The notes beneath the pieces were generated by a model that was not told the origin of the DNA, ran no database searches, and worked only from the letters and a program-made list of their open reading frames with translations. DNA of 41,385 nucleotides from Acidobacteriota bacterium (GTDB lineage Bacteria > Acidobacteriota > Terriglobia > Terriglobales > Acidobacteriaceae), in NCBI GenBank assembly GCA_003225055.1, contig QIAU01000045.1, positions 1 to 41,385 on the forward strand. The letters run 5' to 3'. Shown here one piece after another: positions 1 through 41,385 of the stretch. The first letter of the stretch is position 1; every line of letters begins with the position of its first letter. Position numbers and translations under genes: made by a program.

Positions 1-96
1 ATCGGTACTCGTCTTCGTTCTGCCCTTCAACGCTACGCCAATGCCCAGCACGAACATGAAATAAAGAAGCAGAATGAGCCAGTCGATGCCTGTCAT
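1..96 (-). CDS. Sodium:solute symporter, N-terminal part (runs off window)
   Basis: Only the first 32 codons are in the window. They read MTGIDWLILLLYF, then a hydrophobic stretch (FVLGIGVAL), then KGRTKTSTD. This is the usual start of sodium/solute symporter (SSS/SGLT family) proteins: a first transmembrane helix followed by a Lys/Arg-rich loop and a T-S-T-D sequence that precedes the second helix. The ATG (96-94) overlaps the stop codon of the upstream glpD-like remnant, so translation may be coupled to it. The protein would be an inner-membrane importer driven by sodium. The substrate cannot be judged from this piece, although a porin gene lies just upstream on the same strand and the pair could handle the same solute. 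Whether the gene is complete beyond position 1 is not visible. Confidence 0.7.
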   Translation of the reverse strand, partial: MTGIDWLILLLYFMFVLGIGVALKGRTKTSTD

Positions 97-335
97 CTGG
101 GCCAAACCATGCCTTTCTCTTCGGGGAAGGTGAAGGGAGCCCGCGGGCTGGTGTTGGGTCGAAGCATCGGGTGGCGGGGCGTGCTTATGCCACGGAGTTG
201 TGCATCGAGAGCACATCCGGCGCCACTCGCTCCGCCTCCGATCACGCACAGATCTACGGCGGTGTTGGCAATGCTCCTGGGCGCTTCCTCACGAGTTTTC
301 ACTGGAGTACATTCTCCGTACGTCTTTATGATCAA
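93..335 (-). pseudogene. glpD-like FAD dehydrogenase, N-terminal fragment
   Basis: An 80-codon reading frame whose residues about 28-49 read VDLCVIGGGASGAGCALDA followed by QLRG. This is the FAD-binding Rossmann motif (GxGxxG...GxA.D...RG) found at the start of aerobic glycerol-3-phosphate dehydrogenase (GlpD). The family is about 500 residues or more. Here all similarity stops after residue 49 and the remaining 30 residues are not recognisable, so the catalytic part is deleted. It starts at a TTG overlapping the stop of the porin gene and ends overlapping the start of the symporter gene, so the remnant may survive only as a spacer that keeps the porin-symporter transcript translated. Function is almost certainly lost. 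Confidence 0.65.
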
Positions 336-1702
336 AACGTAACTTTGAGTCTGAACCCGGCGGCGACCGCGTCACCGCGGTGCGAATTGGCTCCACGGTC
401 CGCGTAATACTGCACAGCTGGCTGCAGCACGAGCCAGTGCGTGGCCTGAAACATATAGTTCAGCTCGAACGCCTTTTCTGCACCCAGCACGGGAAGTGAC
501 TGCAGCAAGTAGGACCGATCGAAATGGTCACTCACTTTGCTGTAAACAAAGCCGAACGAAACCGTGTCTTGCTTGCGCACAGGGATGGGGCCGTTGTAGC
601 GAAAACCGCCTGTGATCTGCTCGTTGATCCCATTGACTGCATCCGGGCTCCAGTCAATCGCGAAGTCGAGATCAAGCCCGCGATTACTTCCGACTTCTTT
701 TCGATAGACGGCCTGGTTCGCCATCAAGTACAGCAAATAGTTACCGCGGCGCTTCGCCTGGGTAACTGGGTCCACAAAGTCCCCGACGTTGTAGCTGGAA
801 CCGAATTTGTACTTGCCCGGATACAGTTTTCGCGAGAGAGACGAAGCCTGGAGATCAGGCGAGTTCGTCAAATAGCCGATTTCGGAGACAACCACCGGCG
901 AGTCCCTTCTGACAAATCCGAAGCCCGTTGGGTCATCGGCGTATGGGTTCCGGTTTCCTGCCAAGACCGCCGACTTGAGGTAAAGATGCTTATTCGGTAC
1001 AACCTTCGCTTCGGCAGCTGGCGTCGACGCCGGATCAAAAGACTCGTAGGTTGTGCTAAAGAGATTGCCGAGAGAGCCCCCGAGAGGCCCCAGCAGATAG
1101 GACCAACCGTACTCCTGATGTCCATAGAAATCCTGGCCAGCAAATTGGCCGACTTTTATAAACATGTGGCTCTTAAAGAGTGCTTGCTGAAACCACCACG
1201 AATCGAGGCGGAAGGTTGGGGCACTGACTAAGCTACTCGGATTCGCGATGGAGGCCAAGTGTTCTGTGCCGAGGTTTCCGCCGTTTTGCCACAAACCGGT
1301 GATGTGGAAGACAGGAGCATTCGATTCGGTCAGTCCTCCCAGGTCTACATCGACCGTACCTCGGATTCGGCCCCAATCGGTGAATCCCGGGTTCCGCCCG
1401 CCGGAAGGGTTACCCAGAAAGTCGCTAACATAATAGAACTCGAAGTTAACTCCCTTCCCTGCCAAGCGAGATCGTTCACCACCCCAGTCGCCCAACAAGT
1501 TCTGGTTGTCCGCTATCCTTTGCGCAGTGATTGGTAACGGAAACGCTGCGCCACTGGAATCGCTCGCTTTGTTCTGTGCAGTTGCGCAGGCCGCCATCAG
1601 TAGAACAACGAAGAGTACTGCGCTGATAACCCTGCGCACACAACTACCGGAGATTATGGTTGGGAATGTCGGGAATGTCGTGGGCCGTTGCTTTGGGTAC
1701 AT
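332..1702 (-). CDS. OprB-family carbohydrate-selective porin
   Basis: A 456-residue outer-membrane protein. The start at 1702 is chosen because GGAG lies 6 bases upstream and because a signal peptide follows directly: basic residues, then a hydrophobic core (VISAVLFVVLLMAACATAQ). The mature protein begins with NLLGDWGGERSRLAGKGV, the hallmark N-terminus of OprB-type carbohydrate porins, and ends in a beta-strand with terminal Phe (GFRLKVTF), as expected for BAM-assembled barrels. Aromatic and glycine-rich alternating strands run through the whole length (WWFQQALFKSHMFIKVGQFAG and similar). Such porins let sugars diffuse into the periplasm, and the neighbouring symporter could take over at the inner membrane. 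The reading frame is also open upstream of 1702 into an IS3 transposase remnant. That extension is not likely to be translated as porin. Confidence 0.85.
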   Translation of the reverse strand: MYPKQRPTTFPTFPTIISGSCVRRVISAVLFVVLLMAACATAQNKASDSSGAAFPLPITAQRIADNQNLLGDWGGERSRLAGKGVNFEFYYVSDFLGNPSGGRNPGFTDWGRIRGTVDVDLGGLTESNAPVFHITGLWQNGGNLGTEHLASIANPSSLVSAPTFRLDSWWFQQALFKSHMFIKVGQFAGQDFYGHQEYGWSYLLGPLGGSLGNLFSTTYESFDPASTPAAEAKVVPNKHLYLKSAVLAGNRNPYADDPTGFGFVRRDSPVVVSEIGYLTNSPDLQASSLSRKLYPGKYKFGSSYNVGDFVDPVTQAKRRGNYLLYLMANQAVYRKEVGSNRGLDLDFAIDWSPDAVNGINEQITGGFRYNGPIPVRKQDTVSFGFVYSKVSDHFDRSYLLQSLPVLGAEKAFELNYMFQATHWLVLQPAVQYYADRGANSHRGDAVAAGFRLKVTF

Positions 1703-1713
1703 CGCGACTCCTA

Positions 1714-1751
1714 AAATATTGCTGCGTTCGCTAAATATTGCTGCGTTCGCT
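1714..1751. repeat. Perfect 19-bp tandem duplication in porin leader
   Basis: AAATATTGCTGCGTTCGCT occurs twice without a gap (1714-1732 and 1733-1751). It lies between the IS3 orfA remnant and the ribosome binding site of the porin gene, so it sits in the porin 5' leader. A fresh slippage or an insertion/excision scar are both possible. Confidence 0.9.
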
Positions 1752-2099
1752 TCCGCTTCCTCGACGTCTCGATAGTCCTCACGGTGCACCTCTTCGTACT
1801 TCAGTCTGGCCTTGCTCTCCAGCTCCGCAATCCGGCCCTCCGGCCAACGGGCTTTCCCCTTCCCGGGAAACGCATTGCCCAGACCTTCCCGGTGCTCTTT
1901 CTTCAACGATGCATTATTGGGGTTTGACTTCTATGGCGCGCGCTAGCTCGGCAATGGGAACTCCCATCTCCAGCCGCCGAACCGCACTCAGCTTGACCTC
2001 CCGTGTAAATGTCCGTCGAGACAATCTCATGACTCAAAAACCTCGGTTTCGATGTATCTTGAGTCTTAACCGGTTGTCTCAAAATAGGGGACCACTCCA
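1752..2099 (-). mobile_element. IS3-family element remnant (orfA fragments)
   Basis: From the ATG at 2030 the frame reads MSRRxFTRE-like sequence (RLSRRTFTREVKLSAVRRLE, then GVPIAELARAIEVKPQ) and stops at TAA 1914-1916. This is the helix-turn-helix part of IS3/IS911-type OrfA transposase. The continuation (KKEHREGLGNAFPGKGKARW then PEGRIAELE) is in another frame from about 1906, so a frameshift separates the two halves. Similarity ends near residue 30 of the second piece, before the usual leucine zipper, and there is no OrfB integrase. The sequence TGGAGTGGTCCCC on this strand at 2099-2087 may be the left end of the element. No right end was found. This is a dead insertion sequence whose 3' part now abuts the porin gene. 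Confidence 0.7.
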
Positions 2100-2671
2100 C
2101 TCAGGGATCGGCCACCTCACATCAATCGATGTGACGCTGCGAACACAAGTGAAATGCAAGCGAGGTTCAGGCACTCAGACACGAGAGCCGAATGTGCCTG
2201 TGTACGGCAGAAGCCTCTTGAGAATTTACTGAAGACTTTAAGAGGGTTGCGAACGATATCCGTTCAGAACTGCAACCCAAGAAGGGCTGAGCGCTGGAAC
2301 CAGACACGCCGTAGCCTGGTCAATTGACGATAGAAAATCAGCATTACAGCCAAAGTTGTGGCGCTCCTCGTTGATGCACTTGCGACCTTGCACACTTGGA
2401 TGGTCCTCGCTCCGTCCGACGCAAAACAAAGCGACCAGCTCCAGTAACCGGGATTCGTTCAAAGATGGCAAACTGGCGATGCTGCTACTTACCAATCCCT
2501 CTACTACCTCTACCCCAGCACCACCATTCGCCAGCACTGTTGAACTGGCTGGGCAGTTTTCGCATCGAAAAGAGGTGTCGTTTTTCTCAGCAACAGCGTG
2601 CTAGAAATCGACATCTCGGAACGGCTCGGATTGGCGGTGATTGGAAGCCGGGCTCAAAGGAGAAAAAGAAC
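2100..2671. other. Non-coding stretch, nothing convincing
   Basis: Between the IS remnant and the otsAB pseudogene I see no recognisable gene on either strand. The short open frames here have no ribosome binding site and no family resemblance. A small palindrome CACATCAATCGATGTG lies near 2117-2132. The promoter for otsAB, if it still exists, should be in this stretch. Confidence 0.5.
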
Positions 2672-4053
2672 GTGGGCTTACAGCCGGTCACCAGATTATC
2701 TGCAGAACCGAGCGGCGGCGCTCGCCTCATCGTGGTCTCAAACCGCCTTCCTCTGACATTGCGAAAAGCCGAGGATGGCTGGAGTACCGAACACAGCTCC
2801 GGAGGCTTGGCCAGCGCTATGAACCGCTTACTGCGAAAAGGAGGCGGCGACTGGATCGGGTGGGCGGGGTACAGCAACGAGCAGCAGCAAGAAGAGCGCC
2901 GGGCGGTCCTCCAAGAATGGGCGGAAAGAGACCGCTGCTTCGCCGTCGAAATTCCCCGGATATCGCCAAAGGATTTTACCAGGGCTATGCCAACCAGACA
3001 TTGTGGCCAGTGTTTCGCGGGCGCTGCTGCCAAAATGGGCGAGGCACTCCTGATCAATCCCTTTGACGAGGAGCGCACCCCATCCACGATTGCGCGCGCT
3101 GACGCTCGATGAACAGGACCGGCGCCTGCGCATGACCATGCTTCATCAAAGAGTGACACGGAACAATGTTTTCCGCTGGGGGGAGCGGTTTCTTTCATCG
3201 CTCGAAGAAGCTGTCTCAGAGCGCGGGCGCTATATCGACACGCTGCCGCAGCCGCTGAGGATGACGGAAGTCCGCGACGCTTACCTGCGAGCCAGCCGGC
3301 GCATCTTGATTCTCGACCATGACGGAACGCTCGTTCCTGTTGCCGCTCGTTCCTGTTGCGAAGAGGCCTCAACAGGCAGCCCCGCCCAATCGCCTGCTCG
3401 ATCTGTTGACCGCCCTCGCGGCCGATTCGCGGAATTGCCTGGCCTTGCTTTCCGGCAGATCGACAGAGAACTTAGATCGGTGGTTTGGTTCGGTTCGCGG
3501 ACTCTGGCTAGCAGCCGAACATGGCGCGGAGTTGAAGTCTCCGTCGGCAGACACGTGGGAACCCTTGCGGTCGCAGGTGCAAACGGATTGGAAATCCACA
3601 GTTATGCCGATCTTGGAGCACTTTGTGGATCGTACGCCCGGCAGCTTTTTGGAAGAAAAGAAGTATGCAGTGGTCTGGCACTATCGCATGGTTGAACCGG
3701 AGTTCGGCGAGTGGCTGGCCAACGAACTGGTATCGATGTTGGAGGCGATGCTTGCCGAGACGGAGTTGAGAGCATTCAGGGGAGAAAAGATTGTAGAGGT
3801 CAAGCCGGTTTGGGCAAACAAGGGCGAGGTGCTTGACCGCCTGCTCGCGCTATACCCCGATCCCGACTTCATCTTTGCGGCTGGCGACGATCGCACCGAT
3901 GAAGACCTTTTTGAGAGATCGCTAAACGGCGCTCGGACCGTCCACATCGGTCTGGGCCCGACGCACGCTTCGTACGTTGTGCCGGATTTCGAAGAGTTAC
4001 GCACGGTCCTGGGATCGTTCGCCAGCCCTGAAGACACCCGCAAAGCATCCTGA
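2672..4053 (+). pseudogene. otsAB: Bifunctional trehalose-6-P synthase/phosphatase, broken
   Basis: The probable start is GTG 2672 with AAAGGAG upstream. The first frame (ARLIVVSNRLPLTL, then SSGGLASAMNRLL and DWIGWAG) is the N-terminus of glycosyltransferase-20 trehalose-6-phosphate synthase. A shift near 2970 moves to a frame reading GFYQGYANQTLWPVF. The next recognisable piece (FAGAAAKMGEALLINPFDEE) is the GT20 C-terminus, so the catalytic core of roughly 300 residues is missing. A second shift near 3095 (GC-repeat slippage) leads into LTLDEQDRR and then NNVFRWGERFLSSL. This runs without a stop into a HAD phosphatase start (ILILDHDGTLVPVA). A 16-bp duplication at 3328-3359 shifts the frame again, after which the phosphatase reads cleanly (LLSGRSTENL, WANKGEVLDRLL, AAGDDRTDEDLF) to the stop. 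The ancestral protein was an OtsA-OtsB fusion making trehalose. The present gene cannot make either full enzyme, although a separate start inside the otsB part (3319) could give a phosphatase lacking its DxDGT motif. Confidence 0.85.
3328..3359. repeat. 16-bp tandem duplication that frameshifts otsB
   Basis: CGCTCGTTCCTGTTGC is present twice in direct succession (3328-3343 and 3344-3359). Removing one copy restores a continuous phosphatase frame (DGTLVPVAKRPQQAAPP). The duplication falls immediately after the catalytic DxDGT motif. Confidence 0.95.
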
Positions 4054-4074
4054 TCTTCGTTCGCGAAACATTCT

Positions 4075-4415
4075 TCAGTCAACAAATCTGATGCCCCATT
4101 CAGAAACGTGCATCTGCATTCCGTCGTGAGCGACAAGAATCTCGAGCCCTCTTTACCTTCGCAACGCCTGGATTCGCTGGCTCGGTGGACGGCCTCCCCT
4201 AGCGATCTCAGAGCCGCAATGGGTAATGATCGCCTGTTTGATTGCGTACTCGCGACATCGCTCCAACTGATCGCGTATTGAGGCATGGCCTATCATCGTG
4301 TTGCCTCTTCGGCGCAACAGTGGCCCCGGTGATGGAGGCTCCGTCGCCAACATAGAGCTTCAGGCCCGGCACGTTTTCGTCGATCCTCAAGGCCAACGGC
4401 TAGGATGTCAAAGTC
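4075..4415 (-). pseudogene. Metallo-beta-lactamase-fold hydrolase, C-terminal remnant
   Basis: Pieces in different frames on this strand line up as the C-terminal half of an MBL-fold hydrolase. They read NDFDILA, then LRIDENVPGLKLYVGDGASI, then RRRGNTMIGHASIRDQLERC and AIITHCGSEIARG, and finally EILVAHDGMQMHVSEWG ending at the stop at 4075-4077. The TH-C-GSE and AHDGM elements are the late metal-site strands of this fold. At least three frame changes are needed (near 4390, 4330 and 4165), and the N-terminal HxHxDH motif is not found upstream. The gene converges on otsAB. The stretch from about 4415 to 4689 may hold further unrecognisable remains of the same gene. Confidence 0.6.
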
Positions 4416-4689
4416 GTTCAGGACTTGTGCGTCATGCCACATCGAGGATGACGCTCGCTGAGCCCGCAAAAGTGGGCCGCCCAGAGCAAAGTGGTGAGCA
4501 TGATTCGCCCCAAAGAGCGTGTATTTTCTGTGTATCGCGGCGAAGAGGGACTTTCGGCGTAACGTCTTGAAAAGAATTGGCGTCCCCGACGGGATTTGAA
4601 ATGGGGCTTCATGCCCTGAAGGCCGGACAGCCGGATGCGGAACATTTCCCCCGCAATCGTCGTATCGTAAAGCAAAAGGAGGCCCAATC

Positions 4690-5007
4690 ATGTACTGCAA
4701 CGCTTGCGGCAAGGCCATCGCTGAGGACGGCCGCGTTTGCTCCTACTGCGGCAACGTGGTGGGGATTCCGCCCACGCCGAAGAAACTGATGCGCTCCCGC
4801 GCAGAGAGAAAGATTGCGGGCGTTTGTGCCGGGCTAGCTCAGTATTTCGATCTCGACGCATCGCTTGTGCGCATCCTCTGCTTCTTCATCGCGCTCGCTA
4901 CCGGAGTATTTCCGGGCGTCGTCACGTACCTGCTCGCATGGATCATCGTTCCAGAGGAGCCACAACTGAAACCGGTGGTCGCTGCACAACAGCCAGTGAC
5001 GAGTTAG
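4690..5007 (+). CDS. Zinc-ribbon PspC-domain membrane protein
   Basis: A 105-residue protein with a strong ribosome binding site (AAGGAGG) ahead of the ATG. Residues 3-20 form a zinc ribbon (CNACGKAIAEDGRVCSYCG, two CxxC pairs). Residues 35-92 are a PspC domain: a basic segment (LMRSRAERKIAGVCAGLAQY), the motif FDLDASLVRI, and a hydrophobic helix ending in YLLAWIIVPEE. PspC proteins are inner-membrane partners in envelope-stress (phage-shock) responses. Stand-alone zinc-ribbon versions like this are common in Acidobacteria and other phyla and their exact role is not settled. No pspA or pspF lies nearby. The frame is intact and stands out among the surrounding pseudogenes. Confidence 0.88.
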   Translation: MYCNACGKAIAEDGRVCSYCGNVVGIPPTPKKLMRSRAERKIAGVCAGLAQYFDLDASLVRILCFFIALATGVFPGVVTYLLAWIIVPEEPQLKPVVAAQQPVTS

Positions 5008-5225
5008 GGATCTGGCGCGGGTTCACGAATCCTTAGAGCACTACACTCCAGATCACGCTGATCTTGATCTGGCGGTAGTGGGACAGGTATCCTTTCGGGT
5101 CGGCCTCCAAGCGGGCATATATCGCTTCCTTCACAATGGTGTTCCGCCATCCCCCACCGAACGATGCAGGCGACACAAAACGTGACGGCGCAAGGGGTGG
5201 TCTTGGGGCAACCGGGGACCTGTCA

Positions 5226-5504
5226 CTACTCATCATTATTATTTGTCGGCTGCGGCAGCGGCTTCAAGAATTCAACCACGTCACTCTTGTCTTGATCGGA
5301 CAGGCCCAAGCTGAAACAGCTGTCATAGTGGTTCACAACATCCAACAGCGTGCCAAAACGCCCATCGTGGTAGAAGCCACCTTTGGCATGCGTCCACAGG
5401 CCGTTCAGAGGTGAAGTGCGGTAGCGTTTGTCCGGGGCACGATCCGCCTGGAAGCTGTCCACGCAGACTTCGCTCGGAGTGTGCTCAACCCGGCCATATT
5501 GAAA
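5226..5504 (-). pseudogene. c-type cytochrome (CcP/MauG-like) C-terminal fragment
   Basis: The frame reads ADRAPDKRYRTSPLNGLW, then THAKGGFYHDGRFGTLLDVV and NHYDSCFSLGLSDQDKSDVV, ending with a stop at 5226. The pattern R..PLRGLW..GGFYHDGR..TL.DVV.HY followed by L...EK.DLVE.L is typical of the C-terminal haem domain of cytochrome c peroxidase/MauG-like di-haem proteins and related membrane-bound cytochromes. No CxxCH is present in what is left, so the haem-attachment part has been lost. The same reading frame continues backwards past a TGA (5505-5507) into a response-regulator receiver, so two unrelated gene ends have been joined. Confidence 0.6.
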
Positions 5505-5672
5505 TCAAGCACAACAATCGATCACATTGGAGCGTGCCAGAGCCAGACCGGCTTCGCCATCAGTAGCAGTGAAAACGTCGTAGCCTTCGGCTTCAAGCAT
5601 CAGCTTGCGGATTTCAAGCCGTTCGGGTTCATCGTCGATACAGAGAAGACTGGACTTTCCCCCCCAAGGTTA
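5505..5672 (-). pseudogene. Response-regulator receiver domain, N-terminal fragment
   Basis: On this strand the frame reads SSLLCIDDEPERLEIRKLML, then EAEGYDVFTATDGEAGLAL and ARSNV. This is the first half of a CheY-like receiver: the acidic pair DD in the beta-1 loop, helix 1 and strand 2, and the DG(x)EAL-type turn. It stops before the phosphorylated Asp of beta-3, at TGA 5505-5507, and has no clear start codon. A run of seven G/C bases precedes it. It joins in frame to the cytochrome fragment, marking a deletion junction. Confidence 0.65.
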
Positions 5673-5692
5673 GGGTCCTAGTGTGCTGATGC

Positions 5693-6208
5693 TCACTTCG
5701 TTCCAAGTTGGCACCGTCGCCGACTGTAAATTTCGCGCAGCACTTCTGCCTGTTGCCGCATTAGCTTAGCCCATTGTGCATCCGTGTCTGACATGGCCTT
5801 GTACTCCCGACGCAAAGCTACCGTTGGCAGACTCGACAAACTGGTTGCGATTCGTCTCGACTGAGCCTCGCTCAGGGCTGCTTGCCCTTCCAACGCCGCT
5901 ATGACGTCTGCAATTCGAGGGTCCTTGGTCCCCTTCATCTGACCGGTCATGATTTGCACGTCAGTTTTCCTCAGCCCCGCCATAGTCCAGAAGTACCAAC
6001 CTCTGGATGGCCCGGCAAGTCTGGCTAATTCCAAGTAGCAGTCAGTCGGCGGTGCCTGCATTCCCCGCTCCCAGCGGGAGCAGGTCATTGCTGAGACGTT
6101 GAGCCTTTTCCCCAATTCCACCTGAGAGAGGTTCAGCGTCTTTCTAAGCGATCTTATCTCGTTGGCCCAATCGGGAGTTGTGGGTCGTGTGCGACGATTG
6201 CGCGACAA
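5693..6208 (-). CDS. XRE-family helix-turn-helix regulator
   Basis: A 171-residue protein. Residues about 14-70 are an HTH_3/XRE DNA-binding domain: EIRSLRKTLNLSQVELGKRL, then NVSAMTCSRWERGMQAPPTD and YLELARL. The C-terminal 100 residues are helical and charged, with no recognised ligand domain. The only in-frame start is TTG 6208 with a weak G-rich upstream sequence, so the true start could be a little different. It is transcribed divergently from the downstream secreted-protein gene across an AT-rich region with a TTAAC/GTTAA dyad, which could be its own operator. Targets are unknown. Confidence 0.75.
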   Translation of the reverse strand: MSRNRRTRPTTPDWANEIRSLRKTLNLSQVELGKRLNVSAMTCSRWERGMQAPPTDCYLELARLAGPSRGWYFWTMAGLRKTDVQIMTGQMKGTKDPRIADVIAALEGQAALSEAQSRRIATSLSSLPTVALRREYKAMSDTDAQWAKLMRQQAEVLREIYSRRRCQLGTK

Positions 6209-6294
6209 GCAGAGCCCCCAATCTGGCGGACGATCGGCGACACTTTCAATGTGCCGGCGCTATCTGCGGTTTTCTGTGCACCTATCGCATTTAG

Positions 6295-6324
6295 TTAACG
6301 TAAATGATAGCACAAATATGTTAA
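6295..6324. promoter_or_regulatory. AT-rich divergent region with TTAAC-N20-GTTAA dyad
   Basis: Within the divergent intergenic region, TTAAC (6295-6299) and GTTAA (6320-6324) form a dyad about two helical turns apart, in a strikingly AT-rich patch for this window. The position upstream of an XRE regulator suggests an autoregulatory operator or overlapping promoters. This is an inference from layout only. Confidence 0.3.
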
Positions 6325-6813
6325 AAACCTGTTCGGATTCAACGCGGTTGCTGCAGTGGCTCAAAATCCGCAATACCGGCTTACACGCGGCGAGGGAGTT
6401 GCATAGTGCAACCTCCATAAGAGGGCGGTACCTTATCGTGGTTCTTTTGAGCCTTGCGGGTCAGGTCTTTGCAACAGCTCAGAGAGTACCTAATAATGAA
6501 GCGTTCGAGCGCGTTTCAATTGGCGCATACGACCCGGAGGCGTGGAACGGAATAGTGTTTGATGCTGCAGCTTTGGGACAACGGTTGCCCTTTGCAATAC
6601 GAGTTGGGTCGAAGTCTGAAAAGTTTCTTGAATGGAGATCGGGTATTCGACGCTGTATGCGAAGTAGGCCAGCAGGCACCCGACGGCTCTTATGCGCGGA
6701 TGAGTTGGAGCCATTTCCCTCGAACGGCCGCGGTCACGCTAGAATGGGCACGTATTGATGCGACGACCGTGGTGGGAAGGATTAAGGCAGTGGGACTGGG
6801 AGGACCTTCCTGA
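6318..6813 (+). pseudogene. Secreted protein of unknown family, frameshifted
   Basis: The first frame from about 6318 contains a signal-peptide-like segment (RGRYLIVVLLSLAGQVFATA) followed by AQRVPNNEAF, ERVSIGAYDPEAWNGIVFD. Past about 6560 this frame loses protein character. The neighbouring frame reads MLQLWDNGCPLQYELG, then KSFLNGDRVFDAVCEVGQQ and SWSHFPRTAAVTLEWARID ending at 6813. The two pieces probably formed one exported protein of about 160 residues. The exact frameshift is somewhere between about 6550 and 6640. I do not recognise the family. It ends 10 bases before the NHL-repeat gene, so it may once have been the first gene of that operon. Confidence 0.5.
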
Positions 6814-6822
6814 TAAGGCTCC

Positions 6823-7929
6823 GTGTCAATAAATAAGAGCTCCGCCATGAATCTGCGCAATCCTAATCATTCTCCTCTCGGCATGGTCAATCGACGCGGG
6901 TTTTGTACTGCGGCCGCGGTTTCCACGTTGGGCATGCTCTCCAGCTCTCCCGCGCCGGCGAGCGCTGCCGCCGATGACCAGCACGTAGATCCCATCCAGC
7001 TTCGCACCGGCAATGGCGAATGGACCTACGACGTTGTTCCTCATTGGGGACTGTTGCCCGCTGGGAGGACGTTTGGCGGGACCCATGGCGGGATTGCGAG
7101 CGACAAATTTGGGAACCTCTACGTCAGCACCCAGAGCGACACGGGCATCCTGGTCTATAACAAGGATGGGAAGCTTTTGAAAACCATTGCCAATGAGTAC
7201 CCCGAAGTCCATTCGTTGCAACATGCCGTGGAAGCGGGCGAAGAATACTTTTACGCCACGGTACAGAAGGGTACACCGAGAGAGAACTGGCTGTTCCTCA
7301 AGATGAAGACCGATGGGACGATAGTCCAAAAAATCACAGCTCCACCCGAGGCCGGATTTCATGCTCCCAATGAATGGCGGCTGACCGCCGCCGTACCAGG
7401 GCCGGACGGTTCCATCTATATTGCCAACGGATATGGTGACTCACGCATTTTCAAGTTCGACATGCGGGGCAACTACCAGGGAGGCTTTTCCGGAAAAGGT
7501 ACGGAGAACGGCAAATGTAACTGTAGCCATGGGCTCGCGCTTGACATGCGGTACGATCAGCCGCTCCTCCTGGTATGCGACCGGGAAAACCTTCGGCTCA
7601 GTCATTTTGATTTGGATGTCAAATTTGTTCGCAACATCACGCTCCACCTGCGCCGCCCTTGCACGGTGAGTTTCCATGAAGACTACGCCGTCGTGTCTGA
7701 GTTGCAGGGGCGAGTCACGATTCTTGATAAAGACAATGTGCCGGTGTCGTTTCTGGGAGACAACCCGCAGAAAACCCAATGGGCTGATTACGACGTGAAT
7801 CCGGAGAACATCGCCCCGGCGGTATTCAGCGCAGCCCATGGATGCCACATCGATGAGGATGGAAATATTTACGTCTCGGATTGGAACAGATCTGGTCGTG
7901 TGACAAAGTTGGCTAGAGTCAAGAGATAG
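6823..7929 (+). CDS. Exported NHL-repeat beta-propeller protein
   Basis: 368 residues from GTG 6823 (AAGG upstream). ATG 6847 is an alternative start giving 360 residues. The N-terminus carries a Tat-like signal (NRRGFCTAAAVSTLGML, then SSSPAPASAAA). The body has NHL/six-bladed propeller repeats, each with a G..YV(S/A)D-type strand: GGIASDKFGNLYVSTQ, GPDGSIYIANGYGDSRIFKF, HGLALD and HIDEDGNIYVSDW. Similar proteins include peptidyl-alpha-hydroxyglycine lyase-like and planctomycete 'NHL repeat' proteins, but the catalytic identity cannot be fixed. It precedes the DUF1549/DUF1553 cytochrome by about 47 bases on the same strand, so it is likely an operon member acting in the cell envelope. Confidence 0.8.
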   Translation: MSINKSSAMNLRNPNHSPLGMVNRRGFCTAAAVSTLGMLSSSPAPASAAADDQHVDPIQLRTGNGEWTYDVVPHWGLLPAGRTFGGTHGGIASDKFGNLYVSTQSDTGILVYNKDGKLLKTIANEYPEVHSLQHAVEAGEEYFYATVQKGTPRENWLFLKMKTDGTIVQKITAPPEAGFHAPNEWRLTAAVPGPDGSIYIANGYGDSRIFKFDMRGNYQGGFSGKGTENGKCNCSHGLALDMRYDQPLLLVCDRENLRLSHFDLDVKFVRNITLHLRRPCTVSFHEDYAVVSELQGRVTILDKDNVPVSFLGDNPQKTQWADYDVNPENIAPAVFSAAHGCHIDEDGNIYVSDWNRSGRVTKLARVKR

Positions 7930-7976
7930 GGAATTCTCGGGGCGGGGTCGGTTTGTTTCCTATAGGTAGGTCTAGC

Positions 7977-10900
7977 ATGAACAAAGGTTTTACATTTCGT
8001 GTTGGTAACTTGAAAGTTGCTGCGCTTTCTATTTTTGCATTAGCTGCATTGTTGGCTTGGCCCCGTGTGAGTTCTCTCTTCCCAGGAATGTCGCGCAATA
8101 AGGTGGCCTTCAGTCGCGACATCAGACCAATTCTGAATCAGAATTGCGTCATTTGCCACGGGGGAGTCCGCCAGAAAAATGGTGTTTCGTTCATATTCCG
8201 CGAGGAAGCGTTGGGTGTCGGCAAGTCCGGGCGGCGCACCATAGTGCCAGGCAACCCCACAGCTTCCGAGTTGATGGCGCGTGTGACCTCCACGGATCCC
8301 GAAACGCGTATGCCTTATCATGCTTCACCGCTGCCGCCGCAGCAGATTGCCCTACTTCGCCAATGGATCAAGGAGGGAGCCAACTGGGAGGACTATTGGG
8401 CGTTTGTACCACCCAAGGCTCAGCCCTTGCCGAAAGTTAGGCGAGCGGATTGGGCGCGCCAAGCCGTGGATCAATTTATTCTGGCGCGGTTGGAGAAAGA
8501 AGGGTTGGCACCGTCTCCTGAAGCCGACAAGGCAGCCCTGTTGCGCCGGGTGTCTTTCGACCTCACCGGACTGCCGCCTACAGCCGAGGAAGAAGCAGCG
8601 TATCTGGCGGATTCCTCCCCCAACGCTTACGAAAAACAGGTGGATCGTTTGCTGGCTTCGCCACGCTATGGCGAACGCTGGGCGTCCATGTGGCTGGACT
8701 TGGCACGATATGCGGATACAAAAGGTTACGAAAAGGACCGGGAGCGCCCGGGAGTCTGGCCCTATCGCGACTGGGTGATTGACGCCTTCAATCGCAATCT
8801 GCCTTACGATCAGTTCGTGATCAAACAGTTGGCCGGAGACTTGCTTCCCGAAGCCACCTTTGAGGACCGCATCGCTAGCTCCTTTCATCGGCAGACTCCA
8901 GGCAACGACGAGGGCGGCACCGATGATGAGGAATTCCGCATGGTCGCGGTTATGGACCGCGTCGCCACAACCTGGTCGGTGCTGAACGGGGTCACAATCA
9001 ATTGCGTGCAGTGCCACTCGCATCCCTACGATCCAATTCGGCATACCGACTATTACAAGTCCTTGGCCTTCTTCAATACGCAGCGTGATGAGGACCTTGA
9101 CGATGACAGCCCGAACCTGAGGGTTCCAAAAGATAGGGCCCGCTATCCAGAAGCGGCGCAAATACAAGAGGAGATCGCCAGATTGCTCCGCGCGGTCGAG
9201 ACCTCAGACCGCCAAGTGGAAGACAAAGCGCAATGGAAACCACTGCCTATCCAGACTGCCGTAGCCAATGAGGCCATGGCATTGGAGCAGGTGGTTCCGG
9301 ACCTACAGCAGAAGCTAACTGAACTGCAAGAAAAGAAGAAGATTTCGCCGAAGGAAAAGGCCGAGCAGCTGAAGGGTCTGCACGAAGACATCGAACGGAC
9401 CAAGACAAGGCTTGCTCATGCCAAGATCACCGGCTCGGCAAAGACTTTCCGCATCCATGACGGGGAGGCTCTGGCCAATGCAAATACTCCACCGCAATCT
9501 TTCTATGAGTTGACAGCGAATGCTAACCTTCCTCTTCTGACGGCGATTCGCATTGCGGTGCCGCCTCTGAACGAAGAAAAAGCCCGTCACACGCCCGAAT
9601 ACGGCTTCATCGTGGACAAGGTGCAGGCTTGGTTGATTCAGTCAGGTGGCAAACAAGACAAAATTGCCTTCCGTTACTTTGTGCAGGATTCGGAAACGAA
9701 CCTGGAAGCCGCCGTATCGGTCGGTAGCGATCCAAAGCAAAAGCTGAAAGAGGTGGATCCGGTCCCGAGTGCATTTGCGGCCCTGCCCAAACTTTTTCGA
9801 ACTCGCTGGATTGTAGGAGTTCCCACCACGCCGTTGCAATTGGCACGAGGCAGCCGCATCAAGGTTGATCTCAAACAAATACAGCGCATTAACGACAAGC
9901 CCGCTCTCATTCAACGGGTTAGTCTCGCGGTAAGTGATGACCCATCCTGGACATCTTTGGCGAAGGCCCCCGTGCGGGCTCGGAACATCGAGCGCCTCAA
10001 AGAGCTCGAGAAGCAATTGGCGAAAATTCCCAGTGTGCCGCTTCCGGTGATGGCGGAAGAGGCGCCATATGAGCAAAGGGCCACGTTGGAATTCGAGCGA
10101 GGCAATTTTCTAACTAAGATAGGTCCAGAGTTGGAGCCGGACGTACCTGGAATTTTCCCCAAGCTTCCCGCAAGTGCTCCACGCAACCGGCTGACCCTCG
10201 CGAAGTGGTTCTTTACACCCGGACAACCGCTCACCGCGCGTGTTGCGGTCAACCGTTACTGGGAAGAGCTTTTCGGGACAGGGGTCGTTGAGACGTTGGA
10301 AAACTTCGGTAGCGTTGGCGAAGAACCTAGCCACCCAGAACTTCTGGATTGGCTCGCACTACACTTCCAAAACGACCTCCATTGGGATATGAAGGCGCTG
10401 TTACGCGAGTTGGTGACCAGCGCGACGTATCGGCAGAGCGCGACGACAACGCCGGCCCAGACGGCGAGAGATCCGCGCAATCGTCTATTGGCTCATGGCC
10501 CGCAGCAAAGACTCACCGCAGAGATGGTGCGCGATCAGGCGCTGCTAGCCAGCGGCCTCCTGAGTACCGAGATGGGAGGGCCTCCGGTCATGCCGCCGCA
10601 ACCGGCCGGAGTTTGGAATACGGTTTATAACGACTCCAAATGGACCGACGCGACCGGCCCCAACCGTTATCGCCGGGCGGTCTATACCTACGTCAAGCGC
10701 ACCAGCGGCTATCCGAGCTTCCTGATGTTTGATGCCTCGGATCGCGATACAAGTCTCCCCAGGCGCATTCCGACAAACACCCCGTTGCAAGCACTTGTGA
10801 CGTTGAACGACCCGGTGTATCAGGAAGCCGCCGAAGCACTGGCGAAACGGGTAATGGAGACGATCCCCGCAAAGACATCCAGCGCCTCTGGTGCCGGTGA

Positions 10901-11150
10901 AACTCTCCCTGCCCGCCTTGCCTATGAAACGCGCCTAGTCCTGTCTCGCGATCCTACGCCTGGCGAATTGACAGCCCTGCGCGCGTTCTATAGCAAAGCC
11001 CTGGGAACGCCAAGGGAACCAGCTTTGGTAAATGCAAGTACCAAGCTTGAAAAATGGCCGACGAAACGAATTTCAAGCAGAGAAGAACTGGACGCGCTCA
11101 CAGCGGTGGGTAGCATCCTGTTGAATATCGATGCCGCTCTCACTAGGTGA
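7977..11150 (+). CDS. Planctomycete-type cytochrome c, DUF1549/DUF1553 protein
   Basis: 1057 residues from ATG 7977. Residues 12-30 form a signal or anchor helix (KVAALSIFALAALLAW). Residues 46-130 are a PSCyt1 haem domain with C57-x-x-C60-H61 (CVICHGG). Residues about 155-360 are DUF1549/PSCyt2 (FILARLEKEGLAPS, RRVSFDLTGLPPT, RYGERWASMWLDLARYADTK), including a second haem-type motif C343-x-x-C346-H347 before SHPYDPI. A coiled-coil-rich insert follows (about 385-490), and the C-terminus is DUF1553 (RVAVNRYWEELFGTGVVET, FGSVGEEPSHPELLDWLA, RRIPTNTPLQALVTLNDPVY). Such proteins are always paired with DUF1501 proteins, as here, and are thought to be envelope oxidative enzymes. Substrates are unproven. 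The stop overlaps the first ATG candidates of the next gene. Confidence 0.9.
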   Translation: MNKGFTFRVGNLKVAALSIFALAALLAWPRVSSLFPGMSRNKVAFSRDIRPILNQNCVICHGGVRQKNGVSFIFREEALGVGKSGRRTIVPGNPTASELMARVTSTDPETRMPYHASPLPPQQIALLRQWIKEGANWEDYWAFVPPKAQPLPKVRRADWARQAVDQFILARLEKEGLAPSPEADKAALLRRVSFDLTGLPPTAEEEAAYLADSSPNAYEKQVDRLLASPRYGERWASMWLDLARYADTKGYEKDRERPGVWPYRDWVIDAFNRNLPYDQFVIKQLAGDLLPEATFEDRIASSFHRQTPGNDEGGTDDEEFRMVAVMDRVATTWSVLNGVTINCVQCHSHPYDPIRHTDYYKSLAFFNTQRDEDLDDDSPNLRVPKDRARYPEAAQIQEEIARLLRAVETSDRQVEDKAQWKPLPIQTAVANEAMALEQVVPDLQQKLTELQEKKKISPKEKAEQLKGLHEDIERTKTRLAHAKITGSAKTFRIHDGEALANANTPPQSFYELTANANLPLLTAIRIAVPPLNEEKARHTPEYGFIVDKVQAWLIQSGGKQDKIAFRYFVQDSETNLEAAVSVGSDPKQKLKEVDPVPSAFAALPKLFRTRWIVGVPTTPLQLARGSRIKVDLKQIQRINDKPALIQRVSLAVSDDPSWTSLAKAPVRARNIERLKELEKQLAKIPSVPLPVMAEEAPYEQRATLEFERGNFLTKIGPELEPDVPGIFPKLPASAPRNRLTLAKWFFTPGQPLTARVAVNRYWEELFGTGVVETLENFGSVGEEPSHPELLDWLALHFQNDLHWDMKALLRELVTSATYRQSATTTPAQTARDPRNRLLAHGPQQRLTAEMVRDQALLASGLLSTEMGGPPVMPPQPAGVWNTVYNDSKWTDATGPNRYRRAVYTYVKRTSGYPSFLMFDASDRDTSLPRRIPTNTPLQALVTLNDPVYQEAAEALAKRVMETIPAKTSSASGAGETLPARLAYETRLVLSRDPTPGELTALRAFYSKALGTPREPALVNASTKLEKWPTKRISSREELDALTAVGSILLNIDAALTR

Positions 11151-11155
11151 TGCTT

Positions 11156-12733
11156 ATGTCAAATTCCAAAATCCCCGATCTGCACACTACAAATGGCCCC
11201 TGCGATGGCGAACCTGTCCGAGAAATGCATCCAGAGGAAACATTCGCGCGGCTGCAAGCGCAAACTCGACGTCACTTTCTGCGCAGCCTCACCGCGGGCG
11301 TGGGCACCATGTTCCTCGGCACATTGGCGTCGCAATACGGCAGTTCAGCAAGGGCCGCCGAACTGAACCTCGATGGGACGCGGCGGCTCGATTTCACGCG
11401 CGATCCTTCCCGCCCACTTGCAGCCTTGCCGCCGCAATTTGCCGCCCGCGCTAAACGCATCATCTATTTGCACATGGCGGGTGCACCCAGCCAACTGGAG
11501 CTGTTTGAGTACAAACCTGAATTGACCAAGCTCGATGGTCAGGACTGCCCCGCTTCATTTTTGCTTGGCAAGCGCTTTGCCTTCATCAGCGGCGTGCCCA
11601 AGTTGCTCGGCTCGCAGTATCCATTTCACCAGGCCGGAAAAAGCGGCCAATGGATATCGGATCGCTTGCCGCACTTGGAAAAACACATTGACGACCTTTG
11701 CATTATCAAGTCCATGCGTACCGATCAGTTCAACCATGCGCCGGCGCAGCTCCTGGTGCAGACCGGCAATGCACGTCTCGGCTATCCCTCGTTCGGCTCG
11801 TGGGTGATCTATGGACTGGGCACCGAAAATCAGAACCTTCCGGGTTTCATCGTGCTGCTATCAGGCGGCAAGTCGCCGGATGGTGGCAAACAACTGTGGG
11901 GCTCTGGCTTTCTGCCCAGTGTTTATCAGGGCGTGCAATGCCGTTCTCATGGAGAGCCTGTGCTCTACCTCCAAAATCCACGAGGTGTGAGCCGTTCTCT
12001 GCGCCGCAGTGAACTGGATACGATTGACAAAATCAATCAGCAAACCTATGCCGCCTTCGGCAATCCTGAAACTATCACGCGAATTTCGCAATACGAGATG
12101 GCGTTCCGCATGCAAATGGACGCCACTGACGCCATGGACATCCACAAGGAACCAGCCGCCGTACTCACAAACTACGGCTCAAAACCTGGCGAGTCCAGTT
12201 TTGCAAACAATTGCTTGGTAGCGCGCCGGTTAGCGGAGCGGGGGGTACGTTTCATTCAGCTCTATCATTGGGGTTGGGACTCACACGGGTCAAATGCAAA
12301 GGAGGCGCTGAATCTCGGTTTCGCCGACCGTTGCCGTGAAGTCGATCAGCCCATTGCTGCACTGCTGGCTGATCTCAAACAACGCGGCATGTTGGAAGAT
12401 ACCCTCGTGGTCTGGGGCGGTGAATTCGGACGCACGTCCATGCGGGAAAATCGCTTCGGTCAAGTCATGCAATTTGTCGGGCGCGATCACAATCCGGGCG
12501 CCTTCACCATATGGATGGCCGGCGGTGGAATTAAGCCAGGCACAACCTACGGCGAGACCGACGCCATGGGCTATGAGATCGTGAAGGATGCAGTGGAGAT
12601 TCGAGATCTGCACGCAACCATGCTCTACGTGCTGGGGTTTGATTATCACAAACTCAACTACTCTTTTCAGGGGCTGGAACAGAAGCTCACCAGCGTGAAA
12701 CCCGCGCGGGTTGTGGCGGAGGTTCTGGCGTGA
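11156..12733 (+). CDS. DUF1501 exported sulfatase-like protein
   Basis: 525 residues from ATG 11156, chosen because AGGTGA lies 5 bases upstream. GTG 11147 and ATG 11150 are possible earlier starts. A Tat signal is present at residues about 36-65 (RRHFLRSLTAGVGTMFLG). Diagnostic DUF1501 segments follow: IYLHMAGAPSQLELFEYKP, HAPAQLLVQTGNARLGYPSF, GSWVIYGLGTENQNLPGF, GVRFIQLYHWGWDSHGSN, and near the end VVWGGEFGRTSMRENRFG with GRDHNPGAFTIWMAGGGI. The fold resembles alkaline phosphatase/sulfatase superfamily proteins, with Asp/His metal ligands in WDSHG and GRDHN, but no enzymatic activity is established for the family. It overlaps or directly follows the DUF1553 gene, so translation is probably coupled. 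Confidence 0.9.
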   Translation: MSNSKIPDLHTTNGPCDGEPVREMHPEETFARLQAQTRRHFLRSLTAGVGTMFLGTLASQYGSSARAAELNLDGTRRLDFTRDPSRPLAALPPQFAARAKRIIYLHMAGAPSQLELFEYKPELTKLDGQDCPASFLLGKRFAFISGVPKLLGSQYPFHQAGKSGQWISDRLPHLEKHIDDLCIIKSMRTDQFNHAPAQLLVQTGNARLGYPSFGSWVIYGLGTENQNLPGFIVLLSGGKSPDGGKQLWGSGFLPSVYQGVQCRSHGEPVLYLQNPRGVSRSLRRSELDTIDKINQQTYAAFGNPETITRISQYEMAFRMQMDATDAMDIHKEPAAVLTNYGSKPGESSFANNCLVARRLAERGVRFIQLYHWGWDSHGSNAKEALNLGFADRCREVDQPIAALLADLKQRGMLEDTLVVWGGEFGRTSMRENRFGQVMQFVGRDHNPGAFTIWMAGGGIKPGTTYGETDAMGYEIVKDAVEIRDLHATMLYVLGFDYHKLNYSFQGLEQKLTSVKPARVVAEVLA

Positions 12734-12782
12734 TTACGTCTGCCGGCTGTCGTTATTTTTGCCATCGAGGCTGTCTGCCTTC

Positions 12783-14243
12783 ATGACATTTTCGCTTCGT
12801 CAGATGTCCATCCGAACTCGCTTTGGTCTTCTCGCGCTTGCGCCACTTTTGTTGCTGGTTACCCTATTACTCTTTCTCCCACCCGACGGAGTCGAGCGTG
12901 CTGAGTGGGCGCAATTCATCGGGCGCTTTCATCTATTGTCCATACATTTCCCAATCGCGCTCATCCTGCTGGTACCTGTGTTGGAAATTGCCGGAAGAAT
13001 TCGCCGCTTCCCCGATCTTCGGGCCTCGGTCGATTTCTTATTAGCGCTGGCCACTTTCAGTGCCATCGTAGCCTTAACTCTGGGGTGGTGCCTGGCTCGA
13101 AGCGGTGGTTATTCGGGCTCGCTGGTTACGCAGCATATGTGGGGTGGAATATTTGTTGCAGCGCTCAGTTGGTTATGCTGGATGTTGCACGGGCGCTTCC
13201 TCGGCCAGCGTTTGGATTTCATCTACGCTTTCGGACTTGTAGTCGCTGTTGGTCTCGTATCCTGGACGGGGTATCGCGGCGGCCAGCTCTCGCAAGGCGA
13301 AAATCACCTGACCGAACACATGCCGACGGTTCTGCGCGATTGGCTAAGACTGCCGCAAGAAGACAAAGGTCCCACCGCCGCCGCCAGCACGTCCTTCTTC
13401 ACCATATGCGTCGAACCGGTTTTCGCCGGACACTGCAACAGCTGCCACGGACCATCTAAACAAAGATCGCGTTTGCGACTGGACAGCTATGAGGCGGTTA
13501 TGCGGGGCGGCAAGCACGGCGTGATCGTCAAGGCCGGAAACCCACAAGGCAGTGAATTGTTTCATCGTGTCACCTTGCCGGCCGGCGACGACAAATTTAT
13601 GCCCGCCGAAGGCAAGCGTCCATTGTCTGCGGATGAGGTAAAACTGCTAGAGCTATGGATCGCCGCAGGCGCCTCGCCATCCCTGGCGGCGGACGCAATC
13701 AAGGGCGCACCCACGAATGCAGTGTCCACGGTTGCCGACGTTACTTTCGAGGAGATTGACACAGCAGCCGTCGAAAAACGGCGTGCCCCGCTCGCATCCG
13801 CAGTTGCACAATTGCAGAAGCGCTTCCCGGACGTTTTGGAGTACGAATCGCGGGGCTCCGCCGACCTCGTAGTAAACGTCTCTCTTATGGGCGCCAAGTT
13901 TGGGGACAAAGATATGGCGGCGCTGAAACCCTTGGCCGAACAAATTGTCGTAGCCGACTTCTCCGATACTGCCATCACAGACGGCTCGGCCGCTTTCATC
14001 GCCGTTATGAAACGCCTGCGTGTACTGCGTCTCATGCATACCCAAGTCACGGATACTACCTTGCACATGCTCGGTGACCTGAATCAATTGGAGTCTTTGA
14101 ATGTCTTTGGCACAGCTGTTACTCCTGGTGCCCTGCAGGTCGCTGCTCGGTGGCCGAAATTGCAACATCTCTATACAGGAGAAACCAAGATTCCAGCTGA
14201 TGTTCAAGTGTCCGAAGCGGTGAGAGGCAAACTTGTGTTTTGA
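12783..14243 (+). CDS. DUF2231 membrane/cytochrome c protein with LRR-like tail
   Basis: 486 residues from ATG 12783. ATG 12804 is an alternative, and neither has a strong ribosome binding site. Residues about 15-175 are a DUF2231-type membrane region with a first helix (LLALAPLLLLVTLLLFLPP) and the conserved RFHLLSIHFPIALILLVPVL, plus three more helices. A PSCyt1 haem domain follows (C218-x-x-C221-H222, CNSCHGPSKQRSRLRLDSYE then MPAEGKRPLS). The C-terminal 120 residues contain leucine-rich-repeat-like strands (LRVLRLMHTQVTDTTLHML, LESLNVFGTAVTPGAL, LQHLYTGETKI). It follows the DUF1501 gene by about 50 bases. Anchoring plus haem suggests that it wires the periplasmic partners to the membrane electron pool. 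Confidence 0.85.
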   Translation: MTFSLRQMSIRTRFGLLALAPLLLLVTLLLFLPPDGVERAEWAQFIGRFHLLSIHFPIALILLVPVLEIAGRIRRFPDLRASVDFLLALATFSAIVALTLGWCLARSGGYSGSLVTQHMWGGIFVAALSWLCWMLHGRFLGQRLDFIYAFGLVVAVGLVSWTGYRGGQLSQGENHLTEHMPTVLRDWLRLPQEDKGPTAAASTSFFTICVEPVFAGHCNSCHGPSKQRSRLRLDSYEAVMRGGKHGVIVKAGNPQGSELFHRVTLPAGDDKFMPAEGKRPLSADEVKLLELWIAAGASPSLAADAIKGAPTNAVSTVADVTFEEIDTAAVEKRRAPLASAVAQLQKRFPDVLEYESRGSADLVVNVSLMGAKFGDKDMAALKPLAEQIVVADFSDTAITDGSAAFIAVMKRLRVLRLMHTQVTDTTLHMLGDLNQLESLNVFGTAVTPGALQVAARWPKLQHLYTGETKIPADVQVSEAVRGKLVF

Positions 14244-14895
14244 TCACCGCGGTTGAGATTAAAGACAAACTTTGTCACTCCGGACCGCCCGGCCGCGACA
14301 GTAAACTGTTGGTGCTTGCTACGTCATAGGCGAGGAGGCGAAAACATTCCGCTGCCGAACATTTTAACACCGCGCGGGGGTTCATTCAGGAAACAAACAG
14401 GGGGCCAGGCACTGACGCAGCAGCGCTTTGGACAGACCCGGGCAAGCTCATAATGTCCTCCTAAACTTCCGTTTGGCCGCTGACGAGCTTTTAGCTCCAG
14501 TAAGAATCTGGAGATTCATGGGGTGGCTCGCTCTTCCTTCCTGATCGTCACGTCAAACATCGAATCGCATTACTTCCTTACAACCTGTTCAGCTCGGCCA
14601 AGCCGGAGTGGTCGCATTGTAGGTGATCACGAAAAGGATATCTTGAATTTGGTCGTTTTGAGAGGCACAGGTGCGCGTAGTTGCGAAACCCTCTGCTCAA
14701 AGACGTGAAGCAAGCTTGCGGCAGCTGTGCCGAGCACCATTGTTTAGACTGCGACTGCAAGCGGTAATTTCTGATCAAATATCAAGAGGCTGCTCTTCGC
14801 CTTAGCCAATCATTTTGGCAGCCGTCATTACTACCACTCTGGGATTGCCACTTTCATTTGCCGTCAAAACGGGCCCCATCTGGCATAATCGTTCC
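14244..14895. other. Intergenic, nothing recognised
   Basis: About 650 bases between the cytochrome operon and the SRAP gene. No open frame on either strand resembles a known protein and no RNA gene was recognised. A promoter for the SRAP gene should lie toward the right end. Confidence 0.5.
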
Positions 14896-15600
14896 ATGTG
14901 CGGTCGCTATCGGCTTTCGCGAAGAAAAGAGATTCTTGAGGAATACTTCGATACCGCTTCCTCCGAAGAAGAATGGAATCCGCGTTACAACATCGCCCCC
15001 ATTCAGCTTGTCCCAGTCATTCGCCGGAATCCCAGGGAAGCGGTCCGAGAGCTGTCACTGATCCGCTGGGGACTCATTCCGTCCTGGGCAAAGGATCCGT
15101 CCATAGCTACCAAGACGATCAATGCCCGCTCGGAGACAGCGGGCACAAGGCCGGCCTTTTGCGATTCCCTGAGATCTCGCCGGTGCCTGGTTCCCGCAGA
15201 CGGTTTCTATGAATGGCAAAGGACTGGGAGAGCCAAGCAGCCCTACTGCTTCGAAGTTTGTGACGGTGAATTGTTCGCCTTTGCCGGAATGTGGGACCGG
15301 TGGAAGAATCCAAGCGGTAACACGGTAGAGACCTGCTCGATTCTGACTACGACACCAAACGCGGTGACCTCACGAGTCCACGACCGCATGCCAGTCATCC
15401 TTCGACCCGACACCTACGATCTGTGGCTCGACCCGGGGATGCAGGATTTGACGGCAGCGTCTACGCTATTGAGGCCATACGACGCCCGCTTCATGCGGTG
15501 CTATCCCATCAGCACTCGGATCAACCACGTCGCTAATGACGACGAAGAATGTTCGCGACCAATGGAGTTGCCCGAGATCCAAACCCCGCTATTCTCCTAG
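14896..15600 (+). CDS. yedK: SRAP (YedK/HMCES-like) abasic-site crosslinking protein
   Basis: 234 residues starting at ATG 14896. This start is required because the family uses Cys2 after removal of Met (MCGRYRLS). Further family hallmarks are PRYNIAPIQLVPVIRR, LIRWGLIPSWAKDPSIATK, INARSET (substrate Asn and Glu), RRCLVPADGFYEWQRTG (the conserved Glu), and TSRVHDRMPVIL (the catalytic His). SRAP proteins form a thiazolidine crosslink to abasic sites in single-stranded DNA and shield them during replication, and the gene is often SOS-linked. No LexA box was identified upstream. The gene is intact and of normal length. Confidence 0.93.
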   Translation: MCGRYRLSRRKEILEEYFDTASSEEEWNPRYNIAPIQLVPVIRRNPREAVRELSLIRWGLIPSWAKDPSIATKTINARSETAGTRPAFCDSLRSRRCLVPADGFYEWQRTGRAKQPYCFEVCDGELFAFAGMWDRWKNPSGNTVETCSILTTTPNAVTSRVHDRMPVILRPDTYDLWLDPGMQDLTAASTLLRPYDARFMRCYPISTRINHVANDDEECSRPMELPEIQTPLFS

Positions 15601-15671
15601 CGGGTCGCTGAAGAACTACTCCCCATGCATAGGCGAGTCATGGCAGCAGAGGGCAAGCGTGGAAAGGATGA

Positions 15672-15953
15672 TCAGCAGAAGAGCAAGGACAATACAGAAG
15701 CGAGTTCGTTGATCATCGAGAAGTCTACGATCCGCGTTTCTTCATATTTTGCCTCAACCACTGCATTGGTGAGATCTCGTGCGCCGATATGTTTGAGCGC
15801 CGCGCTGAAGAGTTCTCGCTGACAAACAGGCGTGACGCTGGGAACAATGATGATCACTCCGGCATGCAGTGGTTCTCGGCCATGGAGAGCGAGGAAGTCT
15901 GAGCGATTGTTTGTCACAAACGTATACTCCTGCTGGCGGATGGTGGCCATGAG
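15672..15953 (-). pseudogene. PIN-like (DUF5615) toxin domain, C-terminal fragment
   Basis: The frame reads IRQQEYTFVTNNRSDFLALH, then GREPLHAGVIIIVPSVTP, RELFSAALKHIGARDLTN and VVEAKYEETRIVDF. This is the second half of a DUF5615/VapC-like PIN domain, with TNN.(S/T)DF the acidic site near strand 4. Upstream of about 15953 the similarity ends, and the opposite-strand amidohydrolase begins there, so the N-terminal acidic residues are gone. No antitoxin is visible. It looks like the scar of a toxin-antitoxin locus displaced when the catabolic cluster arrived. Confidence 0.6.
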
Positions 15954-17315
15954 TTTTGCCGGTCCAGTGTCAAAGCAGCGCGCCCTCGAGAACGAATTGC
16001 TCGAAACAGGCGCAAGAATCTTGAAACAATTAGGCATCGACCGCCGGCAGTTCTTTCGTATGACATGTGGAATGGCCGCGGGCTTTGCTGCCATGAACAG
16101 CGTGTTCGGGCGCTTCTTCCGGCTTGACGCCGCCGAACTGTACGATCCCGCCGCGGTTGCGGCCCTGAAGACGGACTATTTCATCTTCGACGTGCAAACG
16201 CATCACGTCGCCGTGGGACGGCATTTCATCGGGCCACTGGATGTTTTCGATACCCGCCGCTCTGCCCGTCGATTCAATCCTGTCCTGAAGGGGAAAGAAC
16301 CAAAACAGTCCGATTTCGAGCTGGAAAACTACATCAAAGAAGTTTTCCTCGACAGCGACACTGACGTCGCTTGCCTCAGTGGTGTTCCTGACCAGAGCGA
16401 AGACAAGATGATCCTGTCTCCGGACCAGATGGCAAGAACGCGCAACATCGTGAACGAGCTGACACGTTGCGAACGAATGATGAGCCACGGCCTCTTCTCG
16501 CCTGACTTGGGGACCAAGAATTTGGAAAACATGCACCGGCAGGCCGAGTCGCTAAAGATTGACGCCTGGAAGGGCTACACCGGGCAGGGACTGGGAGCGG
16601 ATAGAGATGGATGGTGGATGGATGACGAGAAGATAGCTTATCCGGCGCTCCAGTATAGCCGCGATAAGCTGAAGATCCGGAACATTTGCCTGCACAAGGG
16701 AAAGGCTATCGGCGTCTTTAACGAGGCGCATTGTCACCCGAAAGACATGGTCAAGGTGTCAAAAGACCTTCCTGAGCTGAATTTCCTGATTTATCACTCC
16801 GGCCTGAAGAGTGTGGAGGACGCATTACCTGCCTCAGAGGACGGGTTCCGCAGGAATCCCTATGTCCCCTGGGTCTCCGATTTGTGCGAGTACCGCAGGA
16901 AGAACCCGCACATGACCAACGTGTACATGGAACTGGGAACCAGCTTCGGCACGGCGGTCGTCACCAGCCCTATGCTGGGGCGCACATGTTGGGAATGATG
17001 ATTCAGGCGTTCGGCGACGATCACGTGCTCTGGGCAACCGATTCCATCTGGTGGGGATCGCCACAGTGGCAAATCGAAGCTCTGCGCCGCCTGGAGATGC
17101 CGCCAGTGCCGATGGAGCGCTTCGGCTACGCGCCCCTTACCAGCCAAGTCAAAGCCAAGATCTTCGGGCGTAATGCGGCCCGATTGTATGGAATTGATCC
17201 CCAGGCAAGGCGCAATCCGGTGCCGGCAGATTACGTAGACCGGCTGCGGAAACAATACAAGGAAGCCGGAAATCCAACGCCGAGCAACACACAGTACGGC
17301 TGGGTGCGCGCATGA
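15949..17315 (+). pseudogene. Amidohydrolase (TIM-barrel, Amidohydro_2), frameshifted
   Basis: The N-terminus reads LETGARILKQLGIDRRQFFR, then MTCGMAAGFAAMNSVFG, a Tat-like export sequence. The barrel begins at FDVQTHHV (metal-binding strand 1). Later segments include IGVFNEAHCHPKDM, ELNFLIYHSGL and, in the second frame, MIQAFGDDHVLWATDSIWWG with the late metal Asp. The first frame ends at 16998. The second frame runs to 17315 and fits perfectly if one G is added to the four-G run at 16977-16980 (reading SPMLGAHMLGMM). This is either a true single-base deletion or a homopolymer error. Relatives decarboxylate or hydrolyse aromatic acids and ring-cleavage products, which fits the dioxygenase genes 80 bases downstream. 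The start is uncertain: ATG 15949 is the first that gives the complete leader. Confidence 0.75.
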
Positions 17316-17398
17316 CGCAAGCGCAGGCTGCGAGCTGTCCGCTTCTCCGAGGAGCGTGAGAGATTAAAATTAGGTTCAGTTGCTGCACACAGGAGTGG

Positions 17399-18121
17399 AT
17401 GGATTCTGTGACAACACGAGTTTCGATCAGACCATATGCCCGGCCACCCAAGGGTAGTCAACCGCTGTCCTTGTATGAGCCTTACCGCGCCACCATTAAA
17501 CGCGCGCCATTGAAGCCGCTCATTGTGCTGCCGCACACGCTCTCGCAAATTACCGGACCGATCTTTGGGCATGAAAAGGTCGGGGGAAAGGATAACGACC
17601 TAACCAGTCAGCACGCAGGTGAGCCATTGGGTGAGCGCATCATCGTAAGCGGACGCGTGCTCGACAGTAACGGGCGGCCCGTCCCCAACGCACTCATCGA
17701 GATTTGGCAGGCCAACTCCGCCGGGAGGTATAGGCATATTAAGGACCAGCATCCCGCCCCGCTTGATCCCAACTTCAGTGGTGCGGGTCGCACCCTGACA
17801 GACGAACATGGAGCGTACCGTTTCATCACCATCAAGCCCGGCGCATATCCCTGGCTCAATCATTACAACGCCTGGCGGCCAGCGCACATTCACTTCTCAG
17901 TTTTCGGGCCAGCTTTTATCGCGCGCCTGGTTACACAAATGTATTTTCCCGGCGATCCTCTGTTTGCCTACGATCCCATATTCCAATCTATACCGGACGA
18001 AGGAGCGAGACAGCGACTGATTTCGAAATTCGATCTGGAGACCACGCAGCCGCAATGGGCGAAGGGCTTCAAGTTCGACATCGTGCTGCGCGGTCCGGAG
18101 GCCACACCCTTTGAAACCTGA
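17399..18121 (+). CDS. pcaH: Protocatechuate 3,4-dioxygenase-like beta subunit
   Basis: 240 residues. ATG 17399 is preceded by AGGAG only 3 bases away; GTG 17408 is a possible alternative. This is an intradiol ring-cleavage dioxygenase: SQITGPIFGHEKV, VSGRVLDSNGRPVPNALIEI, WQANSAGRYRH (first Fe(III) Tyr), then PGAYPWLNHYNAWRPAHIHF. The last segment supplies the second Tyr, the catalytic Arg and both His ligands. All four iron ligands are therefore present, as expected of the catalytic beta subunit. The enzyme would open protocatechuate or a related catechol between the hydroxyls to a muconate in the cytoplasm. The alpha subunit gene overlaps its 3' end. The substrate could be a close analogue rather than protocatechuate. 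Confidence 0.88.
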   Translation: MDSVTTRVSIRPYARPPKGSQPLSLYEPYRATIKRAPLKPLIVLPHTLSQITGPIFGHEKVGGKDNDLTSQHAGEPLGERIIVSGRVLDSNGRPVPNALIEIWQANSAGRYRHIKDQHPAPLDPNFSGAGRTLTDEHGAYRFITIKPGAYPWLNHYNAWRPAHIHFSVFGPAFIARLVTQMYFPGDPLFAYDPIFQSIPDEGARQRLISKFDLETTQPQWAKGFKFDIVLRGPEATPFET

Positions 18122-18692
18122 CCCAGATCTGGTCCCGACACCCTCACAGACAGTTGGCCCATTCTTTGCGATTGAGCTGACCACTGATGAGCACTGCGTC
18201 AGGTGTGTCGCAGGTCCAGAGGCCAAAGGAGAGCGCTTATGGATCACTTTTCGCGTGCTGGATGGTGATGGCACCCCGGTGGACGATGCCATGCTGGAAA
18301 TTTGGCAAGCCGACGCCAATGGCAAGTACAACCACTCCGAGGACCTGCAGCCGAAAGCGCTTGATCCGGGCTGGATCGGCTTCGGCCGCCTCGCCACAGG
18401 AGAAGATGGTAGTTGCGTGCTGGAAACGATAAAGCCGGGACGCGTTGCTCACAACAGCCTGCAGGCGCCGCATCTCACCGTCGCCGTTTTTGCCCGCGGA
18501 ATGCTGAAGCAGCTCTACACGCAAGTTTATTTCGCCGGAGATGCCAGCAACGACGAGGATCCTATCCTTCAGCTGATTCCGCCCGACCGCCGGGAGACGC
18601 TAATGGCTCGACCAGATCCAGCCCGTCCCGGATATTGGCAGTTCGATGTGCGACTCCAGGGAAATCAGGAAACTGTCTTCTTTGATGTGTGA
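18111..18692 (+). CDS. pcaG: Protocatechuate 3,4-dioxygenase-like alpha subunit
   Basis: 193 residues starting at TTG 18111, overlapping pcaH by 11 bases. No ATG or GTG is available near the conserved start PTPSQTVGPFFAIEL. The intradiol dioxygenase fold is clear: WITFRVLDGDGTPVDDAMLE, IWQADANGKYNH, GFGRLATGEDG, APHLTVAVFARGMLKQLYTQ and VYFAGD. The segment that holds the two His ligands in the beta subunit reads APHLTVAVFARG here, so the iron site is degenerate, as known for PcaG. It is a structural partner that completes the active-site pocket. Intact, and co-translated with pcaH. Confidence 0.88.
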   Translation: MKPDPDLVPTPSQTVGPFFAIELTTDEHCVRCVAGPEAKGERLWITFRVLDGDGTPVDDAMLEIWQADANGKYNHSEDLQPKALDPGWIGFGRLATGEDGSCVLETIKPGRVAHNSLQAPHLTVAVFARGMLKQLYTQVYFAGDASNDEDPILQLIPPDRRETLMARPDPARPGYWQFDVRLQGNQETVFFDV

Positions 18693-18975
18693 TGCGGCTG
18701 ATCGCAACATTCGGCGGTCATCCAGAGTGGAGCAGGGTGCTGTGCGAGGCAAAGCACCTACGGAGTCGACGGATCTTTACCCTACGGATCTAGTGAGATT
18801 CCCGGGCCGTGTCGAGAGGACGAGCTACCAGTAGTCGGATGCGGTACGATTCACCTTGCGATTAGCATTTTTGTGCAGGATGACGGCACAAAGGATATGT
18901 CCCGCTATTCTCTGAAACGCTTGCGATCCATCGGCATGTTGACCCGTTGAGGTGTACGGATATGACGGAGGCAGA

Positions 18976-21040
18976 ATGGTCCAGGCAAAGGTCCTGTTCA
19001 GCGTCATCGTTCTCACCATCATCCCTGTGGTCAGCAGCGAACGAACGGTGAACCTGCACCATCACCCGCTCAAGCCTGCCGACCTCAACGAATTCCGCGT
19101 GCTCCATGCAGATCGCGAGCCGGGAAACTGGATGACCTACGGCCGCACCTATGACGAACAACGCTTTAGCCCGCTGAATCAGGTTAATGACCATAACGTC
19201 TCGTCCCTCGGTCTCGCCTGGCATTACGACCTGGACACGGATCGCGGGCAAGAAGCGACTCCTATCGTGGTGGATGGCGTAATGTACTTCACCAGCGCCT
19301 GGAGCAAAGTCTTCGCCCTAAATGCCGCGACCGGGGAATTGCTATGGTCGTATGATCCCCAAGTTCCCGGCCACTGGGCGATAAACGCATGTTGTGATGT
19401 AGTGAACCGTGGCGTCGCAGCATGGAATGGAAAGATTTTCGTGGGTACTCTCGATGGCCGCCTGATTGCCCTTGACGCTGCCAATGGCCGGCGTGTCTGG
19501 GAAACGCTCACCATCGACCCTGACTTTCGCTACACAATCACCGGAGCCCCGCGCGTGGCCAAGGGCAAAGTAATTATCGGCAATGGTGGCGGGGAATTCG
19601 GCGTCCGCGGTTATGTTTCGGCATACGACAACGAAACTGGAAAATTAATCTGGCGCTTTTACACCGTCCCGGGAAATCCCTCCCAGCCATTTGAGAGCCC
19701 GATTCTCGCAAAAGCTGCCCCGACGTGGAGTGGTAACTGGTGGAAGCTCGGGGGCGGCGGTACGGTGTGGAACGCTATCTCTTATGATCCCGAGCTCGAT
19801 CAGCTCTATATCGGCACCGGCAATGGTACCCCGTGGAGCGAAAAATTTCGTAGTCCCAAGGGCGGCGACAACCTGTTCACCTGCTCGATTGTTGCGCTTA
19901 AAATGGAGACCGGAGAGTACGTCTGGCACTATCAGGAAGACCCCGCCGACGCTTGGGATTTCGACTCCGACGAAGATATCATCCTCGCTGATCTCGTCCT
20001 TGAAGGGCAGGCTCGTAAAGTCTTAATGCAGGCGCCGAAGAATGGCTTCTTCTACGTCCTCGACCGCATCAATGGCAGCCTCATTTCCGCCAAGCCCTAC
20101 ACGTTTGTTAACTGGGCCAGCGGAGTAGATCTCTTAACCGGTCGCCCTGTAGAAACCACCCTGTCCAGATATCAGGGTGCCGATCCTCGACCGATCGTGC
20201 CCGGGCCGCTTGGGGCGCACAGCTGGCAGCCGATGTCCTATAGCCCGGCTACGGGCCTGGTTTATATCCCCGTCAACGATGTTGGCTTCAAATACAAAAC
20301 CCCTTCCAGTTTCGAAGCGAAGAAACTGGCACCGAATTATGGAATCGATGTAGTAGCGGCCGGTTTGCCGCAGGATCCCAAGGTCAAGAAGGCGATCTTG
20401 GAGGCCGTGAAAGGAAAGCTGGTGGCTTGGAACCCTGTTCAGCAAAGAGCCGCTTGGACTTCGGAACGGCCCGGCCCTTGGAACGGCGGTACGCTCGCGA
20501 CAGCGGGTAACCTGGTATTCGAAGGAACGGCCAGCGGAAATTTCGAAGCCTATCGTGCCGATAATGGTGCGAAGTTGTGGTCATTCGCAGCCCAGACCGG
20601 AGTAATGGCGGGTCCGGTCACGTATGAGGTCAGCGGAAGTCTCGTTTGCTTCCGGGCGAGTACGCAACCGAAGCCGCATGCTGGCTTTCAAAATCGGAGG
20701 GAAGGCCAGCCTGCCGCCACTCGAAGCTATCGAGGAACCGCGCCTGGCGGCGCTGCCCAATCCAGCCAGCGCAGCCACGATCCACAAAGGCGAGCAGCTT
20801 TTTCAAAGCTATTGTGCTGGATGTCACGGCGATGTCGCCGTGAGCGGAGGAGTGCTGCCGGATTTGCGGTTCAGTGACATGCTCACCAGTGACACCTGGT
20901 TCGAAGTCGTCCGGCAAGGGCTGTTGCAATCGCAAGGAATGGTTTCCTTCGCCCAGGAACTTTCTCACGATGACGCAGCCGCAACCCGCTCCTACGTGAT
21001 CTTTCGCCGCAATCAGGATGTGCTCCCAGAAAGGCATTGA
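18976..21040 (+). pseudogene. PQQ quinohemoprotein alcohol dehydrogenase, internal deletion
   Basis: The start at ATG 18976 has GGAGG upstream and gives a signal peptide (VLFSVIVLTIIPVVSS). The body is a type II quinoprotein dehydrogenase: GNWMTYGRTYDEQRFSPL, WAINACCDVVNRG (adjacent Cys pair of the PQQ site), RVAKGKVIIGNGGGEFGVRG, YIGTGNGTPWS, DAWDFDSDEDIILADL, and the blade repeats through GGTLATAGNLVFEGTASG and FAAQTGVMAGPVTYEV. From there the first frame becomes junk to 20877. The next frame resumes at RNRSRMLAFKIGGKASLPPL and continues with a cytochrome c domain (YCAGCHGDVAVSGGVLPDL) to 21040. A segment that normally carries the last propeller blade (about 30-50 residues) is missing and the frame is shifted. 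The ancestral enzyme oxidised alcohols in the periplasm, possibly aromatic ones given the neighbours. Confidence 0.8.
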
Positions 21041-21053
21041 AAAGGAGGGTTCC

Positions 21054-22160
21054 GTGTATCGAAGCGATGTTGTCGGAAGTCTCTTGCGCCCTTCCTATTT
21101 GAAGGAGGCCCGCGAACGTTATGAGAAAGGACAGATCAGCCCTTCGGAGTTCAAGTCTCTCGAGGATCGGGCGGTTGACGAAGCGGTTGAGTTGCAGAAG
21201 AGCGCCGGGCTGGAAGTGCTCACCGACGGCGAGATGCGCCGCTACGCATTCTTTGGGCACTTGATTGACGCTGTCGAGGGCTTCGATAAATTTGGGGGCT
21301 GGGCCATTGCATTTCGCAATGAGCAGGGCGACGAAATGATTTTGCCACGGCCAGTCGTAGTCTCGAAACTCCGCCGGAAACGCCCCTTATGTGCGGAGGA
21401 GTTCACCTATCTGCGGGCACGCACGAGTCATCCTGCAAAAACTACAATCATCAGCGCACAACAAGCAGCCGCGTATTACGACAATAAGAAGTCAGCCGCC
21501 GCTTACCCCAAGATTGACAGTTACCTGGCCGATCTCGTGGACATTTTACGAAGTGAAGTAGAGGAGTTAATCCGGCTCGGATGCACGTACATTCAGATTG
21601 ACTCGCCGCAATACGCCGCTTTGCTGGATCCTCAGTTGCGCGAGGGATATCGCCAGCGAGGCAATGATCCCGACCGGCTTCTCGAACTTTCGACCGAAAT
21701 GGACAATGCGGTCATTGGCAATCATCCCGGAGTCATTTTCGGCCTGCACCTTTGCCGCGGTAACAATCAAAGCAGGTTCTATGCTTCGGGCGATTACGGC
21801 CCGATCACCAAGGTATTCCAGAAGACACGTTTTCACCGCTTCCTCCTTGAATATGACGATGAGCGCTCGGGAGGGTTCGAGCCTTTGCGCCAGGTTCCCG
21901 AAGATCGTACCGTCGTATTGGGACTGGTCAGCTCCAAGAAGCCAACTCTGGAGAGCAAAGACGCACTGGAACGCCGTATCCGGCAAGCCGCACAGTTCAT
22001 CCCCCTGGAACGGCTAGGGCTTAGTCCGCAATGCGGCTTTGCCTCAACTATCGAGGGGAACTCAGTAACCCCGGCGGATCAAGAAGCCAAGCTGCGCCTC
22101 GTTGCCGAGATCGCTAAGGAAGTTTGGGGTACACCTGAGGCAACGCTAATCAGCGCATGA
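21054..22160 (+). CDS. MetE-like cobalamin-independent methyltransferase
   Basis: 368 residues from GTG 21054, chosen for its perfect AAGGAGG 5 bases upstream. The fold is that of the C-terminal catalytic domain of methionine synthase II: RSDVVGSLLRPSYLKEAR at the start, LEVLTDGEMRRYAFFGHLID, LIRLGCTYIQIDSPQYAALL, GLHLCRGNNQSRF (zinc His and Cys), VVLGLVSSKKPTLESKDALE, and LGLSPQCGFASTIEGNSVTP (second zinc Cys). Length is about half that of MetE, so it is a stand-alone version without the N-terminal duplicate. Proteins of this kind are often placed in catabolic clusters and may move methyl groups from substrates or accept them from another donor, not necessarily making methionine. It directly follows the dehydrogenase, 14 bases apart. 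Confidence 0.82.
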   Translation: MYRSDVVGSLLRPSYLKEARERYEKGQISPSEFKSLEDRAVDEAVELQKSAGLEVLTDGEMRRYAFFGHLIDAVEGFDKFGGWAIAFRNEQGDEMILPRPVVVSKLRRKRPLCAEEFTYLRARTSHPAKTTIISAQQAAAYYDNKKSAAAYPKIDSYLADLVDILRSEVEELIRLGCTYIQIDSPQYAALLDPQLREGYRQRGNDPDRLLELSTEMDNAVIGNHPGVIFGLHLCRGNNQSRFYASGDYGPITKVFQKTRFHRFLLEYDDERSGGFEPLRQVPEDRTVVLGLVSSKKPTLESKDALERRIRQAAQFIPLERLGLSPQCGFASTIEGNSVTPADQEAKLRLVAEIAKEVWGTPEATLISA

Positions 22161-22342
22161 GTTATTTATAGTGCCGATTCGCTTCCCGGAATGCGCCTTG
22201 AGCGGACGGTTCTTGCTCTTTGGAATAGCATACCGTTTGCGGCGCCGGCGGAGGCATTCGGACAGCACGAGATACTGCGGGCTCTGAAACAGCACAGCCT
22301 TGCCAAGGTTCGTCTTACTTCCTGACCAGTGGAGGCTTGGTC

Positions 22343-23911
22343 ATGCGCGCGGTCGACTATTTCGACAAGGGGGCCGAAACCAACCTCGACCGTACTGCCA
22401 TTATTGCTGCCGACGCCTCCTGGTCCTATCGCGAGATGCGGGCGGCGACTGAAAGTATCGCTAGCGCCCTGTGGGCGGGCGGATTGCGCAACCAGGAGCC
22501 TGCCGGCATCTACTCGCACAACGATGCCAGAGTCCTGTTCTGCATGTTGGGCATCATGCGCGCGGGAGCCGTGTGGGTGCCGATTAATTACCGCAATGCC
22601 ACTGACGCCAACGTCGAATACATGAACTACGTGGAAATGACGTGGCTGTTCTATCACAGCCAGTTTCGCGACAGCGTCCGCGAAATCAAGCAACGTGTAC
22701 CTTCGCTGCGGGGCGTGATCTGCCTCGATTGCGAAGATGAGGGACATCCATCCTTGGATACTTTCATGGAACGGGGTGTAGGCGCTGAAGTGCCGGATTG
22801 GGGCGATGCCTACGGAAACATCGACCGCATCGCCGGAATGGTGCCGACAGGAGGGACTACCGGCCCAGCGAAAGGCGTTCGCGTCACCAATCTTGCCTTG
22901 GGCACGATGACGGAAATGGCCACGCATTACTGGCGGGGCGATGTTGAACATCCAGTCTGCCTGAACACGGCCCCGCTATCGCATGCAGCGGGCGTCCTAG
23001 CGTTCGTAATGTGCTCGCTGGGGGCGACCAACGTCATTATGCCCAAATTTGATCCGCTTGAAGTACTTCGCAATATTGAGCGCTATCAGGTGACACATCT
23101 TTATCTTCCACCAACCGCACTTTACAACTTGCTGGCGCATCCTCAAGTGCGTAACTTTGACTATTCCAGCCTCCGCGGTGTTCTTTTGGCGGGCTCACCA
23201 GTGGCGCCCGACAAATTAAGGAGCGCGGTGGAAGTCTTCGGCCCATGTATTTGTCAGTCCTACGGCCAGACGGAAGCGCCGATGATCCTGACCTTTCTCG
23301 ACTGCAAAACCATCGCCGCTGCGGCTGCGGGAGCGCATCCGGAACGGCTAGCCAGTTGCGGCAAACCCACATTGGCGGTGCGCCTCGCCATCATGGACGA
23401 GGCTGGCAGGATTCTGCCGGCGGGTGAACGCGGAGAAATTGTGGCACGTGGCTCGCTTGTTTGTGGCGGATATTACAAGATGCCTGAGGCCACGGCGGAA
23501 ATCCGCACTCACGGCTGGCACCATACTGGGGACATCGGGTACATGGACGAAGAAGGCTACGTCTACATCGTGGACCGGAAGAAGGACATGATCATCTCCG
23601 GCGGCTTTAATGTTTACAGCGCCGAGGTGGAAGCGGCGGTGATGGCGTTGCCTGAAGTTTACGAGTGTGCCGTGATCGGCGTTCCTCATGACACATGGGG
23701 AGAGGCAGTCAAGGCATTCGTTGTACTTCGCCCGGACGTATCCTTAAGCGAGGCAGTCATTATTTCTCACTGCAAACAGAAGCTGGGGGGAGTAAAGGCT
23801 CCGAAATCTGTCGAATTTTGCGATGAGATTCCCAAAACCGCTGCCGGTAAGATCGACAGAAAGAAGATTCGCGCCCCGTACTGGGAACATGCCGAACGGC
23901 AAGTGCATTAG
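22343..23911 (+). CDS. Acyl-CoA synthetase / aromatic acid CoA ligase (ANL family)
   Basis: 522 residues from ATG 22343 with GGAGG 8 bases upstream; TTG 22337 is a weaker choice. ANL adenylation motifs are in order: MVPTGGTTGPAKGVRVTN (P-loop A3), CQSYGQTEAPMIL (A5), GWHHTGDIGYMDEEGYVYIV and DRKKDMIISGGFNVYSAEVE (A7-A8 hinge), and KTAAGKIDRKKIRAPYWE with the catalytic Lys (A10). It activates a carboxylic acid to its CoA thioester using ATP in the cytoplasm. Relatives include feruloyl-, benzoyl- and fatty-acyl-CoA ligases, and the neighbouring ring-cleavage and dehydrogenase genes point to an aromatic or phenylpropanoid acid. Intact. Confidence 0.88.
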   Translation: MRAVDYFDKGAETNLDRTAIIAADASWSYREMRAATESIASALWAGGLRNQEPAGIYSHNDARVLFCMLGIMRAGAVWVPINYRNATDANVEYMNYVEMTWLFYHSQFRDSVREIKQRVPSLRGVICLDCEDEGHPSLDTFMERGVGAEVPDWGDAYGNIDRIAGMVPTGGTTGPAKGVRVTNLALGTMTEMATHYWRGDVEHPVCLNTAPLSHAAGVLAFVMCSLGATNVIMPKFDPLEVLRNIERYQVTHLYLPPTALYNLLAHPQVRNFDYSSLRGVLLAGSPVAPDKLRSAVEVFGPCICQSYGQTEAPMILTFLDCKTIAAAAAGAHPERLASCGKPTLAVRLAIMDEAGRILPAGERGEIVARGSLVCGGYYKMPEATAEIRTHGWHHTGDIGYMDEEGYVYIVDRKKDMIISGGFNVYSAEVEAAVMALPEVYECAVIGVPHDTWGEAVKAFVVLRPDVSLSEAVIISHCKQKLGGVKAPKSVEFCDEIPKTAAGKIDRKKIRAPYWEHAERQVH

Positions 23912-23932
23912 CCTCAAACTGCAAATTCTGCC

Positions 23933-24112
23933 GTGAAGCTCTACCCCGAGGGTGGAACTTTGATCACGGTGGTTGTACCCAAATCCGGTGGAGTCACGAG
24001 CACCAAAGCCAGCGTGGTGCGCTGGCTGAAGCACGAAGGCGATCGCGCCGATCGGGTGGTCAGCTGCGCTTTGATCCCGGCAAAGTTGCCGCTTGGTGGG
24101 ACGGGCAGGTAG
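23933..24112 (+). pseudogene. Lipoyl-domain (E2) N-terminal stub
   Basis: A 59-codon frame from GTG 23933 reading VVVPKSGGVTSTKASVVRWL, then KHEGDRADRVVSCALIP. This matches the beginning of lipoyl/biotinyl attachment domains of 2-oxoacid dehydrogenase E2 subunits (VxMPKLG..M.EGTVVRWLK.EGD.V..G). The frame ends before the DKA motif that carries the lipoyl lysine, so it cannot be lipoylated and is a broken remnant. It suggests that an E1/E2 oxoacid dehydrogenase once stood next to this cluster. Confidence 0.5.
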
Positions 24113-24658
24113 AATAAATAGGTATCATTTTGGCGCTATGTGAACCCTATCGAACTAGCCGATTTCCCGCGAGATTCGGCTTGTTGCGGGGCTGTTTGCC
24201 CCATGGTTTGGCGCGGAAGATGAGCTTCCCCAAAAAACGCCAAAGTGGCACGAAAACGGTGTCATTTCGCGCCATGTGAGCTTGCGATCTGTTCGTACGA
24301 ACCGGGCTGGCAGCAGGCCCGTGCTTACTGTGCACAAAACCTGATGGCGCCAGACCACACGAAGACGGTATCACTTTGGGTCTCATTGGCGCGGAAGGCG
24401 ATCTTTGATTAGGGCAATGATACCCTTCGATACCGTTTTCACGAAAAAGGCTGTCGCCGAGTGTTTTCGCTGGTTCACGGATGGCCACATTTGGCAACCG
24501 CATAAATATTGGTAGAAACGCGATTTTTGAAGTTAAGTTGTAGATGGCGCGGAAGATGCCAAAAGGGGCTTTTCTGAATCCCCCCTTCCGCACCAGCAAG
24601 CTGAATTCCAAGTGGATAAGAAAAGGACCGGCATTCCGGCCGCGGGGTTGTTCAAACC
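24113..24658. repeat. Non-coding tract with degenerate repeats
   Basis: No convincing gene. TGGCGCGGAAG occurs at 24209-24219, 24387-24397 and 24545-24555. A GGTRTCAYTT-type motif occurs near 24121, 24258 and 24367, and in inverted orientation within 24429-24440 (GATACCGTTTTC against GAAAACGGTGTC at 24252-24263). The order suggests a small folded or interspersed element. The secG promoter should lie in the right part. Confidence 0.5.
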
Positions 24659-24988
24659 ATGATTACGCTTATCACGATTGTTCACATTATCGTTTGTTTC
24701 TTCATCATCGTCGTCGTGCTACTGCAGAGCGGCAAGAGCGGGGACATCGCGGCGGCGTTTGGCGGCATGGGCAGCCAGACTGCCTTCGGCCCGCGCGGCG
24801 CAGCCAGCGCACTTTCCAAAGCGACTACCTGGTCAGCGGTGATCTTCATGGTGACCTCGATCACGCTGTCCATCGTAGTAGCCCGACGGCCGGCGGCGAC
24901 TTCAGTGTTCTCAGGTGTCAAGCCGGACCACACGAAGTCGCAGCCCGCAGCCCCGGCTCAGAAGCCAGCGGTACCAGCACAGAAGTAG
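24659..24988 (+). CDS. secG: Preprotein translocase subunit SecG
   Basis: 109 residues. Two transmembrane helices (IVHIIVCFFIIVVVLLQSG and WSAVIFMVTSITLSIVVA) flank the SecG signature QSGKSGDIAAAFGGMGSQTA and FGPRGAASALSKAT. The tail is Pro/Ala/Lys-rich (QPAAPAQKPAVPAQK). SecG joins SecYE in the inner-membrane protein-export channel and aids SecA-driven translocation. In many bacteria it follows tpiA, but here it stands alone between a repeat tract and a terminator. Confidence 0.93.
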   Translation: MITLITIVHIIVCFFIIVVVLLQSGKSGDIAAAFGGMGSQTAFGPRGAASALSKATTWSAVIFMVTSITLSIVVARRPAATSVFSGVKPDHTKSQPAAPAQKPAVPAQK

Positions 24989-25014
24989 CCGTCGGTCGGT
25001 CGTTTTTGCTCCTT

Positions 25015-25044
25015 GGCCTCCTCGGAATTGGAGGCCTTTTTTTT
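25015..25044 (+). terminator. Intrinsic terminator of secG
   Basis: GGCCTCC (25015-25021) pairs with GGAGGCC (25030-25036) across an 8-base loop and is followed by eight T residues. It lies 27 bases past the secG stop. Confidence 0.9.
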
Positions 25045-25087
25045 GGCCGAAGACCAACCACCAGAGGCCAACGACTAGAATGTATTC

Positions 25088-25720
25088 ATGATCCACGAAA
25101 TCCTGCCCGTCGGTCCGCTCGAGTGCAATTGTTCGGTAATCGGCGATGAGGGAACGCGCGATGGGATTGTCATTGATCCGGGGGATGACGTCGAGGACGT
25201 TCTGGCCCTGGTGCGAAAGCATAACCTCGAAGTGAAACAGATTGTCATCACCCATGCTCACATTGATCACGTGGGCGGGGCGATGAAGCTGCGGCAGGCT
25301 ACGGGTGCGCCCATCCTGCTGAACCAGAACGATGCAGCCTTGCTCAAAATGATGGATGCGCAGGCGGCATGGGTGGGCATGGCTTCGCCCGGAAAAATCG
25401 AAATCGATCAGAGCCTGGGACAGGAAGATGTGGTGAAAACAGGATCGCTGACCGCCAGTGTACTGCACACGCCCGGACATACCGAAGGCAGCATCTGCCT
25501 ATACTTTGCTGGCGAGAAAAAGCTCATCGCCGGGGATACGCTGTTTGCGGGAAGCATTGGGCGCACCGACCTGCCTGGGGGATCGTTCAAGAAGATCATT
25601 AATTCGCTGCATGAACGGGTGTTGGCGTTGCCCGACGAGACGATTGTGATTCCCGGTCACGGGAAATTGACCACGATCGGAGAAGAACGCGAGAGCAATC
25701 CGTTTTTGGTTAAGGCGTGA
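25088..25720 (+). CDS. Metallo-beta-lactamase-fold hydrolase (glyoxalase II-like)
   Basis: 210 residues. The metal site is complete: THAHIDHVGG (HxHxDH), VLHTPGHTEGSICL (His), AGDTLFAGSIGRTDLPGGSF (bridging Asp) and VIPGHGKLTTIG (last His). Length and the GRTDLPGG segment match YcbL/GloB2-type cytoplasmic thioester hydrolases, which act on hydroxyacyl-glutathione or related thioesters. The precise substrate is not decidable. It is a lone gene transcribed after the secG terminator. Confidence 0.9.
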   Translation: MIHEILPVGPLECNCSVIGDEGTRDGIVIDPGDDVEDVLALVRKHNLEVKQIVITHAHIDHVGGAMKLRQATGAPILLNQNDAALLKMMDAQAAWVGMASPGKIEIDQSLGQEDVVKTGSLTASVLHTPGHTEGSICLYFAGEKKLIAGDTLFAGSIGRTDLPGGSFKKIINSLHERVLALPDETIVIPGHGKLTTIGEERESNPFLVKA

Positions 25721-25738
25721 GCGGTAAGGCGGCGTGCA

Positions 25739-25881
25739 TTGTCGTTCTGAGCGGAACGAAGAAGCTGGAGCTCCTCAGCACCCCCCCAAACACGCCACGG
25801 GAGGGGCACGGATTCCACGGATCCTGAGGAAAAACCCGGCTTTTCAAAAACCAAGACTCGTCGCTGCGCTTGGAATGACAA
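25739..25881. repeat. Interspersed element with imperfect inverted ends
   Basis: The left end TTGTCGTTCTGAGCGGAACG (from 25739) is an imperfect inverse of the right end (CGTCGCTGCGCTTGGAATGA, from 25859, continuing to 25881). About 100 bases lie between. A partial extra copy of the right end (GGAATGACAAG) follows near 25893. The TTGTCATTC.GAGCG.AGCGA type is a common interspersed intergenic sequence in Acidobacteria and some other soil bacteria, perhaps a MITE or REP-like unit. Confidence 0.6.
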
Positions 25882-25956
25882 GAATGGAGAAAGGAATGAC
25901 AAGAGGGATGCTGCCTTCATCCCCGATGAAACGTCTTGAAGAGTCTTGAACCGTTG

Positions 25957-25987
25957 CAAAGAAAAGCAGGTCCCTTGACTGGGACCT
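25957..25987 (-). terminator. Terminator for enoyl-CoA isomerase operon
   Basis: AGGTCCC (25968-25974) pairs with GGGACCT (25981-25987) over a 6-base loop. Read on the minus strand it is followed by GCTTTTCTTTG, a T-rich tract. It lies 60 bases beyond the stop of the leftward operon. Confidence 0.7.
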
Positions 25988-26046
25988 CCTTTGTCAGGTC
26001 AGTCGGTCGCTGGGATGACAAGTTCTTGAGCTGAAACGTCAGAGGG

Positions 26047-26835
26047 TTACCTTTTCTTTTTTGCCAGCCGTTCTCGAACCGCACGAAGTACGGACTGAGT
26101 CTCATCGTCGCACCAGTTTGCCATGACCATTTCGAGTTCAGGTTTCAGATCCTTTTCGAACAGCGCAACCAGATTGGAACGGGCTTGTTGTCGCGTAATA
26201 CTCATTGACCCGCGGGGGAGAGACAACATCTCGCGACACCATGTAATTGCTCCGGGTACGACCCGCTCGGCGGGCACCACTTCGTCGATTAATCCAACCT
26301 CAGCAGCTTCTGCGGGCGAGAGGAGGAGGCCACGGACTCCGAGACGCTCTGCTTGCCGGGTCCCCACCAGTCTTCGCAAAGCCAGGTAGATGACCGGAGG
26401 CAACTGGAGTCCGACTTGCACTTCACTGAGGCCGATTTTCCAATTCCCTTCCGCCGCAATCCGCCAATCGCAAACAATTGCGAGCACGGTTCCGCCTGCA
26501 GGCGCGTGACCGGTGATGGCGGCGGCTATGGGGACCGGCGAACACGAAAGCGTTCGCAGGAGTTCGTAGAAATCTCTCCAGAGAGCCGCAATATCAGAAC
26601 GATTGAGGGTGAGCAGCAAGGGGATGTCCAGACCGGCCGAAAACATTCCCGGCCTGCCGGAGAGAACGAGGGCGCGGATTCTGTCTTGCTGAGCGGCTTT
26701 GACTGACCTGGTCAGCGCAGAAATCAGGTCCGGCGAGAGGGCGTTCGCGGGCGGACGATTGAGCCGCAGCTCGCGGACTTCTCCGTGCTCGATTTCGAGA
26801 ACCACGGACTCGTTGGGCGGCTGAGCATCAGGCAT
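26047..26835 (-). CDS. Enoyl-CoA hydratase/isomerase family protein (ECI1-like)
   Basis: 262 residues of the crotonase fold. The oxyanion-hole segments are MFSAGLDIPLLL and ITGHAPAGGTVLAIVCDWRI. The catalytic region reads WKIGLSEVQVGLQLPPVIYL. This resembles delta3,delta2-enoyl-CoA isomerases of the ECI1 type (IGLNE..LGI..P), in which one Glu acts as base, more than two-Glu hydratases. A role in oxidation of unsaturated fatty acids is the simplest reading. The gene overlaps the 3' end of the upstream aminotransferase by 8 bases, so they are co-translated. That link between an isomerase and an aminotransferase is unexplained. Confidence 0.82.
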   Translation of the reverse strand: MPDAQPPNESVVLEIEHGEVRELRLNRPPANALSPDLISALTRSVKAAQQDRIRALVLSGRPGMFSAGLDIPLLLTLNRSDIAALWRDFYELLRTLSCSPVPIAAAITGHAPAGGTVLAIVCDWRIAAEGNWKIGLSEVQVGLQLPPVIYLALRRLVGTRQAERLGVRGLLLSPAEAAEVGLIDEVVPAERVVPGAITWCREMLSLPRGSMSITRQQARSNLVALFEKDLKPELEMVMANWCDDETQSVLRAVRERLAKKKR

Positions 26836-27997
26836 TCAGCAACTCCAACACTCGTCGAATTCCCTCGCGGAATTTTTCGCTGGGCGTGATCAAACTAACG
26901 ACGAGGTAGCCGTCTCTGGGGAAATCGTAAAAATGCCCGGGGTGCACCAGGACAGAAAATTTGCGCAGAATCTCGATGGCCAACTCCTCATCCGATTGCG
27001 TCACGGGAACGCGCAGAACTGCGTACCAGCCGCCTTCGACATCGAGTCGCTCACAAGCAGGTTGCTTGGCCAACTGGCGGTCCAGTTCTTCCAAATTTGT
27101 CCGCAGACGGTCGAGTAACATCGGCTGAATGTTCTTGCGTTGCTCCAGGAGAATCGGCGTCGCCAGCTGCAAAGGAGCGTTCATAGAGAGGAAGGTGTCG
27201 GCGATGACCTCGAGGCGGGCAAGCGCGTTGGCGACGTGCTCTGCCGGTCCGCTGGTTACGGCCCACGCCACTTTCATCTGCGGCAGGCCAGAAATCTTGG
27301 ATAAGCCGCTTAGCGTGAAGGTAAGCACGTCTTGATTTGCCGCGAAGGTCGCGCGAGATGCGCCATCATGCGGGTAGTCGAGGAAAACTTCATCGACCAC
27401 TAGGGACAGGTCGTACTCGCGGCAGAAGCTGTTCAGAGAGCGGAGCTCATCGCTGTCGACATACGAGCCGGTGGGGTTGTTCGGATGCACCGTTACGACC
27501 GCACGCGTGTGATGGTCCACTGCTTTGTAGAGCGCTGGGAAGTCAATTTGCCAGCCATGGTCATAGATCAGTGGATAGGACACAAGTTTCACATCCTGCA
27601 AGTCAGAGAGGAATTCAAATAATGGGTAGCTGGGCTTGGGGACAAGGATCTCGTCTTGCTGGTTACAGAGAAGCCGGAAGATGTAGGAATAGGCTTCGCT
27701 GGTGCTGGTGGTAAGAACAATTTGTTCGGGATCGACATGGTAGGCAGCGTGCTCGTCGCGATAGTAACCGGCGACTGCTTGTCGCGGCGCCAGCAGACCT
27801 TTGGGCTGGGGATCATAATCCAGCGACTCAGCTTGCGCCAGCGACGCCAGGATAGTATCCGCGTCGTAGTTCAAGCCCACTCGTGTGGGGTTGGAGGCGG
27901 TTAGGTCCAGCACTTCCCTGCCGGCCGCGCGCATCTCCTGCTCTGCGGCTGCAAAAGCGTTGGGCGTGAGCTTCCAATCCGTGCGCCTGGAGAACAT
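26828..27997 (-). CDS. PLP-dependent aminotransferase, class I/II
   Basis: 389 residues, fold-type I. Recognisable parts are LDLTASNPTRVGLNYD near the N-terminus, TTSTSEAYSYIFRLLCN (cofactor phosphate loop), VTVHPNNPTGSYVD (Asn of the NNPTG motif), LVVDEVFLDYPHDG (Asp/Tyr), LSGLSKISGLPQMKVAW (Schiff-base Lys) and YLVVSLITPSEKFREGI (the region of the carboxylate-binding Arg, which here reads VSLITP rather than the usual R-containing strand). It probably transaminates an amino acid or keto acid. The substrate Arg difference makes the specificity uncertain. It is the first gene of the pair with the enoyl-CoA isomerase and divergent from the formate dehydrogenase operon. Confidence 0.85.
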   Translation of the reverse strand: MFSRRTDWKLTPNAFAAAEQEMRAAGREVLDLTASNPTRVGLNYDADTILASLAQAESLDYDPQPKGLLAPRQAVAGYYRDEHAAYHVDPEQIVLTTSTSEAYSYIFRLLCNQQDEILVPKPSYPLFEFLSDLQDVKLVSYPLIYDHGWQIDFPALYKAVDHHTRAVVTVHPNNPTGSYVDSDELRSLNSFCREYDLSLVVDEVFLDYPHDGASRATFAANQDVLTFTLSGLSKISGLPQMKVAWAVTSGPAEHVANALARLEVIADTFLSMNAPLQLATPILLEQRKNIQPMLLDRLRTNLEELDRQLAKQPACERLDVEGGWYAVLRVPVTQSDEELAIEILRKFSVLVHPGHFYDFPRDGYLVVSLITPSEKFREGIRRVLELLNA

Positions 27998-28073
27998 TCG
28001 TGCTCATCATAACGGATTGACGGCAAGGACACGGAATCAAAGGGCTTGCTTGCTGCTGCCTCGATCCGCATGC

Positions 28074-28117
28074 GAATGCGAAGAAACGAATGCGAAGAAA
28101 CACGAATGCGAAGAAAC
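28074..28117. repeat. Three 14-bp direct repeats in divergent promoter region
   Basis: GAATGCGAAGAAAC occurs at 28074-28087, 28088-28101 and 28104-28117. The array lies about 75 bases upstream of the divergent aminotransferase start and about 100 bases upstream of the formate dehydrogenase start. It could be a protein-binding array or simple slippage. Confidence 0.8.
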
Positions 28118-28216
28118 CGTTGCTTCGGACGCGGTTTCGTGGCAACCTCTTCTGCCACCAGAGACTCCAAAAGATGCGGGTTATCTCGTTTCACGACTTA
28201 TTCTGCGGAGCTGGCT

Positions 28217-31200
28217 GTGCTCAAGGATCTTCTCTCTCGCTGGCCACTGATCCAACAAATTCAAACGGGCGCTGACGGAACCGGTCCGGAGGCGATGAGT
28301 GAGCGCACTCGCAACCTGCGTCCCAAGACCGATGGCGCCGAGGTGGCGCGTTCCATCTGCCCCTATTGCGGCGTGGGCTGCGGGCAGCTTGTTTTCCACA
28401 AAGACGGGAAACTGATTTCCATCGAAGGCGATCCGGAATCACCGATTTCCCGCGGGCATCTTTGTCCCAAAGGCGCCGACACCTATGAGCTGCACACGCA
28501 TCCCGGGCGCCTGACAAAAGTTAAATACCGCCGGCCGTATTCGCGTCACTGGGACCAGATCGAGCTGGAACAGGCGATGGATAGGGTGGCCGAACGGCTA
28601 TGGGAATCGCGCGAGCGTACCTTCCAGGAAACTTGCGACGGCGAAACCCTGATGCAGACAACCGCGATCGCTCACCTGGGCGGCGCGACGCTCGATATCG
28701 AAGAGAATTACCTCATCCGCAAGCTATTCACCGTAGGCCTGGGAATGGTATCGATCAGCAACCAGGCGCGAATATGACACAGCTCTACGGTGCCCGGTCT
28801 GGGCACATCGTTTGGGCGCGGCGGTGCCACGACGGCGCAACAGGATCTCAGTAACGCGGACGCGATCCTGATCATGGGGTCGTCGATGGCAGAAAACCAC
28901 CCGGTCGGCTTCCAGTGGGTCATGGAGGCGCGCGAAAAGGGCGCGAAGGTGATCCACGTGGACCCGCGCTACACGCGAACTTCAGCCATGGCCGATATAT
29001 GGCTGCCTTTGCGAGCCGGGACGGACATTCTATTCCTGGGGGCGCTGGTCAATTACGTTCTCGAAAATAATCGGGAATTCCGCGAGTACGTAGTCCATTA
29101 CACGAATGCGTCTGCCATCTTGCGCGAAGACTTTCGCGACACCGAAGACCTGGACGGCTTGTTCTCGGGGTGGGATGCCCCAAAAAACAAGTACAGCCCT
29201 GAGAGCTGGCTGTATCAAGGCGCTCCCAGCAAGGAAACCGGTGGCGAGAAGGCCGGGCACTCCGACGTCGGTGGTGGCCATGGCAAAGACCGGGGCGGCG
29301 AGGCGCAGGATGCGAGCCAGTTCGAGTCGGATCCCACGCTTGAACATCCACGGTGCGTCTTCCAGGTGCTCAAGCGTCACTTCTCGCGCTATACGCCCGA
29401 AATGGTGGAGCGCTACTGCGGGGTTCCCGAAGACGTCTTCCTGAAAGCGGCGGATGCCTTCAGTTCGGCATCAGGGCCGGAAAGGACGGCGGCTATCTGT
29501 TACGCGGTCGGGTGGACTCAGCATTCGAAGGGTGTGCAGATCATTCGTACGGCGTCGATCCTGCAGCTGCTGCTGGGGAATATTGGGCGTCCGGGCGGCG
29601 GGATTCTTGCTCTGCGCGGGCACGCCTCGATCCAGGGTTCGACTGATATCCCAACCTTGTACGACATCCTGCCGGGCTACCTGCCCATGCCGTTGTTCGA
29701 GTCGGACTCGCACCAGCTCGAGGATTACATCAAGAAACACAGCACGCGAACGGGATTGTGGTCGAAGTTCGACCACTACTTCGTCAGCCTGATGAAGGCA
29801 TACTACGGGGACGGCGCCGCCAAAGACAATGATTGGGGCTTTCACTGGCTGCCACGGATAACGGGCGATCATTCGCACTTTGGCTACTGGCTCGATATGG
29901 CCGATGGCAAGCTCGAAGGCCTCTTCGTCATGGGCCAGAACCCAGCGGTAGGCGCTTCCAACGGGCGGCTTGAACGCAAGGCCCTGGCCAAATTGAAATG
30001 GCTGGTGGTGCGTGACATGGTCGAGACCGAGACCGCTTCGTTCTGGTATGCCTCGCCGGAGGTGGAACGCGGGGAGCTTTCGCCGGAGACGATTGGAACT
30101 GAGGTGTTCCTGTTCCCGGCTGCGGGGACGGCGGAGAAAGCAGGAACCTTTACCAACACGCAGCGGCTGCTGCAGCATCGGGAAAAGGCGGTTGATCCGC
30201 CCGGGGATGCGCGCAGCGAGGCCTGGTTCATGTACCACCTCGGCCGACGAATAAAGGAGAAGGCGAAGAATGACGCGCGGTCCCGCAATGCTGGGCTGAG
30301 AGCCTTAACTTGGAATTACTCCGTCGAGGGGCTACACACCGAGCCCAAGGTGGACGAGATCTTAGAGGAGATCAACGGCTATACCCTTCCCGGTCGCGTA
30401 CAACTGACGAAGATCAAGGAGCTGAGGAATGACGGCTCGACAGCCTGCGGGGCATGGATTTACTGCGGAGTGTTTCCGGAGCCGGGTCATAACCGAGCCA
30501 ACGAACGCAATCCGAGAGATCTGCTCGGCCACGGATGGGGTTTTTCCTGGCCCAACGACTGCCGAATCATTTACAACCGGGCATCGGCGCGCCCCGATGG
30601 TCAGCCCTGGAGCGAGCGCAAGAAACTGGTCTGGTGGGACGAAGAAAAGAAAGAATGGACCGGGCTGGACAACCCCGACTATGAAAAGAATGTGGCTCCG
30701 GACGAGCCCGCAAATATTCACAGTGGTACGGGAATCAAAGCCCTAGGGGGAGCAAAGCCCTTCATCTTGCATCCTGACGGCGTGGGCTGGATTTATGTGG
30801 CCAGCGGCTTGAAAGATGGCCCCCTGCCGGCACATTACGAGCCGCTGGAATCCCTGTTCCACAATCCTCTCTACCGCCAACAGACCAATCCGGGGGCGCA
30901 AAAGAAAGAGCGTCCGGATAATCCCTATGCAGAGTCCCCTGGCGATCCGCGGTTCCCCTATGTGCTCACCACATACCGGTTGACTGAGCATCACACAGCG
31001 GGTGGAATGACCAGGACGCTCTCTCACCTGGCCGAACTTCAGCCGGAGTTGTTCACCGAAATTTCGCCCGAGCTGGCGGCCGAGCTCGGATTGACGCACG
31101 GGGATTGGGCGACGATCACGACGCCACGCGGCCTAGTGGAGGCTCGTGTCATGGTTACGCCGCGCATGAGGCCCGTCCGAATCGATGGACGCGTACTTCA

Positions 31201-31402
31201 CCAGGTCGGACTTCCCTATCATTGGGGCTATCGCGGGCAGGTCACTGGAGACATTGTGAACGATCTCCTGGCCATCAGCGAAGAACCCAATGTGCGCATC
31301 ATGGAAACTAAGGCCCTGGTCTGCAACCTGGTCCCGGGGCGACGGGCGCGCGGCAGCGCGGCCCGGCAGCAGCTCGATGCCCAGTTAGGACGGACGGCAT
31401 GA
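28217..31402 (+). CDS. fdnG: Formate dehydrogenase alpha subunit, selenoprotein (Sec187)
   Basis: 1061 residues if the in-frame TGA at 28775-28777 is read as selenocysteine. GTG 28217 has GGAG 6 bases upstream. An upstream ATG in the same frame (28046) would add a low-complexity tail made from repeats. The N-terminus (VLKDLLSRWPLIQQIQTG) has no Tat signal, unlike E. coli FdnG. A 4Fe-4S site follows (SICPYCGVGCGQLVFHKDGK, then SRGHLCPKGADTYELH). NQARI-U-HSSTVPGLG matches NQARV-U-H in E. coli FdnG, placing Sec at residue 187. Molybdopterin-binding parts follow: ILIMGSSMAENHPVGFQWVM, RYTRTSAMADIWLPLRAG, YAVGWTQHSKGVQIIRTASI, GRPGGGILALRGHASIQGST, and the C-terminal domain with TYRLTEHHTAGGMTRTL and GLPYHWGYRGQVTGDIVND. 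It oxidises formate to CO2. It overlaps the beta gene by ATGA. No selABCD genes lie in the window. Confidence 0.93.
28775..28815 (+). promoter_or_regulatory. Bacterial SECIS hairpin after the UGA codon
   Basis: TGA (28775-28777) is followed 18 bases later by GTGCCC (28790-28795), loop GGTCT (28796-28800) and GGGCAC (28801-28806). The loop GGUCU and the 18-base distance from the UGA to the loop are the same as in E. coli fdhF. SelB binds this loop to insert selenocysteine. Confidence 0.93.
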
Positions 31403-32187
31403 GCGTCACCGCATTTCTCACCGACTCGACGTTGTGCATTGGCTGCAAGGCTTGCGAGGTCGCGTGCAAAGAGTGGAATGGGATCGAAGGAGACGGCCTC
31501 GATTGGAGCGGCTTCTCCTACGACAACACTGGAGCGGTCGGGGCTTCCACCTGGCGGCATGTGAAATTTGTGGAACGAGCGCCCGTGCCGGGCCTGGGCG
31601 GAAATGCCGGTGAGCAGGCGTCCTGGACATTTTCTTCCGACGTTTGCAAGCACTGCGAGCAAGCCGGTTGCCTGGAAGCCTGTCCCACCGGGTCGATCGT
31701 GCGCACCGAGTTCGGCGGCGTCTTCATTCAGCCGGATGTGTGTAATGGCTGCGGCTATTGCGTGACCGCCTGCCCGTTTGGGGTCGTGGCGCGGAATGAG
31801 CAGGACGGACGCGCTTTCAAATGCACTTTCTGTTATGACCGTCAGAAAGTCGGATTGCGGCCGGCCTGCGCCAAGGCGTGCCCTACCGAGTCCATTCAGT
31901 TTGGCGAAATCGACGAGTTGCGCGAGAAGGCGCGGTTGCGACTCGAAGAATTGCATCGGCGCGGGATGGACGATGCAGCGTTTTATGATCCCACCCACAC
32001 CAGCGTTCGCGGCACACACGCCATGTTCATCATTCGTGGTGACCCGCGCACCTACAACCTCCCGCCCAGTCCCCAGGTGCCGACCATCTACCTCAAAAAA
32101 GGCTGGCGATCTTCCGCCTTGGCGGCGGGACTGCTGCTGGGCGGCACTCTGCTGGCGCTCCTGACCGACGGGAGGAGTGGAAGATGA
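31399..32187 (+). CDS. fdnH: Formate dehydrogenase beta subunit (4Fe-4S ferredoxin)
   Basis: 262 residues. Four cysteine clusters give four [4Fe-4S] sites as in FdnH/HybA: CIGCKACEVACKEWN (C13, C16, C19, C23), CKHCEQAGCLEACPTGS, CNGCGYCVTACPFGV, and CTFCYDRQKVGL with PACAKACPTES. A C-terminal hydrophobic segment (SALAAGLLLGGTLLALL) is a single membrane helix. It passes electrons from the molybdenum/selenium site to the NrfD-type membrane subunit. The start ATG overlaps the alpha stop (ATGA) and the stop overlaps the gamma start (ATGA), so the three subunits are translated as one block. Confidence 0.92.
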   Translation: MSVTAFLTDSTLCIGCKACEVACKEWNGIEGDGLDWSGFSYDNTGAVGASTWRHVKFVERAPVPGLGGNAGEQASWTFSSDVCKHCEQAGCLEACPTGSIVRTEFGGVFIQPDVCNGCGYCVTACPFGVVARNEQDGRAFKCTFCYDRQKVGLRPACAKACPTESIQFGEIDELREKARLRLEELHRRGMDDAAFYDPTHTSVRGTHAMFIIRGDPRTYNLPPSPQVPTIYLKKGWRSSALAAGLLLGGTLLALLTDGRSGR

Positions 32188-33227
32188 GCGATCCTGTGCC
32201 TTTGGGCGATCTCGTTCCCGGCCTTGAACGCGAGCGGCGGCTCGCAGAAATTCGTCGCGAGGCCGAGCGACGCGGCAAGCTGGACGTGGTCGGCGGCCGT
32301 CCCCCCGGGGCTCCCTTCCCGCAAGCGACTCCCGAAACGGGCTACTACAAAATCCCTCTGCTCAAAGAACCACCCTGGAAATGGGAGATTCCGCTGTACT
32401 TCTTTGTCGGCGGGGCAGCTGGGGCTGCGGCTGTGGTTGGAGCGATTGCCGACTACACGGGTGTGGATCGCAAACTGGTGAAACATGCCCGATGGATTGC
32501 GGCGGCGGGCTCGGTGATCTCCCCGGTGCTGCTGGTGGCCGACCTGGGGCGTCCAGCGCGCTTTCTGGCGATGTTGCGAGTGTTCAAGCCGCAGAGCCCG
32601 ATGTCGATGGGCGTCTGGACACTCGTGGGGTTCTCCAGCGGAGCCGCAGCGGCAGCGTTTGCGGGATTTCTCAGCGATCGCTACGGACCGTCGCTGCCCT
32701 TGCGTTGGCTGGAAAATGCCGGGCAGGCGGCATCGCTCGCCTTCGGACTGCCGTTCTCGAATTACACGGGCGTGCTGATTGGCGCGACTGCCATTCCCGT
32801 ATGGAACCGCAACGTAGGCGATCTTCCGTTGCACTTTGCCGCCTCGGGCCTGGCCGCGGCGGTAGGCATGCTGGAACTCATGGGACATGGCAAGAATCGC
32901 GCCCTACAAGCCTTGGGCCTGGGCGCCGGGATTTTTGAAAGCTGGGAAGGGCTGCGAATTGAGGGCCGCTCAGATCCGCATCTCGATCCCTTGAAACACG
33001 GTGCCAGCGGTTGGACCACCCGTACTGGTGGAGTGCTTTCGGGACCTGTTCCGACCATTCTGCGACTGCTTAGCGCCTTGGGCGGAAAGCGGCGGTCGGC
33101 TTCTCTTCGACGCTGGGCAGCCTGGTCGGCGATCGCGGGCTCGTTGATCACGCGCTTCGCCTGGATTCGAGCCGGGCATGCGTCGGCACGGGACTGGAAA
33201 CTGCCTCTTGAAATCAGGAGTGAGTAG
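32184..33227 (+). CDS. nrfD: NrfD-family membrane subunit of formate dehydrogenase
   Basis: 347 residues. After a soluble N-terminal stretch of about 60 residues (GYYKIPLLKEPPWKWEIPLY) come NrfD/PsrC helices: YFFVGGAAGAAAVVGAIAD, the conserved VLLVADLGRPARFLAMLRVF (quinone-site region), KPQSPMSMGVWTLVGFS, and further helices to a last one near residue 310 (AAWSAIAGSLITRFAWIRAG). NrfD proteins replace the cytochrome b gamma subunit and pass electrons to quinone without haem. The alpha subunit lacks a Tat signal, so the whole complex may face the cytoplasm. The operon ends here, 163 bases before the next gene. Confidence 0.9.
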   Translation: MSDPVPLGDLVPGLERERRLAEIRREAERRGKLDVVGGRPPGAPFPQATPETGYYKIPLLKEPPWKWEIPLYFFVGGAAGAAAVVGAIADYTGVDRKLVKHARWIAAAGSVISPVLLVADLGRPARFLAMLRVFKPQSPMSMGVWTLVGFSSGAAAAAFAGFLSDRYGPSLPLRWLENAGQAASLAFGLPFSNYTGVLIGATAIPVWNRNVGDLPLHFAASGLAAAVGMLELMGHGKNRALQALGLGAGIFESWEGLRIEGRSDPHLDPLKHGASGWTTRTGGVLSGPVPTILRLLSALGGKRRSASLRRWAAWSAIAGSLITRFAWIRAGHASARDWKLPLEIRSE

Positions 33228-33390
33228 TCAAGTTGGGCAGTTCGGCAGTTGGGTTGGTCTGCTGCGACTCCTGGCTGTTGAATCCATCTGCTGGATGGAT
33301 CCTCTAAACAACCCAGTTTTGCGTCATCGGTGTCAGTCTTCGCGAGTCTGGGTCGGACATGGGCTGGAAGATGCAATAAGGAGAGAGCGC

Positions 33391-34344
33391 ATGAAAATAG
33401 GCATTGTTGGCGCGGGCGCTGTGGGGGCTGCGTGTCTTATGTCAGTGGTGTTACGCGGAACAGCCCGCGAGGTCGTCCTGATAAACAGGAACCGAAAACG
33501 AGCGCAAGGTGTTGTAACCGACGTTCAGTACGGCGCGGTCTTGTCATCGGCTATTGCAGTCGACGACGGCGACTACTCCGACCTCGCTCACGCGTCTGTG
33601 GTGATCGTTACCGCTGGAGTCAACGAGAAGGGCGGAGGCGCCATAAACCGCAACGATCCGGTCGGGAGACTCAGGTTGCTCCAGGCTAATGCCTCGATTT
33701 ATGAGGAAATCGTCCCGAAAATCCATGATGCCGCTCCCGATGCCCTGGTTCTGGTCGTAACCGATCCGCCCGACCCTCTGGCAGACGTGGTGCGCAGGCT
33801 GGGTCACGAGCGCGTACTGAGCACGGGAACGTCGCTTGACACGCTAAGATTTCGCTTCCACCTCGCGCGGCGCTTAAACGTCAGGGCCTCGGATGTGGAG
33901 GCCATGGTTTTAGGCGAGCACGGCACCTCATCGGTTTTCCTCTGGTCCTCTGCGCGTGTGGGTGGCAGGAATCTTACCGATCTGCTCGCAAACTCCGGGA
34001 ACTGGGAAACAACCCGCGACGAAATCGAGCGTGAGGTTCGTTACGCAAACATTACGATCATTGAAGGCATCGGCGCCAGCCAGTACGGGATCGGGATGGT
34101 TTCAGCACGAATAACAGAAATGGTGCTCCGGGATGAACGGGCCGTGATCCCGATTGGCTGCTACAACCCGGAATTAGGTGTCACAATTTCGCTGCCGGGC
34201 GTGGTTGGCCAGGGAGGCGTCCAACGCCTAATCGAACCTGAAATGTCAGAAGCAGAACGACGGGGGCTCGAGCGCAGTGCCGACGCGATCCGGACAGCAC
34301 TATCTCACCTCGATTTGAAGGAACCTCGGAGGAGAACAGCGTAA
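33391..34344 (+). CDS. Lactate/malate dehydrogenase family protein
   Basis: 317 residues from ATG 33391 with AAGGAG upstream. The NAD site is MKIGIVGAGAVGAACLM. Catalytic residues are in place: SLDTLRFRFHLARRL (Asp/Arg) and VLGEHGTSSVFLWSS (active-site His of GEHG). The substrate loop reads AGVNEKGGGAINRNDPVGRL. It is about eight residues longer than in standard LDH, with Glu where LDH has Gln102 and MDH Arg. Specificity is therefore not predictable from these rules. It should interconvert a 2-hydroxy acid and its 2-oxo acid with NAD(H). It is on the same strand as the FDH operon but separated by 163 bases, so it is probably an independent unit. Confidence 0.87.
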   Translation: MKIGIVGAGAVGAACLMSVVLRGTAREVVLINRNRKRAQGVVTDVQYGAVLSSAIAVDDGDYSDLAHASVVIVTAGVNEKGGGAINRNDPVGRLRLLQANASIYEEIVPKIHDAAPDALVLVVTDPPDPLADVVRRLGHERVLSTGTSLDTLRFRFHLARRLNVRASDVEAMVLGEHGTSSVFLWSSARVGGRNLTDLLANSGNWETTRDEIEREVRYANITIIEGIGASQYGIGMVSARITEMVLRDERAVIPIGCYNPELGVTISLPGVVGQGGVQRLIEPEMSEAERRGLERSADAIRTALSHLDLKEPRRRTA

Positions 34345-34368
34345 AATCGCGATCAGGATGGAGTAAAG

Positions 34369-35484
34369 CTAGCTGGCTTGGGCGAAGGCTTCCTTGTTGA
34401 CTACGTAAGGCATGCGGGTTACGTCGCCGCCGTAGTTGCCTTCCAGCACGTCGATCAGACCTTGCACGCAGCGTCCGGCCATGCCTTTGTTGGGATCGGT
34501 TGACAGGCGCGTGATGCGTGCGGCGCTGGCGAAGTGCGGATACAAGCGGCAACGGTCTGCGATCGCGGGATCGCGCAGAGGCGAATCGGCTGGGAGCGGT
34601 TCTTTCTCATAGACGTCAAGAGCGGCTCCAGCAATCCAATTCTCCTTGAGGGCGCGAGCTAAGGTTTTCTCATCGACTACTGGTCCGCGGGAGCTGTTCA
34701 CCAGGAAAGCCGTCGGCTTCATCATGCGAAGCGTGCGCTCGTTGACGAGATGGTAGGTGGGCGTGGAACTCTCACCCTCGCGCAAGAGCGGCACGTGAAT
34801 GCTGACAAAGTCGGCATCCTTGAGAGCTTCTTCCAAAGAAACGTACTTGATAAAGGTCTTCTGTCTTGTTATGCCGCGGGCGTAGCGCAGGTCTTTGACC
34901 TCCTGGATGGCCTTGATGTATTCGTGATTCTGGTAGGCCGAGTCGTAGCACAGCATATCCATGTCAAAGCCGGCGCATTTTTTGATCATGGCCAGGCCGA
35001 TGCGGCCGGTGCCGATGATGGCGATGGTCTTGCCCGTAACTTCGTCGCCCAAGAAAGGCAGATAGGGATGCCAATAGCCCCACTTGTTGTCGCGGGTGAG
35101 GTGCTCGGCGGTCCACATTTTGCGGGCCAGGGCTCCCATCATTAAGAAGGCAAATTCGGCGGTGGCCTCGGTTAAGACGTCGGGTGTGTGCGTAAAGGGG
35201 ACCTTGTAGCGGTTAGCGTCGGCGCGATTGATGTTGTCGAAACCGACGGCAATCTGCGCCACGACTTTCAACGAGCCCTTGCCGGCTTCGAAGATTTCCG
35301 CATCAATCGGGTCGCGCAAGGTCGTGATTAAGCCGTCGATGCCGGATTTCACTTTCTCAAGGATCAGCTTCTTGGGCGGAGCTTGCGGCCAGTCGTAGAC
35401 TTCGACCTCGTAGCCGCGTTTGCGCAGTACGTCGATGGACTCGCCAATATCAGAAGTAGCAAAAATGCGGAATTTCTTGCTCAT
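34369..35484 (-). CDS. D-2-hydroxyacid dehydrogenase (NAD-dependent)
   Basis: 371 residues. Family elements are LKVVAQIAVGFDNINRADAN, PFTHTPDVLTEATAEFAFLM, TIAIIGTGRIGLAMIKKC (Rossmann motif), AFLVNSSRGPVVDEKTLARA (catalytic Arg), LDVYEKEPLPADSPL (Glu) and RLYPHFASAARITR (His). The catalytic triad is complete. The insert YIKAIQEVKDLRYARGITRQ makes it somewhat longer than typical GhrB. It could be a glyoxylate/hydroxypyruvate or formate-related reductase; that choice is not decidable. It converges on the lactate dehydrogenase-like gene with 24 bases between stops. Confidence 0.87.
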   Translation of the reverse strand: MSKKFRIFATSDIGESIDVLRKRGYEVEVYDWPQAPPKKLILEKVKSGIDGLITTLRDPIDAEIFEAGKGSLKVVAQIAVGFDNINRADANRYKVPFTHTPDVLTEATAEFAFLMMGALARKMWTAEHLTRDNKWGYWHPYLPFLGDEVTGKTIAIIGTGRIGLAMIKKCAGFDMDMLCYDSAYQNHEYIKAIQEVKDLRYARGITRQKTFIKYVSLEEALKDADFVSIHVPLLREGESSTPTYHLVNERTLRMMKPTAFLVNSSRGPVVDEKTLARALKENWIAGAALDVYEKEPLPADSPLRDPAIADRCRLYPHFASAARITRLSTDPNKGMAGRCVQGLIDVLEGNYGGDVTRMPYVVNKEAFAQAS

Positions 35485-35621
35485 GGTTCTCTCGAGTGGA
35501 ATTCTTGCAGATATACGCTTCGCGCCTTACCCAGGCGAATCGCGAATAGATTATGGTACTCCAACGACCAGGCTCGTGGCAGAGACGCGGCAAGTCCTTA
35601 CCCGCGTGATGGCAGACGCAG

Positions 35622-35981
35622 CTAGGGATTGTACTCATCGTTGTGGGCGAAATGCCCGATGCCTGTTTGCGAAAGTGGGTGGAATTTAATTTGGCAGGGG
35701 TTCTCCGAGTAGAGAGCCGCGCGTGATGTCCATGATGGATGGCGTGCCGCCAGCCTGTCCGCTGCCGGCAGCGCATAGGATGAGCAAGTCATAACCCGCA
35801 TAAGGTTGGCAGCTTCTTTCTCTTTCAATCCCTCGATGGAGTAGTTCCGGACGGGTTCCCCCGTCCTGGAGTTCCTGATGGCTATAGTCTTTCTGCCGCG
35901 CAGGCGTGGCAATCCCTGCGCAAAGTGTCGCAAAACGAAGCTATCCCGGGTGTCCCAGGGGTCGTCAGTGAGTAATGTCAC
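35622..35981 (-). CDS. Small hypothetical protein
   Basis: 119 residues with no family I recognise. The middle (FAQGLPRLRGRKTIAIRNSR, TGEPVRNYSIEGLKEKEAAN) has a plausible protein composition and resembles a small envelope protein, but the C-terminal third is irregular. No ribosome binding site is obvious. It may be a degraded fragment. It lies between the D-isomer dehydrogenase and an inverted-repeat element. Confidence 0.3.
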   Translation of the reverse strand: MTLLTDDPWDTRDSFVLRHFAQGLPRLRGRKTIAIRNSRTGEPVRNYSIEGLKEKEAANLMRVMTCSSYALPAADRLAARHPSWTSRAALYSENPCQIKFHPLSQTGIGHFAHNDEYNP

Positions 35982-35998
35982 AGGATGGGGTGACGAAA

Positions 35999-36070
35999 AG
36001 CAGGTTTCAAACGTTCAGGATCTCAAAAGTTTCAAGGAAAGCGAAAGACGTTGAAATTCTGAAACCTGCT
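35999..36070. repeat. Inverted repeat with 11-bp perfect arms
   Basis: AGCAGGTTTCA (35999-36009) is the exact inverse of TGAAACCTGCT (36060-36070), with partial further pairing inside (AACGTT and ACGTTGAA). It lies 7 bases beyond the stop of the leftward aminotransferase and may act as its terminator or mRNA 3' stabiliser, or be a copy of a dispersed element. Confidence 0.7.
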
Positions 36071-36077
36071 CCTACAG

Positions 36078-37286
36078 CTACAGGTTACGCGTTGTCCACT
36101 GCTGGATTCTCTCCAGTGCCTTATTCAGGTTCTCAAGCGAGTTGGCGACGCTGAAGCGGAGATAGCCCTCGCCGAAATCGCCGAACGCGGTGCCCGAGAG
36201 GCACGCGACACCGGCTTCTTCCAGCAGGGCGTCGGCAAGCTTCTTCGATTTCCAGCCGGTTTTCTGGATGTTGGGAAAAACGTAAAAAGCGCCCTTGGGC
36301 ATACGGCAGGAGAAGCCCTTGATCTGGTTCAGGCCGGCGACAAAGGTGTCGCGACGGCGCTGGAATTCGCCACGCATCTTGTCGACTGAAGATTGATCAC
36401 CGCGGAGCGCCTCAATGCCGGCAACCTGGCTAAAACTGGCGGTACAGGAATTCGAGTTGGTCATCAGACGCGTGACATGGGCGGCCAAGTCCGAGCGCAT
36501 CACGCCGTAACCCATACGCCAACCGGTCATGGCATAGGTCTTGGAGAAACCGTCCAGGAGAATGGTGCGATCTTTGAAGCCCGGCACCGACATGATCGAG
36601 TAGTGCTGGCCATCGAAAATCAGGCGGCTGTAGATCTCGTCGGAGAGCACCATGATGTTGCGATCGCCGATGGCGTCGGCGATGTCGTGAATGTCGCGCT
36701 TGCCGAGTACGCCGCCGGTGGGATTCTGCGGTGAGTTGATGATGATCAGCTTGGTGCGATCGGTGATGAGGGAGGCCAATTCCTTCAGATCCAGACCGAA
36801 ATCGCGCTCCTCGCGGAGGCGGATTGGGACGGCTCGTCCCCCGATGTAGTTGATCATGGACTCGTAGATCGGGAAACCGGGATTGGGATAAATGACTTCA
36901 TCCCCTCCATCAACCAATGACAGAATCGAGAAGAAAATAATAGGCTTGCCGCCGGGAACCACGACGACTTCGTCGCTCTTGCATTCCACGGCGCGGGTGC
37001 GGCTCACCTCCTCCGCGATGGTTTGGCGCAGATCCGGCAGGCCAGCGGATGGCCCGTAATGAGTCCAGCCCTTGTGGAGAGCGTCGACGGCGGCTTCAAC
37101 GATATTGGCGGGAGTGTCGAAATCGGGCTCTCCGATCTCCAGGTGCACGATTTGTTTTCCCTGTCGCTCCAGGGCGCGGGCCTTGTTCAGGACCTCAAAG
37201 GCGGTTTCAGTGCCCAGGCGCGACATGCGCGTGGCCAGGCGGAGTTCGTACTGAGTGGTCGGTTCCATGGTGGCAAAAACAGGCAT
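36078..37286 (-). CDS. Aspartate-type aminotransferase
   Basis: 402 residues from ATG 37286 (GAGAGG upstream). Class I aminotransferase: IVHLEIGEPDFDTPANIV, KGWTHYGPSAGLPDLRQTIA, INSPQNPTGGVLGKRDIH, VLSDEIYSRLIFDG, LDGFSKTYAMTGWRMGYGVM (Schiff-base Lys) and YLRFSVANSLENLNKAL (substrate-carboxylate Arg). All key residues are present, unlike in the second aminotransferase at 26.8 kb. It would transaminate aspartate, alanine or an aromatic acid with 2-oxoglutarate. Start codons further in (MSRLGTETAFEVL) are possible. Cytoplasmic and intact. Confidence 0.9.
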   Translation of the reverse strand: MPVFATMEPTTQYELRLATRMSRLGTETAFEVLNKARALERQGKQIVHLEIGEPDFDTPANIVEAAVDALHKGWTHYGPSAGLPDLRQTIAEEVSRTRAVECKSDEVVVVPGGKPIIFFSILSLVDGGDEVIYPNPGFPIYESMINYIGGRAVPIRLREERDFGLDLKELASLITDRTKLIIINSPQNPTGGVLGKRDIHDIADAIGDRNIMVLSDEIYSRLIFDGQHYSIMSVPGFKDRTILLDGFSKTYAMTGWRMGYGVMRSDLAAHVTRLMTNSNSCTASFSQVAGIEALRGDQSSVDKMRGEFQRRRDTFVAGLNQIKGFSCRMPKGAFYVFPNIQKTGWKSKKLADALLEEAGVACLSGTAFGDFGEGYLRFSVANSLENLNKALERIQQWTTRNL

Positions 37287-37416
37287 TATATCCTCTCGCG
37301 CGGCTAGCCTGGCTGCTGGTCTTTATCGTCGAACACGGCTTGAGACCGCGTCAGGAACGAGAGTCATGGGGAAATTGCCGATTGTCGAATGCCAATTTGC
37401 AATTGAAAATTGGCTA

Positions 37417-38415
37417 TTACTCGGAGATCGTCGATGCTTCGCTCTGGGCGCGGAGAACGCGTTCGACCGAGTAGGGGGCGCGACGTTGCGGTTCGTGGTA
37501 GTGGCGTACCTGCATTTCGCCCAGCAGTCCGACGGCCAGCATGTTTAAGCCCGCCAGCAGGAGCACGGCAGCGAAAATCATCAGGGGGCCGTGCTGAGTC
37601 ATTACGTCCGCGTGATGCAATACCTTCTCCAGAACCAGCCAACCGGCCACCCCGAAGCCTGCCAGGATGCTCGCCATACCTACTGTGCCGAAGAAGTGTA
37701 GCGGACGGGAAAGATACTTGAGCAGGAAACGGATCGTGATCAGATCGAAGAAAACTCGAAACGTGCGGGATATGCCGTAGTGCGAGTTGCCACGCTCACG
37801 GTTAAGGTTGCGAATCGGCACCTCGCAGATCGAAGCGCCATGCCAGGACGCCAGAGCGGGAATAAAGCGGTGGAGCTCCCCGTACAGGGGGACCTGTTCG
37901 AGGATCTCGCGCCGATAGGCCTTGAACGTGGTGCCGAAGTCGTGGATGTCGACACCGCTCAGCTTGGCCATGAGCCAGTTGGCGCAGCGCGATGGAATGC
38001 GCCGCAGCCACAGGTTATCGATACGCTGCTTGCGCCAGCCGCTGACGATGTCGTAGCCTTCCTCGATTTTCTCGAGGAACATCGGGATGTCGGCAGGGTC
38101 ATGCTGCAGGTCGCCGTCCATGGCGATGATGTATTCGCCGCGTGAGTGGTCAAAACCTGCCGCGAGGGCCGACGTCTGTCCAAAGTTGCGGCGCAATTTG
38201 ACAACCGTGACGCGGCTGTCGACGGCAGCGATCTGGCGAAGCAGGTGGAACGTGCGGTCGCGAGAGCCGTCGTCGACCAGAACGAGTTCGAAGGGCTCGC
38301 CCTTAACCTCCATGACCGCCTTGAGGCGATCGTAAAGATCTGTAACGTTCTCCTGCTCGTTATGCAGGGGGACAACGATTGAATATTTGGGCAAGGTTTT
38401 ATTATACGAAACCAA
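37417..38415 (-). CDS. GT2 glycosyltransferase (DPM1/GtrB-like)
   Basis: 332 residues. No ATG is available. TTG 38415 with GGGAGG just upstream is the best start. The GT-A domain reads YSIVVPLHNEQENVTDLYDR, LVLVDDGSRDRTFHLL, YIIAMDGDLQHDPADIPMFL (DxD-like D.D) and DFGTTFKAYRREIL. Two C-terminal transmembrane helices follow (FFGTVGMASILAGFGVAGWL and LMIFAAVLLLAGLNMLAVGL), with the motif GLLGEMQVRHYHEPQRRAPY. These enzymes transfer a sugar from UDP/GDP to undecaprenyl phosphate at the inner membrane. The sugar is not known. It is followed by a 130-base gap before the aminotransferase gene on the same strand. Confidence 0.88.
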   Translation of the reverse strand: MVSYNKTLPKYSIVVPLHNEQENVTDLYDRLKAVMEVKGEPFELVLVDDGSRDRTFHLLRQIAAVDSRVTVVKLRRNFGQTSALAAGFDHSRGEYIIAMDGDLQHDPADIPMFLEKIEEGYDIVSGWRKQRIDNLWLRRIPSRCANWLMAKLSGVDIHDFGTTFKAYRREILEQVPLYGELHRFIPALASWHGASICEVPIRNLNRERGNSHYGISRTFRVFFDLITIRFLLKYLSRPLHFFGTVGMASILAGFGVAGWLVLEKVLHHADVMTQHGPLMIFAAVLLLAGLNMLAVGLLGEMQVRHYHEPQRRAPYSVERVLRAQSEASTISE

Positions 38416-39055
38416 AGCCCTCCCGCCGAACCATTAAGTGCAGGAACTGCAGGAACCCAGGGAAAAGGAACCAAGAGCAGAAATGGTGTTCGTTTCCGTT
38501 CCTGCGGAATCTGTGTCGTAGCTGTTCTTTCGCCCCTCCGGGCCTAATCCATTTCCCATCCACGTCCACCTCTTACGAGCCTCGGAAAGAAGTCGAAACG
38601 GTGGTCTCAGCGGCCTAAGCCTGTTCCAACTGCTGGTTAAGAATGCAGGGCTGAGACCCTACGCCACCCTGCTCAGGGACGGTTCTTGTGAAAGCCACAA
38701 GAAGTTCAAATCAGGCTGTAGGCGGGCTCAAACCAGTGACCTGTTGTTTATCGGTACAGATGGGCTCCCTCCTCGAAGACCTTTTCCACCTGGTCGCTCA
38801 AGAAAGCAGGGCTGAACACCCTCCTGCAGTCGCCTTTGCTCAATCCGCCTCACCTCAAATCTTGCCAAGGCAGCGGTGGAACCCTGGCGCTAGATCGGGT
38901 ATGGACAAGGTACTTTCGTGACCTATCTTGGGTACTGCATGCAGTTTATGTTCCCGTCGGACGCTTTGCGTGCTCCGCAGTCTCAGGCACGTGGGCCCGC
39001 CCGCAAGAACACGGCGCAGTAAAACCAAACATTAGCTTTGCGACGGAGTGCCGCG
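38416..39055. other. Intergenic with 9-bp inverted repeat
   Basis: No gene recognised in 640 bases. GGTCTCAGC (38603-38611) and GCTGAGACC (38650-38658) form a perfect inverted repeat. A related direct copy of the second arm region (AAGAAAGCAGGGCTGA near 38800, against AAGAATGCAGGGCTGA near 38639) follows. This kind of GGCTGAGACC sequence recalls dispersed intergenic units. A promoter for the lipoprotein gene should be near 39000. Confidence 0.55.
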
Positions 39056-39889
39056 ATGAAGTACCTTGCCCTGCTTGTAGTGTTCTTGTCTCTCCTGGGA
39101 TGCAACGTGGCTCCAATTAACCCCGCAGCTCCTGCCGTGCAGAATCCGCCCCAGGTGCCAAGTCCTCCACCGAGTTCAGGCCCTGGTAACCCACCGCCGC
39201 CGGGCTCAGGCCCGGGCAATCCCGCTCCTCCGGCCGCCGACACCTACGACATGCTCGTGTGGATGACCATGAGCGCAGATCTCAGCGCAAACCATCATAT
39301 GGCCGGTACCGCGAACCCTCTTTATACGAGTATTCTTTCCGACCGCTTCTTTTGGACAAAAACCGGCCAGGGATTCCCCTGGGACATTCAGCTGTACGAC
39401 GATAAGTACATTTACCTCGGGGTAACCGAGCTCGATTGGCACAATCCGAACACCTTCAAGGTCTTTAACAGCTCCACGCTGGGAAAGTTCAACCTGCCGC
39501 TTGTGCCCCGCTTCGCTCAGGGCGGGTTTCCCGGCTCCAGCATCAAGATCAGTGACTCCACTTACGAGATCCATACTGACTGCAACACGTTTGTGACCAA
39601 GAGCCTGGGGCATGTCCTCAACGAGGTCTGGGGACCTTACACCGAGTCGCTGGGCGGCGGCCTGCCGAACAACCTGGAAACCCTGGTGATCAGCTATCGC
39701 TACAGCTGCGATTCCAGCTACTCCGGCTGCGGCGATAAGGAAGAGTTCCATGTAGCCAAGCCTTACGGCCTGGTGAAGTGGCAGCACCAGAAACTGCAGA
39801 CGGATGGGACCTATGCTGCGCCGGATAACGTCACCTACTTCAATCAGGTGGTAGCCGGGCAGACCCAGGTCTTGACTACCTGCTTCTAA
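39056..39889 (+). CDS. Proline-rich lipoprotein of unknown family
   Basis: 277 residues from ATG 39056, chosen because GGAG lies 7 bases upstream and a lipoprotein signal follows: MKYLALLVVFLSLLGC with lipobox LLGC. Residues about 23-62 are Pro/Gly/Ser-rich with repeated SGPGNP.PPGSGPGNP units, a flexible spacer. The folded part begins DTYDMLVWMTMSADLSANHH and contains several Cys (HTDCNTF, YSCDSSYSGCGDKEEF, LTTCF), likely disulfides. I recognise no catalytic motif. It is presumably held at the outer membrane and may be a surface or secreted binding protein. Intact. Confidence 0.75.
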   Translation: MKYLALLVVFLSLLGCNVAPINPAAPAVQNPPQVPSPPPSSGPGNPPPPGSGPGNPAPPAADTYDMLVWMTMSADLSANHHMAGTANPLYTSILSDRFFWTKTGQGFPWDIQLYDDKYIYLGVTELDWHNPNTFKVFNSSTLGKFNLPLVPRFAQGGFPGSSIKISDSTYEIHTDCNTFVTKSLGHVLNEVWGPYTESLGGGLPNNLETLVISYRYSCDSSYSGCGDKEEFHVAKPYGLVKWQHQKLQTDGTYAAPDNVTYFNQVVAGQTQVLTTCF

Positions 39890-39894
39890 ACCCT

Positions 39895-40308
39895 TCAGGG
39901 CTTGGCGCTTTGCTCGAGGTTGGTTACGAGCGGCTGCAGCTTGGAAACCACGGCGGCATCGCCGTTGGCTAGATCGGCCATGATCGGATCGCGGGCTGCC
40001 AGGACATCTCCGAGCAGTTTGCGGACCGCCGGATCGTCCGTCTGGCCGGCAGTCTTTTGCGCTTGGTCGAATAACTGCTTCGAATACTCGGTGGCAATCC
40101 CGTAATTCTTCTCGGTCGCTTCGAGGTAAGCCATCGCTGCACTATCCCGCACATTGGAAAGCTGCTGGCTCAGGCGGCAACTCGACAATTCCCGACCCTG
40201 AGTCGAGAGTTGCTCAGCGGTCTCTCGGGCCTTGCGGTACTGCGGGATGAAGCCGCCCAGAAATCCGACGAGGAGCAGGATCGAACCGATAACGAGTTTG
40301 GTTCTCAT
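39895..40308 (-). CDS. Membrane-anchored helical protein, hypothetical
   Basis: 137 residues from ATG 40308 with AGAGGA 5 bases upstream. One N-terminal helix (LVIGSILLLVGFLGGFIPQY) is followed by a charged, heptad-like region (ARETAEQLSTQGRELSSCRL and AYLEATEKNYGIATEYSKQL). It resembles small single-span proteins with a coiled-coil periplasmic or cytoplasmic domain. No family name is offered. It converges tightly on the lipoprotein gene (5 bases between stops). Confidence 0.7.
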   Translation of the reverse strand: MRTKLVIGSILLLVGFLGGFIPQYRKARETAEQLSTQGRELSSCRLSQQLSNVRDSAAMAYLEATEKNYGIATEYSKQLFDQAQKTAGQTDDPAVRKLLGDVLAARDPIMADLANGDAAVVSKLQPLVTNLEQSAKP

Positions 40309-40403
40309 GGTTTCCTCTCTGTCCGTTGTCGTTTATCACCAGGCAGGAGTTCGAGGCAAGTGTAAGGCAGAGGATGAGTTTTGCGCACCCCGGGAGCAGC
40401 GTT

Positions 40404-40730
40404 TTATGTGCGCGTCCCCTTGCGCGGGTCGACAAATACGCGCCTGAGCGGTTGCAGAAGCGCTTCGGAATCGCGACTGGAAATCCTGTAGTCGGGTCCT
40501 TTGCAGCGGAAGCCGACATGGCGGGCCAGCACAATGACAGCCATCTTCGGGTTCAGTTTCTCAACAATCCGGACCAGGCGCTCACAATCGCAGTGACTGT
40601 GACGGGATGACCGCGGACACGGTGGGAAACCGACGCAATAAAACCTCGGCCTCTTTCAGGCTGTAGGCGGTGACGACGTTGAAACTTCGCCGTTTCCAAC
40701 ACCAGCTTGCGGTCTGAGATAGTTTCGAGC
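40404..40730 (-). pseudogene. Response-regulator receiver domain, eroded
   Basis: Three frames on this strand give parts of a receiver-like domain in order: DRKLVLETAKF near 40720, then NVVTAYSLKEAEVLLRRF and PTVSAVI near 40690-40620, then DCERLVRIVEKLNPKMAVIV and SSRDSEALLQPLRRVF up to the stop at 40404-40406. The DRKLVLE..F.V.TA.SLKEAEVLL order matches helix 1 and strand 2 of CheY-like domains. Two frameshifts are needed. The acidic site and phosphorylated Asp are not preserved. It is a dead gene. Confidence 0.5.
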
Positions 40731-40941
40731 GGCCTCAGGCTCAGGCATGGGCAAGGTAGGTCTGGGTAATAGGGTCACGTACTCGATCTCCGCGCCCGGT
40801 GGCCTTTTTACCGCGGACCTTCGCAGAAGCCTCGGCCCCCCATTCTGGCAATTTCTTTGCACCTGTTCGGGCCTAGCCGCTTCGCCTGACAAGGCTCAAG
40901 CGGGGCTTATGACCAGGCACGGGGCATGACTGCTGGAGAGC

Positions 40942-41118
40942 TCACGTATGTCTGCGCTTAGCCCGGATAATGAACATGATCGCCAGGAGAATCCCGGTTA
41001 GGGCTCCCAGCAATGCCTCACTGATTGAGAGGCTGTCGAAGGACGGGCTGCCATTCCCGCCTAACAGGAATCCGGTGTATGCCATGGCTACAGTCCAAGA
41101 AACCGCGCGAACTTTCAT
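40942..41118 (-). CDS. Small single-span membrane protein
   Basis: 58 residues from ATG 41118 (AGGA about 10 bases upstream). Earlier in-frame codons to 41193 are less likely as the start. The N-terminus is basic with a first hydrophobic segment (VSWTVAMAYTGFLLGG), then a clear helix (ISEALLGALTGILLAIMFII) followed by a basic end RAKRRHT. No function can be assigned. Confidence 0.5.
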   Translation of the reverse strand: MKVRAVSWTVAMAYTGFLLGGNGSPSFDSLSISEALLGALTGILLAIMFIIRAKRRHT

Positions 41119-41385
41119 GGAGGTGTCCTCAGGTGTCGACGGATCTGACAGTACTCTGTGGGCCGTGACAGAACCTGGGATGGCCAAGATCACAGGAAGA
41201 AATTGCCACAGCCCACCGGGTTCTTCCTTGATTTGGTGAGTTTCCGGAGTTTAGCAAAATTGGGGTGTAAGTATTAAGAAAAAATCCGCACCCGAAGGTA
41301 CATTTGCAGCCGCTTCCCCGGACAGGCTAAAGAGGGCCTGTGACCGCGCACGAAAGGGAAAGAAAGGTTTGATATTGCGCCTCGC

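Follow-up and report, generated by a model that had tools for sequence, protein, structure and literature searches.

One fdhA gene with an in-frame UGA, almost certainly decoded as selenocysteine, in an acidobacterial genome

Introduction

Two formate dehydrogenases (FDHs) serve here as the described systems for comparison: FDH1 of A. chiangmaiensis DSM 45062, a species whose genus we take to be Actinomycetospora, and FdnGHI of Escherichia coli, in which FdnI is a b-type cytochrome. According to excerpts of the published account, FDH1 is a membrane-bound enzyme made of an alpha subunit (1078 aa, containing selenocysteine, Sec), a beta subunit, and a gamma subunit; its presence in the proteome was reported, and the strain removed formate in a selenium/selenite-dependent manner (PMC7176365). 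Passages of a 2026 review describe FdhA as the selenoprotein family with the widest distribution in bacteria and state that automated annotation cuts such selenoprotein genes short (PMC13188914). For Acidobacteria, four selenoproteins of three families were listed in 2006 in the part of that report considered here (PMC1794560).

Here, we analyzed a stretch of 41,385 nucleotides, referred to as the window (contig QIAU01000045.1, assembly GCA_003225055.1), from an Acidobacteriota bacterium of the order Terriglobales. We conclude, with a probability of roughly 0.97, that the window carries a single fdhA gene for the Mo- or W-containing catalytic subunit of a membrane-bound FdhABC, in which UGA 187 is decoded as Sec. 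The gene is of an ordinary, well-known kind of selenoprotein, and Acidobacteria were already on record in 2006. The result matters for annotation, in which fdhA should stand whole and the genome should count as Sec decoding.

Results and Discussion

The fdhA reading frame

The coding region comprises the following features:

28217 to 31402, plus strand: fdhA, predicted formate dehydrogenase catalytic subunit, 1061 aa, GTG start, selenocysteine almost certainly at residue 187
28775 to 28777, plus strand: TGA codon almost certainly read as selenocysteine, aligned with the Sec of 1kqf

Translated with TGA as U, the frame 28217-31402 spans 1062 codons including the stop; it ends with the terminal TGA at 31400-31402, ahead of which the internal TGA at residue 187 is the only stop. 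The initial annotation had claimed one selenoprotein gene, with its TGA in the context NQARI-U-HSS at the place of Sec in FdnG and with the frame open and homologous on both sides, and all of this was borne out. In an alignment, residue 187 fell into the same column as residue X (Sec) of E. coli FdnG (PDB 1kqf), to which the protein is homologous over most of its length (720 bits), the likeness extending to a SECIS_3-like element. The read-through protein matched NF041513 (formate_DH_Act) over residues 6-1053 with 1581.7 bits (cut-off of 1400) and TIGR01553 in two stretches with 920.2 bits (cut-off of 814.2), and it contains PF04879, PF00384, and PF01568, i.e., the 4Fe-4S, molybdopterin, and dinucleotide-binding domains. 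Compared with the UHxP motif as given in the review excerpt (PMC13188914), the UHSS of the window differs at the last position.

The CPYC motif follows the GTG start at 28217 at a distance of 47 codons, and 16 of 18 acidobacterial loci with output (23 were tried and 5 gave none; L111 and L112 seem to duplicate L030 and L031) have a start codon at the identical distance.

Calling of ORFs with table 11 splits fdhA into 28046-28777 and 28790-31402. The expectation that standard annotation would produce two truncated genes was thus correct for plain ORF calling, but NCBIfam holds a full-length family model, NF041513. The same two ORFs could be taken as two real genes or as the remains of a gene broken by a nonsense mutation; we regard this as extremely improbable, since the homology is full length on both sides of the TGA with NF041513 over its cut-off, the frame holds no other stop, the site is conserved across phyla, and the Sec machinery of the genome is complete, as detailed below. 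The fdhA gene is almost certainly one intact gene with an in-frame TGA read as Sec.

Operon and enzyme type

Two further subunit genes follow fdhA:

31399 to 32187, plus strand: fdhB, iron-sulfur subunit with Fer4 domains and one C-terminal hydrophobic segment, sharing 4 bases with the end of fdhA
32184 to 33227, plus strand: fdhC, NrfD-type membrane subunit (PF03916, 46.5 bits; cut-off of 25.8)

FdhB scored 198.2 bits against TIGR01582, under the cut-off of 334.7, and in FdhC no more than two segments were picked out by a crude scan of hydropathy. Of 23 acidobacterial loci, 21 contain fdhB and fdhC along with fdhA, and 2 contain fdhA alone. In a set of 66 relatives that are more distant, tblastn matches at any position in the locus were counted: 64 have one for fdhB and 59 have one for fdhC. 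When nine window proteins were sought in 89 loci, the upstream aminotransferase alone recurred somewhat besides fdhA, fdhB, and fdhC (6 of the 23 acidobacterial loci); the downstream lactate/malate dehydrogenase-like gene of the window was found in none. Farther away, at 7953-12733, the window holds two ORFs that, to judge by eye from the translations, resemble known families: a long one that looks PSD1/cytochrome-like and, after it, one that looks DUF1501-like.

The likeness to FdnG that the initial annotation had drawn holds for the Sec column and fails for the layout. By eye, the FdhA N-terminus (VLKDLLSRWPLIQQIQTG...) shows no twin-arginine motif, which marks the periplasmic, Tat-exported FdnG subfamily, and the third subunit is of the NrfD type where FdnGHI has FdnI; because of these two traits, and with NF041513 as its best NCBIfam model, FdhA is unlike FdnG in layout. 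This arrangement suggests that FdhABC is membrane bound with its catalytic site on the cytoplasmic side. FDH1 of A. chiangmaiensis has the same three subunits as the FDH of the window, a likeness that goes by the description in the excerpted account (PMC7176365).

Conservation of the Sec site

A scan of genome contigs yielded at least 587 confirmed candidates, the best 80 of which were used as relatives. At the Sec site, these 80 carry TGA in 78 cases, TAG in 1 (L086), and TGC in 1 (L101), and the site is conserved across phyla. Among the matches listed, the closest relatives were Acidobacteriota MAGs, with 68-83% identity in the best segment, whereas the actinobacterial relatives showed approximately 54-58% identity; TGA and the hairpin described below are common to these actinobacterial relatives except L086 and L101. 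FdhA is a full-length, over-cut-off match to NF041513 whose nearest listed relatives are not actinobacteria; the "Act" of formate_DH_Act, to judge from the name, presumably stands for actinobacteria. In L101 (Actinomadura rayongensis), where TGC encodes Cys, loop position 24 is G and not U; in this one sequence, the change is what would be expected of a hairpin maintained solely for Sec.

The TGA is one base away from both TGC and TGT, and a relative with TGC at the site exists, so that a sequencing or assembly error in a Cys codon might have produced it. Against such an error stand the TGA in 78 of the best 80 of at least 587 relatives, the in-frame TGA also carried by a second FDH gene and by selD of the same genome, and the conserved hairpin. 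Because relatives carry TGA at the Sec site, we judge an error to be very unlikely, with a probability as slight as that of a broken or double gene.

A separate observation concerns L086 (Geodermatophilus), in which the Sec site is TAG (6559-6561) and the hairpin and its loop are kept. According to Mukai and colleagues, Geodermatophilaceae reportedly use UAG for Sec. No tRNA genes were found within the 12-kb locus of L086.

The SECIS hairpin

Downstream of the internal TGA, the following RNA elements were delineated:

28772 to 28833, plus strand: candidate SECIS element, Rfam SECIS_3-like
28790 to 28806, plus strand: SECIS apical hairpin, arms 28790-28795 and 28801-28806, loop GGTCT at 28796-28800, supported by pairing and covariation

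The 6-bp stem begins 12 nt past the TGA (28790) and the loop GGTCT 18 nt past it; the initial annotation had let the hairpin itself begin 18 bases after the TGA, which is correct for the loop and not for the stem. In a relaxed search, the element scored 39.3 bits (E value of 1.2e-7) against RF01989 (SECIS_3), and we call it SECIS_3-like because this score is below the gathering score of 63. At the gathering threshold, Rfam recognized no RNA family anywhere in the window. Applied to four loci (E value of ≤0.1), the relaxed search also matched L025, the locus of the second FDH gene (70.1 bits), and, weakly, L086 (28.4 bits; E value of 0.02), with no match in the SelD locus L021 or in the TGC locus L101. 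RNA folding, proposed by the initial annotation as a check, gave energy z scores of -1.68 (35-nt stretch), -0.77 (41 nt), -1.56 (51 nt), and -0.28 (81 nt). Such energies do not set the hairpin apart, and taken alone the measure is uninformative; the evidence for the hairpin lies in the SECIS_3 match, sub-gathering as it is, and in covariation.

Base pairing was evaluated in 79 sequences, comprising the window and 78 relatives with TGA or TAG (L076 and the TGC-containing L101 were left out). In 78 of the 79, the Val codon and the Gly codon can pair through their third bases (C-G, 47; G-C, 19; T-G, 7; T-A, 5; G-G, 1), compared with a mean of 46.7 after shuffling, and none of 10,000 shuffles reached 78, kinship being ignored in this comparison. 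In a set of 26 sequences selected to be diverse (24 relatives plus the window and L025), the covariation score was 0.266 versus 0.094 for shuffled alignments, 0 of 500 reaching the observed value, and versus at most 0.045 for slid versions, kinship again being ignored. The Gly/Ser codon of the loop is always GGT (67) or AGT (12) among the 79, while GGT is the least used of the Gly codons across the whole fdhA of the window (GGC, 44; GGG, 31; GGA, 15; GGT, 14). Since both the third-position pairing and the loop codon are kept beyond the needs of the protein, they support the hairpin.

Counted from the U of UGA, T17, G23, and T24 are invariant in all 79 sequences with TGA or TAG. We take U17, G23, and U24 to be the SelB contacts in E. 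coli fdhF, and T 28791 and GT 28797-28798 occupy these positions in the window. The locus shows what generally characterizes a bacterial SECIS element, namely, a stem-loop right after the UGA, a conserved G-U in the loop, and compensatory change.

Selenocysteine machinery of the genome

The genome that contains the window (G000; 7.41 Mb in 301 contigs, 98.73% complete) has two FDH loci, L024 and L025. The initial annotation had predicted a SelABCD system elsewhere in this genome and had named the absence of selB and tRNA-Sec as evidence that would tell against its reading; selA, selB, selC, and selD were all found. SelB (contig C292) scored 355.6 bits (cut-off of 242.25) and contains GTPase and SelB winged-helix domains, SelA (C23) scored 528.4 bits with both pieces taken together (cut-off of 267.9), and SelD (C256) scored 347.8 bits (cut-off of 125). 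The tRNA-Sec gene (C67) scored 69.4 bits (gathering score of 47), and its anticodon according to ARAGORN is tca (UCA). The four sel genes and fdhA lie on five separate contigs; for A. chiangmaiensis, the excerpted report lists selA and selB together with the FDH1 cluster (PMC7176365).

Because RF01852 also matches control genomes (all 14 of them, 5 over cut-off), it is by itself a poor test for tRNA-Sec, and ARAGORN, run on four of eight candidate tRNA loci, separated tRNA-Sec from tRNA-Ser. A second over-cut-off RF01852 match in G000 (48 bits) proved to be a tRNA-Ser. Judged by eye from sequence and fold, the eighth acceptor-stem position of the tRNA-Sec (L013, 997-1094, minus strand) looks like a C-A mismatch, which counts against the Sec reading.

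SelD (L021, 1396-2490, minus strand) carries a single in-frame TGA, as codon 18 in the context AAGUASK, and by the look of its sequence is itself a selenoprotein. The second FDH alpha gene with an in-frame TGA (C220; L025, 1393-4632) encodes a protein 44% identical to FdhA of the window, with an N-terminal twin-arginine motif, SRRTFLK. The FdnG-like copy of this genome is this C220 gene and not the fdhA of the window.

Collectively, the sequence data lend direct support to the open frame, the alignment of the site, the hairpin with its covariation, the presence of selABCD, and the conservation across phyla. The relatives' TGA, the hairpin, the homology, and the Sec machinery led us to reject a sequencing error, a nonsense mutation, and two separate genes as explanations of the TGA. 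For its decoding as Sec, we propose that the hairpin 12 nt downstream of UGA 187 would bind SelB carrying Sec-tRNA(Sec), which would be made by SelA and SelD. Sec would be inserted at codon 187 and would then ligate Mo or W, and formate would be oxidized at the cytoplasmic face, with electrons probably passing via FdhB and the NrfD-type subunit to quinone.

Distribution across the order

We extended the comparison to 150 genomes of the order, G000 included; this sample and the 80 relatives overlap (e.g., L030 and L111) and are not independent. An FDH match at an E value of ≤1e-100 was obtained in 41 of the 150, and in 34 of these 41 a match contained an in-frame TGA. Among the 34, direct reading placed the TGA at the Sec site in the window, L025, L111-L113, and L115-L117; the remaining genomes, including those of L109, L110, and L114, which lie on the minus strand, were counted by a stop inside the FDH match, with a second stop listed in the matched stretch of G124 and G099. 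In the seven genomes left out (G012, G022, G041, G090, G109, G123, and G125), the listed matches begin past the Sec site; SelB was over cut-off in six of them, and FdhD was present in one (G109).

SelB was counted only over its cut-off, since TIGR00475 at an E value of ≤1e-50 also gathers matches below it, which are presumably other elongation factors (109 of 150 genomes match in all). By this count, SelB is present in 59 of 150 genomes, namely, in 33 of the 34 with a TGA-containing FDH versus 26 of the 116 others (Fisher P = 6e-16, kinship ignored). The one exception, G117 (99% complete, 140 contigs), yielded no SelB by profile or by protein search; its TGA-containing FDH match (L109) is 84% identical to that of the window, and SelA is present (L118). 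An assembly gap is the likeliest explanation. The points against the Sec reading are this genome without SelB, the sub-gathering SECIS_3 score, the plain folding energy, the apparent acceptor-stem mismatch of the tRNA-Sec, and the FdhD result described below.

FdhD in genomes with a TGA-containing FDH

FdhD is a sulfurtransferase and the usual helper of FDHs, acting on the FDH cofactor. Excerpts of a review describe FdhD as critical for active FDHs in E. coli and add the caveat that some FDH-expressing organisms are without fdhD (PMC10609526). FdhD is also listed for A. chiangmaiensis DSM 45062 in the excerpted account (PMC7176365), whereas G000 gave no match with TIGR00129, with PF02634, or with an alignment built from six FdhDs of the order, and so does not show the E. 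coli-like pattern of FDH maturation with FdhD in the genome. The searches were able to detect the protein: TIGR00129 found FdhD in 8 of 14 control genomes, PF02634 was present in 45 of the 150 genomes of the order with best E values of 2.3e-59 or better, and the six-FdhD profile recovered its positive controls (G145, 1.2e-119; G096, 1.5e-137, the FdhD of G096 being one of the six rows).

Surprisingly, and as a by-product of this search, no FdhD was found in 24 of the 34 genomes whose FDH match contains a TGA, G000 and G064 among them, even though the protein is essential for the FDHs of E. coli. With PF02634, FdhD was present in 10 of these 34 versus 35 of the 116 other genomes (Fisher P = 1.0, no association), and in 3 of the 15 genomes with a match at least 69% identical to the window protein. 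On the 24 genomes without FdhD, the six-FdhD profile at an E value of ≤1 returned nothing better than 0.04. A gap is no explanation in G064, a single-contig genome with SelB, two TGA-containing FDH matches, and no FdhD; for G000 taken alone, its 98.73% completeness and 301 contigs leave a slight chance of a missed fdhD.

Because FdhD was not found in the genome, the activity of FdhA is less certain than its translation. With no FdhD to sulfurate the cofactor, translation might work and the enzyme still not be an active FDH; failure of all three FdhD searches and the critical role of FdhD in E. coli (in the excerpts of PMC10609526) speak for this. On the other side, FdhD is lacking in 24 of the 34 genomes that have a TGA in their FDH match, and the gene and its SECIS element are intact where read, and we consider an inactive enzyme improbable. 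Tentatively, and at somewhat less than even odds, most Sec-containing FDHs of the order may be matured without FdhD, with another protein sulfurating the cofactor or the step being dispensed with. The neighbor search was limited to the window's own genes and was no full search for an FdhD substitute, and a literature search on FdhD returned no title about this order. If it holds, the FdhD-less distribution provides a natural collection of genomes for seeking another route of FDH activation. In G096, one of the genomes with FdhD, the protein is encoded approximately 2 kb from the TGA-containing FDH match.
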